NCBI GenBank assembly: GCA_905221615.1
Contig: CAJNDT010005445.1
Span: 921,153-985,152, forward strand
Source: Symbiodinium sp. CCMP2592
Taxonomy: Eukaryota > Sar > Dinophyceae > Suessiales > Symbiodiniaceae
Direction: 5' to 3'
DNA length: 64,000 nucleotides
A program made the position numbers and the translations under genes. Under the pieces are notes generated by a model. It did no database searches. It was not told the origin of the DNA and was given only the letters and a program-made list of their open reading frames with translations. Each line of letters starts with the position of its first letter. Position 1 is the stretch's first letter. Below are positions 1-64,000 of the stretch, piece by piece.

Positions 1-90
1 TAGGGTAACTACACTTACAAATTGCAACTTATATTAGGCGACTCATAACCCTACTTACAACTAGCCATGAACCTCCAAATAACCCGGAAA
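1..90. repeat. Hairpin repeat family P3, truncated copy
   Basis: The words for aactacacttacaa, ctcataaccctacttacaact and ccatgaacctccaaataac match the right half of the better-preserved inverted repeat at 52955-53066. The window edge cuts off the left arm. A further fragment lies near 12404-12465. Short non-coding dispersed repeat. Confidence 0.6.
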
Positions 91-1432
91 AACACGACCC
101 GCAGACCCTGCCTCATCACAAAGGTCCAGGGATCGCGGCCATTGAGGCCCACAGCGCTGAAGTTGTGTTTCATCGCAAGGCTCCTGCTTTTTCTAGACCC
201 AAAGTAAACTAGGAAAATTAAAAGGGTGCCCTTTTTGGTTTAAAAGGGGTTATAAGGGAACTTGAAACCGTGAAAAAAAAGGTACAACGGCCTACTCCAG
301 GTCCGGGTTTTAGGCTCTACTAGTTGCTTCAGGGCTTGGGACACGCACTTCTAGCGGCCGTTATGTTTAGAACAGGGTCTTAAGACTTAGCTATGTCTGT
401 AAGGGGATGTTATGGATCTGTTTAAATTGGGGTGGGTTACGGCACCAAGACCTGCGGTTTGCTTTGAACTTTGCGGTTCAAGGTCTCTGGGGTTTAGGCT
501 CTTAAGGCTTTGGGAATGGGTGGGGTTGTGGTTCTGGCTTAAGATTGGGAGGATGTTCTTATCCGGCCTACTAATACTGTCTTCAGTTGCCCCCCCCCCC
601 CCCAAAAAAAAAAATACAAAAACTCTAAGTCCAGTAGATTTCGGGGGCTTGGGTTGGCTTGGGGCCTGGGTGGGCTTAGGTAATTTGCAGGGTTTTCAAT
701 ACGTTTCGGGGAGGCTTGGGAGGCTTGGCTGGCTTTGGGGTCTGGATGGGGCCTCAGGAATTAGAAGAGTTCACGAGGGTTCAGCGGGTTTCGGGGCAGC
801 TTGGGTTGGCTTGGGGTCTAGGTGCGCTTAAGTAGCAGGGTTTAGCAGGCATCAATAGCTTTCGAGTCCGTAAAAGGTAGTACAGTAGAAGACTGGGACG
901 TGAGTTGTTAAGGGGCGGGTTTAGAGTTTAGAGGCCCAAAATAACCACCAAGACTCAAAACCTTGTTGAAGACTTACCCTCGCCCCCCAGCCCCACCCCC
1001 CAAATCGACAAGTCTGGGGCCTGCTAAAAAACTCACTTTCTCCAGTCTCTCATTATCAATGACCATTCGCAGCAAGGGAAAATACAAACTTAGAATCCAC
1101 AGGGGCAAAAAGGCATTGTAGATGACGCCCGACATTCGAACCGAGGAATCAAGAAGCACCGGAAAGCATAACTGGTCATTAATTAAAGACCGCGCCACCA
1201 TTGCTGCAAGCCCAAGATGGGCGAAGCCCTAGACCCCGAATCCGAATTAAAACCCATGAACCTCACAGTATCCCATGAGGTCAAATTCATTGAGCCCTAG
1301 AACCTTCAAGCAAACCCTCCATCCCAAAAGCCTGAGCTTGTGGATCGACGTCTTCTCGCCTTGCGCCCAGGTGAGGCCGTAGACCTCGAAAAGAGTGCCG
1401 GGCATTGGGGTCTATATGTGCCAGCATCCGCC
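91..1432. other. Intergenic, no gene recognised
   Basis: Only short open frames with no recognisable domain. The sequence is rich in degenerate TTTAGGG-like words (ggtttaggctc, gggcttggg). A C14-A12 homopolymer pair sits at about 590-614. I see no RNA gene or promoter. Confidence 0.7.
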
Positions 1433-1752
1433 GACCCCCCCCCCCTCCCCCCCCCCCATGGTAATCCCCCCCCCCCCCCCCCCCCCCCCTGTGGTTCCTG
1501 TGGTTCCCCCCCCCCCTGTGGTTCCTCTTGGTTTTCCCCCTCCCTTTGTGGTTCTTCTGGTTCCTGTCTCCCCCCTCCCCCCCTGTGGTTCCTGTGGTTC
1601 CTCCGCGTGGTTGCTGCTGCTTTGTTGTTGCTGCTGTTCTTCTTCTTGTTCTTGTTCTTGTTCTTGTTCTTGTTCTTGTGTTCTTGTTCTTGTTCTTGTT
1701 CCGGGGCTCGGGGGGGGGGGATACCATTGGGGGGGGGGGGGGGGGGGGGTCG
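1433..1752. repeat. Compound low-complexity block
   Basis: Long poly-C tracts (about 1435-1500) are followed by a decamer repeat built on cctgtggttc, a ttcttg hexamer array (about 1636-1704) and poly-G tracts (1710-1750). All frames on both strands stay open here only because the sequence is simple; the Pro/Gly/Leu-rich open frames are not credible genes. The homopolymer lengths may be inaccurate in the assembly. Confidence 0.9.
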
Positions 1753-1788
1753 AGAACGCGGAGCGCGGGCACATATAGGGGATGGGGT

Positions 1789-1881
1789 ACCCATAGGCCC
1801 CAAAGTAGTTCCTTTTTGGGATAGCCTTATAGGATTCTATATATGAACCCCAAAAAGGAACTACTTTGCAGCCTTTGGGTA
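1789..1881. repeat. Hairpin MITE-like element, family P1, copy a
   Basis: Imperfect inverted repeat about 93 bp long that starts TACCC and ends GGGTA. The arms carry AAAGTAGTTCCTTTTTGGG and its complement around a short AT-rich centre (ccttataggattctat). It matches copies at 12148-12240, 23768-23861 and 24317-24416. The TA at both ends is compatible with a TA target duplication of Tc1/mariner type, but I see no transposase. Confidence 0.85.
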
Positions 1882-3494
1882 GAGAGGTTTAGAGCTTGGA
1901 AAATGGGGCTCAGAGGATCAGGGCTTCGGGATTTTCGTTTTCGTAGGGCTGACCCGCCGACGCTATGGCTGATCACGAGGCAGCAGCACCAGAACCGTGT
2001 AGGGTTTTCAGGTGTATATGGCATAGTGAACTCCGAAATGCAAAGCCTTCCACCCAAGCTGCAATGTTGATGGTCAGTTCGCTCAACTCCATCCCAGACC
2101 GACATACCGAAGCAGGTTGCAAGGCAGCTGGATTTTCTCGTCTCGCGATGCATGCAGTAGCTCAGCTCAGTAGGAGAAGTGCAAAACGGTATATGGGACG
2201 GACCTTCATTAAACGTTAAAACCCTCAACTCCGTCGGGTCGTCGGCGCTGGTACACATCCAGAGCCCTGCGCCAGGCGCCCGTGCAAAGACGAAGAGATG
2301 ATGATATGGCCTGTGTTGGGCGGACAGTCGTCATTCAAACGTAAGCAACAGCTCAATCTAAGCGCAATCATTGCGAAGGCAGGTCTGCCAAAATGGAGCC
2401 CAAGTTGCTGCGAGGGCAACATTGCGAAGCTGCTGCCCCTATATTGCAGATCAAACAAAGCCGTCAGGCCTGGGATATAGGGTCCATCTTGCGAACCGAC
2501 TGTGTCTGTGGGCTCGTTTCTGACCCCATGCAACAGGGCGTGCACCCCCAGACGTGCAAATTCAAACAGGTTGGGAAATCAGGATTGCGGCCGCAGATGG
2601 CTTCATGTCCGGCAGTCCGCGCACCAGAAAAAAAAACAATGCTCTCTGCAGTTCGGGTGCTGCAATTGGCGAACCGTACGACGGTACTTTAGCGACGAAA
2701 CGACTATCACCACATCCTTCAAACTCGAGAGAGGCGAGCTATTATGGTAGCTCGCGGCGTATTAACATAGATTGCAGCAGAACATCGCTCTCTGTGGCTC
2801 GGAATTACATGTCACGGGCCGTGACTTGGCAAATAAGGACAGCTACAGCAAGTATTTGTAGCTATCGTCTCTGTCGAAATAGTTCTACGGAAACTGCAAC
2901 CTTATCACTGCACTGAGCACAGAGAGGCGCGCTGCAGGTTGTTTTTGAATAGGCTGCTATCTGCTGCCCGAAGACGCTCCGGAGAAAGACACAATCACTC
3001 ACAGCACTTCTGGCATCTGGACTTCCCAACCTCTTTAGGGCCTGTGTGCTCCGGCTACCTTAATGACGGGCTGGTGTGTTGCGTAGCGTAGTATTGGTAT
3101 CCTATACTGGTTAGGCAGCGGTAGCCCTCAGAAACAGCAGGCGCCTGTATGAGGGTCGCCAACTTTTGATTGAAGCTCGCATGAGTACTTAAGCCGGATC
3201 GAAGGGCACAACCGTACCAGAACCCTGTCTAAAACTGTCTTACTTGGCCCCATTGGATGCGACCCGCCGCTTCATCCGCTTCCTCACATACTCAAAGGAC
3301 ATGAGCAAGCCCTTCAAGACTGGAGTGACCACATATTCCTACTTGGCAAGATTGGCAGGAACCAAAATGCGGGAAAAAACCTGGGTATGGGTGTCCTCAA
3401 GCTACGAAGCTTGTCGCTTTAACGGCATTGGCATCAGTGAATTTCGAAGCTGCAGGATTCTAACACCAATTCCTCAACGCTGAATCCCCCTCCA

Positions 3495-3960
3495 AATTCG
3501 GGGCCTGAAAGCCAAAGATTGCCAGAAGCACCGGGAGAATGTTGATCTACATCCGCCCGTCACAGAAGCTGCAGAAGCTCAGTTCGTCTACAGCACGAGA
3601 GATGGTCCCGTTCCGCCATGCCTTTGCAGAACGTGATTCTGAGATGTAGCAATGGCAAGAACACCTGTTTACAACCACAACAAGACAAAGAGGAGATTGA
3701 GATAGACAGGAAACGGAGAAGAGAAGACACGGACATCAGGCCAGCAGATGCAAAAGAGATGAAGAGAGACAGAGAGACCATCCTTGTAAGACCGCTGTTT
3801 CAAGCCGTCCGCTGAAGCTGCTGCCTGGGAGCGTAACAACAGGAGGAGGGAGCTCCGACTTGATACGATTCACTTCGGCTCGGATTTGCGGAGGTAGCCG
3901 TCGCATGCTGCTCTCAACCAGATGCCTTGGCTTGGGACGACGATCTGACGGGTGCCTTCC
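3495..3960. other. Highly conserved block of unit A, coding status unclear
   Basis: This block is nearly identical to 6715-7200, more so than most of the duplication. A 65-codon plus frame (3618-3815) is rich in charged residues (KEEIEIDRKRRRED) and the minus frame 3560-3781 is hydrophobic. In both frames the few differences between copies are mostly amino-acid changing, so protein-level constraint is not supported. Gene conversion, an RNA function or a recent shared history fit better. No known domain. Confidence 0.4.
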
Positions 3961-4159
3961 ACAACCTCTCGAAGACTAGCACACAGCCGCCGCATTTATC
4001 GTCCCAATTCTGATTTAATTGTGACTTTCTGTCTTGTCATGTTGCCTGCTCTCGGAACAGTATGCGACCTCCATGATACTTCACGTCGTCTGCTAAATCG
4101 GGACCCTGCTGATCCTGACGCCTTGGACCAGCTGATCCACAAAACTTAGTGAACCCTAA

Positions 4160-4648
4160 TCAAGCCCGATCAAGGCGCATGAAACACATCCTCATTGGCC
4201 GAAACCTTCCCAGGGCAATGGCCTCAGATTGGGTGTCGGGCATTTCCGCAATGAGGAGCTGGAGCAAGTGGTCGACGCGCGGCATGAGGCCTTCCATCGC
4301 TGCCTTCTTGAAGATGAAGGGTAGGAAGGTGGCGAGAAGCTCCTGGTCGCTTGCGTCAAGGAGACGCTGTCGTAGCCGACAGTCTGGCTTCGAGATCGCA
4401 AGGTGTGGAAAATGGCAGTAAGCGCATGCCGTGCCCGATGGGCACACTCCACCCTTGGAGATGTGCACGCACGGTCTGGTGCAAAAGTGCGGGTGCCCGA
4501 AACTGCCGATGCCAAACCGTAGGTTGGCAGTAGTGGGCTTTGGCACTTCTGGAATCTCTAGGCCAGGTGGTGGAGGAATGTTGTGAGTGTTGTGAGGCCC
4601 AAAGACAGGGATTGAGATCGTGTGCTCCGGAACTACCGGGGCTGCCAT
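4160..4648 (-). CDS. CCCH-type zinc-finger protein, copy A (partial)
   Basis: The minus-strand frame of 162 residues has a Pro-rich stretch (IPPPPGLEIPEVP), then a Cys/His cluster that reads GSFGHPHFC, C, C, C and C-H near residues 65-95. A Leu-rich helical tail follows (QELLATFLPFIF, HLLQLLIAEM). The GHP..C..PC...C....C..CH pattern resembles an abundant dinoflagellate CCCH family, expected to bind RNA or nucleic acid; that assignment comes from memory of the family. The frame is 261 residues in copy B, but upstream sequence in copy A falls out of frame, so A may be truncated or have an intron. The start at 4648 is uncertain. Confidence 0.55.
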   Translation of the reverse strand: MAAPVVPEHTISIPVFGPHNTHNIPPPPGLEIPEVPKPTTANLRFGIGSFGHPHFCTRPCVHISKGGVCPSGTACAYCHFPHLAISKPDCRLRQRLLDASDQELLATFLPFIFKKAAMEGLMPRVDHLLQLLIAEMPDTQSEAIALGRFRPMRMCFMRLDRA

Positions 4649-5005
4649 CGGTGGTGCCCATCCCCACGGTTGACCTCGGCAGCATGGTCAGGTTCATCAC
4701 TGGAGCAGGTTGCACAAGAGCAAAGATTGAAACAGAAACATAAAAACATATGCTCAAAGACCCGGGCACGAGAGGGACCTAGTACGGTCGCCAAAGCTGC
4801 AGGCATACATGCCGCCATTAAAGTTGCTTGGAAGGTATTGCAAGCTATGGAATGGATAGGTGTGAGCCCGGGCTTGGATCACGCGGCTCATCGGAAATCT
4901 CCACACTTCTGACACGTGGAACATGAGGCCAATTCATGTGTAAGTGCTTGCGATCTGGTTCAAGACTCGTTAGGCTCCATACAGACACTTCGACTCCACA
5001 GCTTT

Positions 5006-5292
5006 TTGTTGCTAATCTGCGTGACCTTAGGGAGCAGGGCTAAAACTCAAGGTCCCCAGCCGCAATATCTAGTGTAATAGGTGCGAGAGGATGTAAGTAT
5101 GATAATTAGTGCCTTCCGTGACAGGAGGCTGCTTCAGGGAATGCAAGACTGCCCGCAGAAACAGGAAAGACTGAATCTTAAACCCCAGAATTTCACACCT
5201 AAACGCTGCACCCACCAGCTCCAAAATTGTAGGTTTTGGGTGCAGGGCTTAGGTATCATTAACCTGAAACCCAGAAGCTTGCATCATACTGC
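5006..5292. other. Spacer between duplication units
   Basis: About 290 bp between the two units, not duplicated. A short plus-strand open frame (5081-5350) crosses into unit B and has no recognisable domain. Confidence 0.6.
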
Positions 5293-8247
5293 AGCAGGTG
5301 GCGCGGCAGCCGGATTTTCTCGTCTCGCGATGCATGCAGTAGCTCAGTAGGAGAAGTACAAAACGGTAAATGGGACAGACCTTCATTAAACGTTAAAACC
5401 CTCAACTCCGTCGGGTCGTCGGCGCCTGGTGCACATCCAGAGCCCTGCGCCATGCGCCCGTGCAAAGACGAAGAGATGATGAGATGGCCTGTGTTGGGCG
5501 GACAGTCGTCATTCAAACGTAAGCAACAGCTCAATCTAAGCGCAATCAGTGCGATGGCAGGTCTGCCAAAATGGACCCCAAGTTGCTGCGAGGGCAACAT
5601 TGCGAAGCAGCTGCCCCTATATTGCAGATCAAACAAAGCCGTGAGGCCTGGGATATAGGGTCCATCTTGCGAACCGACTGTGTCTGTGGGCTCGTTTCTG
5701 ACCCCATGCAACAGGGCGTGCACCCCCAGACGTGCAAATTCAAACAGGTTGGGAAATCAGGATTGCGGCCGCAGATGGCTTCATGTCCGGCAGTCCGCGC
5801 ACCAGACAAAAAACAATGCTCTCGGCAGTTCGGGTGCTGCAGTTGGCAAACCGTACGACGGTACTTTAGCCACGAAACAACTATCACCACATCCTTCAAA
5901 CTCGAAAGAATCGAGCTACTATGGTAGCTCGTGGCGTATTAACATAGATTGCCGCAGAACATCGCTCTCTGAGGCTCGGATTCCACAGAGAACTCCTGAA
6001 GATTAGATGTCATGGGCCGTGACTTGGCGAACCATGACAGCTACATCAAGTACTCATAGCTACCGTCTCTGTCATTAGAGCTCTACGCAAACTGGAACCA
6101 AATAGCTGCACCGAGCACGGGGAGGCGCGCTGCGCGTTGATTTTGAACAGGCTATTTGATGCCCGAAGACGCTCCGGAGAAAGACACAATCACTCACAGC
6201 ACTTCTGGCATCTAGACTTCCCAACCTCTTTAGGACTCCAGTTACCTTCATGATGGGCTACGGTGTTGCATAGTATAGTACATTATCAGTACCCTTAGTT
6301 GTGCAGCGGCAGCCCTGAAAACAGCAGGCGTCTGTATGACGGTCGCCAATTTTGATTGGAGTTCGCATGAATAGTTAATTAGGATCAAAGGGCACAGCCG
6401 TATCGCAAATAAATCCTTGATGCGATCGCCTAGAAGTGAAAAATTGGCATAACCTCCATGTCGATGTCATTGCCCTACTTGGCCATTGGATGCGACCAGC
6501 CGCCTCGTCTGCTTCCCTTACACATTCAACGAACATAAGCAAGCCCTTCAAGCACCCTGGGACCGGAGTAGCCACATATTGCTACTCGACAAGGTAGGCA
6601 GAAACCAACAGGCCGGACAAAAACACCTCAGCTTCAACTGCATCAGAGAATTTCGACGGACCAGGATTGTACAAAGCAGGGGCTACTAATACCAATTCCT
6701 CAATGCTGTCCCCCTCCAAAGTCGGCCTGAAAGCCAAAGATTGCCAGAAGCACCGGCAGAATGTTGATCTACATCCGCCCGTCACAGAAGCTGCAGAAGC
6801 TCAGTTCGTCTACAGCACGAGAGATGGTCCCGTTCCGCCATGCCTTTGCAGAACGTGATTCTGAGATGTAGCAATGGCAAGAACACCTGTTTACAACCAC
6901 AACAAGACAAAGAGGAGATTGAGATAGACAGGAAACGGAGAAGAGAAGACACGGACATCATGCCAGCAAATGCAAAAGAGATGAAGAGAGACAGAGAGAT
7001 CATCCTTGTAAGACCGCTGTGTCAAGCCGTCCGCTGAAGCTGCTGCCTGGGAGCGTAACAACAGGAGGAGGGAGCTCCGACTTGATACGATTCACTTCGG
7101 CTCGGATTTGCGGAGGTAGCCGGCGCATGCTGCTCTCAACCAGATGCCTTGGCTTGGGACGACGATCTGACGGGTGCCTTCCACAACCTCTCGAAGACTA
7201 GCACACAGCCGCTGCATTTATCGTACCAATTGTGATTTGATTGTGACTTTCTGTCTTGTCATGTTGCCTGCTCTCGGAAACCTTCTTGATACTTCACGTT
7301 GTCTGCTAAATCCGGGCCCTGCTGATCCTGAAGCCTTGTACCAGCTGATCCACAAAACTTACTAAACCCTAATCAAACCCAGTCAAGGCGCATGAAAGAC
7401 ATCCTCATTGGCCGAAACCTTCCCAGGGCAATGGCCTCAGATTGGGTGTCGTGCATTTCCGCAATGAGGAGCTGGAGCAAGTGGTCGACGCGCGGCGTGA
7501 GGCCTTCCATCGCTGCCTTCTTGAAGATGAAGGGCAGGAAGGTGGCGAGAAGCTCCTGGTCGCTTGCGTCAAGGAGACGCTGTCGTAGCCGACAGTCTGG
7601 CTTCGACATCTTACGGTGCGGGAAATGGCAGTAACTGCATACCATTCCCGATGGGCACACTCCACCCCTGGAGATGTGCACGCACGGTCTGGTGCAAAAG
7701 TGCGGGTGCCCGAAACTGCCGATGCCAAATCGCAGGTTGGCAGTAGTGGGCTCAGGCACTTCTGGAATCTCTAGGCCAGGTGGTGGAGGAATGTTGTGAG
7801 TGTTGTGAGGCCAAGAGACTGGGATTGAGATCGTGTGGTAGCGAGGGGTGTGCTCCGGAACTACCGGGGTTGTCATCGGTGGCACCCATCCCCATGATTG
7901 ACCTCGGCAGCATGCTAATGCTTGGGGTTTCAGGTTCATCACTGACGCGGCTTTCCAGAGAACAATTTGTGAAACATACTCAAAATTCATGTTCCCACAG
8001 TCCCGGGCACGAGAGGGACCTAGCACGGTCGCCAAAGCTGCTGGCATACATGCCGCCATTGCTTGGAAGGTATTGCAAGCTTTGGAATGGATAGGTGTGA
8101 GCCTGGCTTGGATCACGCGGCTCATCGGAAATCTCCAGACTTCTGACAAGTGGAACATGAGGCCAATGCATGTGTAGGTGCTTGCGATCAGCCCTTAAAG
8201 GGGCCCTGGTTCAAGACTCCTGAAGCTCCATACAGCCACTTCGACTC
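5293..8247. repeat. Tandem duplication unit B (~2.95 kb)
   Basis: Direct repeat of 2112-5005. It differs by scattered substitutions, by small indels that include a 15-bp in-frame gain in the zinc-finger gene, and by a ~17-bp insertion near its end (agcccttaaaggggccc). Homology fades after the shared 'cttcgactc' word near 8245. Confidence 0.85.
7373..8158 (-). CDS. CCCH-type zinc-finger protein, copy B
   Basis: A 261-residue minus-strand frame. The C-terminal ~155 residues align with copy A: Pro-rich segment, Cys/His cluster (FCTRPCVHISRGGVCPSG, then CSYCHFPH) at about residues 160-190, and a Leu-rich tail (DHLLQLLIAEM). Relative to A it gains five residues (PRYHT) without breaking frame, which supports real coding history. 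About fourteen replacements separate the copies, so constraint is weak or one copy is decaying. The N-terminal ~80 residues (Ala/Met/Cys-rich) have no recognisable domain and may be untranslated or intronic. No promoter or splice site can be assigned with confidence; dinoflagellate introns often lack canonical borders. Confidence 0.6.
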   Translation of the reverse strand: MFHLSEVWRFPMSRVIQARLTPIHSKACNTFQAMAACMPAALATVLGPSRARDCGNMNFEYVSQIVLWKAASVMNLKPQALACCRGQSWGWVPPMTTPVVPEHTPRYHTISIPVSWPHNTHNIPPPPGLEIPEVPEPTTANLRFGIGSFGHPHFCTRPCVHISRGGVCPSGMVCSYCHFPHRKMSKPDCRLRQRLLDASDQELLATFLPFIFKKAAMEGLTPRVDHLLQLLIAEMHDTQSEAIALGRFRPMRMSFMRLDWV

Positions 8248-9489
8248 TCCTGCAGTTGAGGCAGCCACGTCCCAGAAGCGGAGAACCGATTTGCCAACCT
8301 GTACGAGGGCTCACGGTGCAAGGACAAAATTACGGCTTTTGGAGCTCAGGCTCTTGAGGTCCTCATGATTTAGGGATGTGCGTGGTGACTTTAGGGCTTT
8401 GGGGTGCAGGGTTCAGGCTTTCGCAGAAGCGGCTGGGGCTCAGAGCATTCGGGAATCAAATTAAAAAGCGCTGATTGCACGTCGTGCTACTTCTTTCTAT
8501 CCTAACTCAACTACTTCTCTTCCTGCTCCTCAAGCGAACCATCTGTGTTGTGATCTTGCCTGGGCTCAACCGAGCTTTCAAACAAAACCTTGAAGTCCTT
8601 AGTCAGAAAAAGCTAAACCCTCTGCCCAAAGCCCCATGTATAGCCGAAGCCCTATACGATACCAGAATCTCCACACGGTACTATACTATACAGTACTGAA
8701 CTGCACGAAGCTACGAGTATGGCACTAGTAAATCTGGAAGCTCACGACGTTGACTCAAGCAGCTCAAGCAGAAAGACAGAAAAGCCCAGTCTCAACCAAA
8801 TGTCTCTACAACTAAACAAACATCGAAAATGCTATTCTAATTATTAAGGCCCCTATATTATAGTAGCCATACAGTAGCCCTTGTATATATAGTAACCCTT
8901 ATAGACCCCTTTACAAGGAACCTTCTAAGTCAGAATTGATAAACGAGAGCCCTGGACCCACTTTCTTGCATAAGCGCTACAAGCCCGAAGCCCCAAATCT
9001 TGAGACCGGAACAACAGCACTTTCAGCCCTAAATACAAAACCCCGAACCCTAAACCCTAAATCCAAAATTTCATCAGTTCTTGTGAACCAGATGACCTCA
9101 GAATAGCTATGCCCGAAGATACCGTAAGGCCCAGAGACCCTCAACGCAAAGCACGGGAGAACCCAGCTCCTTTCAAGTACTGGGTAATACCATTTCCTTG
9201 TTGCCATGCATCATGGAACTATAGCATAGCCTTTTAAAGCTGTGCCGGCTCATAAGACCCGTCTATAACAACCTCACAAAGCCCTACAAGACCCTTCTAA
9301 GGACAAACCCCGTATAGCCCATTTTAAGGACGCTGTCCAAAAGAAATCTAGGTAATTTGCTTCGGCCCCGCTAGAAAGCACCACCTCGATGTTCTGGAGC
9401 ATTAGCTTCGACACGAAAGGCACGGCCTAGCAGATTGGGGCCAGGTTCGCCGGAAGTATACTAGGTGTCGGTTTCAGCAGTCCCCAAAA
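8248..9489. other. Intergenic, no gene recognised
   Basis: Only short, low-information open frames. Degenerate CCCTAAA words at about 9045-9063. A 22-bp piece at 8833-8854 (attctaattattaaggcccct) is the reverse complement of the start of hairpin family P4. Confidence 0.6.
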
Positions 9490-9526
9490 CTATCTATCTA
9501 TCTATCTATATATATATATATATACA
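9490..9526. repeat. (TATC)n(TA)n microsatellite
   Basis: Tandem ctat units run into alternating TA. Confidence 0.95.
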
Positions 9527-9910
9527 CATAGATAACTGGGGCTCCATACTAAACACATTTTAAAAACTATCGCCGATCGGTACCTGGTGTAAGGTTTGCC
9601 TCAAACAAACAAGACACAACTTACACCAAATATTTGTAGGTTCTCATTACACATCGGCCCTGATGTCGAATTTATCGGGACGCTGCAAAATGCAAATCTT
9701 CGTAGGGTGAGATAGTGTAGGATTGCTTTAGGGCTTCGGGGTTGGAGGCGGGCCGGTTGGGGCTTACCGCTTCCCGGTTTCCGCATACTTTTCGGATTCA
9801 TGGGGCTTCTAGGATGTTCAAAGCAGCTTGGTGTCTCGCCTTTCTGAATATTGTATACTTGGATCAAAGCAGTCATAGCATGCTGCGGCATAGCTGTACA
9901 AGACGTACAA

Positions 9911-9981
9911 GGTAGGGGCCTTAATAATTAGAATACGGTTTTGGGGGTTCCTTACGATACTCCCCCGAAACATACTCAAAA
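9911..9981. repeat. Hairpin repeat family P4, copy a
   Basis: Begins gtaggggccttaataattag and then carries tttgggggttcc and tcccccgaaacatact as imperfect complementary arms. The opening matches 42538-42621 closely, but the two internal arm halves are exchanged in orientation. A related piece lies at 20232-20268 (aaggaacccccaaaat, gtaggggcc). Confidence 0.6.
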
Positions 9982-10516
9982 CAACAAGGCCACTATATTC
10001 AGCGAATAGTCTTACTCGACTCTTCAGGTCCCCATATCAGTATCGTCTCCCGTCCATACGAGGGAACCATGCCGGAACACCGTGAACCCTGAAACCCAAG
10101 ACCTTGAAAGCAAAACTCTAAACGGCTGGAGGTTGCACGGATTGAACTGTCGGGTCTGAAGGTCTAGTTGTAGGGCCTGCTGCAAGCGTGAACGCAAACC
10201 CGAAACACAGGACCTCAAATAGATCTCACCTCGGAATCAGCGGCGGTCATAACGCGATACAAACTAGTGAACAGCAGAGCATCAGCGCTGATGGACAAAA
10301 TCTGGCAGCACATCATACAGGTAACCCTACCATATGACGAGCTACTGCAATCCATAACCTGCATGTTGCAGTACATGCACATTGCCATGCATGATGAAGC
10401 GCCGAATGCACGCATGGATATACACAAGAAACCACGTACATGCACGCACATAGGTGCGTGCAAGCTATATTTACATGCATGTGCATTGTTTGCATATGTA
10501 CAGGCCTATACATACA
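9982..10516. other. Intergenic, no gene recognised
   Basis: Short open frames on both strands without domains. No repeats beyond scattered telomere-like words. Confidence 0.5.
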
Positions 10517-10760
10517 TGTGTATATATATATATATATATATGTGTGTGTACACACATGGATAGATAGCCAGATAGATAGGTAGATGCAGGTAGGCAGATA
10601 GTTAGATAGATAGATAGATAGATAGATAGCTATATTATGTAGATAGATAGATAGATACAGGAAGCTAGCCAGATACATAGATGGTAGATACAGATAGGTA
10701 GACAGATAGATGAATAGATAGATACAGGTAGATAGGTATATACATAGATATGCAGAAGTG
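10517..10760. repeat. (TA)n/(TG)n and (GATA)n microsatellite tract
   Basis: Alternating TA (10517-10541) passes into TGTG, then about 200 bp of degenerate GATA tetramers (tagatagatagatag with caggtag interruptions). Tyr/Ile-rich open frames across it are by-products of the repeat. Confidence 0.95.
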
Positions 10761-10985
10761 TTCCCGCAGATGCACGTATGTAAACATGTATGTGTGCACA
10801 CATGTCGCCCGCACGTGCTTGTGTGCTAGCATAGACAGGTGAAGTAAACGACACAGCTATGAACGACACATGTACAGTGTGGGTAGCTTTTGGGCCATAA
10901 AGCCGTGCATGAGCCGATCAGCCAATCAGCCGATCAATCCTAAACTGAACTCCAATTCCTAAACCCTTAAACCCCTGAACCCGAC

Positions 10986-11015
10986 CAGCCGATCAGCCGA
11001 TCGGCTGATCGGCTG
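10986..11015. repeat. 30-bp perfect palindrome
   Basis: CAGCCGATCAGCCGA is followed immediately by its exact reverse complement. Partial copies of the same GATCAGCC word occur at 10911-10938. Function unknown. Confidence 0.9.
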
Positions 11016-12147
11016 AGCGACTGATGCGCAGTTTGGAAACCCACTTTGCGAGCACAATGCACATGTATACGTGCGTGAATACCTGCATGTAGAACTGCGT
11101 GCTATCTATACTAGGCCACTCATTGAACCAATCTTTGGCTGCTCCCTTATCTAGAAAGCCTGCAATTCTGAAGACGCAGATGCCTCTCGATGGAGGGCAC
11201 TCCAACTGCACAGGTACAGGATCGCAGCACGACGCCTTGCCTTCAGACTTTTCAGGTTTAGCTAAAGGCATAGTCCCAAAGAAGGCTCTCAGTACAAGAG
11301 GCTCGTTGAGGGGTGCAGATTCAGTATAGTTATATAATAATTAACAGCACCCTGTGGCAGCAGCAGTATACTCCACAGCTTATCTTTTGAGAGGTGGGTC
11401 CGACTGAAAAAACCTCGCAGAAACAGAACAGGCCTAGGCAAATTCTGTCACGGCAGCAACCGGACACATAACTCCTTAGCAAAACACATGGCAGCAGTGG
11501 CACTTGAGAGGGCATCATCATCAACATCACCAGCAGAACAAACAACATTGGGCATTACTTGCCATTTGCTCATCACCACAACAAGCATTATTGCCCTGAC
11601 TTGCAAGCATCACGGTCATCACTATCTTATCACCAGCATCATGTAAGGCTTATTCAGATAGATGACACTGTCGCGGATGCAGCACACATGACACTGAGCA
11701 TGCAAAAGGGTGCTTTGCTTTCCTCAAACATGTTCACCATGATGGACTTTAAATTGAAGGTTCAAGAAACCATGGCATCATGCTCCCATCTTCCGTGCAT
11801 TCTCCAACTCTTCGGTCTGCTTGTCAGGCTCCGCGAGAACCCTAACCCCTAGACCCTCAGCCCTTGATGTCCAGGGTCTAGTGTTTAGGTGCCAAACCTT
11901 ACGAGGCAAGCCGTATCGCAAATCTTGGGCCAGAAAAGCCTAAAAAACTCACAAAGCCTAATCTCCACGTACCCCGAAAGCCTGAAGCTCAAAGAATCCA
12001 GAAACCCACAAAACCCCCACTATTTGGACCGTGCACCCTGAATCGTCCATAGGGCTCAGGGTTTCAAGTTCGGCTCGAGCAGCCTACGCCACCCCAACTC
12101 CCTAAAGTCCAACCCCTAAACCCGAACATCCGAATCCCCACCACCCT
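11016..12147. other. Intergenic, no gene recognised
   Basis: Open frames up to about 97 codons (for example 11559-11852) show no recognisable domain. From 11830 on the sequence is rich in degenerate CCCTAAA words. Confidence 0.6.
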
Positions 12148-12240
12148 ACCCAGAGGCCCCATAGTAGTTCCTTTTTGGGATTACCTTATAGTATTCTACA
12201 TACGAACCCCAAAAACGAACTACTTTGGGGCCTTTGGGTA
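12148..12240. repeat. Hairpin MITE-like element, family P1, copy b
   Basis: Same length (93 bp) and arms as copy a, from TACCC to GGGTA. The left arm reads ATAGTAGTTCCTTTTTGGG and the right arm ACGAACTACTTTGGGGCC. The centre keeps ttaccttatag. Confidence 0.9.
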
Positions 12241-12317
12241 CACCAACTCCCCAAACTCTAAACGCCCCCAAACCTCCTCGACCCCTACAGTAGCCTGTTA
12301 GAGTATTTAGCTGTAAT

Positions 12318-12532
12318 CTTACACATCCCCTAAGATCCCTATGCGGATCCCTCTCCGGAAGCAATTAGGCTCTTTTTAAGGCATAATCCCCCCCCTAATA
12401 CGCATTATAAGTGTAGCTACCCTACTCATAACCCTACGTATAACCACCCATAAAGCTTCAAACTTTAAGGCATCCCCTTAAGATCCCTACAAGGATCCCT
12501 CTCTGGAAGCCATTAGGATCCCTTTAAAGCCT
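12318..12532. repeat. Direct repeat pair flanking a P3 fragment
   Basis: A ~60-bp word (atccccttaagatccct...ggatccctctctggaagc) appears at about 12323-12385 and again at 12471-12530. Between them lies a piece of hairpin family P3 (ctactcataaccctacgtataaccacccata). Non-coding. Confidence 0.65.
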
Positions 12533-14716
12533 GCTCAATGCTCTTGAACCGGAGCTCGGCCCATCTGATGACCCCTCGGCTCCTTGAACGGACACTGCAT
12601 GCGTGTCTAGTCTTCGTGACAAATCGGCTCTAACAGGGAGTCATAGTAGGAGCCTATTGCAGGATCTTTTTTTCAAGGAATTCGTAATGGGCTTATATTA
12701 TAGGCTCTTATAGGGATTCATTACAGGATCTTATGTATGCTCTTATAGGGATGCATTTAAAAAGGTATGAAAGGGTCTGAGAAGGGTCGATTTCTAAATG
12801 CGTTCATAAGATGCTGCGAAGGCTTTACGAAAGGGCCTTCCGAATTTTGTCAAGGGTTTTGGGGTATAGTATGATAAAGTATGTAGTATACTGAAATCAA
12901 AATTAATCAGGAACCCTAAAAACAAGTAATACTAACTACTTAGGTTTCGATTTTGGACGTCTGCATCTAACAAGCAATGTCAGGTCATGACTGGATGAAA
13001 CTTGACGACTCCTAGACCCTAAGCCTGGTGACCAGGTATGCTGTGCATATAGTTACTTACCAGGATTATACCCCCAAATACAGAAGTCGGAACAAGTTCT
13101 TATACTCTAAACTCCAAACACTATAAGCCCTAAGCCCTCACCAGACCCTTAACCTTGCAGCAAAGACCCCGAAACCCTAAACCATAAAGCTGAGAGCTGA
13201 TCCCAGCCAGGGCAGCTGCACCATGAACTTCGCAGGACCTAGGCGTGAGGCTGAGGAAAAGCACTCTGCTAGGCTCGTTCTTGAGGGTTCTGGGCCATGA
13301 GGCTATAAAGTTCAAGAATGTTCGAGGCATGTTATATAGGCTTTAGGAAAACTTAAGGTTTAGGCTTTCGGAAGAGATGCTACTTGTTTGAGGTTCCATA
13401 CTCTTAGGTTCATATTCTACAAAAACAGCATCTCTCTACATTAAACTTCTATGACAAAACGTATGAGGAGTCCCAGAGAACACCCAGCCTAAACCACACA
13501 AGACCGGTCCCTTGTAGCAGCGAAAAACCCTAATGCTCAAATCCCACAACCTAAACTCCAAACCCTAATTTAAAGTAAAGCAACCCTAAACCCTCAGGGT
13601 TAGACACTATACACCCTAAAACCTGCGATGCCGGGGCGGTGGCGCACCAGATGGCTGCAACAGAGCAGCATGCTCGAGCGATGGCATAGACCTATCGAAA
13701 ACGCTACACATTCCTTCAAGAGGTTGAAAAGCCCTTAAACTCTAAACCTGCAAAACCCTACCTACTTCAGCGGGATGCTATACGGTTGGAGTGTTTTGGA
13801 TGGGATGGACCTCTCGACCGCCCTCAAGGGTTCCTTGAAGGGATCTATCATAGCTCCACTTAACTACAAGAGTTGAGGTTTTGGATTTTACGTCCCATCA
13901 AAGAGGTCTACGACAGTCAACTACTGTAAGGGTCAGTACAAGGGATCCTGTAAAGGATACCATGGGGTTCGGAGGGTTGTAGGGCGTTTCCGGGACTTGA
14001 GGCTTACGGATTGAAGGGTTCACGGTATCTAGGCCCCTAGTATCTATAAGTTTGTTCAGGGTTGATAATAGGTCTACCCTATGGGTCCATGTGCCTGCAC
14101 TTTGAGGGCCCTTTCCAATGAGCACCACAAGGGCTCAGGGCTTGTGGGATCTGGGTCCGAGTACCCATATGACGTACCTTTAGGGCCTAAGAACTGCAAA
14201 TATGGGTACAGTCACCCTTAGTGAAAGAAAAGGTCGGGTGTCGTAGGGCCGTGGTTTTAGGTTTCGCAGAGTACGGGTCCACGGAAAAGTTTTCAGGGTT
14301 CGTGTTTGTATTGACGGTCCGTCGTCTCGCCCTAAACCCTCAGTTGAAGGGATCTGTTGCAGGGGCGAAAGGTGTGAGAGAGGTTGTGGGTAGATGTCTC
14401 GCGGACATCTCGATGTGTTGGCTTTCTTCGTGAGCAAAACCCATGCAGCTTCTGGAACCCGAAGGATGGCTCGCTCCTGGGCCACATCGGACTTCAAATT
14501 AGGATCAGTGGTAGTTAGTAGCATGAACCTTGGTGTTCGCATTGGTATAGCATTAGTATCACTATTGGTATGAGCATTTATAAGAATACTAGTGCCATCG
14601 ACTTCGCGGCGTGGCACGGGCTTCAACTAAATTGGACTAGGTCGACAGTGCAGGATTCAGGGCACTACTTGAGAGACCTTGCCGTCAAACTGTAAGCCGG
14701 CTTGTGGAATGACATT
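12533..14716. other. Intergenic, no gene recognised
   Basis: Around 12640-12790 short words such as gctcttatagggat recur in loose tandem. 13520-13620 is rich in CCCTAAA-like words. The longest frame (14180-14626, minus, 148 codons) has no recognisable domain, and its composition follows the degenerate telomere words. Confidence 0.6.
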
Positions 14717-14920
14717 TTGTGTGTGTGTGTGTACATATGTATACATGTATATGTATACATATATATATATATACTACGCACTGGTAACTGTATCTGTTTG
14801 TATTACGCACATGAGTATATATGTATACGGATCCATCCATCTATCCATCAATCCATCCATCCATCCATCCCTGCATCCATCCATCCATCCATCCATGCAT
14901 GCATGCATGCGTGCATGCAG
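14717..14920. repeat. (TG)n(TA)n and (ATCC)n microsatellites
   Basis: TG and TA alternation at 14717-14775, then ATCC/ATGC tetramers at 14830-14920. Confidence 0.95.
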
Positions 14921-17900
14921 AGGTTCACACATATATACAGATACATGCATGCATACATACAAACATTCTGATGCATGTATACAGTGTTATTCGTTTGTAC
15001 ATCGCATATCGATTACTCCAAGGGATATACTATACAATAGTTCGCATACTTTTGGGTACTGACAGCAGTGCCAGCAATTTCCATCAGCCGTGAGAAACAT
15101 GGGATGTACCGTAGCATTTCAGCTCTTCTTCAGGCTCGCTGCTTCCGTGCAACTCTTTGGACAGCAATCTGACGCAACACATGAAGCCCTGAATTCGTTT
15201 AGGCTGTGGGGTGCGGGCCAGGTGTGGGTTGTACGGTCTCCTGAGTTCTAAACCCTCATGGTTATTGTTAAACCCCGAGTGCGTATTCGACTACACTTCA
15301 ATGATTCAAGGCCGTGCCTAGGAAATCAGCAGAGCCCAACGTGACGAGATTGCATCAGCACTTACCAGGAACATGTTGCCCTACAATGTACGCCGCTACA
15401 GCCGCTGAACATTTTATAGGAACCCCAACGTCTAAGAAATCCTACACAAATCTGAAGTACAAGACCTAGAAATCCATTTCATACACCCTATCCTAAATCC
15501 CATGCCCTAGACCCTACACTTCAAAACACTCCCGAAGATGATTCCAGGGCCCCGGACACTGAAACAAGGTCGCTCTCACGAGGTTCGGCGATGCCCTGCA
15601 CGCACACCATGCAAAGGGTTCAGGGTTTACGGCGAGCGTACTACCCATATCAAGGACCTGATACTTATACTGCATACCACCGCCTACGTATCATGGCTCT
15701 TCGTATGCATCAGCCCATGTAATTTTCATTTTTGACTTTGCTACCACCACTACTACCACTACGGGATTGCTGACTTGTGGACAACTTACAGCGCTCATGA
15801 GTTGTGTTTGCAACGGCAGGTACGAACCATGAGTTAATGGCAGTGTTGGGGAGACGACTGGGAACGATGCCGGATATGAAGACGAAGCTCGAGACAAACA
15901 ACACTTCCGTCGCCAGCACCTTCTGAAGCTGACGGTGAAATAGTGATTATTTCAGTGCTTCCGCGGCTGATGGTCATGATGAACAGGAAGAAGAAAATAA
16001 TGATGATGATGCCCGTGCTAGCGGTGATGATGAGGATAATGACGATGACGGGGAACAGGAAAATGGTAGCGGCCGGAGACGAGGAAGGGAGGAGAGGAGG
16101 ACCAGGACGACGACGACAAAGACACGGGCAGCGACGGCGACGACGAACACGTGGACAGTGGAGATGATTACGATGGTGATGTTCGGCATGATGGTGCAAT
16201 GATGGTCGTAGTGGCGACGATAATTGGTGATCTTAGCTGGTGAAGCGCCTGTTGTGACGGCGACTACACGCCTAGTGGACATCAGTCAGAAGTTGTCTTG
16301 AGAAGGCATCGTCATCGTCGATGTCGTCAGTTCCAGTCTTGACGACCACGAGCTACACATCATCTCTGACTGCGTTGCTACATGCAAACAGCCGGTTTGG
16401 GGTCGGAAAACGGCCCAAGCAGCCTGTTCCTGAGCTCCTGAAGATGCAACCGTGAGCCAGAAGATGATCAGGACTACGACTAGCAGGGTGCTGCTACTGT
16501 CGTCAATGCTAATAACGATGCTGATGATGGGGGAAGAGACCTATTGCCACCAAGACTGAGGCACCACTACCAGCCCAAGCGCAACAAGATCATCTAAGTT
16601 GGCACGATGGTTAGTATGCATATCACCATGTGTACCTACGGATTCTCACATTCTCGATTTACATTCCAGACAGAATGCCTGCAGCAGCAGGCCGTACAGC
16701 CCGGGTATGCCAGAGCTCGAACCTCAGACGGGACGGGTTTAGGTAGAGAGTTTGGGGTTTAGGTAATCAAGAAGATTAGAAAATCGTACCTACCGTGCTT
16801 TTTCGAGGGGGCTTTCTATCTTCAAATATACTGGGCAGCAGCACGACTTGTTCAGGACACTTTGTTTTGGGCAGGGCCGGCACGGGGGTGTTTGACAGGT
16901 GTAAACTCCGGCTGTTGATTATAATCATACCAACTACATAATCCTAACACTGGTAAAATAATGAAGCTCACACTCGTGCGCCCAGACAAGCAGAGACACG
17001 ACCTTGCATTCGTGGCGGCTCGTGTGTTCGGTCGGTTCACATGTTCACGGCTCAGGGCTTCAGAGTTTGATGGTCCTAGGGCTTAGAGCTGGGGTATGAA
17101 TCTGCGTGATTTCAGGGTTGCAAGGTCTCTGGAGCTACATTACCTGAAGTTGGACTGGCTGTATGATTTCTGGGTAATTATAGAATTGTAGGGTGGAGGA
17201 GTTGAGTACAGTGGATTCGGGATGGCATCCACATGTGGCAAGGATCCGACCCGCTTTTTTGCTCCGCCTTGCTCGTGCGATCAGCCGACGCAGTGAAGGG
17301 AGGGTTCAGTTTAGAGGGGGCCTGAGGGCCTGCGGCCTGAATCGTCACTATGGGTTTGGGGATATTATAGAACAAATAGTTCAGCAGGGCCATATAGGGA
17401 CTAGAAGGGACTTCTATGTCTAATTATTCCGACCCCTGTCTTAGAGTTTTTTTGAAGGTTTGGGGAGCTTGAGGGTTCAAGCTGCTTTGGGGCTCTTCGA
17501 GGCATGAGGCCTTAGGCCTTCGACTTTAGAACGAGGCAGGGCTGCAGAGCAGAGGCACCGTGAGGTGAGCCAAAAAACTGCCCACTTACGGCCTTACGGC
17601 TCATGCATGCGGAGAGACACCTCTGGCTTCCGGGCTCCTCAAAAGCTTGCGACAATCAACGTATGTGAAACTGCACCTGACCGGCTTGAAAGGCTCTTTA
17701 TGGAGAAGTGCCTCTGCCCGTTCTGCAATGTCGCAAGTCGCAAACCACCTCGAGCAAACACTACCCGATGCTGCAGTGTAAAGCCACAGTCGCATGCTCG
17801 CAAACATCCATGCTCAGAGGCGACGCTGGCTGCTAGCTCTTCAGCAGAACACCTCAAAGGCAAGGCTCTTCAGAGAGGGCGCAAAGCGCTTTGGCAGAAG

Positions 17901-18227
17901 CAACAACGGCATTGACGGAGGAAGATACCGGCGAAGCTGAAATTAGAAGAGACCTGCATGATAGCTGGGCCTCAGTACCTCTTTGCTACCAAGAAGCCCA
18001 TAAGCCCCTTGGACCCCCCCGCCCGAAATGCTTCACAGCCACTTGGGTTGCAAGCAGAAAAAAGAAAATTTTTCTAAAAGAGAGCCCGGAAGCATAGGCA
18101 GCAAATTATCACGTACAAGCCGACACTGCCCAAAGCGGGCCGGATGTCAATGCCTTGGCTCACTGTCGGTGGCAAAGAGATAGACTCGCCAATTCTAGGA
18201 GCTTACAACAGGCTGGATTTCTAAAAG
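14921..18227. other. Intergenic, no gene recognised
   Basis: Includes a GAT/GAC-rich stretch at 15940-16200 that leaves Asp/Ser-rich frames open on both strands. The 116-codon plus frame at 17565-17915 is Cys/Arg-rich but matches no domain that I know. Confidence 0.55.
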
Positions 18228-18253
18228 TTTAGGGTTTAGGGTTTAGGGTTTAG
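18228..18253 (+). repeat. Interstitial telomere-like TTTAGGG array
   Basis: More than three uninterrupted TTTAGGG units, the telomere type used by dinoflagellates and plants. Confidence 0.9.
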
Positions 18254-20175
18254 AAGGGCTTTATGGAGGCCTTCGGGTTGTTTAAAGGTTGAATATTATA
18301 CGGCCTTTGACAACTGGAATAGACTTGGTGAGTACAGCACTATGATGGCAGAGTCATGTAATTAGGGACGATACTGGGAGACCACTGTGAATTATGCAGA
18401 CACCCCTATCAAGCCCCTGGGATTTAGGGCGACGGGATCCAAGGATGTGCAAGCTTTGAGGGTCACGGTTTTAGTCTTGTGTGGGGTACAACACACCCAC
18501 ACACCCCTCTGGGCGCCTTTGTCCGCTCTATCGCTTCACGTCCCGATTGCTTTCAAGCCGGAAAGCCCAGGGGTTTCGGGCTCAGGGCGTAACGCTCTAA
18601 ACATATGCTCCCTTCAAAGCACAGCTAAGCTTCGTCTTGCAAGCGCCACACCGCGGCGGAGAAGTTGTCCATGTCGGTGCCATCCCGCCTTTTTGATAGC
18701 TTTAGGCTTTGTGGTTCAGGGCCTTGGCTTTAGCAGGGTGTAGGGTAATGTTGTGGGGGTTAAGTTCCAGAGTTTGTGGAGGTTCTTCGCTCGAAAAAAA
18801 AGGAATCAGAAACTCTGAAACACTGCCGCGTAGAATCCTGATCATTAGCAGTCTCAACTGGTGTTGCGAGCCGCACGTTGTACAGCATGCGAGCAAGATG
18901 AGGACTCTATTTTCCCGGGAAGCATGACTGTGGCTGCGACGACTGTACTGACAGTGATCATGTCCATTAACGTTGCTGTTAGTCTCACGAAGAGTGCCGC
19001 TGTCCGTGTGTGGTTTTCTTTACAGATTAGGCACCCGTCCCTGATGCCAACATCTGCAACCATGCTGCCAACAGTGCGGACAGGGCTGCCACAGTCAAGG
19101 CAATGCTGATGGACACAGCTATCGTCAGCTTCAGGTGCCTCATTAGCGTTGTGAGGTGGGCATGTTGTCCTTTCGGGTTCTTACGGGCGGAGTTGCGCGG
19201 CTAAGAGTTTCCGGCCACCCCTGGCTGGCGGCTTCATCATTGAACGGCAAGTGGCATCTGGGGAACCCTGACACAGACTAAGTCAGAAATTTCTGGAGGT
19301 TTATCATGCATTGTCGGGTGGCGTGTGGAGCGAATCAAGCGGTGTTTGGTCATCGACAACCCAACTTGGTTCAACTTCTTTCATCACATGCCTGCCGGCA
19401 GTTGCAGCGCCCTGAACCGAAAGATCCTAAATCCCTGTAAAACCTTGAACGCGTGTTTGGCCTCAAAGCCCTGATGTCTGAATATTCAGTGGGTCATATT
19501 CCACAGGGCGCCTCTTCAAAAACATCTAGAAGGATGTATGTCGACGTATCCCTGCCAGGTCTGTCCCTACCAAAGACACGCAGAGTGCAAAACCTCCTGA
19601 AAGTGCTCAGAAAAGCAGCTCGTCCAGCGCGATCGGCAAAATGCCAAAAACAAACCTCCGCACAGGCTACGATATGGGCCTTGATGACTAGAATAAGTTG
19701 TGTGTGTGTGTGTCTATGCCTGTGTGCGTGTGTGTAGGTTGCTGTCTCTTGGGGGTATAGTACTGCACTTTCCATGCAGGAACATCAGGGCTTTACAAAG
19801 CCTTACGGCTTTGGGCTTCCAGGTGCGAGGTTGTGTGGCTCAGTGTTCGTGGAGATTAGGAGATGTCCGTCCACTCCGAAAGCAGCACAAACTGATCATA
19901 AGCCAGAAGCAGGATAAGAAACTCAACAAGCACCAAGCGCTTGGAAGCACTCAAAACCATCCCTAAAAATCGTAAGGCGAGGATTTAATAACGACGAGGA
20001 CTCCTTCCCTTGGGGTAAAAAGCGGGTTTTCATGTCTAAAGATCTGGGCTCAGGGTTTGGGGCGAGTACGGTTTCGGTGGACAAAGATCTGCATGTCTCA
20101 GCCGTACACAGTCACATCCAGGCGCCTGGTCCAGAGTCTAGACCCCAAACCCTAACGTAGGGCCTTAAATACTCT
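18254..20175. other. Intergenic, with a TG microsatellite
   Basis: No recognisable gene. A (TG)n tract lies at 19697-19736. Open frames (for example 18387-18743, 118 codons) have no domain. Confidence 0.55.
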
Positions 20176-20201
20176 TTCTATCTATGTATCTATCTATTAT
20201 A

Positions 20202-20234
<33 letters not shown>
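20176..20234. repeat. (TATC)n(AT)n microsatellite
   Basis: Tandem tatc units followed by about 28 bp of alternating AT. Confidence 0.95.
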
Positions 20235-20236
<2 letters not shown>

Positions 20237-20365
20237 GAACCCCCAAAATGGTATGTAGGGGCCCGGAAAGTTGCATTGCAGCGGCCTAGCGTCGAGCTTC
20301 AAGGCGGGTCAGGGAACTTGGGCTAAGCCCGAAACCTGAATCGGACGCCATAACTTAACCTTGAA

Positions 20366-20424
20366 GAACCTACCTTTTTGAGGACTTATATGAAGAAAAT
20401 AGGGAACCCTAAAAAGGTAGGTTA
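20366..20424. repeat. Short inverted repeat (aacctacctttttg)
   Basis: GAACCTACCTTTTT and AAAAAGGTAGGTTA form the arms around a ~30-bp AT-rich loop. It looks like the other hairpin repeats of the window but is a different family. Confidence 0.65.
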
Positions 20425-20448
20425 TTCAGGAATCGGACACCATAATAT

Positions 20449-20545
20449 GGAAACCTGATTAAGAATCCCTAGTTCTTTGTTAGGGTCCTTAATATGAATC
20501 CTATTATATGGGGGTTATAGGGCGAGGGTTGCTTAATCAGGTTCC
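20449..20545. repeat. Inverted repeat (ggaaacctgattaag)
   Basis: GGAAACCTGATTAAG at 20449 pairs with CTTAATCAGGTTCC ending at 20545. The centre carries aggaccctaac-type words shared with other hairpins. Confidence 0.65.
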
Positions 20546-22265
20546 TACATTAACCCCTAACCCCAAAATATGAAGCTTACATCCTGAACCCCAAAGCCTA
20601 CATGAAGAATTCAAAGCCAGACAACCCAAAACTGAGTGCGCTGAACCTTCCAGATGAACTTCGGCTATGGGATTTCAGCACTGGGCTGCGTCAAACTGTT
20701 CTGACTACACCGTCAAGCGAATTGTGGGTGCATAGAGTCCAGGTGGAGACAGTTTTGTTGTCTGGGATTGGGGGATGATAGCTTATGTAGGGTTTTGAAC
20801 TTAGGGACATGGGCTCAGGGCTGGAGATTACACTGAACGTTTGATAGCCCCGGTACGACAATCCATCGCCCCCTGAAAACGACCAACAAAGTTATGCGGT
20901 CGAAAGGCATCATCTTACTCGTCGCAAGGCTCGTCCTCATCCTCGGGGCATGCCACATGAAGAGCACTGCATCCCAACTGCTGGTCACCACTCACTACAG
21001 GCTCTAAATGAAAAAACCCTAGAAACCTTCCAAGCCCGAACCAATCGAGCCAAAAGACTCCCAAACCCAACCGCTGAGCAAAGAAGGCTTCCTGTGTGAA
21101 CTTCGGAAAGCCAGGAAGACCGTGGAGGTCTACTTAGTCGACTGGGTCTCTGGGCATCTGCTGTACTCCTAAGATGCTGGATTGGTGGCTCATGGAAACG
21201 CCGATTAAAGCAAACTGATGATGCCTTTACGTGCGCATGGGCATCAGGGGGGTCCAACGTTTGAGGACGTCGGGAGAAGGATTCTCGCCTAATCTAGGGT
21301 GCTGAAGACTGACTTTGAGGGTCTTTGGGTGCATTTTCCACTCGAAATCCGTCTTCGGGTCCGAATCGAACCGGGATTCCACGAAGAAAAGGTAATACCA
21401 TGTAATACTTTAAGCACATGAAGGTATGGCTTTTGCGGTCAAGGAAGACAAGCCCTTGCACGCTTACCTGCCTTGGCGTATGAAAGAGCAGGTCTTGTGT
21501 TTCAACGAGTCGGTCCGCAGAACACATCTAGGGGCCAGGATATCAGGGGAAGTACAGACTTTAATCCCGAACCCAAACCCCATTGTGAAATCATATAGAA
21601 ACCCATGGAGGCCTTTGCTAGGAGCCAAATTATGCGAAATGCTCAGCCTCCGCAATCCCGTTCGCAGGCCGAGCCACCACGCGCAAAGGGCGCGCTCTGC
21701 CGCAAGCTCCTCCGGGGGTTAGGAGGTATGGAGTCTAGCGGTTAAGGCCAGTGTTGAGAGCTGCAATTGCAGGGCAAGTACCCAACTCTGGGGATTAAGG
21801 TAGATTTCTTGCAATGCAAGATTTCTCGATCGAGCATGTTACTACATCAACAATACTGCTCTTTGCACTTCTGTCTGCTCGTCTCCCTGAAGCTTGTCCT
21901 CAGGGAAAGAGTGGCACGGGCCTGCGTCAAAATCCTTGATCAACAAAAGCCCCCTCCCTGCTTCATGATTTGGATTTGTTAAGACCCCGTAAAAAGGCGA
22001 GTTTTGTAGTCAGGGTCCACAGTATGAGGAGTGTTCGCCAGAGCACACCTCAGAATCAGTTGGGCCCAAGAACTAAACTCAACCTGAACCGCAACCTCAC
22101 TGCAACCCAAGGCAGCCCCCCACCTACCCTCCCTTCCATCACCCCGGGTGTTCCGTCGACTTCTCACTAGGACTGGCGGCGGCAGGTGGAGACGTTGGTC
22201 CCGCCTGCCCAACTCAGAAACAGCATGGGATTACGTGGCGTACAACACTATTCCCCGATAGTCAC
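20546..22265. other. Intergenic, no gene recognised
   Basis: Only domain-free short frames. A tRNA-like A-box word near 21735 was rejected because no B box follows. Confidence 0.55.
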
Positions 22266-22348
22266 TACCTGGATCCCAAAAGTATGTAGAATAATAGCCT
22301 TTTATAGGTTTTGGGCCATTATTTTACCTACTTTTGAGGGTCTAGGTA
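22266..22348. repeat. Hairpin repeat family P10
   Basis: TACCTGGATCCCAAAAGTA at the left pairs with TACTTTTGAGGGTCTAGGTA-type sequence at the right. Total about 83 bp with an AT-rich loop. Confidence 0.75.
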
Positions 22349-22898
22349 TACAGGAGTATAGTAAGTGTATCATGTACCTCGGCTTCTGTTCGACTCATGA
22401 AGGCCCCTGGTTACCATTCTGCCTTGGCGCTTTCACGGGCTCGGGATGTCTCGGGTACGGGGAGCGTGAGGAAAGCGTTATGCCTAGAGATTATGTTCCT
22501 TTGGATTAAAACGAAGTTAAATCATGGGCACTGGTTGCAATGCATTGCTGCGCTGAGCTGTTGGCAGTTGTGCACGGACCCTGTTCTGAAAGAACATTAC
22601 TCCCCGAAGCCTTCGGGAGTACAAGGTTGGAAGCCGATCCATTTAATTTGCGGTTTGTTTTCGGCGTGAACAACGCAAAGAGAGGGGGAACAGGTTTCAG
22701 CCCAAGCGCCGAAGTCCACAACAGTAGACCTGACAGCAAACTCTGAAAAAGGATAACAGTAACACCACATCGCATCATAAAGTGTGAGGCAACGGAGCAT
22801 GACGCGGTGTGTTAAAACATAGTGCCGTGTGACGGTACGCTCTTTGGCTGCGAGACGTCCAAACTTCCGTCGACCTATCCACTCACAACTCTGCTTTC
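22349..22898. other. Intergenic, no gene recognised
   Basis: Overlapping short frames on both strands (22397-22800) without domains. Confidence 0.5.
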
Positions 22899-22970
<72 letters not shown>

Positions 22971-23047
22971 TGTGTCTGTGTGTCTGTGTGCGTGTCTGTG
23001 TGTGTCTGTGTGTGTGTCTGTGTGTGTGTCTGTGTGTGTGTCTGTGT

Positions 23048-23084
<37 letters not shown>

Positions 23085-23302
23085 TGTGCGCGTCTGTGTG
23101 TGTAGTGTGTGTCTGTGTGCGTCTGTGTGTGTAGTGTGTGTCTGTGTATGTGAGTGTATATATATATGTATATGTAAGTATATATGTATGTATTCAGTGT
23201 ACTCATTCACCATGCCGGCATGGCTGTTGTAACACACTCCGTCTGTATGCGCACGTGTTAGTCCATCCATCCATCCATCCATCCATGCATACAGACAGAC
23301 AG
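22899..23302. repeat. (TA)n, (TG)n/(TGTC)n and (ATCC)n microsatellites
   Basis: TA at 22899-22936, about 220 bp of TG with regular TGTC interruptions up to 23155, and ATCC tetramers at 23262-23286. The Val/Cys and Thr/His open frames here are repeat artefacts. Confidence 0.95.
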
Positions 23303-23767
23303 GAATACATGCGTACGGTACGTCCTATAGGACAACACGCGAAGGAGTCCGAACATGTTTACAACTTTGCCCCGAGTAAAACTGGATACAGAGCGAAAGG
23401 GAATTCAACTAACATAATATACGAAATCCAAAACCCTCGACCCAAGAAATGAGGGTGTCAATATCGCCTGCCATCTTGCGGACGGCAGACCACGGACATG
23501 GACCGTAGATCCTTGCAGCGACGGAGGCGTGAGAAATGTGGTGTGTAAGGAAGTCTGAAGCACCCACCTCGGCTTGAGGAATCAGGTTGAAAGCATATTG
23601 GCATTGCACAGGGTTGTCATAAAATCAGTGATCCTGATATTATGGATAACTCCATCGCAGACTTCTCAGTGTACCACCCCACAGAGCAGGAACTCCAAAT
23701 AGTCGAAACAAACTTCGACAGAGTTTGGAGACCAAGAGCTCTTAGTTGCAATTGCAGAGCTTCAGCC
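23303..23767. other. Intergenic, no gene recognised
   Basis: No domain-bearing frame and no repeat that I can place. Confidence 0.5.
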
Positions 23768-23861
23768 TACCCAAAGGCTCCAAAGTAGTTCCTTCTTGGG
23801 ATTACCTTATAGGATTCTAAATACTACCCCCAAAAAGGAACTACTATGGAGCCTCTAGGTA
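23768..23861. repeat. Hairpin MITE-like element, family P1, copy c
   Basis: TACCCAAAGGCTCCAAAGTA at the left and TACTATGGAGCCTCTAGGTA at the right. The centre attaccttataggattcta matches copies a, b and d. Confidence 0.9.
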
Positions 23862-24215
23862 AACTGAGAATGCTACAGTATGGTTTAGGTCATAGTGCTT
23901 CGGCTCGATACTGTATCGACAGGAATCATAGTCACAAGTGAGCTAAGGGACCGACACTCGGGGCTCATACTCCTAGGAAGCCCTCAAACCCTACACCGAG
24001 CATACTGTCGACGTGAAGACCGGTGGACTCGGTGTGTGTAGCTTTAAGCAGAGTTGCAGCACGGTCTGCACATCTGAAGAGCATCTTTCGCCAAGTTCCA
24101 AAAAACATCAAAGGCCAGCGCCCTCAAAACGGTTGAAGTTTCAAAGCCTTCAGCCCATCTGGCGTGCCAAAGCACCATCGCGAAGCACTTGCACTGGCTC
24201 CTGGCCCGAAACAAG

Positions 24216-24256
24216 TAACCCTAAACCCTATAAACCCAAAACCCTAAACCCTAAAC
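24216..24256 (-). repeat. Interstitial telomere-like CCCTAAA array
   Basis: Five near-consecutive CCCTAAA-type units with two imperfect spacers. Confidence 0.85.
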
Positions 24257-24316
24257 ACTAAGACAAGAATGGGAAAGGCCCGATGAAGTTGTGGCTCAGT
24301 CCCTGGAGGCTTGTTA

Positions 24317-24416
24317 TACCCAAAGGCTCCAAAGTAGTTCCTTTTTGGGATTACCTTATAGGATTCTAAATACTACATAACCCCCAAAAAAGGAACTACT
24401 ATGGAGCCTCTAGGTA
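24317..24416. repeat. Hairpin MITE-like element, family P1, copy d
   Basis: The closest relative is copy c, only 455 bp upstream. It has the same arms from TACCC to AGGTA plus a few extra bases in the loop (tactacataac). c and d share the right-end variant gagcctctaggta. Confidence 0.9.
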
Positions 24417-25635
24417 AGCTTGGGTAGTTTTAATTTCGGGTATTGGGTTCAAGGGCTGCGGGGATTTACAATGTTGTGGCTGAAAGGGTGTAGATTCAAA
24501 GCTGTAAGCCTTTCACTTGTGGACAGGTGATGAACCGGCTCAGCTCAGAGACAGCATGTATTTAGAGTTTAAATTGGACGGTGCAGGCCGAAGCAACGTC
24601 ACGACGGTGAACTGCTGTGTTTGACGTGAAAGCAACCAGAAACGCCTCGACCCCGCTGCAATCGCGACTGCAAACGCCTCCGAGCTACTCTCTCTATTCT
24701 TCTTTCTTGCTACTGATTTTGGGTGAGTTGGAAACCGACGAGTCAGGCATTTCGCCCTGCCATCGATAAGGTGACGTTTAACGTTCGAAAATCCGAGGTA
24801 TAGATAGACTTACACGGAAGGAGGGAGGGGGGGGAGGGAGGGAGGGAGACAGGGAGAGAGGGGGAGGGAAGGAGGGGGACAGAGGGAGCGAGAAAGTTAC
24901 ATTTGCCTGTATGCAACTAACTACGATCAGAGTTTCTGGCACAATAAGCCGCGAAAGCGCGCTTGTTTGCAATCTCAGGCCCAAGTGACCCCCAAGCTTC
25001 AAACCATCAAGCCCGAAACTCCTCGCCCCAGAAAAGCACAAGCTACATCTTTAAATCCCAGCAGCAAACATCCGAAATAGATGCAGCCCCCCAAAAACCG
25101 CATCCCAACCTCGGCCACGATGTCAACCGGAAGGTGATGCGCCAGCCCAAACCTGAAACGTCGATCCGAACCGGGGATGACCGAAGAGAAGAAGGTTCGA
25201 GGTCGGTTTAGGATTAAGGGAGCTTTGGGCTTTGGGATTAGGACTTGCGGGCTTGAGGGCTTTCTGCAGGAGCTATTAGGGGTCCCTTTTGGGCTTCAAG
25301 GCCATGGAGCCAGAGGCTTCAAAGGACTTAGAGGGCATATGACTTGAACAAGCTATGTTGACGTTGTGACAACTTGCCAAGTGTGTCTTTGACGGTCCTG
25401 AGTGGAACAGCTACAACCTGGAAATACAAGGGGATTCTGTTCGAGATTCTTCGGACCTTTAGAACCAGACCCTATTTTGTAGAAATGGGGGGGAAGATAA
25501 GCTCTTCCTGGCTGAGGTGCAAGGCCAAGGTGGTTGGTCCTCGATAGAACCAGACTCTCATGCGGGAGCGGGAGCTCAAAATGGTTTCACTTTGGAGCAC
25601 TGCCCATGTATGCATCGCACGAAGCCGTGAACTGA
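24417..25635. other. Intergenic, with a (GGGA)n tract
   Basis: A purine-rich GGGA/GGAG tract at 24816-24896. The remainder has no recognisable gene up to the target duplication of TE1. Confidence 0.6.
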
Positions 25636-25640
25636 GAACC
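25636..25640. repeat. TE1 target-site duplication, left
   Basis: GAACC immediately before the 5' LTR, repeated exactly after the 3' LTR. Five base pairs is the usual copia length. Confidence 0.92.
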
Positions 25641-26000
25641 TGAAGAAAGCCCTGAGTTGTGATGCGAAAGCCCTTGTATGAAGTAAGCACTAAAGAGTTG
25701 AACCGTGTAAAGAAGGTTGTGGAGCAGCCTGGTTCAGCGAGCTTACGTCGCGCTGTGCTCAAGCGGACATGGCTCGAGAAGAGCATGCACAGATGCATTT
25801 GCCATGATCGGCAGAAGCATGACATGTCAGGCGCAGCAGACAGCAAGCACTCATGTCCCTGGTGTAAAAAATTCGGAGGGTTGTGCGAGGGTTCATGGTC
25901 AAGAGCTTTGGGCCTAACCTCCCTTGGAAGCCTTTTGAACCACGTTCTTGAGAAGGAGAAGATCACCCTCGACCCCTGTGCAGAGTTCAGATATTCCACA
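25641..26000 (+). repeat. TE1 5' LTR
   Basis: 360 bp, begins TG and ends CA. It differs from the 3' LTR at three positions (gagTtgaac versus gagCtgaac, tgtCcctgg versus tgtCgctgg at one base, and ccttTtgaa versus cctCttgaa). It should hold the promoter and polyadenylation signal, but no TATA box or AATAAA can be pointed to, as is common in dinoflagellates. Confidence 0.95.
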
Positions 26001-26018
26001 GGTTATGAGTTCCCAAGC
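26001..26018 (+). promoter_or_regulatory. Putative primer-binding site of half-tRNA type
   Basis: GGTTATGAG follows the 5' LTR directly. It is complementary to CUCAUAACC, the anticodon loop region of initiator Met-tRNA. Drosophila copia uses an internal fragment of that tRNA and has GGTTATGGG at the same place. There is no TGG-type site for a tRNA 3' end. The gag ATG (26005) lies inside this site. Confidence 0.5.
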
Positions 26019-26772
26019 TCGAGATGCGCAAGTACCAGTTCTGGAAGGAGAGGCTTTGGGCCCAGCATATGGAGCTGTGCAAGAGGAGCCCCTCCGGATG
26101 AGGCCAGAGCTGCCCAACGGAGTCCCTCCCGGGCCGAATGGGCCAAGGAGGGTAGAAGATCCTTCAAGAATGGCTATGAACGCTGTTTCCCCAGATGTTG
26201 GAGAGCCTCGAGCGGGACACAGGACCCGCGCGGAGGCTGCAGCTGGAGGTGAGACGAGGCTGATAGAGCAGCCGTTTTTGTCTCCGGAGTCCACTCAGGG
26301 GACGATGATCAATGCCGGCCATGGAAGGCCTCCGGGAATAGGCACCCCGGAACCGGAATTGTCGCGCGACACTACGAGAACGCTAGACGTGGAAGTTATG
26401 TATGGTGCGGCTGGAGAGCAGGGGACAGTGGTCAGATGGGTCGCTCGTTTGACTGATTTTCTGAGGACAACGGCTACGGGAGCGGGTGGTTTGCAAGATA
26501 GGGTGCTAGAAGGGTTAGGGTTAACGGGAACCCAAGGATCTCCCTCACTTCAACAAACACTGAGAGCACCGCAGCAAGCACCTCAGCAACAAGTTCCACT
26601 GCAGCAGCTTATGCCGCAATCACAGCAGCAGCAGCCACACACGCCCCAGCGTCCTTCGTCCCCTACTACAAGACGACAGCTAGTCCAAGCGTTGAGCTTC
26701 TCACCACCGGAGGAGCTGCCAGGCCGCAAGGAACCCCAGGACTGTTCAGTGCCGAGCAACTTCAGAGATTGA
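26005..26772 (+). pseudogene. gag: TE1 gag, N-terminal part (frame 1)
   Basis: The likely start is ATG 26005 (MSSQARDAQV), four bases after the LTR. The frame encodes a Pro/Arg/Glu-rich N-terminus, a segment VVRWVARLTDFLRT near residue 150, and a Gln/Pro-rich stretch (TLRAPQQAPQQQ). It ends at TGA 26772. The next gag segment lies in frame 3 (its recognisable word is LFSAEQLQRLRALEMEAP), so the reading frame changes somewhere between about 26700 and 26772. I cannot tell a mutation from programmed frameshifting, but no canonical slippery heptamer is visible. In the family this region forms the structural particle protein. Confidence 0.7.
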
Positions 26773-27002
26773 GGGCTTTGGAAATGGAGGCTCCGACCCT
26801 TTATGGCCAGCCAGACAATGTGGGTTCAGCGTCTACGGCTTCTTCTGCAGTGCAAGCCGAAGTTCAACGTCAGCTACAAGAGTTCATGAACCAGCACAGA
26901 AGTGAAACAGCGAGCTTGCAGCAACAGGTGGAGCAGCTTCGAAGGGAGAGAGGAGACCTGCAGAGGCTCGCGGAGCAATCGAGGCTGCAGTCTCAACAAG
27001 CT

Positions 27003-27608
27003 CTACCGGGAGACGCACGGCTACCACATGGTGATCGGGCTTTGCAGTCTCAGCAGCTACATGGAGACGCACGGCTACCACATGGTGATCGGGCTTTGCA
27101 GTCTCAGCAGCTACATGGAGACGCACGGCTACCACATGGTGATCGGGCTTTGCAGTCTCAGCAGCTACCTGGAGACGCACGGCTACCACATGGTGATCGG
27201 GCTTTGCAGTCTCAGCAGCCACATGGAGACGCACGGCTACCACATGGTGATCGGGCTTTGCAGTCTCAGCAGCCACATGGAGACGCACGGCTACCACATG
27301 GTGATCGGGCTTTGCAGTCTCAACAAGTTCTACATGGAGATGCGCGGCTACCACATGGTGATCGGGCCTTGCAGTCTCAACAAGAGCTAGATGGAGATGC
27401 GCGGCTACCACATGGTGATCGGGTCTCGCAGTCTCAGCAGCTACCAGGAGATGCGCGGCTACCACATGGTGATCGGGTCTCGCAGACTCAGCAGCTACCA
27501 GGAGATGCGCGGCTACCACATGGTGATCGGGTCTCGCAGTCTCAGCAGCTACCAGGAGATGCGCGGCTACCACAAGGAGATCGGGTCTCGCAGTCTCAGC
27601 AGCTACCA
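27003..27608 (+). repeat. 54-bp tandem repeat array in gag
   Basis: About eleven head-to-tail 54-bp units, each coding for one 18-residue repeat. Early units carry ALQSQQ and late units VSQSQQ, so the array grew in at least two blocks. Two units have a 3-bp gain (VLHGD, ELDGD). All units keep the gag frame. Two other frames also stay open across the array because the unit is a multiple of three. Confidence 0.95.
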
Positions 27609-27863
27609 CAAGAAGATCGTCCCGAAGACCAGCAGTTACCAGGTCGTAGTCGAGATACCGGTGGTGAACGAGAATCAGGGCGCCGCGAAGATGAGGGGGC
27701 GTCCAAAGAGGCAAGTCGTTCAAGAAGTCCAGCAAGGGATGCAGCTCAGCCAACGCCGATGGAGTTGCTCGGGGTGATCGCCACGGGGATGCGACAGCTT
27801 CAAGAAGTTCAGCTGAAGCAAATGGAGCGAAAGGACGGGCCAGAGGTGGTGAAGCCTGGAATT

Positions 27864-27867
27864 TCCT
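27864..27867. repeat. Nested element target-site duplication, left
   Basis: TCCT precedes the left terminal arm and recurs at 32615-32618 after the right arm. Excising 27868-32614 and one TCCT joins the gag codons in frame. Confidence 0.85.
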
Positions 27868-28676
27868 CTTGCCTCTTGTTAAAGGATTTTTTTTAAATCC
27901 TGCTGTGTTTCGGCCTTCGACGCCTGGAAAAAGGTGTAACAAAAGTCTTGGGCGGGGCCTTGCTTTGACTGAACACTCACAGCTGGGGGGGTCATGAATG
28001 AAGCTTATGTATCAGCGAAAAATCACAGACAACCTGAGTTGTAGCCCATACTACAAAAGATAGAAATAGTTGGAAACCATTTTTCTAATATACTGTGTAT
28101 GTTTCAAAAAACATAAATGCCTATTTCGATTTCTCGAATGCAGGCAACCACATGTCGAGCACCAGTTTCAAATATTTCAGGTTATCGAATTAGGTTCGCA
28201 AATTCGTGGGACCACATCAAATGTCACAGAAAACAGAATTAATGCATTTCAAGTTGTTCTTTGTTTCATATGTGTTTCTGCAGCCACGACACGTGCACAC
28301 ATGCCATGTGGTTTCGTGGTTTTCAAGGCCCTATATTAATTCTTGGCTCGTATAATAATAGGCTTCTTTAAAATTTGCCAGGTTCGAGATGTAGGCCCAT
28401 TGCTTCATGAAGGTAGGAACAATAGCTTCTAGGTCATCTCACCCAAGGCTGGAACAACAGATAGATTCCTACCTTCTCCTACCCCCCTTTCAGACACCAC
28501 AATCCAAAAGCCCCAATCCCCAAAGCCCTAAACCCTAAGCCTAAATAACCCTATAAGCCTAAACTCCTAAATACCCCGCGTACCTTTCAGGGCCCTGCAG
28601 GCAAGCTCGGCGACAAGGCGAAGGAGATCAGACGGTGCCGCGAAGGCGCCAAAGAAAATGTGCCGCGATGGCGCAA
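27868..28676 (+). repeat. Left terminal inverted repeat of nested element
   Basis: Starts CTTGCCTCTTGTTAAAGG. It differs from the right arm by fewer than about ten substitutions and two homopolymer-length changes. It contains an 89-codon frame (28070-28339) mirrored at 32142-32411 with no recognisable domain, and a CCCTAAA-like stretch (28520-28560). Confidence 0.93.
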
Positions 28677-28926
28677 AGGCGACGAATGACGACCAACGAC
28701 GACGACGATTGTGCCGCGATGGCGCAGCCACAGACAAAGAAGATGCGCCGCGATGGCGCAGACATGCACTCAGAGAAGATGCGCCGCGATGGCGCAGACA
28801 CAGACAAGATGCGCCGCGATGGCGCATAGGGGGGAACACATCATGTGCCGCGAAGGCGCAGGAGCAGCAAGTAGGCAGCGCACCGCGAGGGTGCATGTAG
28901 ACTTGTCATGTGCCGCGACGGCGCAT
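28634..28926 (+). repeat. Left subterminal hairpin-repeat array
   Basis: About nine copies of a 17-bp motif close to TGCGCCGCGATGGCGCA, spaced 25-45 bp apart. In each copy TGCGCC/GGCGCA can pair around GCGAT. Variants include TGTGCCGCGAAGGCGCA and CACCGCGAGGGTGCA. Repeated subterminal motifs are typical transposase binding sites in several DNA transposon groups; binding here is inferred. Confidence 0.9.
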
Positions 28927-29797
28927 TCTCTCCCTTACTCTGATCTCTGTGCCTCTCTCTCTCAGGCTGTCTGTGCCACTTTCGACGATGCGCCGTGATA
29001 TCAGTGGCCACTGCCTGAGTGACGGTGTCTGGGCGCTTTGTTGCTGCTCCCTCGAAGATGTTCTGGTTGCGCACACGCAGTCACAGTAAGGCTGTGACAG
29101 CGTCGACCGGGCAGAATGCAGTAGTCAGTAGCCTCAGTCGTGGAAGAAGCCCCGAATGTGTTCATCATATAGCGACTAGAACCGCAATGAGCAGACTCCG
29201 TCTGGAATGACTGTGACGGGCAGTCGAAGTTGCAAACCACTTTTCTTTCTGCCGAGGCTGCCGCGGAAGACGCTCTCCGCTACTAGAGGCCCAGTGCACA
29301 GCTGCGGCCAGCCCACCAGCCAGTTCGTCGTGCTAGCATGTTGACTACCGTTCTATGCCATCAGCAGGCATTGTCTACATCTCTGATCTTTGCAGCCGGA
29401 AGTCTGGGCCCTACGACGACCGGTCTGAGTCGGGTTCACTCGTCGCGGTAGGCACCTGGATCATTGGATCCATTCGTGAGGGGTTCCTATAAAGTACCTT
29501 TAACAGTTTTGGATGCTTCCGGGGGACTGGGGATGATTGAAAGCCGAAACCCTCCACCCCAGAGAAAAAGCAATCCGAAACCCAACCCCAGCTCGTCACC
29601 CAAAAGTTTCTGTGGATGGAATAAGCACAGAAGAAAGTATGCATGTCACATAATGCATCACAGACACCGGTGTTGTGGGGGTGCTCTTGGCCGGTGATGT
29701 CGGGCTCTTGAGCCGGGCATTCATCTCCGACATCAGCTCGCTGACCGTTGCCTCTGCAGGGAGCTACTGCAGAACTCCGTGATAGATGCCGTCTGGC
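28927..29797 (+). repeat. Inner, diverged left inverted arm
   Basis: Matches the reverse complement of about 30880-31560 with many substitutions and small indels. Shared words include ttctggttgc, gtaaggct, ggcagtcgaagttgcaa, gaagacgctctcc, ataatgcatcacagac and catctccgacatcag. No intact coding sequence. Confidence 0.8.
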
Positions 29798-30174
29798 CTA
29801 CAGACTCCGAGGAAGTCTGCGGGATCCGGGATCCCGCCGGTTTGGCTGGAGGCCAGCAGTAGCCTTTCCGCCATTCCAACGCTTCCCAGACCCTGCCAGA
29901 GGCGAATGCTTTGTTTTACTTCGCCGCAGATATCTCAGTTTTGGGGTTTCAGGCAGGACAGGATGTGGGAGGGACCGGGCCCAGGCAGAGTTTGGGGGCA
30001 AGGGCCGGATAGGGGCCACGGCCTGGGTAAAGGTGCGCAGATGCGCGCGCGCACCTGCGATTTTCACATCGGCGAAAGAGCTCATGAACATGAAAGCTGA
30101 CGGAAGATACTTTGGATTTGGATTTAAAAGCTGAGGGTGAAGGTTGATAGACTTGTCGTGCCAGCGGTGGGCGA

Positions 30175-30206
30175 CTCACCCGTCAGTACCGGTACTGACG
30201 GGTGAG
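30175..30206. repeat. 32-bp perfect palindrome
   Basis: CTCACCCGTCAGTACC followed directly by its exact reverse complement. A second version lies 86 bp downstream. Confidence 0.97.
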
Positions 30207-30292
30207 AGCCAGGGGTCTGGCCCTATCCATCCGAGGGCTGAGACAGAGGGTCCTTCTCCCAGCAGCCTGGGTAGACATACACCCGCAGGGCT

Positions 30293-30324
30293 CTCACCGT
30301 TCAGTACCGGTACTGACGGGTGAG
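30293..30324. repeat. 32-bp near-perfect palindrome
   Basis: Same sequence as 30175-30206 except for two bases in the left half (ctcaccGTtcagtacc). The right half is identical. Confidence 0.95.
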
Positions 30325-30879
30325 TGGCGGCACCGGTGTCCCGGATCATGTCTCAGCTTTGATTGGCGCAGGTTTGGATTTATTTCGCTGGGCCACGGCC
30401 TTGGATCGCTGTTGCCTGCCGTAGTCATGCCGAGTCCAAGACCCTCTGCCTAGAGCCAACCAAGTTGCTTTCTCATCAATGCAGCTTTAATGACAATTGC
30501 AGGACGAAGCCTGCAAATTGAGGTCGTCGCAGGCAGCTGCCCAAGCTACTCTGCTCTCGAGTCCCAGGCTGCGGAGGACATGCTTACTGCCCGCGCTGCG
30601 CAGGCAGACTCTTTCGACCCGGGATCAGCTAGTACCAACATCATCAACTCCTGCCGAGGGCCTCCTCGAGACAGAGATGCAAGAAGAGATGGAGTCGAAG
30701 GCAAGAGCGTCAAGAGTGACAAAGGATGAAGGTCTTAGTGAGAAGTTGCACGACCGAGGAGGAGCTGACAGAAGCGCTCGCGACTCTCAGCAAGGAGGAG
30801 GTGGGGAGCAAATACTTTACATCTGCCGATGAGCTTAGACTTCATCGGTGCAAGGCTACCCTACACCAGTGCTTGGTCT

Positions 30880-31560
30880 TTGAGATGCGCACGGCTACGC
30901 ACGCAGAGGCTACTTAATGGAGATTCTGCGGTGGCTCCCTGCACAGGCAAGGATCAGGGACCTGATGTCGGAGATGAGAGGCCCCACTCCCACATCGCCG
31001 GCCGAAAGGACCCCCCCGACAACACCGGCGTCTGTGATGCATTATATGAAAGATCCTTTCTTCCGTGCTTATCCGTCCACAGAAATGACCCAGGTGCCTT
31101 CCGGAAGTGACTCCGACCAAGACGGTCACATGGACTCCTAGTACGCATGGCCCGGGTTAGACTCCACAAACCTTCACTTGGTGTAAGTCTCAGGGCCCAG
31201 CTGCCAAGCCGCTCAGATGATGTAGATGCCTGCTGTAGTCAATCAGCCTGCCACCCGGTGGCCCACAATCGTCATAGTCTGTCAACACGCTAGCGCTCGT
31301 GGACCGGCACAGCTGTGCACTGGCACTGGGCCTCCAGTGGAGAGCGTCTTCCACGGCCTCGGTGATCAGAAAAAAGGCGGCTTGCAACTTCGACTGCCGC
31401 TCACAATGCCTCATTCAATATTCTGGTCACAACCTGCAAACATTCGCGCTTCATGCTTCCACGACTCAGGCAGCCACTGCAGCCTAGACCAGGTCGGCGC
31501 TGTCAAAGCCTTACCGTCACTGCACATGTGCAACCAGAAAGGAAAAAGAGATCAGAGAGC
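30880..31560 (-). repeat. Inner, diverged right inverted arm
   Basis: Reverse-complement partner of about 28977-29797. Frames such as 30917-31141 are open in one arm and broken in the other, so no common protein is maintained. Confidence 0.8.
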
Positions 31561-31845
31561 GAAGGAGGAAGAGATGCGCCGTCGCGGCGCATTTGAGAGA
31601 TAATAGAGAGCCGTCGCGGCGCGGCACATTAGTGCCTAGAGTTCTGCACCCTCGCGGTGCACTAGCTACTGACACTGCGCCGTCGCGGCACATGCTCTGT
31701 CGTCCTCTTCTCTGCGACATCGCGGCGCATCTTGTCTGTTTCTGCACCATCGCGGCACATTTTCTCTGAACGTTTCTGCGCCCTCGCAGCGTCGTCGTCG
31801 TCGTCTTGCGCCATCGCGGCACTTTTCTTTGGCGCCTTCGCGGCG
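31561..31845 (-). repeat. Right subterminal hairpin-repeat array
   Basis: About nine copies of the same motif in the complementary orientation (TGCGCCGTCGCGGCGCA, TGCACCATCGCGGCACA, GGCGCCTTCGCGGCGCC and others). They mirror the left array in orientation but not in exact spacing. Confidence 0.9.
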
Positions 31846-32614
31846 CCGTCTGATCTCCTTCGCCTTGTCGCCGAGCTTGCCTGCAGGGCCCTGAAAGGTA
31901 CGCGGGGTATTTAGGAGTTTAGGCTTATAGGGTTATTTAGGCTTAGGGTTTAGGGCTTTGGGGATTGGGGCTTTTGGATTGTGGTGTCTGAAAGGGGGGT
32001 AGGAGAAGGTAGGAATCTATCTGTTGTTCCAGCCTTGGGTGAGATGACCTAGAAGCTATTGTTCCTACCTTCATGAAGCAATGGGCCTACATCTCGAACC
32101 TGGCAAATTTTAAAGAAGCCTATTATTATACGAGCCAAGAATTAACATAGGGCCTTGAAAACCACGAAACCACATGGCATGTGTGCACGTGTCGTGGCTG
32201 CAGAAACACATATGAAACAACGAACAACTTGAAGTGCATTAATTCTGTTTTCTGTGACATTTGATGTGGTCCCACGAATTTGCGAACCTAATTCGATAAC
32301 CTGAAATATTTGAAACTGGTGCTCGACATGTGGTTGCCTGCATTCGAGAAATCGAAATAGGCATTTATGTTTTTTGAAACATACACAGTATATTAGAAAA
32401 ATGGTTTCCAACTATTTCTATCTTTTGTAGTATGGGCTACAACTCAGGTTGTCTGTGATTTTTCGCTGATACATAAGCTTCATTCATGACCCCCCCCAGC
32501 TGTGAGTGTTCAGCCAAAGCAAGGCCCCGCCCAAGATTTTTGTTACACCTTTTTCCAGGCGTCGAAGGCCGAAACACAGCAGGATTTTAAAAAAATCCTT
32601 TAACAAGAGGCAAG
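31806..32614 (-). repeat. Right terminal inverted repeat of nested element
   Basis: Inverted copy of 27868-28676, ending AACAAGAGGCAAG. It is followed by TCCT, the target duplication, and then by gag sequence. Confidence 0.93.
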
Positions 32615-32618
32615 TCCT
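32615..32618. repeat. Nested element target-site duplication, right
   Basis: TCCT, identical to 27864-27867. Confidence 0.85.
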
Positions 32619-33232
32619 CGCTGCCGTCACTCGAGCCCCCCGGCAAGGACACGAGCCCAGTGGACATCCAGGACTGGCTGGAGGAAGTGGGTTCGATCAT
32701 GGGAGACCTCTCCGATACGAGTCATGAGTGGTGGTCTGGCGTACGAGAAGTTGCACAAGATCATTACAAAAAGTGGGTCACGGCGACCCCGATGGAGAAG
32801 TTGACCTTGGCACTTCCGAAGGACAGCAAGCTGGAGCATGGGAAGTACGGCAGGGTCAATGCAAGGGCCGCTGGGATGATCTTGGGGGCTCTTCCCTCAG
32901 AAGTCAAGAGCGAGATGGTGACGAAGAAGGTCACTGGATCGTCGCTGTCCCTTGTGTTCCGGTTGCTCACCACCTACAGGCCCGGAGGCGAGCAAGAGAA
33001 AACGTTGCTTCTGGAACAGTTGACGACGCCAGAAGGGGCTCCTACCCCCGAAGCAGCGGTGCAAGCACTGAGGAAGTGGGGTAGGTGGTTCTCCAAAAGA
33101 CTTGACGGTGACGGTGCCAGATCCAGTGCTCATGGTGAAAGGCTTGGCGTTGATAGTGGCCCCAGTCTTGGTAAAGAACCAGGACGTGTGGCTGAGGACT
33201 ACTATGATGCGAAACCGGTTGCAGCTCGATAG
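32619..33232 (+). pseudogene. gag: TE1 gag core (frame 2)
   Basis: Resumes gag after the nested element and encodes the core with DWLEEVGSIMGDLSDTS, WWSGV, a Leu-rich helix and RPGGEQEKTLLLEQL. TE2 has matching words at 56776-57240 (WWQGVEG, QPGGSSERSHLLSQLVSP, LRKWQQGLQRA). Around 33093-33098 the run ccaaaag shifts the frame: with one A fewer the protein continues as WFSKDLTVTVPDP in frame 3, the frame of the next segment. The listed end at 33232 is the stop in the shifted, non-genuine frame. This is a probable single-base frameshift. Confidence 0.8.
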
Positions 33233-34823
33233 TAATCCAACTGAACAAACTACGTTGGATTTTCACAAGCACTTGCAGGCCGAAATGGAGCTGTTGAGCA
33301 CAGCTTCTTCCTCCTCTGCAACCCGGACGGCTCCGAGAATCAAGAGTGCAACCACAACGGAGTCGACCTCTACTACCACTCTACCGCAGGGGCAGAGAGG
33401 AAAACCGGAGAAAAAGGAGAAGCTGTGCAAATGGTTTGCGAAGTCGGATGAAGGCTGCCGCCGAGGAGCAGAGTGCCAGTTTCAGCATGATTGGGGAACC
33501 ACACCGAAGACAGGGAGATGCCTCACGTGCTCGGCTGTTGGGCATCAAAGGAGGGATTGCCCGACCAAGAAGGCTGGAGATGCGGCCCAGCAGTCCCCAA
33601 CAGCAGGCTCAGCAAAGGGCAAAGGAAAGGGAGACAAGGGCTCAGGCGCGCCGTCGACGTCATCGACAACCCCTACGCCGCCGGCAACAAGGTCGTTAGC
33701 TACGGGAAGCCCGCCGAAGGACCCGCCTCAGCCGGGCCCGGAACCCTCACCGGCAGGAAGCCCATCGAGTACGTCAAGGGACCCGCCGGGCGACCTTCAG
33801 CAGATCCTGACCGATGCCCATCAGATGCTGAAAACGATGATGGCGACAACGACTCCGGCGACTACCTCTACCACAACCGGGGCACCAACGTACGAGTCGA
33901 TTCAGCGCCAGCTTGACGAGATGAAGCTAACCCACGTGTTGAGACCCGCCAAGGACGAGCACGAGCACCTCACTAGCAAGGAGGTGCCGGTGGTTTTGGC
34001 GGGAGATGAACAGCGTCTTCTACGACAAACCCCCGCAGGGAGCATCATCCTCAACCCGAGCCAAGGAGAGGAAGCACAAACTATAATACCCCTGGGGAGA
34101 CTTGTTGAGTCTCTTGGCTGTGTTTTGAGGTGGACCCGCGGAGGACTATTGTTGAAGCACCCAAAGTACGGGACCATCCGTACGAGGATTCGCGCTGGCT
34201 GCCCGGAGATTGTGGACTCAGTGCAGGCTGCCATGTTGATCTCCGAGCTAGAGTCGCGGAAGCTTGATGAGCTACGACAGAAAACTGTAGACCTTCAGGA
34301 CCGCCTCAACGCGATCAAGATGATGGAGGTGAGGAATGAGGACTGGAGGCATGATTTGGCTGCCTATGCTCAGGAGGGGTGTGTTGTGGATGGTTTGCAG
34401 GCCCTCTACAAGTCCCCGATCTTCAAGCACCTCCCCGAGGACGTTCTGATGGGCATGGTCCCGCATGTGCAAGGAGACGACAAAGAAGGCTGGGAGTACC
34501 TGAAGGCCCTTCCGGTGTCAAGGAGGATTCGAAAGAAGCTTCTGCGGTCAAGGGCGTGGGTGCTCAACCTCTACGGGGGCCGGAACCTGAAGCAGGACCC
34601 GGTGCAGTCTGTGAATGGGCAGATAAACAAGGATACGAACTCCGAGGTGGTGGTCGTGAACGTCGAGATCCTCTTGGATGGTGGTTGGAGCGTGCGGGGC
34701 AAGGCCTACAAGGCGCTGATGTGGGCGGCAATGACCTCTCGGATCAAGGCTGTGGTGGGAACCCCGCCCGTGAAGACGTTTGAGTCTCGACCTTATGTGC
34801 CTCGAAGCGAATGGATATGTTGA
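33102..34823 (+). CDS. gag-pro: TE1 gag zinc fingers, inactive protease and methyltransferase-like stub (frame 3)
   Basis: 573 codons. Zinc fingers at about residues 108-155: a CCCH finger (C-x9-C-x5-C-x3-H, CKWF...CRRGAECQFQH) and a CCHC knuckle (CLTCSAVGHQRRDC). A Thr/Pro/Ser-rich linker follows. The protease region keeps LTHVLRP, VVLAGD and GRLVESLG, but the catalytic DSG seen in TE2 (VDSGATNALRP) is replaced by Asp-Glu-Met (33915-33923). Further on, WVLNLYGG and KALMWAAMTSRIKAVVGTPP recall motifs I and IV of a cytosine-methyltransferase-like fold, with Val in place of the catalytic Cys. The frame stops at 34823, where integrase to RNase H would normally follow. True translation would come from a gag frame upstream; the ATG at 33102 is nominal. 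Confidence 0.8.
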   Translation: MTVTVPDPVLMVKGLALIVAPVLVKNQDVWLRTTMMRNRLQLDSNPTEQTTLDFHKHLQAEMELLSTASSSSATRTAPRIKSATTTESTSTTTLPQGQRGKPEKKEKLCKWFAKSDEGCRRGAECQFQHDWGTTPKTGRCLTCSAVGHQRRDCPTKKAGDAAQQSPTAGSAKGKGKGDKGSGAPSTSSTTPTPPATRSLATGSPPKDPPQPGPEPSPAGSPSSTSRDPPGDLQQILTDAHQMLKTMMATTTPATTSTTTGAPTYESIQRQLDEMKLTHVLRPAKDEHEHLTSKEVPVVLAGDEQRLLRQTPAGSIILNPSQGEEAQTIIPLGRLVESLGCVLRWTRGGLLLKHPKYGTIRTRIRAGCPEIVDSVQAAMLISELESRKLDELRQKTVDLQDRLNAIKMMEVRNEDWRHDLAAYAQEGCVVDGLQALYKSPIFKHLPEDVLMGMVPHVQGDDKEGWEYLKALPVSRRIRKKLLRSRAWVLNLYGGRNLKQDPVQSVNGQINKDTNSEVVVVNVEILLDGGWSVRGKAYKALMWAAMTSRIKAVVGTPPVKTFESRPYVPRSEWIC

Positions 34824-35881
34824 TGCGAAAGTGGGGACTGGGCAATAAAGATGATCTACCACGAGGAGAAGACGCTAGCCCGGGAGTACGGTGCCTACAA
34901 GCGGAGGCAGAAGGAACGAAAGCCGCAGCGGAGCCGCAGCAGAAAGCAGCAAGCACCACCGTTACAGAGCTCGAAGCCACAAGCACACAGCACCCACAAC
35001 CAACAGCACTACAGCGCGTCAACAACACCACAACCACAGCCCACGGGAGGGATCTGGGTTGCTGTATGGGGTTATTGGTGTTAGCTCAGTGGTTTGTAAG
35101 CGTTCAAGGTCATAGGGTTCCCGAAAACGACCCGCTTCCGGAGCCGTTGTCGCTGCACACCCCTTGGGAGCTGTATGTGCTAGTCACGATGCTGGTGATT
35201 TGTGCTGTTGCAATCTGGGAAGGATGCAAAGGCGCAATAAGAAGCAGGTGCGACGTGGTGCGCCTAAGGAGCTTGGCAGGAGGACAAGATCGTCAGCGGC
35301 TAACGAAAGTTGAGCTGAGGACCTTGAGTGCTTTGCTGCAAAGGGATCCCGACACCCTCACCAGGGAAGAGAGACAAGATCTGATCCATTTGGCAGGTTT
35401 GTGTGGGTCAGATGTTTCTGAAGCTGTGGGGATGAACGTAACCGCTACAGAGCCTCGGCGAGCAAGGAAGCCCGTTTTTGAGGCCACTTGTTCAGCTGGA
35501 ATCCCGCCACCACACGACGAACCGTTTGGTGGGCCTATAGTTCCGGAAGCTGAGCCCGCAAGACTTACCAAGAAGAGCTCAAAGATCTCGGCTCCGATGT
35601 CGAGCTGGGAAGACCCCGCATGGACCGAGAGGCCCTCGCTGGCTCGGCGTCCGGCGAGGTCTCCAGACCCTCGCATGCGTGATGTGGCGATACAGTGTGA
35701 GCTCTTGGGAGATATTCCCAAGAAGGTGTTTATGACACCGAAGGGGACCTGTGTGCATGCTTCAAGGTCGTGCTCAACCTTGAACTCCTCGACGAGGTTT
35801 CAGGAGCGCGATGTGTGCCAGAGGTGCATCCGAGGCCAGAAAGAGGAGACCGAGCATCGCGGCTCGGACTGGCTGAGATGA
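34811..35881 (+). CDS. TE1 C-terminal membrane ORF
   Basis: A 356-codon frame overlaps the previous one by 13 bases. After a Gln/Thr-rich stretch come two hydrophobic segments at about residues 84-100 (CCMGLLVLAQWFVSV) and 116-135 (WELYVLVTMLVICAVAIWEG), probably membrane-spanning. Then come a charged linker and a Cys cluster near the end (FMTPKGTCVHASRSCSTL, DVCQRCIRG). I know similar TM-plus-Cys tails downstream of RNase H in dinoflagellate copia elements. Their presence here, directly after the methyltransferase-like stub, argues for internal deletion of integrase-RT-RNase H. Function unknown. Confidence 0.7.
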   Translation: MDMLMRKWGLGNKDDLPRGEDASPGVRCLQAEAEGTKAAAEPQQKAASTTVTELEATSTQHPQPTALQRVNNTTTTAHGRDLGCCMGLLVLAQWFVSVQGHRVPENDPLPEPLSLHTPWELYVLVTMLVICAVAIWEGCKGAIRSRCDVVRLRSLAGGQDRQRLTKVELRTLSALLQRDPDTLTREERQDLIHLAGLCGSDVSEAVGMNVTATEPRRARKPVFEATCSAGIPPPHDEPFGGPIVPEAEPARLTKKSSKISAPMSSWEDPAWTERPSLARRPARSPDPRMRDVAIQCELLGDIPKKVFMTPKGTCVHASRSCSTLNSSTRFQERDVCQRCIRGQKEETEHRGSDWLR

Positions 35882-35912
35882 AGAGAGATGATGTGGGCCT
35901 TGCGGCCCCATC

Positions 35913-35921
35913 AAGGAGGGG
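35913..35921 (+). promoter_or_regulatory. TE1 polypurine tract
   Basis: aaggagggg directly abuts the 3' LTR, the position and composition expected for the plus-strand primer of reverse transcription. Confidence 0.85.
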
Positions 35922-36281
35922 TGAAGAAAGCCCTGAGTTGTGATGCGAAAGCCCTTGTATGAAGTAAGCACTAAAGAGCTGAACCGTGTAAAGAAGGTTG
36001 TGGAGCAGCCTGGTTCAGCGAGCTTACGTCGCGCTGTGCTCAAGCGGACATGGCTCGAGAAGAGCATGCACAGATGCATTTGCCATGATCGGCAGAAGCA
36101 TGACATGTCAGGCGCAGCAGACAGCAAGCACTCATGTCGCTGGTGTAAAAAATTCGGAGGGTTGTGCGAGGGTTCATGGTCAAGAGCTTTGGGCCTAACC
36201 TCCCTTGGAAGCCTCTTGAACCACGTTCTTGAGAAGGAGAAGATCACCCTCGACCCCTGTGCAGAGTTCAGATATTCCACA
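35922..36281 (+). repeat. TE1 3' LTR
   Basis: 360 bp, 357 identical to the 5' LTR, TG...CA ends, followed by GAACC. Confidence 0.95.
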
Positions 36282-36336
36282 GAACCCTAAACCCTAAACC
36301 CTAGTAACCCTAAACCCTAGTAACCTTAACCCCTAC
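36282..36336 (-). repeat. Telomere-like CCCTAAA array at the TE1 right flank
   Basis: The TE1 target duplication GAACC is itself the first part of an array of CCCTAAA units with ccctagtaa variants. TE1 therefore inserted at the edge of a telomere-like tract. Confidence 0.9.
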
Positions 36337-38824
36337 CCCACCCCTGAACTCCAGACTCAAGGTCCTACTATGCCCCAACATCCTGCCCCTGAGCTACCCA
36401 CTACATCCCTCCACATCGACCCCGTAAACCCTGGAACCAAGTCCGAACCTCCAAATCGCACACCTGAAATCCTACACCAAACGCCTTGAAACACTTATCC
36501 TGAATCCTCCAAGCCCCAGATCCCAAAAACCCTGACAAATCACAGCTAAACCCTCACCCGATACCCCGATAAATCTTATACGATTCCAGCAATCCTGAAC
36601 TTTCCCTACCCCTCCAAGGACCTCATAGTTAGGGCCCTAGACCCCTTAAGGACCCCATAATAAGGTATCTGGAGGGATAGGGTTTTGAAGCAGAGGATCC
36701 TATCTCGTATGCAGCAGGCGACCTCCTGAGACTACCGAGTTGCTTTCTTGGAGCCAGGCGGGAGGGGGGGGGGGGGGGGGGGAGGGGGGGGGATGGGTGG
36801 AATTGAAGGCTCCTAAACGGGTTCTTATAAGGGCTCCTGCAAGAATTTTGACGATCTTGGTGGATGTTGGGCTTGGGTTTGGAAGCTTGGGTTTCACGGT
36901 TTGCGATCAAAGGTTTCGCATTCTTGGGTTGGGGTTTTCGGGTCAGCCCATATTTCTCTTGTAGTTCGGTGCGTGACGAGGTCTCGTTGAAGCGGACTGC
37001 TTAGACTTGTGGCCCCGCAACACCACAACACATTAACCCTACACCGGGATGTGAGCATCTCAGGGTATTTGGCGACTGAGATCAAAGGGGGCTTCAAGAT
37101 CCGAAAGGAGCAAGCCATGGGAAACAAAGTCAGGATAAACTGCTTAGCATTTGGCTTGGGGCGTGAAAGAACCAGCTTCGCAGGAATGTAATATACGAAC
37201 GAGCATCACCACAGCAAGCACTGTGCCACCATGTCAAAAATGCGAAAGTGTAATAAGGCTCGCCTTGAACACGGCTACAACAGCGTCTTTGCTCATCATG
37301 GCAGCGGCTGCTAATCTAGCCAGAAAGTCGCAAAGACGAGACATGTGCAACTTTGCTATCATGTGGAGCGACGGCAACAAGCTTTCCGTACTGTTTTGAC
37401 TCATACTTAGCTCAGTGCCGAGCCACAAAGTACAAAAGATATTACCTTCAAGCCTGAAAACACATGCCCGGCAGTTGAACACTCCTCGACACCCATTTCT
37501 TCACATGGCAGCAGCACGTCGAAGCGCCCAGAGCTGCCATTGCCGGACCATGCAACATGAATAGTCCGCGCCATAGCAACTCTAACCAAACATACTCTCA
37601 TACCCTTATGAGTCTTCCAGAAATTCACAGAAGGCAACCTTAGAACCTCAAACTCACCATAAAAACGTCGGTCCAACCTGAAGTTGACTCGGCTTCCGAG
37701 TGATCCGCAGAGCGATTCTATCTCTAATTGCATTGGGGAGCCTTCAGTGTTTAGTCTAGGGTTTAGGGTTTAGGGTTTAGAATTAGAATACCTGTGGGCC
37801 TCTGTAGTGGATTGAGGCCGCAGGGCAAGGTATCCTCCCAAGTTCTGGAAGACCGGTGCCCTCACACCCATTGAAGCCCGGGTAGAACCCCTCAAAGCTT
37901 CTGAACCTAAGAATGCCTCTTCGGGAACCCTTCCGACCAGGACCCTATACTACTCAGTCTCTATACATATTGGTTTCGCTGGGTTCTGAAACTTCCTATA
38001 TTCCAGCCCGCACATATTTGTGCTCAAACCCTCTGCGGCTGCGGAGGCTGAGGAGTTTGGGGTCTGTAGGGCTTGGTGCACAGTATTTGGGGATAATACA
38101 GGACGTCCACCTTACGATTCAGAATCTTTCTTTGGAGTATAATAAAGTATGTTATAGTATTTCTTTGTATAAAGACTATAAGGGACCGTTCATGCTTAAT
38201 TCATCAAACTCGTTTGGCTTTTTGCTTCAGATTAGGGCTGAGGATGTCTCGCCTCAATTGGTCTGTTGTGCGACGAACAGCTCCGTTGCAACCAGGGTTT
38301 CAGCGTTGAGTGTTTACGTGGTTAGAGGTTTAGGGTTTATGAGTGTTTAGGAAGTTTAGGGTTTAGAGCTAGGGTTTAGGGTTCACCCTTGTTGACAGGC
38401 ATCCGTATTAGCCACGTTTCAAACTGGTCACCACGAGCCACCGAGCTGCATAAGGCTGCAATCAAACCATAAACCCTCGAACCCTACACCCTAAACTCCG
38501 AAGCCTCACACCCTAACACCCCTGAACACCCCAGTTCCCGATCTTCTAGTGCAAACCTCACTTCGATCCTGAAGCCCAAGCCCCAAACAAACCAACTCAA
38601 ACCCTAAACTTTTCACCCTAAACTCTTATGGTATGGCATCTATAACGGTCGGTTTAGGGTTTAGGGTTTAGGGGTTTAAGGGTTTAAAGCACTTAAGCCC
38701 TAAATCCGAAACGCCCAGCGCCCACTTTGAGCACCGGACTTTGTGCCTGCAGAGAGGGATCCTCAGCGCTGTGGACGCGGAGCCCACCGATGACCTCCGG
38801 GGATTTTGGGGCCGGTAGGTTTAT
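36337..38824. other. Intergenic with telomere-like arrays
   Basis: No recognisable gene. A poly-G tract (36760-36793) leaves Pro- or Gly-rich frames open. TTTAGGG-type arrays lie at 37752-37780, 38327-38383 and 38651-38687. The 145-codon plus frame at 37913-38350 has no domain. Confidence 0.6.
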
Positions 38825-38916
38825 GGGAGTTTCCGAAAATTAGGGGTACCTTATTTTGGGGTCCTTATAACAAATTTGGGGTACTATATCAGGGTCCCCT
38901 ATTTTCGGAAACTCCC
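38825..38916. repeat. Hairpin repeat family P2, copy a
   Basis: GGGAGTTTCCGAAAAT at the left and ATTTTCGGAAACTCCC at the right, exact complements. The interior ggtaccttattttggggtcc is the reverse-complement orientation of copies b and c. Confidence 0.92.
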
Positions 38917-39416
38917 TGGTCGTATAAGGCATATAGGATGAACGTATGAGGCGGTTCGGGCTTCAGACCTGAAAGAAGAGCATTGGCACCAGGAAACAGA
39001 AACACGACACTAAACGGCAGGTGCTTTAGTAGTTCAGACTGGTGGAAGACGTGCAAAAACGTAAGTCGCAGACGCTGAAAACGACCGAAAGTGGTCAAAA
39101 CACATCCTCTCATAGCCATCTTCGTGGTCGTCGGCCGGCCACATGTCACCACAGCTGACTTCGTCACGAACATCACCATAATCATCGCCACCATCCCAAT
39201 CATCCTCGGTGTCGCCGCCAGCTGGCTCAGAAACACGATCTTGCTGGCGAAAGCTTTCTGATACGGCGATGACAACGAGTTCACTCTTGGTGCTGTCGCT
39301 ACAGTTGCTGTTGCTGAAATGTAGCTGTATCGATATCACCATATGACACATGCCCCGGAAACCAGGAAAAGTGGGCAACGCATGCTGCTATTGTTTTTGC
39401 ATTTACATGTGCTTCT
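38917..39416. other. Intergenic, no gene recognised
   Basis: Minus-strand frames 38889-39284 and 39034-39378 overlap each other in different phases. Neither shows a domain. Confidence 0.5.
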
Positions 39417-39620
39417 GCTTTTGGTGTTGCTGCTGGTGCGGTTGCTGCTGGTACTTTTTTTGTTGTTGTGGTTGCTGTTGCTGTTGGTGGTGGTGTCGGT
39501 GGTCGTGGTGCTGTTGTTGGTGGTGGTGGTGGTGGAGGTGGTGGTGGTGGTGGTGGTGGTGGTGGCGGTGGTGGCAGCGGCGGTGGTGATCGTGGTGGCG
39601 GTGATGCTGGTGGACTGGTG
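39417..39620. repeat. (GTT/GGT)n trinucleotide tract
   Basis: Imperfect gttgctgttg passes into ggtggtggt. Pro-, His- and Val-rich frames on both strands are artefacts. Confidence 0.95.
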
Positions 39621-39967
39621 GCATCATCCACTAATTGTCTGAAATGCGTTATGTCAACAAAAAAATGAAAATCAAGTAGCGACAGACCTGCACAACCGCC
39701 TAACCCCTGCAACCAGTTGCATAACGCAATCCCCACTAGAAGAAAGCCAAACTCTGCTTTCCTAGTAAAGAGGAGTGTAGCACTTCAATCCCTCAACCCT
39801 ACGCCTCAAATCGTCGTGGAACCCTTAAAGAAACCCTTAAAGGAGATCAACCCGGCTCTAAAACATGTAGTCTCAAGCAGCATGGCTCACCTCCAGGAGC
39901 CATTTCGGAAGCGACATGGAGGCCCTCCGGAGAGCTTTCAGCTCTTTCGGATCATCCTGTCGCTTAG

Positions 39968-40048
39968 CGTTGGTTAGTAGGGAATGGAGGGATGGGGTAT
40001 AACTATAGCTACTATTACTACCATTCTTCCATTCCCTACTAACCAACG
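39968..40048. repeat. Hairpin repeat family P6
   Basis: CGTTGGTTAGTAGGGAATGG at the left pairs with CCATTCCCTACTAACCAACG at the right around an ~40-bp AT-rich centre. Nearly perfect arms, single copy in the window. Confidence 0.9.
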
Positions 40049-40693
40049 GTAAGGTCGGCGGAGGTTTGGAGGTTTAGATACATTCCCAGAAACAAAAAAC
40101 ACAACCCGAAAGCCCCCCGAGCTCTGACAAGGCGTCAACCTTTAATCACAGTGAGAAGCTCTCTGCAAATTAAGATATGTTCCGTGCTGAGGTGGTGCTG
40201 GAGTCTCTAGGCATGTGGGTTTGAAGGGTTCTGGAGGTTTAGGGGCCTGGGCATAAAAGCTTTAGGAGTTTAGGGTTTGGGGCTCAGGGTTCCTGGCTTT
40301 ATGGGGCGATTATATGAGTTGTGGCGTTTGGTTTGGGTCTCGGTTGATCCGAATGCTCGTCCGGGCAAACCCGAAAGTTCATCCGTGACGGAATTCGGGT
40401 TCCTAAACCTGAAAACCCCCCACCACACATCCCAAACATATTTCGAGGGTCAATCTCAACTCATCGGGGGGTGCAAGGCCTGCACACGCTTCACGAGGGA
40501 AGGCCTCACGCAGGCTTTGTTGATAGCGGTTTCATTTTGGATTGGGGTTTTCGGCCTAGGGTTGCTTGCGGCTTTGGGACTTTAGGGTTTTGTGGTGAGC
40601 ATACGCAACATGCAAGAAGTAAGCATCGTAGCACGTAAACGTGGCAATCGTAATAGTCGTGGTAGTGGTATTGGTAGTAGTAGTGGCCATGGT
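40049..40693. other. Intergenic, no gene recognised
   Basis: Short plus frame 40277-40585 without domain. Degenerate TTTAGGG words at 40200-40300. Confidence 0.5.
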
Positions 40694-40741
40694 ACTTGTT
40701 GTAGTTGTTGTTGATTTTGCTGTTGCTGCTGTTGTTGTCGT

Positions 40742-40776
<35 letters not shown>

Positions 40777-40805
40777 CAGCAGCAGCAGGAGCAGGAGCAG
40801 TTGCA
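40694..40805. repeat. (GTT)n and (GCA)n trinucleotide tract
   Basis: gttgttg at 40694-40740, then about twenty GCA units with GGA interruptions to 40800. Confidence 0.95.
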
Positions 40806-40873
40806 GTAGGTAATTGGTAGTAGTAGCTGCAGCAACAGCAGCGGCATCAGCAGGGGGATAAAAGGAGGACAAG

Positions 40874-40980
40874 TGGGCGGTTGTCAAAACTATGGTCCCT
40901 TTTTGGGAACCCTCCCTAAATATTAGGTGCCGTACTATAGTAAGGACCCAAAAAGGGACCGTAATTTTGATAACCACCCA
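40874..40980. repeat. Hairpin repeat family P5
   Basis: The left arm gttgtcaaaac then GGTCCCTTTTTGGG pairs with CCCAAAAAGGGACC then attttgataac on the right. 107 bp in total, bounded by TGGG and CCCA. Confidence 0.9.
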
Positions 40981-42537
40981 AGTGGCTGTCGTCACTGCAC
41001 CAGTGTGATCGTGAAACTTACTATCAATCCCAATCTGATAACAACAAAAGCGCAAGTTGCTTCAACTCTTGTTGACCTCCTAAGGCCCTGAGACCCATGC
41101 GACAACTTTGTAGGTATAGTGATCATCACAGGACAACCAGCAAAAGACGATGCGGGTCGAGCGGTGGAGGCGTGGATGATGGCTGGTAGCGTCCGGCGTC
41201 CACCTTAAACAACAACAAACCCTGAACCCTAAACCCTGAAGCCCTTAAACCCTAAACGCTAGGGTTTGCAGGTTTTAGGGTTTAGGGCTTAGCCCTTGGA
41301 ACGCAATGCAAGGTTTGGGGCTGAGACAGCCCACTTGGATCCACTCTTACCATAGCATGAGATCATGGTTGTGGAGAATGAAGTACTGGCCATAAGGGGG
41401 GGTACCTGAGTAGACTTAGCTAACCTAAAAGCGGAAGCAGCTGAAGCCCTCCAACCAAACCCTGGAACCCCAAATGCCAACACCATCACCCTAAATCCAA
41501 AAGCCCAGAAACCCTGAAGCCCGAAACCTCTAAGTCTAAGTAAAGCTCCTAAGCCGAGGTGCTTCGGTGGCTGCACGACGAGCACCAGCTCATCATCTGC
41601 GTTAGCAGAGAAGCCTTGGTGACAGCAGTACTCGCAATAACTGCACAAATAGCAAGTATAAGTATACCAATAATACTACCAATACCAAAAAAATCTACTA
41701 TAGCAACAATGGCAATAATAGAAAGAATTGGCCAATACCAGTGATTACAGTAAAGATGGTTTGACAAGTCGGAATAAAACTATTCCGAATGATACTAAAA
41801 TGTGTTAGCAGTAGTACCAATAGCCCAGCAATTCCTGCTTTTCGATGGTCTTCTACGATCACTCACACTCTGCATGAAAACGCGCACCTTCAGGGTAAGC
41901 CCTAACGGTTAACGTTCAACAAGAGATCGATATTCTTCTGAACGACCCATAGAAGGGCGGGCCCTTAGAGTCTAGGGTCTAGGGCATGGGCTGTACGGTA
42001 GGGCTCAGAGTTATGGGTTGAGTATGGGTGTGAGCTTCTTTCGGAGTTCCATAAGGTTTCTATATGTACTAATTGGATGAGGAGTTTGGGGTTCAGGTTG
42101 AGGTGGGGCAGCATTATGGTTATTATACTTACCGGACCAGTAAGCACAGTGTTACGGAGCTGTAGGCCTGCAGGTACATGTGCATGGTCGCTTGGGTGCA
42201 TGCTTCTACATTACATACATCCATCATGGGGCCCGCACCAAACTGGCTTTCGTGCAGCAGGGGCGGATAGCGATTCACACCTTTGCTGAGGTAGACGCGT
42301 GGATTCGATGCGAACGGTGGATTTGCAAAGCTTGCCGGCGAGATCCTAAGCCATAAACCTCTAAACTCTACACCATTAACTCTAAAACCAAACCCTGGAC
42401 GTGACACCGAAGTTCCCACAAAGCATTGTGAGCTCGGTGTTTCGCCGACGCGTTTGAATGTATGTCAAAGCGCAAAACATTGACAGTAAACCCAAGCAAC
42501 ATCTCAATGCCTTGCACTAAACCGATCTGGAAACATA
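40981..42537. other. Intergenic, with convergent telomere-like arrays
   Basis: 41217-41290 holds CCCTAAA units followed by TTTAGGG units, meeting head to head near 41258. No recognisable gene otherwise. Short frames at 41289-41767 have no domain. Confidence 0.6.
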
Positions 42538-42621
42538 AGTAGGGGCCTTTATAATTAGAATAGGGTTTCGGGGTATGTTACACAATATTACTATTAAGGA
42601 ACCCCCAAAATAGTGTGTACA
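42538..42621. repeat. Hairpin repeat family P4, copy b
   Basis: Starts agtaggggcctttataattag like copy a (9911). It ends with aaggaacccccaaaatag, which is the reverse complement of the middle of copy a. Confidence 0.65.
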
Positions 42622-42708
42622 TATATTTCTACTATGATTAAATGCATAAGTCCTTCTTTCCTCCGCCCTTGCTGTCCTCAAGGAGCCCGAAGGCCAAATA
42701 CAGCTGCC

Positions 42709-42815
42709 CTACTGTTGATGATAAAGATCCTGCATTACCCATAATACGGAATATACCATAATTCCCATAGTTTAAGGTCCTTAGAGTAATGCAGGATTTG
42801 TATCATCAACCGTAG
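42709..42815. repeat. Hairpin repeat family P7
   Basis: CTACTGTTGATGATAAAG, then atcctgcatta, pairs with taatgcaggat, then TATCATCAACCGTAG. 107 bp with an AT-rich loop. Confidence 0.9.
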
Positions 42816-44044
42816 TGTTTCGAAGACGATTTGAAAGTCCAGCGTTCGATGCAACCCTTCGAAATACACTTGCCGGGCTCCTACATTACTATAACGATAG
42901 TATATTCTACCTCAAACTGATTCTGGAGGCTGTAGCATAACCTCCCCTAAAAGCGTCAGAGGCACTGTTGATCAGGTTCAGAGCGGTGAGGAGGCGCTCC
43001 TGAGGGTTTGGGGCCCCTGGGGGTGTTTAGGGGTTTAGGGCTCATGGCTTTGAGCCCCGGCTTCGGGTTTAGGGGTTTAGGGGTCTAGGGTTTAGTGGTT
43101 TTGGATTTAGGGTAGGGTCTAGGGTTTGGTGGTTTAGGATTTAGGGTTCGGGGTTTGAGAGTTTGTAGATGTTGCGATGTGTGGCTGTTCGGGCTGCTGG
43201 TGGGCTCCGATCCGAGGCAAGGCTCTAAACCAGAGGCGTAGTAGTTCGAAGCAGGTTTGGGATACATTGCCAAAATAGGGACTGTTCAGGGGGCACTGTT
43301 TGCTCATTACTATCCATTCCAATCTGTATGGTACATCTGGAACAACACGAGGTGTTCTGCAATTGAAAGGTGGAGTCTGGCTGGGTTGCATCTGCATCCG
43401 AAACCCCAAATCCAGAGAGTGTGACTGGCACAGGACATGCGGGCTGGTGTGGTTCGGCATTGCATGGGGCCTGGAGTTTTCAGTTTTCGTCCTGAAGGCT
43501 TCGGGCTCAGGGGTCTCCAAGTAAACATAGGGTTCAGAACTTTGCTTGGCTTCTTTGTGTTCGGAGTGCTGAGCTTAAGGGTAAGAAACATCAGGGGGTT
43601 CTGTCTTCGGTCTCGGGTAGGAGGGGCCTTGAAGAGCTGATATGTTGCAGGGTACCTGTAACTGGTTACAAGCATCCCAAAATTAATGTCCAAAGTACAC
43701 ACTCATCAATATCCATACAAAGTCCTTAAGACATGTGAGACGCAACCTGCCCACGATCCCGTAGACTTTCCAGTATGCATCCCTAAGGCCTGTAGCCTAA
43801 GCTCCATGAAAGCCTAAACTTGAAAACCCATACATACGGCCCTAGTCCCCAGAATTCAATCATCCTAAATCCGAAACCCTTAAACCCCATACCCGCAACA
43901 TCCCTAAATCCTAACCTCCATTAAACCCTGCACCAGCCTCAATGTACAGACTGCAGCCTTGCGCATGAAGGTGCGGGTGGGGGGGTGCTTTATTGGCATT
44001 GGGCTTCCTGCTTCGTGGAGGGGGGGGGCTTTGGGTGTGTGCGT
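42816..44044. other. Intergenic, telomere-like words
   Basis: 43018-43160 is dense in degenerate TTTAGGG units (gtttaggggtttagg, tctagggttt). Open frames 43134-43702 on the minus strand have no domain. Confidence 0.6.
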
Positions 44045-44131
44045 GTATGTATGTATGTATGTATGTATGTATGTATGTATGTATGTATATACATGGATGG
44101 GTACACATATATATATATATATATATATACA
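44045..44131. repeat. (GTAT)n and (AT)n microsatellites
   Basis: About eleven GTAT units at 44045-44090 and alternating AT at 44106-44131. Confidence 0.95.
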
Positions 44132-44627
44132 TATATATTATGAAGCAACCCGAAGGAATACTCCTGTATCAGAAGCACAGGCCTTGGGCTGGGGTTTGGT
44201 GCTATAGGTACATATATAATAGAAACCCCAAGGAATAGTGAATAGTGTTGCAAGTATCAAATTTGAGGATTGTGCATTGAGGGTGAGAGGCTTCCGTGCA
44301 AGCACAGTAGTAATCACCTGTCATATCTATGCGAAGTGTTCTCATGGGGCTCAAGTGGCCAATGATGTGCAAAATCTACGAGGTTAACAGGTGGGTTGTG
44401 CTAGATGCCCCGAACTGAAACAACAAAAACAACTGTTGCAGCCTCTACCTGGGCGAGAAAGGGGGCTGCACTCAGCGCTGGGTATATGCCAGTCAGTTTT
44501 CTCGCGACACAAATTCTTCTGAAAATGCTGAAAGGACTACACAACGAGGCCGAACCGGTACCCACCCAATGTACGCGACTGCAAGGGTGAGCGCTGCGAG
44601 CATCTGTAAGGGGAGTCGCCCGTATGA
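44132..44627. other. Intergenic, no gene recognised
   Basis: A 61-codon frame at 44405-44590 only, no domain. Confidence 0.5.
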
Positions 44628-45020
44628 CTACTGCTCCGTAGCGCAGACAAGGCTACGCACACAGACTGTGGAGGAGGCCGCACAGAACCTACTGTAGGGC
44701 TCGGCGAAGTGGGCCCCGGGCTCGGGATGGGCAGGGCCTCCCTGCATATTCGGAGTGCTTTCGCGCTGCAAGCGTCTCATGGAGCCGATTGGTTTCCACT
44801 GGGCCGGGGTGGCTTCAGCCAAAGCTTGCCACGTTTTGGCAGCGGTAGGCCCCCCTCCCCTGCTTTCGAGGACCAGCAGAATGAATTGTACGCCTTGGGC
44901 AGTGCACTGATCCTGCGTCTGCAGGTGGCCAGCTTCGTAGTCGGATGTAGTCGGCACGCTGGAGAACACCTCAAACCATGTTGGCGATCCTCCAGAATGC
45001 AAGTTATATATGCTCAACAA
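44628..45020 (-). pseudogene. Possible reverse-transcriptase C-terminal tail fragment
   Basis: A 130-codon minus frame contains CTAQGVQFILLVLESRGGG followed by AAKTWQALAEA. This resembles the 'C..QGV.F.P.V.E..GG' tail that I associate with dinoflagellate non-LTR retrotransposon polyproteins. No RT palm motif is adjacent, so it would be a fragment. The assignment rests on one motif from memory. It could equally be a chance frame. Confidence 0.35.
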
Positions 45021-45400
45021 CGGGATTTGTAGTCGGAGCCTACCACCTCAAACCCCCAAAGACTACTGAAGGCCCCCGAACTCCAACCTGAGTTCTAACG
45101 ATTCAACCCACATCCGCCAGTCCGAGTTCCGAAAGCATTTGGGTTTATATTTAGGGTTTAGGGTGTAGGGTTTAGGTTACGTGCGGGGCACATACCGAAT
45201 CCGCATCTTCACAGAAATCAAGCCCTAAAGAATCCACGACCTCAAACCCTGAACCTTAAGCCCACGAGACCCACCAAGAGTGCCGCCTCTGACAGACTTT
45301 GCTGCACGCGCCGCGCCTCCGAGCCCAGTCAGAGACGTCTGAAGTTTGATGGTGGACATCATGGGGCCTCAAGAACCATCCCGGTATACTTTAAACTATC
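45021..45400. other. Intergenic with short telomere-like array
   Basis: A TTTAGGG-type run at 45147-45176. Nothing else supported. Confidence 0.6.
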
Positions 45401-45484
45401 ATAGCCTACTTTTTTGTTGGGTGTTGGATCTTACTATAGACTCTAATATGGTACTTAGAGGGACCCTACATAAAAAGTAGGCTC
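45401..45484. repeat. Imperfect hairpin repeat family P8
   Basis: TAGCCTACTTTTTT pairs with AAAAAGTAGGCT. A second taggcta follows at about 45488. The interior carries ggaccctaca-type words. Confidence 0.7.
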
Positions 45485-45582
45485 TGGTAGGCTACGGTGG
45501 AAAAGGGTTTCGGGGAGGGGGACTCAAGATCCCTGGCACGATAGCTGCTGAAACCGTCCGAAGTACCAGGCCTGAACCATAA

Positions 45583-45677
45583 GGGAGCTTCCGAAAATGG
45601 GGGACCCTAATATAGTACCCTAAATAGTAGGATCCTTATTATAAGAACCCCCAAATAAGGTCTTTTCGGAAACTCCC
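45583..45677. repeat. Hairpin repeat family P2, copy b
   Basis: GGGAGCTTCCGAAAA and TTTTCGGAAACTCCC arms. The interior ggggaccctaatatagtacc and ctaaatagtaggatcctt are shared with copy c. Confidence 0.92.
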
Positions 45678-46627
45678 ATGAACTCTCGCCATTAACCATA
45701 CAGAACCCTCGGCCTCCACCTACTCATACGGGAAGCTACTACCCACATCTTGCCATAGAATAAATCAACCCAGTAACCCAATATCTGGGCAACTGGAGCC
45801 CTAGTGAAAGTCGTGATCGCAAGGCGGTTCAGGATTTCGAAGACTTCTTCTTATTGCGATGAGGAATGCATAGAGTTCTTGACGGGTGAAGCTTTGCAAC
45901 TACTGGATTTCGAGCACAGGCAGGGTTTAGGGATGAGTTTGCCAACAATCCCTGCCAAGGAATGATGTTGAGAAATTTGGCAGCAACTAGAGACTCAAAC
46001 TCGCCTTTGTTGAACGATGGCCCTATATCCCTAGAGTATGTATAAATTAAGGTATGTAGCTTATCTATTCAAGACTTACGAGCTCTCTGCAGATCCAATA
46101 ATTGCGGGAAGGTGCAACACCCTCAAAAGTATTGAGTGAACTTGCGGTTTCAGGCTTGGGGTTTAGAGATATAGAGACTCCAAGTTTCCAAAAGTTAAAA
46201 ACCTAAACTCTTAAACCCAAAACCCTATACCCTAAGCCCAAAATCCTAAACCCTACACCACAAACCCTAAATCCTGAACCCTGAACCCTAACATCCTGAA
46301 ATGTAACCCTATACACTTGGGAAAGCCTTGGAGTAGCTCCAACCGGCGCTTCAGCAAAGACCACCGCCAACACCTCTGAATGCAAAGCCTCGATGTGGTT
46401 GTAGGTGGTAGGTTTTAGGGCGGGAGCTTGTAAGTTTGAGGCCCTTGGTGTGTGGAACTTACGATTTGAAAGGTTTGAGGGTCTTTGGGGCTGCTGCGTT
46501 TAGGCTTTATGGCGTTTGAGGGATTCTTGGGCTTCGAGATTCAGGGTCTGTTGTAAGCAGGGATACAAGTTCAGGGTCTAAGCCTCGGCCGCAGCGAGTT
46601 TCGGAGCTCTCGGGTTGATCTAGAATC
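45678..46627. other. Intergenic, telomere-like words
   Basis: 46203-46300 is a degenerate CCCTAAA tract. No recognisable gene. Confidence 0.6.
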
Positions 46628-46722
46628 TACCTGTGGATCCAAAAACCTGCCGTTTTCAGGGTCAGACCCTCTAATTCAGGGGTCATAACCTACTATTTCG
46701 TAGGTTTTGGGGATACAGGTAG
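46628..46722. repeat. Hairpin repeat family P11
   Basis: CTACCTGTGGATCCAAAAAC pairs imperfectly with TAGGTTTTGGGGATACAGGT. About 95 bp. A second internal stem (gggtcagaccct) lies at the centre. Confidence 0.75.
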
Positions 46723-49440
46723 GGTTTAGAGCATAGGAGTTGGCATCTAGGGAAGTTCAGGGTATGCTTTAGTTCCGGGGTCACTTTGGGCGGGATGTCT
46801 TATGACAAGTGTGGAACCCGTGCAATCAGGATCCAATAGCACTGAAGCTCCTCAAGGCCCCCCAGTTCATCCCCTCACACTTAGACTTCATAGCGCCGAA
46901 GCCCTGGTGAAGACCTTACATATCCCTAAGGCCCTATTTAAACCCTACAAGCCCTATATCTAAACCGCTCCAATTACCCCAAAACTAAAAACCTTAAAGC
47001 CCCAAATTTCAAAACCCCGAAATCAAAAGCTCACAAACCCTATAAACCCCATAGCCCGCAACACACTAAAAAACTAACCCCGTCAACCGTACATGAAAAG
47101 CAATAAACCCTAAACCCCAGAAACAATAAACCCCTTACGCCAGAACCGTCGGGCCAAAGCACGCGCAGCGTCGCAACGTGGCCGATGTCCGGAGATTGCA
47201 ACTCAAGGAGCAACGCTCACCTGAGGACGCTGGGTTTGCAGTTTGGAGCTTTCGCGATGTGCGTTTTCAGGCCCAATTTTAGGGTTGAGAGGGTAGGGTT
47301 TCGGGTTTTGGATTGTTGCCGCTCTTTGTTGAGCCGTTTAGGGCTTTCTGCGTAAAGCCCCTCGGAGCCCTCCACAACAAAAGAAAACACAACCCTCCGC
47401 TGACCGACACTATCTCGGTCAAGGCTCTCTAATTGACCCTGAGTCAAGGAGAATAGCAAGGCAAGAAAGGCCTAACCCTAAACCCCTCAAGCCCTAAACC
47501 TAAATGGTCGACTCTCAGATGCCGGTCATCTTAGAATTCTGGGGTTTTGGGGTTCAGGCTTTTGCGGTTTAGGGCTCTCAATAGCGTTCATGGATACCTG
47601 AACCGCTACCAAGAGGACTTCGCCTGGAATCCTCTCTTACGACTAAACTCAGAAGCTCGCGGTAGCCGCGCCAAGCCGCCTCAGCTTCTGGCAGGGGGTC
47701 TGGAGGTTGCAGACTGTGAGGTCAGGGTTTGGGGTTGGAATCTAATTGCGGGCTTCGAGTTTGGAGATCTTGAGCTTAGAGGTGCAGGATCAAGCTTGTG
47801 GGTGTAGTTCGTGTCTTGGGATGGCTTGCAGGGCTCCTGCAAACAACAGCACAAGAAGCACCCCTGCACTACCACAATACTTGCGCATCCGCTGCATAGT
47901 GCCAGTCTTCTCTACCGGAAAAGCAGCTACTGCAGCAGTAGATTGATGGCCGACTCTAGTAGACGGCCGAAAACGACAAAAACGCGTGTGCAGAAGTACC
48001 TCCAGACGAATCAGAACCAAAACATTTTTGAAAGCTTGGCATTGAAGACGTTGCTTGCCCGCTAGTGGTCTTCATCTGACAAACAAATCAGTCCTAAACC
48101 CTGTCGGAGTGTTAGGCTCCCAGGGCTTTAGAGCTGAGTGATCTGAGATTTGAGGGTGGTCTTAGGGTTTTATATAGGGCTTGGAGTCGTAGGGTTCAGG
48201 ATGTAGGGTTTCAGGGCTTCGGGTCTTAGGACCCATACATAATCCAAACGTCCCGCCTGTACGGAGAGTGCTGCCGATGCCTGCCAGGAGCATCCTAGGC
48301 CTAAGTTCCTTCGGGTGTCAGCCAGGGACTTGGATAGTGTTGCCAATGCAGAAGCACCCTGCTTCCAAATCAGGGCAATGATGCGCTGGAATCAGAAGTT
48401 CTGTAGACTTGCGGACTATGAACACCAAACCCCCCAAAAAAATCAAGAACCCTTAGCCCTAAACCCCGCAACCCTATACCCTAAACCCCCAAAACCCTAA
48501 AACCTATAAGCCCAGAAGCCTAAACCGACTATATGAGGCTGGACCATCGTCCCTCAACCCCTGCCTGCTTCACGAAGCGCTCTGGCAGGAAGGGCACGGA
48601 TTTGATAAGCGGTGCATCGCCACCTTCAGTGATACCCGAGGATGAGCATGGGATGAGGGTTTAGGGTTTAGGGTTTTAGGGTTTAGGGTTTTAGGGTTTA
48701 GGGATTCAGGGTTTAGCGATTAGGGTTTTAGGGTTTAGGGTTGGGTTTTAAGGCTTTGGGCTGCCGGGCTGCCCTTCACACCTTAGACTTCAGGCGTTAA
48801 GGTTTAGGGTTCCAGTGGAATGAATTCGTGAACATGCTGGGTCAGTCGGGTTTAGGGTTTAGGGTTTAGGGCTTAGGGTTCATGGCAAAATGCGCTGAGG
48901 AGCATAGCCAGTTGAAGCGTCTAGGCCTTTATTGACATCACGGGGGCGACGGGGGGAAAAGAGGAAACACATGATGTTGCTGATGTTGCCGGCGATGATG
49001 ATGCTGATGGTGTCGATGACGACGGTGGCAATTTTGACAGCCACTAGTATACAGTGAACCCCAGAAACTTGGAACATGGATTCAGGATGATTCAAGCTGG
49101 GATTCCCTGTGCTGTACTTTATAAAGGCATGAGGATAATGACGTTCCAACTTTCCGGCTTCTACTATACACAGGACTCAGACGCCGATAAAGAAGCGATC
49201 ATGACGGGTGTTATCATGATGACAACAATCATGGGGCTGCTAATGATCCGTGCTTTGCTTGCTGGTGGGAATGAGGCTGATGCTAGATCTTGAAAGTGAT
49301 GAAATCCACAAAGGGATTGTCGAGCAGTTACAAAAGTGACAATAGTGATTGGAACAGCGCGACGTCTGTGATGACGATTTTCGTCACTGTGCTGGTGATT
49401 GTTGGTGTCATGATGATAGTGGTAGTAAGGAGAAGGCGTG
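46723..49440. other. Intergenic with telomere-like arrays
   Basis: The best TTTAGGG arrays of the window are here: 48656-48751 (about twelve units with TTTTAGGG variants) and 48848-48880. 46930-47130 is rich in CCCTAAA-like words. Short frames have no domain. Confidence 0.65.
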
Positions 49441-49500
49441 GATGCTGACGATGACGATGACGGCGATGATGATGCTGATGATGAGAAGATGGGGATGAGG
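49441..49500. repeat. (GATGAC)n / (GATGAT)n tract
   Basis: Imperfect hexamer repeat. Confidence 0.9.
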
Positions 49501-49766
49501 ATTAGGAGGATAACATCCACCCATATTTGTGCCGCACTCAGCTCTGTAATTCTCTTCCAGGTTCCAGATTTCGGTGAAGCATTCCATTCCAGGCTTGATA
49601 CCAGACACAACAGTCAAGAACTCGGAAGGCACTAGCTGTCATTAGCTTAATTCCTTCCCACTTACATTAAACGGGAGGGGGGGAGGCCCTCCCCCCCAAT
49701 AGAAACTCGGAAAGTGTTTTGATTTTCAGGGTGTATTCTTAGCTCTACGGCCACTTTTGAGGGGGC

Positions 49767-49972
49767 GTGCTCTTGTTCCTGCTCTTGCTCCCGCGCTGGC
49801 TTTTGCTCCTGCTTCTGCTGTCTCTGTTGCGCCTGCCCCTGCTCTTGCTGTTGCAACCGCTTTTGCTCCTTCTCTTGCTCTTGCTCCCGCGCTTGCTTTT
49901 GCTCTGCTCTTGCTCCTGCTCCTGCTCTGGTTCCTGCTCTTGCTCTTGCTGTTGCTCTGACTCTGTCTGTGC
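49767..49972. repeat. Degenerate hexamer repeat (gctcctgctcttgctc)
   Basis: About 200 bp of GCTCTT/GCTCCT/GCTCCC hexamers. It gives Leu-rich and Gln/Glu/Arg-rich frames on both strands that are not credible proteins. Confidence 0.95.
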
Positions 49973-50983
49973 TCTAAGGGTTTTTGGAGCCTCGAAACCC
50001 TCCCCAAAAATTCAGAACACGTTTTGAAGGGCACACTGTAGCGGTGGAGGCTGAGGTTTGGGGCTTAAGGGTAATTACGGCATTTCTGGTGGAACAGAGG
50101 CTCGTGAATGAGAATTGGGTGTTGGTGGTGCCCAGTTTGAATATTTCGATTCGATAGGTACTACACTCAAGAGATACGGCTGATTCGTTGAGCAGAGGTA
50201 TGCATATCGAGCTCAAGCCCTGGACCCTAAATCCCCCCCCATACCCCTTAGCAGGATCTAGAACGTTGGCTTCCCTTGCGCTGCCTGTGCCGAAGAAGCG
50301 GAGCAAGTAGACGATGAACCTCTCTGCCAGGCGTGGAGTCCTCAGACAGATAGACCCTCTTAGTTTGATTCTGTGTCAGGGCTTGAGCCCATCTTCTTAC
50401 AAGCATATGGGCACCAAACAAACGGCCGCCGTATTTAAATCTTCGATACCACATGTCGATGCTGCTTCAGAACATCTCCCGTGCCTGGACGGCGTGAGCA
50501 GAGCCTAGATTTCAAGCGCAGACAAAAATTTATGCAGAGGCTGTCATATGCTTCTCCGCCCATGTATAGAGCAACCAAAACTACGAAAACTTCACCTGTG
50601 ACACTGTGAGGAGGATCCACAGCCTCGGACCCTCAACGCTTGGGCTTCAGCTCGCAGTAGCAACACACCAGCGGTTGCGAAAGCCACGTGGCCTCACTTC
50701 GGGCGGATGTGACACTCCGATAGAAAACAACCTCAGGCTCCTCAACCCAGGCTTTTCGTGGGGGCAGTCGGGGTTTCGGGTTTGGGTTTGGACTTCATGA
50801 CTCGTCCAGGCCGGCCACAAATGCGCGCGCTAGAAGCGAGTAGACGAATTGGGATACCACAGGCCGGGGGAGTGGTGCATTAGTCTACTCACAGAAGCAT
50901 CACCGCGAAAAATAAAAGACACACTGCCATGGATGTGTACGGTTTAGCACGTGTACTAATATATGCATCATAAAGGCATATGA

Positions 50984-50989
<6 letters not shown>
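49973..50989. other. Intergenic, no gene recognised
   Basis: Short domain-free frames only. Confidence 0.5.
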
Positions 50990-51020
<31 letters not shown>

Positions 51021-51312
51021 TAAATATGTGTGTGTATATATATATATATTCATATATTCATATATATATATATATATATATCATGCACGTTTACACACAT
51101 ACATACATACATACATACATGCATACATACAGGCAGACAGGCAGACAGACAGACCGACAGACTGACAGACAGACATGCATAACTGCATGCATACATACAT
51201 ACATTGGCATACATCCGGTACGTGCAATGACATACATGCGGCATACGCATCCGAAGACATACGTATTTACTTACTTACTTACTTGCTTGCTTACTTGCTT
51301 ACTCACTTACTC
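50990..51312. repeat. (AT)n, (CATA)n, (CAGA)n and (TTAC)n microsatellites
   Basis: AT alternation at 50990-51080, CATA and CAGA tetramers at 51096-51205, TTAC/TTGC tetramers at 51266-51312. Confidence 0.95.
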
Positions 51313-52603
51313 TCCTACATACTTGACTTGCTATTGTTTGCCCTAACCCAAAACTCTAAGCCAAGAAAGCCTTTGTAAGCTACTGTGTTGGCAAAGGTGT
51401 GGGTTGCAGGAAGATTTGGATCAGCTTCTTTGTTTCAGAAGGTTTTGGGGTTGGGGAGTCACTCCCAATTGCCAATGCTAAGTTATCGCATGCCACCATG
51501 GCTTTCAAAGACATACCCCACAAAGAACAGGATCACGCGTACTGTTTTGTGACACAGCTTCCCCTGCTGCAAGTGATATTGGACACTCCGGCGTGCTGCT
51601 GAATAAGAGCCTTGATGCTGCAACAAGAAAACTTGAAAGCTCAAGCTCAGTCAGAAGACCCCCTGAAGCCTCAACCAAAAGATTGGAATCACCAGAAGGT
51701 GCCTGGCACCTTAGGACCCCTGCATTGCGGTAGATCTTGTTCCCTGTGGACGGATCGTACTGGCGGCGATGTCAGGTGCTGTAGAAGGAAGTTGCATCTA
51801 GGGAGTAGGGTTGACGTCTGATGGGTTAGGCTTGATAAAGGCTTTGGGCTGCTGTTGGAACACCAACCGAGCTGTTTCAGCACGGAGCTATACAGGCCAG
51901 ACAGTATGATGAGGTTGAGGTTTCTGCCAAGTAATTAGGGCAAAAAAAAATCGTAACCAGGCTTGGGGTGTGCGGGTTTTCAATCCAGGGTGCTGTCGCA
52001 TCGTTCAGCCATGTAGGCACAAGGCAGAAAACATTGCTCGGCAAAGCGTTGGATTTGGGCAGTTCGCACTGCAACACAGTCCAATGCAGTACGACCAATA
52101 CGCCGCGTAGATGTGAGGGTGAACCACAGCAAGTCTCACAAAGTTGACAGAATGGTGAAGTACTGTATCATGAGGGTCGGAACCTTGCGTGCGAGACTGA
52201 GACCGCACCCTCGGCTGTCCTCCTTCTGCGCTCTAACCACGAATGGCCAACAAAAACCAAGACACGCGAACCCGTCGACTGGTCACAGAAAGCATTCGGT
52301 TCTGCATGTTCTGCATTGAAGTTATGGTTCAAAAGCTTAGCGGCTGCAGGATGTCGCTCCCACGCGCAAAGGCACTGCAAACCCTAGACCACTGGGTTCA
52401 CTCCCAGGTGTGTCTTGTCGATTGACCTGCAAGAAGACACTAACAGTTAACGTGTGATTTGGGTGTAAGACTGCATCCTAGACAAGCCTAAACACAAAGT
52501 CCCTGGCCTCAGAACCCCTGAACAACCTAAACCTGCCAACATGCTGAAGCCGGATAAAGACACCCTGAGTCCCGAGCCAGGTCCTCTCTACAACCCGAAC
52601 GAA
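51313..52603. other. Intergenic, no gene recognised
   Basis: Frames of 60-75 codons on both strands without domains. Confidence 0.5.
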
Positions 52604-52728
52604 TTGGGAGTTTCCGGAAATAGGGGACCCTAATACTTATAGTACGACCGTACCCTAAATAGTAGGATCCTTATTATACATTATCAGAACCCCTAAATAC
52701 GCTACCCCTTATGTTCGGAAACTCCCAA
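52604..52728. repeat. Hairpin repeat family P2, copy c
   Basis: TTGGGAGTTTCCGGAAATA and its near complement ending CGGAAACTCCCAA. Longer than copies a and b (125 bp) through small insertions in the loop. Confidence 0.92.
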
Positions 52729-52954
52729 TGAACCTTCCAGCCTGAGTCCCGAAGCCCTACACTCCTAGGCTTTTTAACCCTAAGCTCTCATGTCCTAAAC
52801 TCCTAAATAGACTGTAAACCCTGAACTCTCATATCCTAAACTGCTAAAGCTGCTAAAGCCTTCAAATACAGTTGCGACTGCAAGGATGTGCCTCGGCGAC
52901 GGCCGTCCGGAAGGCCTGGACAAGCCACGAAAGGGGTTCCTATGAGGGATCTGT

Positions 52955-53066
52955 ACTTGGAGGTTCATGGGTAGTTCTAAGTGGGGTTATAAGTAGGGCA
53001 ACTATACTTACAACTCAGATTCGGGGACTCATAACCCTACTTATAACTACCCATGAACCCCCAAGT
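52955..53066. repeat. Hairpin repeat family P3, complete copy
   Basis: ACTTGGAGGTTCATGGGTAG at the left pairs with CTACCCATGAACCCCCAAGT at the right; inner arms (gggttataagtaggg / ccctacttataac) overlap. The right half matches 1-90. Confidence 0.88.
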
Positions 53067-54900
53067 AACGGGCTCTACATGGGCTTAGGGCTCAGAGTTT
53101 TGGGTTTAAGGGTCAGTCATGGACAGGAAGCTTGCGTTCAAGGCTAGGAGGTTTAGGCAGGAGCTGAGGCTTCGGTCTTCTGCATCTTACCGAATTCAGG
53201 TGTTTTGCGGCCTAGGGTTCAGCTTGCCGCGGTTCAACAGCCGGTTGTCGAGATTCGGAACTTGTTCAAGGTGGCGAGTCCAAGAACTTCTGAAACGACC
53301 TTTCGGGGGATGGGGGCCTTCGTGCTGAAGTCGCAGAGTTGTGGGATGGAGGAAAGCTGTCTAATACCACTAACGCCATTATTGCCATCTAGCAAGGGCG
53401 CCCAAATAGTTCGGACAGTACATTAAAGTCAAGAACCAACTGTGACGAGAAATCCCTCAACCCTTGCATCCCGTGCTAAACCCTGAACCCTGAACCCCAC
53501 ACCAATGCCCTGAGTGCCTGAGACCCCCCGCCCAAACCCCCACAGCCTCAAACACCAAAAGCCCCACGCTATCTAAGAAACGCTTGAGCCAGGAGACGCA
53601 AGAGCCTCAAGCTCTGTACTTAACTTAACAACGCTAAACTCCGAACTCTTGTGCTCTAAATCTCCAATAATTAACAGCCCTACAACCCGCAAAGACTGAA
53701 AGGCCTAAAATTCCAAAAAGCCTGAAAGCCGCCCTTGCTTGCAAAAAGGCCTCGGGCTGGCGCGGACGGCTCCCTAAACGCCAGGCCTGTCTCAAAGGGT
53801 TGCTGTTGAAGGTTTAAGGCTTCTTTGAAAGGGATCTATATAAGGGTTTCTATCAGACAAGAGCTACTAGAATCTTACTAGAATAGTATTACCAAGTGTT
53901 CTTATCCATGTATAAGGCCCCGTACTTTTCTTTTGCTTGGGAGGGGAGTTACTACAAATCAAAGGTTGCTGCCAAAGGGCAGGGGCTGGGGCGAAGGAGC
54001 TTGCTATTTATTATGAGAGTAATTATGAGAAGGTGGCTGTTGACAACTGCGGGTTCTTAATAGGATAGGTATGGGGTCTCAGGTTGCAACATGAAGACCC
54101 CCTCAACCCGGATGCCGGAAGCAACCATAACGAGGACCAGCCGGTGCAGGGCTTGCGGTGGATCTGCAAACATGTAAACAAATCTATATTTCACGACCAG
54201 CCGTGGCCTTTGCGGTCCGCTCCCACTCCACTTGACTGAAACACTTCACGGCATAGGATTTAGCGGCTAGCGTAGTTCGCAGAGGGCATCTCAGGAATTT
54301 ATGGTCTTCAAAAGAAGTCATGTCGTAGGCTGGTTTGGAGTCCGGGGGCTTCTACTGAGCTCCGACTTGCAATGAGACCCTAATTCTATATATCTATAAC
54401 TAGAGCTCTGCATAGCGCGCTGAGCCGTCCTGGGCTTGCAGGGTACGGGAAAACTACCAGGACCAAACGATGATTCACCGAAACCCAAGTTTTCCAAACA
54501 CCAACCCACCATCGCCATCGCTTTGTGCCCTGAGTCCACAGCTCCCAATCCTAAAGTCAATATAAGAGGGTTTTCAAGAGCTTACATCTGTTGGAGGCTT
54601 TCTTCTTGTAGGTTACTGTAGACACTAAACCCCGCATAAATAGACCCTAGACCTCGACCCCTTAGAATTCGAAGGCCCCGACGTTACCTTGCTGTTTCAG
54701 GGAGAAACGACCGGCCTCATGCAAAAAACGCATCAAGGTCGGATCCTGGCGCAGGGAAACGGTTTAGAGTTAAGGAGGCTTAGGATTCAGGAGTTTAGGG
54801 TCAGGGTCGAAGGAATCTCGGCTTAGGGTCCAGCATAAGCAGTACAAATTAGGGAACCCTAGGGAACGAAATACCATCACGAAAGTCTTCGGGCTGGTCT
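53067..54900. other. Intergenic, no gene recognised
   Basis: Degenerate CCCTAAA words at 53460-53720. No recognisable gene or RNA. Confidence 0.6.
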
Positions 54901-55222
54901 ATTGGTCAGGTTTTGGGGTGTCGGGGGCCTTTGGCTTTTAGGGATCACTGCGTGTGAGTTGAGATCCCTAAGTACAGGCAGATGCACTTGTCCGACGGAA
55001 GGCTGTTTTGGCTGAGGAAAATTTCGAAGCGTTCGATGGAAGTTCTCGGGTGATTCAGGGCATTGGTCCTTAACATTTGAGGATTACCTTTCAAGGTTTG
55101 TGTTAACTTAGTTGGTTTGTCCCTTTATTTCACGTAGGTTATCAGCCGTAAGCTCTAAGCTGGGTTCTTAGTGGGACTAACGTAGTACTACTCTATTAAG
55201 GGGTGACCGGATTCTCGGAGTG
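54901..55222 (+). other. Probable TE2 leader / 5' LTR region
   Basis: Precedes the TE2 gag start. A 9-bp stem TTAGGGATC...GATCCCTAA lies at 54938-54970. The LTR borders cannot be set because the 3' LTR is outside the window, and no primer-binding site is recognisable. Confidence 0.4.
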
Positions 55223-56608
55223 ATGGACCCGATGACTCGCAAGCGTCGAGGAGCTGTGACTGGAGAATCTGAGGACACCAGTATTTCTCGTGAGAGTGCG
55301 TATCAAGCAGCCTTGAGTCAGGTAGAGGCCGGAGGGGTCTCTAGTACAGGGGGCAGTGGTCTCCCTGTAAGTGGCGTCAGACAGGGTGAGGCTTCGCCTG
55401 GAACGTTGGAATCAGGAGAAGCAATGGGTGGGGAAGGTTTGACCTATCCTACGCCCAACCCGTTTTACAGTGATCATGCCAAGGCGGAAATTGAGTTGCT
55501 TCGTAGCAGGCCATCGACATTGGATGCAGAGGCACTCCGTCTAGGTGCTGAGTACAACGAGTCTGCTCTCGGTGACACAAGCTTGACGGGAGGCCTGGGT
55601 GAGCCTAATTATGCCGAGGCGTTCGGAACGCTCGGATCTTCTCGGGATGTTCCCAGGGTTGCCCGAATTGAGTCTTCGAGTGAGGCAGCAAGGGTTGCTG
55701 AAGGCCGCCCAGAGGAGCCTGTTAAGGAGCATCTGGCGAGGGCTGTACCTCTAGAAGTCGAAGCTGTGACTGAGGGTGAGAGATCCAATCCTGGTGGGAA
55801 AGGGGGACCGATTGAGGGTTCCAGTGCTGCCGTAGGGAGCGCGGTAGCCGATGACCCGGAGCTAATCCCCGCGGAGAATGATCGCCTAACTAGGGTTGAG
55901 ACGCTGTTGACTCAGGTCTTAGAGGAGAATCGGTTGTTGAAGAGGCAGCTGCAAGCGGAGTCTAGTTCCAGTTGGCATAGTACTCGTACTCCGGGAGAGA
56001 TTCCAGCTTCGCCGGCGTCGTTCGGTCTCGGCCGACAGTTCCCGGAGATGATGTCTTCGGCGTTGCTTGGTGTACAGGCTGTAGGACCGAGTGTTCCTCA
56101 TGATTTCCCGGGCTCCTTGAGAGAATGGCCGAGTGGTGAACTGGTTACGAGTCAGGAATCGTCGCAAGCTCTAGCGAGGGCTAGGTTCCACCAGGCCCTC
56201 CCGGTTCATCCTTACGGAATCCCTACTGGTTTAGAGGGGTTTGGAGCGATGGGTATGAGTGATCGGATTGCTGCGGGGATGTGGCCGGTTTCGGGGGATT
56301 TGAGAGGGTCGGTAAACCCAAGGCCTCCTCCACTTCCGATTAAGCAGCCTGAAGGTGTGGGGTACGAGGTTTCAGAAGTTGTAGAGCCGACTCAGACGCT
56401 GAGACAGTTTGCAAGTGCAGCTTTGCAGGGAAGCCAGCCCACTGGAGATGGGAACGATGTAGGTTATCATACTCCTAGGTCGGGGTGTGGTGCTAGGGGG
56501 TTTGACGCGGAGGGGTATCCACTCTCCCCGGGTGGTTCAAGTATCAGACCTCCAGCAATCCCTCCTCCAGCTGTGGTTTCACCGCACCGCGTGTGTCGCC
56601 TCGTGTAG
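55223..56608 (+). CDS. gag: TE2 gag, N-terminal part
   Basis: 462 codons from ATG 55223 (MDPMTRKRRG; GTG 55220 is in frame just before). Ser/Gly/Glu-rich N-terminus, a coiled coil near residue 220 (LTRVETLLTQVLEENRLLKR) and a Pro-rich tail (RPPAIPPPAVVSP). After VVSP this frame runs into TAG at 56606. The matching continuation (PRVSPRVGPSVAGG) lies in the -1 frame, which is open from 56479. The overlap is therefore either a -1 frameshift signal or a one-base deletion. No canonical X-XXY-YYZ heptamer is visible near 56570-56600. Expected to form the particle with the downstream gag core. Confidence 0.8.
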   Translation: MDPMTRKRRGAVTGESEDTSISRESAYQAALSQVEAGGVSSTGGSGLPVSGVRQGEASPGTLESGEAMGGEGLTYPTPNPFYSDHAKAEIELLRSRPSTLDAEALRLGAEYNESALGDTSLTGGLGEPNYAEAFGTLGSSRDVPRVARIESSSEAARVAEGRPEEPVKEHLARAVPLEVEAVTEGERSNPGGKGGPIEGSSAAVGSAVADDPELIPAENDRLTRVETLLTQVLEENRLLKRQLQAESSSSWHSTRTPGEIPASPASFGLGRQFPEMMSSALLGVQAVGPSVPHDFPGSLREWPSGELVTSQESSQALARARFHQALPVHPYGIPTGLEGFGAMGMSDRIAAGMWPVSGDLRGSVNPRPPPLPIKQPEGVGYEVSEVVEPTQTLRQFASAALQGSQPTGDGNDVGYHTPRSGCGARGFDAEGYPLSPGGSSIRPPAIPPPAVVSPHRVCRLV

Positions 56609-59600
56609 GGCCGAGTGTTGCGGGTGGGCCTTCTGGTCCACCAAGAGCTCCGGGCCTTCCGGGAGATCCTTTAGGGAGAGGTTTGATTGGGGATGGTTCG
56701 GGGTTCCCTTTTGCTTCGGGTTGTTCGGGGCTGCCAGGGAGTCAGGGTGCCGTTGAAAGGCCAGAGGAGCCTGCTAAGTACATTTCGGACCTTCCTAAAC
56801 TAGCCCAAACGGATCTCGCGAGTAGTGCGGTCGTATGTGGAAATTGGTTAGCTCAAGTTAGGCAAGTGCTTGTGGGGCTTTCTCCTAGCGCTAGCGTATG
56901 GTGGCAGGGAGTAGAAGGTCCGGCCACATCTGCATACCGGCGCTGGTTAGTGGCAGACCCGCTAGGGCGTCTAGGAATCGACCCGTCGTCTGTAGTCGGA
57001 GAGTTCGATAGGCACTTGTATGGGAGGGTAGAAAGTCGGTCGGTGTCTTTGCTGTTGGCAGCGGTTCCGCAGTCGATACGGGATGATGTGGTAACCAACC
57101 GTTGGTTAAGTAGTGCGTCCATTTTGTTTAGGGTGCTCTGTTTGTTTCAACCCGGAGGTTCTAGTGAACGATCACATCTCCTATCCCAATTGGTGAGTCC
57201 TGGGGTTTGTGGTTCGTTTACCGAGGCTATCAAGGGGTTGAGGAAGTGGCAACAAGGGTTGCAGCGGGCGGGGGAAATCCACGCGACTTTACCCGACGCG
57301 TCGCTTCTACTTAGGGGAATAGATGGAGCAACCTCGGCATTGTTGACGGCGCACCCCATGATAGGATTCCGAGTGAACGCGTTTAGACATCAGCTAGCGA
57401 TCGATTACAACCCGACTGTGGCTAACGTTGTGCAACTAGTTCGACTAATCCAAGCGGAGTGCGAAGCTGCAGCGATTACTTCGGAAGGGACCCCGGATAA
57501 GAGGGCTAGGACGGCCGCTGTTTCTACCCCTAAGGAGCCTCCTCCTACTAAGGCCGTTCCTCCTTCTCCACCGAGTCAAGGGGCTGGGGTTGCGGCTAGT
57601 AATGCAAAGGGTGATCCTAAAGGGTTTGGTAAAGGGAAGGCCACGGATGGGAGTGCCCAACTCTGCTTCAAGTTCTCAGATGCAACAGGTTGCAAGTTTG
57701 GGGATGCGTGCTCGTTTAAGCATGATCGGGCAAAGGCTCGCAAAGAGGGTAGATGTCTTGCGTGTGGTCAGGCAGGTCATATTCGTCCGGATTGCAAACT
57801 CGTTGCTCCTGAGAACCGGCAAGTTTTGGCAGACTCTGGGACCACTCCTGAGGGTTCACCTAAAGCAGGATCTCCTAAGGGTAAGGGAAGGGCTGCTAAA
57901 GCGAAGGCAGCAGCTCAGGCCAAGGGGGTTTCTGAAGAACCCACTGGCAGTTCCGAAGCAGCGAAGGCTGCTTCAGCTTCGACTCCGACTGAGGGCGGAC
58001 AGGAGGGTCTGATCGCAGAAGCGGCTAAGCTCCTGAAGACCGTATCTTTGAAGGCTTTGAGGCTAGGTTCTGATGTTGAGGTTGATACCTCGTGGTTGCT
58101 AAGTGCCATTGCGGGACCTTCCGATTTAGCCTACGCACTGGTAGACAGTGGAGCAACCAATGCGCTTCGGCCAGCGTATGACGGAGAGTTGAGCCTCGGA
58201 AAGCCCATTAAGGTTGACTTAGCTAGTGGCGTAGCTGAACTGAGGGTGAACGAGTGCGGCACTCTTCTGCATGCTGGTCCTTGCCAGGTAATTTTACCTG
58301 CGGGGTATCTGGTAGAGCTTGGTTTTACTATCTCCTGGAGGAAGAGGGGGTGTAAGATTAGGCATCCTGGTAGGGGTACCCTGGAGGTTACGGTCGTTAA
58401 GGGTTGCCCCTTGATACCTCGCGAACTCGGTCTAGAGATTCTTGAAGAGTACGAAACCTTGAAGTGTAGCCGAGGAGGTCTGAAGAAGATTGGGCCTTTG
58501 CAAGCCGAACGTGGGTTAAAGCCCGGCGAAGTCCGGTCGTGGCTTAGGGATAAGCTTCGGAGTAGGGATGGTGGCTTGTCCAGAGAAGAGCAGTTTACTT
58601 TCCTTACGGGGCTGTTTCCTAGGGTACCGTTGGGTCTTCTAGAGCAGGTTTGTGTCGCTGATACAGGAACCGGACTTGTAGACTATCGCCATTTGCCGTG
58701 GAACAGGAGGCTGCGTCGGACAGTATCCCGGGCGAAGCCGGGGACAGTCATGATTAATTTGTCTCCTAAGCAGCCTGGTTGGAAGGGATCGGGTTGTGTG
58801 GTTTCGGTTGAGCCATCTGAAAAGGGGATAGAGTCTGATTCAGTGTTTCGGCAGCTTCTGGATTGGGCGAGTTCTGGGGCTATTGGCGGTGTGATAAGAA
58901 GCGAAGAGGACGCATCTGGGCGACCCGTAGTTTGCCACGATCAGGACTATTGGAAGGGATTAGAGGATACAGAGGTTGGTAGCACCTTGTCACGGGGGTC
59001 AGTTCGGATCTTCAGGGCTGTTCTGTTGTTTGCGGTAGCTCAGGCGATTTCGGACGGTCGGAAGCACCGAGAGGATCTGCATGAACCAGAGGGTGACGAG
59101 GGTTTTGATCCTGAGGATGTTCCCCCTACTGGGTTACGGGATCCCGCGGAGCTAGCCAAGTGGGCACTAGAGAGGGCGGCGGTTAGACTTAAGAAGAAGG
59201 ATCGGTCCGGCCGTGACACGGGAACATCAGATCCATGCTCTGTGTTCTTAGTTCTCGAAAGGCCTCGGGATCCAGCGGGTCGTTGGAGATCAGCTGAAAT
59301 CCCGTGGTTTTGGGCACCGGACGAGATTGAAGGGTTTCGTGAAGCTTATGGGTTGAGTGACGTTGTGTTTGATCAGAGCTGTCTTGGTTTGCCTGTGTTG
59401 GATACAACTTCTCTTCTTACCTCGTCCTGGCGCCTCTTTGAAGCTCTGCACGCGATCAGGGCTACCGAAGAAATGAAGACTTTCCTGCGGGGTCTTAAGG
59501 ACTTGAGGCTTCTTGCTGGCGATTATGGAAGGTCGGTTTGGGGCCCTGGTCTGTGCCGCGTGGTGCAAGGTGCATGGGCTCAGTGGAAGACTGAGATTTC

Positions 59601-62600
59601 TCAGACCGCAGACATCAGTGAGCGTCGTGTCCTTGTAGCTAAGCTTTCGGAAGCCGAGGCTCAGGCTAGGCATGAGGCACAGGACCACGTTCCATATCGT
59701 AAAGGGTGCCCGGTGTGTATTGCTGGGCAAGGCCGACAAAGAGCTCACTGGCGTAGCGGATTTCCGGACTTGCATTCTCTTAGTGTAGATATTGCAGGGC
59801 CGTTTGTTAATGGCCAGTCCTACAATGTCGAGGCTAGCGGCAGAGACAAAGGAAAGGGCTATCGTTACATGCTGGCGTGCACTTACGCGGTCCCCCTTAA
59901 GTTTAGTCCCTCTGTAGGCGAGTTGGACGATCTGGCTGAGTATGAGCCTTCGGAATGCGAACAGTTGATTCCTGTTGACGGCACGGAAGTGAACTCTTCG
60001 GTTGTGGCTGAATCAGGAACCGCTCAGGGTCTACTTGATGATCTCTGGGATTTACCGGAACCGGGGGAGGAAGCTGTGAAGGCGGTGACTCACCGGGTTC
60101 GACATAAGAGGCCGGAGGATTTGGACGAGGAAGCGGAAGCAGGGCCTGCTACTGTACCTGAGAAGAGCAAACATCTAACTCTGTTTATTGGGGTGCCCCT
60201 TAGGACTAAGAAGAATAAGGAGGTGTATCCTCAGATTCAGGGTGTTATTAATAGACTTGAAGCGGCAGGCTACCCAGTCCATAGGTATCATGCGGATCGC
60301 GCAAAGGAGCTGCGATCAGACATGCTCATTCGGTGGTTAAAGGAGAGAGGAATCCATGGGTCGTGGACGGCTGGTGAAAGCCCGGCAGGCAATAGAGCGG
60401 AGTTGGCAGTACAGGGTTTGAAGGGCTGTGTTCGTAAGCTTTTGAGGGCCTCAGGGCTTTCCAAACAATTCTGGCCCTTGGCTTTGTTGCATGCGTCAAC
60501 ACGACTGTGGATTCAATTCAATGAACGACTTGGGATTGTGCAGCCTAACTTGTTGCCTTTTGGGATTCGCCTTATGGCACGCAAGCGCGTGCGTACGGGC
60601 TACGACGCGCAATGGGAATCTAAGACGATTGAGGGCGTCTATGTTGGGCATGCTCCGAGTACGCCCGGAGGACATCTGGTGTTGGTACTGTCGGATGATG
60701 GCCATAAGGTGTTGCTCACGAATACCGTGTATCCGTTGCGGGCGGCTTCTGACAATCCTGTAAAACCTAAGTATCGACTCACCGGGAAGCATTCTTCGCG
60801 CTCCCCGCATTTTGTCGTTCGGGTTGTAGCTGCGCATGAAGTACCGGTTGTAATTTCCGACCAGGATGGGGCCATGCTTGGACCCAAGCCTGGGGGGGAG
60901 TCCTCTTTAGATTCTTTAGAGTTAGGGGATTTTGATGCCTGTTTTGAAAGCGATCTTGAAGGTCTAGGTGTATCCCTGGCTCCTGAGGAATTTCCTTCTT
61001 CCCCGTTTGACGAGGTTCTCCGGGAGAGCTGTTTCGAAGGCAGCGGGTTGTTTGAACCGGTGTTGAAATGTCATGGTCCGGATGAAGTTTCGGTCCAAAG
61101 GATCCAAGTTCCGCAACTCGATGAAGAGTCTTCTTTATGGATTCGGGGGAGACGGGAGGCTGAGGATTTTTCCGATGAAACGTGCTTGGAAGTATTGACG
61201 AAGGGTCTAGGATTATTGCCAGGGGCAAGAAGGAGGATGATTAGATCCGAGGGGAAGGCTGTGTTGTTGGGTCTGTATGGTTTGGGGGGTTTCCATGGTA
61301 TCTCTAGGGCAACTGGAACTTATGAGGAGGTCACACGGTACTTAAACGGGTACCTGGGTACTTTGGTTCCGGGGCACGCCTGGGCTGCGTTGTATGTTTC
61401 GAAGGATACTAAGGTTCCCCTACACAAGGACCTGAGAAATGCCACCCAGTTCGCGACGGCCGTTAAGGCCCTTGGTAGCTTTGTCGGTGGAGGTTTGTGG
61501 ATTGAAGATGAGAACGACACGGGGCCGATCTGTAAGCAGTTACCGGATGGGACTTGGCGCGCTGGAAGGGTCTATGATGTCCGAAGGGAAGCTCTTCAGT
61601 TCCAAGGGGATAAATGGCACACTTCTGAGCACTGGGAGGGAGGCTCTAGGTGGGTGATTTCGGCTTTTACCCCTAGAGATTTCGGAAGGACCTCTGAAGA
61701 GGATTGGGAAGCCCTGAGAGACCTCGGGTTTCCGGTTGACAACGTTTTGGGTGGGCTTCAGGGGGTCTCTGAAGTGTTGAAGAAGGCCGACGGAGCCGAC
61801 CAGAAGGTTTGGGAGCCTTCCATTGACCAGGAGGTTCAGTGGGAAGTGGGTTTACCGCAGCCTCTACTGGAGGATGAGCATCGGCAGGCTTTCGTGGTAT
61901 GGCATGAAAGGGTCGCACGGTTGAGTAGGATGTTTACCTCGGATTTGTGTGATGCTGTGGATATCTCGGAAGATGTTGGTGGAATCGCGGATCAATTGCG
62001 GGAGGTTGAGGTGTTAGCTCAGTGGTTGGAGTGTGGCTTAGATGACTGGGTCGAGCAAGGGGATTGTTATGGAGCGCTGAGGGCTCTTAATGTGGAAATC
62101 CCGTTGAACGATGGAGCCCCTACCACTGATGTGTTTCTGCAAACTCGTACCGTTAGCCTCGTAGAAGCAAGAACTGAGTTGGGATTGTGGAAGGAGCCTG
62201 CCCTGGATGAAGTGACGAGCTTGGAAACGACCAATCAAGCTGTTGATAGGGTCAAGGCCGCCCTAGTGGATCGGTGGATTGAGCAGGGTTACACCGTAAT
62301 CCAGTTACCCGGCAAGGCAGTCCTTACGAGAAAGAGTGGAACGGGAAAGCGCCGCCTGCGGGCGGTGTGTTGCGGAAACTATCTCCCTCCTGAGAAGCTA
62401 GGTTTATCAAAGGATGACGTTTATGCTTCCGGGGCTGAGGCAGTGACATTGCGGGTAGCCCTGGGTTTCGCATCGATTTTTTCATCCTGGACCGGGATAA
62501 CGATAGACATCAAATCAGCTTTTCTGTATGCTCCGATAGGTACCCGATCAAAGGAGAAGGAGGAACGCATTATCGTTAAGCCTCCGGCGTTGTTGGTTGA

Positions 62601-64000
62601 GTTAGGAGTGCTCGAAGCCAGTGACCGTTGGCATGTGCGAAAGGCGTTGTATGGGTTACCCACGTCACCTAGGGACTGGGGTGATTACCGGGATAAGGAG
62701 TTTAGGATCCTTACTATCCTCTGTGAAGGGGTCACCTATGGGCTGTTTCAATCGAAGTCTGATGAGTCCTTGTGGCTGGTTCAGCCTGTAGGTGAACAAG
62801 GGAAGGGGCCGATAGCGGGGTTGTTGGTTGTGTACGTAGATGATCTAGCTTTCTTCGCCTCTGCGAGCCTGTGCCAATGCTTCATCGACCAGGTTCAGAA
62901 GAAGTGGAAAACTTCCCCTCCCAATTGGTTTGGTGACGAGCCAGTTACTTTCTGTGGTGCTGAGGTGACCCGTTCAGCCCGAGGTTACCGGCTTACTCAG
63001 GTGTCTTACTTGAAGGAGCTGCTGCAGAGGTATAATATTGAGGGTACCGCGGCATCGCCCATAACGAAGTGGACGGAACCGCTGGAACAAGGAGTTCCCG
63101 ATGCTGGATTGATCAGAGAGGCGCAGGGCATTACAGGAGCGTTATTGTGGATCAGTACCCGATCGAGACCAGACATTGCTTACGCTGTTTCGCGTATGGG
63201 ACAGCAGGCGACTAAGGATCCGGAGTTGAGTATTGCTATCGGCAGGCAAGTGCTTCAGTACCTCAGCTCCACCTTGACGTTTGGGATTGAATATTTGCAT
63301 AAGTCAGGACCTTATTTTTCGGATCATGGTCAGTTGGCTGTACCTCGACAGAATAACGTTTTGGAAGTGTACTCAGATGCTTCTCACTCGCCGTGTGGCG
63401 GGCGCTCGGTACAGTGCTGCATTATTGGGTGGCGTGGGTCGCCGCTGGCGTGGGAAAGCGCCAGACAAGGGTTCACGACCCTGAGCTCCGCAGAGGCGGA
63501 GCTCGTGAGCATGATCCATTCGGTTCAATTGGGGGAATCCATCCAACCATTACTTCAGGAACTTCTTTCGGATGACTGTGTTATTTCACTTTTAGCCGAT
63601 AACGCCGCCGCTATCCGTTCTTTCGAAACGGCGCCAGCCGGCTGGCGTAACCGCCACCTGAGGATGAGGGCGCAAGCAGGCCGAGAACGAATAGAGAACA
63701 ACGTTTTGAAGGTCAATCACCTCGCTGGTGTGCACCAGGCGGCGGACATTGGCACGAAGCCGCTAACCCGATCCAGGTTGCTCTACTTACTTGACCTCAT
63801 CAATGTGCGAGACCAGCCAGCTTCACCAGAAACAATTAAGGCCGCGAGGGTACTGAGTCGTCTCTCTCGGGATGCTCAGGTATGTAAGGTGACGCCTGAA
63901 GCCGTAGCGGGTTTGGCGCTGTTAGTTGCTCTTCCGAAAGTTTTCGGGCAGCCTATTGGGAATGCGACGATTGGGCAGCGCTGGCTTCACTGGTGTGTTG
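56479..64000 (+). CDS. gag-pol: TE2 gag-pol polyprotein (open at window end)
   Basis: A frame of 2,507 codons without a stop, numbered here from 56479. Gag core ~100-330 (WWQGVEG, FQPGGSSERSHLL). CCCH finger (C-x8-C-x5-C-x3-H) at 396-415 and CCHC knuckle (CLACGQAGHIRPDC) at 427-440. Aspartic protease with VDSGATNALRP at 555. Methyltransferase-like region ~735-1000. Integrase with HEAQDHVPYRKGCPVC zinc site at ~1065 and catalytic D (SVDIAGPF, 59788), D (HADRAKEL, 60295) and E (NRAE, 60400). 2OG-Fe(II) dioxygenase-like domain ~1590-1735. RT with DIKSAFLYAP, ALYGLPTSPRDWGD and VVYVDDLAFF (62827). RNase H with YSDAS (63376), SSAEAEL (63493), LLADN (63598) and AGVHQAADIGTKPL. It makes the virus-like particle, cuts itself, copies the RNA and inserts the DNA. 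The C-terminus lies outside the window. Confidence 0.93.
58690..59470 (+). other. Methyltransferase-like region of TE2, motifs degenerate
   Basis: Between protease and integrase. WNRRLRRTVSRAKPGTVMINLSP stands where related elements have a glycine-rich SAM motif (HLFSG-like). FRQLLDWASSGAIGGVIRSE stands where they have GGPPC. FLVLERPRDPAG, IPWFWAPDEI, VFDQSCLG and TTSLLTSSWRLFEAL match the later conserved blocks. The catalytic Pro-Pro-Cys is missing, so DNA methylation activity is not expected. The comparison uses family motifs from memory. Confidence 0.5.
61246..61680 (+). other. 2-oxoglutarate/Fe(II) dioxygenase-like domain in TE2 pol
   Basis: Lies between integrase and RT. An H-x-D pair (VPLHKDLRN; H at 61423, D at 61429), a glycine turn (FVGGGLWIED), a distal His (DKWH, H at 61618) 63 residues after the Asp, and an Arg 10 residues further (GGSRWVISAFTPR, R at 61648). 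This HxD...H...R order and spacing is the signature of the double-stranded beta-helix 2OG-Fe(II) oxygenases (AlkB, TET/JBP, prolyl hydroxylases). I recall comparable HRD...N...GGxLW...WHA...R blocks in other dinoflagellate copia polyproteins. The substrate is unknown. Confidence 0.65.

Follow-up and report, generated by a model that had tools for sequence, protein, structure and literature searches.

The window analysed here, a stretch of 64,000 nucleotides from Symbiodinium sp. CCMP2592 (contig CAJNDT010005445.1), ends in a single LTR retrotransposon of copia order, which occupies its last 9 kb and runs on into the adjoining contig sequence (L009). The 5′ LTR (188 bp, TG...TA, 54949–55136, + strand) is 100% identical over its full length to the 3′ LTR (L009 3137–3324, equivalent to window positions 67137–67324), which has a purine-rich tract ahead of it. 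The element is flanked on each side by ATCAC, a target-site duplication of 5 bp: the 5′ copy was read directly at 54944–54948, and the matching copy lies beyond the 3′ LTR, outside the window. The identical LTRs and the duplication suggest that the window copy was inserted recently.

The coding part begins with ORF1 (475 aa, 55181–56608, + strand), an open frame that aligns with relatives and shares 37–43% identity with the N-terminus of the polyproteins of five of them. The gag-pol open frame follows (56506–64000, + strand), with 2498 aa inside the window and 3407 aa in all, its stop ending at window-equivalent 66729 when the frame is continued into the adjoining sequence. ORF1 and pol lie in different frames and overlap by 103 nt, and in relatives both parts are found in one protein; the frame change may be a frameshift mutation or a programmed shift.

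The gag-pol frame encodes, all on the + strand, a Gag-like region common to relatives (56956–57471, located with an HMM built from them), CCCH and CCHC zinc-finger motifs (57664–57798, from motif positions, the Pfam matches being below cut-off), an aspartic protease region with a DSGA motif (58102–58425), an integrase region (59671–60645) recognised from its HHCC-like zinc motif, its D, D, E motifs and an HMM built on relatives, a reverse transcriptase (RT; 62092–63285, Pfam RVT_2 above cut-off) and an RNase H region (63307–63693). The integrase motifs start at residues 1056–1298 of the pol frame. Pfam rve gave no match in the integrase region of the window polyprotein, and RVT_2 alone passed its cut-off in the Pfam scan of that polyprotein. 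The protease–integrase–RT–RNase H order, the LTRs and the short target-site duplication are those of a Ty1/copia element.

A block of ~420 aa between protease and integrase (residues 641–1060, 58426–59685) is present in close relatives and has no Pfam match. An extension of ~1000 aa past RNase H (63694–64000 and L009 1–2729) contains hydrophobic stretches, and the database protein P0001 is likewise long-tailed. Elsewhere in the window, further long open frames at 25939–28011 and 32591–35878 (213–583 aa), some overlapping on both strands, may be remnants of other mobile elements. Rfam gave no match anywhere in the window. The CpG ratio is 0.77–0.82 in the element and 0.69–0.71 in its flanks, too few values for interpretation.

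The 21-nt spliced leader of dinoflagellates was matched 217 + 212 (429) times across the genome and its reversed control 0 times, which supports the dinoflagellate host presumed in the sequence-only reading; the leader is absent from the window.

An oxygenase domain between integrase and reverse transcriptase

Residues 1551–1747 of the frame (61156–61746, + strand), between integrase and RT, form a TET/JBP-like 2OG-Fe(II) oxygenase domain, here called OX. The HxD iron ligands are H1640 (starting at nucleotide 61423) and D1642 (to 61431), followed by a conserved N1645 at HxD+3 (61423–61440, + strand). The distal iron ligand H1705 (61618–61620) and, ten residues past it, the putative 2OG-binding R1715 (61648–61650) lie at 61618–61650 on the same strand. 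An HxD, a distal His and an Arg ten residues on had been claimed to stand in this order between integrase and RT, and all were located in the frame that opens at 56506, with the RT motif YVDD at residue 2110. The frame had been designated 56479, which is the same frame with its open stretch beginning at 56506, and the domain had been placed at 61246–61680, an interval that lies in OX, the real domain being wider (about 61156–61746).

The AlphaFold model of OX (pLDDT 91.5, pTM 0.89) has the double-stranded beta-helix that was expected of it. OX is, on this predicted structure, a feature beyond chance, because the model matches 2OG oxygenases in the PDB. The HxD...H triad of 2OG-Fe(II) oxygenases is present in the window copy, in 60/60 sampled genomic copies and in 8/8 deep lineages, as detailed below; the basic residue for the 2OG carboxylate is predicted to be R1715 in the window copy and is not general across lineages.

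Relationship to TET/JBP and AlkB enzymes

In a VIA-align structure comparison of the OX model, NgTET1 of Naegleria gruberi (PDB 4lt5) was the top match, at an identity of at most 15%, and AlkB structures followed ~1 Z unit below, close to a tie. The best named matches in a BFVD search were JBP1/TET. At the sequence level, Pfam Tet_JBP (PF12851) matched 8 of 45 aligned OX rows (best E 2.2e-5), the window's own row not being among them. Four families were matched by the 45 rows at E 0.1 and none was of AlkB type; besides Tet_JBP these were single-row weak matches to 2OG-FeII_Oxy_5 (E 0.023), Asp_Arg_Hydrox (E 0.043) and one unrelated family. Tet_JBP matched the proteins P0025 and P0017 at E 6e-4 and 0.088, respectively. 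Up to E 10, a profile of the 45 rows retrieved two PDB sequences and no others; each is a CcTet of Coprinopsis cinerea (E 0.38), in an alignment spanning the HxD motif.

The curated Tet_JBP cut-off of 34.9 bits was never reached, the best scores being 26.7 in the protein scan (for a second element, described below) and 29.6 in the genome search. With the matches below the Pfam cut-off, we call OX TET/JBP-like and withhold family membership. Pfam returned no oxygenase family for the window polyprotein or for OX alone, a phmmer search of the PDB with OX by itself gave chance-level matches only, and NCBIfam and PHROGs gave weak matches only, the commonest of which, phrog_6059 (best E 0.019), occurred in 5 of the 45 rows. 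None of 28 pattern matches in IMG/VR was a relative by tblastn. The first version of the profile (A1) had matched designed repeat proteins only, over a glycine-rich stretch, and these matches were taken as spurious.

The sub-cut-off Tet_JBP matches, CcTet, the NgTET1 structure and the BFVD matches are weak but separate lines, and they favour the TET/JBP-type kinship put forward from the sequence, with AlkB structures nearly as close. OX might instead be an AlkB/FTO-like nucleic-acid demethylase that acts on element RNA or cDNA to counter epitranscriptomic silencing or alkylation damage. We regard this as rather unlikely: AlkB-type Pfam families match 0 of the 45 rows at E 0.1, against 8 for Tet_JBP, and the H+10 spacing of the Arg in the window OX is presumably that of NgTET1 and not of AlkB.

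Distribution among retroelements

The genome (1.098 Gb, 5383 contigs) was searched for OX, and 150 matches were scored of 4742 first-look candidates; the corresponding search for RTs gave 1463 candidates, of which 150 were scored. The 78 RTs of 42% identity or more include that of the window; 76 of the 78 have a listed OX 543–851 nt upstream on the same strand, and 4 of 80 compared OX rows are without a listed RT. The two RTs lacking OX sit in short frames of 477 and 314 aa. Nine further loci were fetched, namely one of these two, in which OX was absent, and eight divergent lineages with RTs of 33–40% identity. OX is present in 8/8 of the latter, so that no lineage without it was seen among them down to an RT identity of 33%, and an integrase was recognised upstream by profile in 6 of the 8. 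The order integrase–oxygenase–RT was found in 13/13 database proteins, window included, in which all three were recognised by profile. We read OX as a domain built into the pol of a dinoflagellate copia group that is large and diverse and has probably been active recently.

OX and RT distances are strongly correlated over 13 elements (Mantel r 0.95). Within the main lineage (11 elements) the two trees disagree, and the correlation is only partial (r 0.56). A single acquisition of OX with some later exchange is therefore possible.

Other arrangements were also encountered. In five database proteins of about 3155 aa (P0018–P0022), OX stands downstream of the RT and, judging from motifs, of RNase H as well; it is followed by a Tpt1/KptA domain (PF01885, RNA 2′-phosphotransferase), which is just above cut-off in P0018 and P0019, the two scanned. 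In P0014 (1440 aa), OX is ahead of a weakly matched integrase (E 0.024). The four matches of a PF12851 genome search all belong to one other type of retroelement (L083, a full copy; also L079–L082). L083 (805–8262) comprises a recombinase-like ORF, a gag-like ORF and a pol made up of the oxygenase, a block with FSGTA...PPCGT motifs, an RT and, by motif reading, an RNase H-like end. The oxygenase thus comes first in its pol ORF; the RT is RVT_1-like (E 0.012, below cut-off), the match of the tyrosine-recombinase-like ORF is weak (Phage_int_SAM_1, E 0.42), and the iron ligands are kept in 4/4 copies of this second element. A cytosine-methyltransferase-like stretch read from motifs after the oxygenase in L083 found no support in Pfam and PDB searches. 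Taken together, P0018–P0022, P0014 and L083 bring the retroelement arrangements in which OX occurs to at least two, probably four.

Conservation and selection

Homolog searches yielded 22 long and 20 short proteins, and a wider profile gave 18, all found before. On an alignment of the 22 database polyproteins, in which ligands were counted by eye and P0018–P0022 are near-identical, no protein departs from H, D or distal H (22/22); at the Arg site, 19 carry R and 3 carry K. In 60 OX domains chosen from the 150 scored genome matches, H, D, N at HxD+3 and distal H occur in 60/60, with Arg in 56 and Met in 4. The HxD, the N and the distal H do not differ among the rows of the 45-row alignment (45/45), which extend to as little as 23% identity with that of the window. 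The eight deep lineages also keep H, D, N and H, and their Arg site is R in three, K in two, Q in two and D in one. The invariance expected of H, D, H and R in related elements thus holds for the first three in the relatives examined and for the Arg in most of them, not in the deepest lineages.

Selection was assessed on 57 element-type OX domains including that of the window (1596 pairs), of which only 6 pairs were unsaturated with at least 8 changes. In these 6 pairs, five of which hold at most 14 changes and two of which share a sequence, dN/dS is 0.08–0.31 (median 0.22). Four pairs with fewer changes have synonymous/nonsynonymous counts of 0/2, 1/1, 1/1 and 3/1. The ratio pN/pS is below 1 in 1592/1592 pairs with enough changes, these pairs being saturated and not independent.

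The four Met copies (L073–L076) are stand-alone and exon-like, with dN/dS of 0.05–0.14 over their 6 pairs, and are possibly a domesticated gene family.

The variable Arg site bears on a second alternative, in which OX binds nucleic acid or metal in a structural or regulatory role and does not oxidise, at least in the Arg-less lineages. Such a role is favoured by the Q or D that three of the eight deep lineages have at this site and by the Met of four of the 60 copies, although these four are under constraint. However, the iron ligands are invariant in the 60/60 copies, the 8/8 deep lineages and the 4/4 second-element copies, as iron chemistry predicts, and the Arg is present in the window copy; we consider this alternative improbable. 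That OX is a functionless fragment of a host oxygenase caught by chance is very improbable: host sequence capture by retroelements does happen and dN/dS could be estimated from only a few short pairs, but the low ratios of these pairs, the uniformly low pN/pS (within the limits given above), the same placement in 76/78 related elements and the unchanged HxD, N and distal H down to 23% identity all argue against it.

Discussion

We propose, with a probability of about 60%, that OX is a TET/JBP-like 2OG-Fe(II) dioxygenase within copia pol that oxidises pyrimidine 5-methyl groups in element cDNA. The fold (by model), the iron-ligand residues, the conservation, the fixed position and the recent insertion are the supported parts of this proposal, and base oxidation is its inferred part. 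OX would accompany RT and integrase inside the particle or the pre-integration complex and would oxidise the 5-methyl group of pyrimidines in fresh element cDNA, converting T to 5-hydroxymethyluracil (5-hmU) or 5mC to 5hmC/5fC/5caC. The oxidised new copy might then resemble host DNA or evade methylation-based silencing. That OX lies next to integrase and RT in pol points to a role in the particle or the pre-integration complex, as was argued for DIRS-borne DNMTs (PMC5890265).

As to the substrate, we would tentatively give thymine in DNA a weight of about 45%, 5mC in DNA 30%, and RNA or other substrates 25%. Thymine is plausible because 5-hmU is abundant in dinoflagellates, where it takes the place of 12–70% of thymine depending on species (PMC6723414), and because it is enriched over most repeats in Breviolum, though its strongest signal there is on Maverick elements and not on Copia (PMC11071213). 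An RNA substrate has a precedent in an orchid element (PMC9289625).

OX resembles NgTET1 and CcTet in its predicted fold and its HxD...H iron site, and NgTET1 also in having a polar residue at HxD+3; it differs from them in its identity of at most 15%, its scores below the Pfam cut-off, its Asn at HxD+3 and its embedding in a polyprotein. Human TET2 has an Asn at HxD+3. D234 of NgTET1 presumably occupies this position, where OX has its conserved Asn. The alanine mutant of D234 is inactive (PMC11404850). At the position of the OX Asn, CcTET has Gly331, three past Asp328, which helps to recognise 6mA (PMC12730594).

Several mobile elements provide parallels. Fungal DNA transposons and Helitrons bear TET/JBP genes (PMC12730594), and a 2025 survey found none of these genes in a fungal retrotransposon. 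The dinoflagellate case is similar in that a TET/JBP-type enzyme is carried by mobile elements of several types, whereas OX is a domain inside copia pol and the fungal enzymes are encoded by genes in DNA transposons or Helitrons. The DNMT-bearing LINE and DIRS elements of Symbiodinium (PMC5890265) are likewise retroelements of a dinoflagellate that carry a domain for modifying DNA bases and are subject to purifying selection; that domain is a methyltransferase, unlike the oxygenase OX. Symbiodinium Copia elements are without DNMT in that paper, and its main text is without TET, dioxygenase or JBP (PMC5890265). A later paper (PMC12344493) mentions DNMT3 as a component of LTR Copia and DIRS elements in dinoflagellates as well as streptophytes. 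The AlkB-bearing Ty3/gypsy elements of Phalaenopsis are LTR retrotransposons with a 2OG oxygenase that is active in vitro (PMC9289625); unlike OX, the orchid enzyme is of AlkB type and is encoded by an additional ORF in a gypsy, not a copia, element. Among the matches listed in open-licence literature, none is an earlier report of such an oxygenase in dinoflagellate retroelements; an earlier mention is possible.

The relevant passages of PMC6723414 and PMC11071213 credit 5-hmU only in general terms to TET-family enzymes and leave the dinoflagellate enzyme unnamed. The OX domains are concrete candidates for such enzymes and may bear on the oddly modified DNA of these organisms. A bolder and doubtful extension, which we would not favour at present, is that a large share of the thymine hydroxylation behind dinoflagellate 5-hmU comes from retrotransposons instead of a host gene dedicated to it, acting on element cDNA first and then on repeats at large; if true, 5-hmU would have arisen as a side effect of an ancient counter-defence by transposons. 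Should OX prove active, an entire radiation of LTR retrotransposons would have a base-oxidising enzyme of its own within pol. The case ties the DNMT-bearing elements of dinoflagellates to the TET-bearing transposons of fungi, as repeated recruitment of DNA-modification enzymes by mobile elements.
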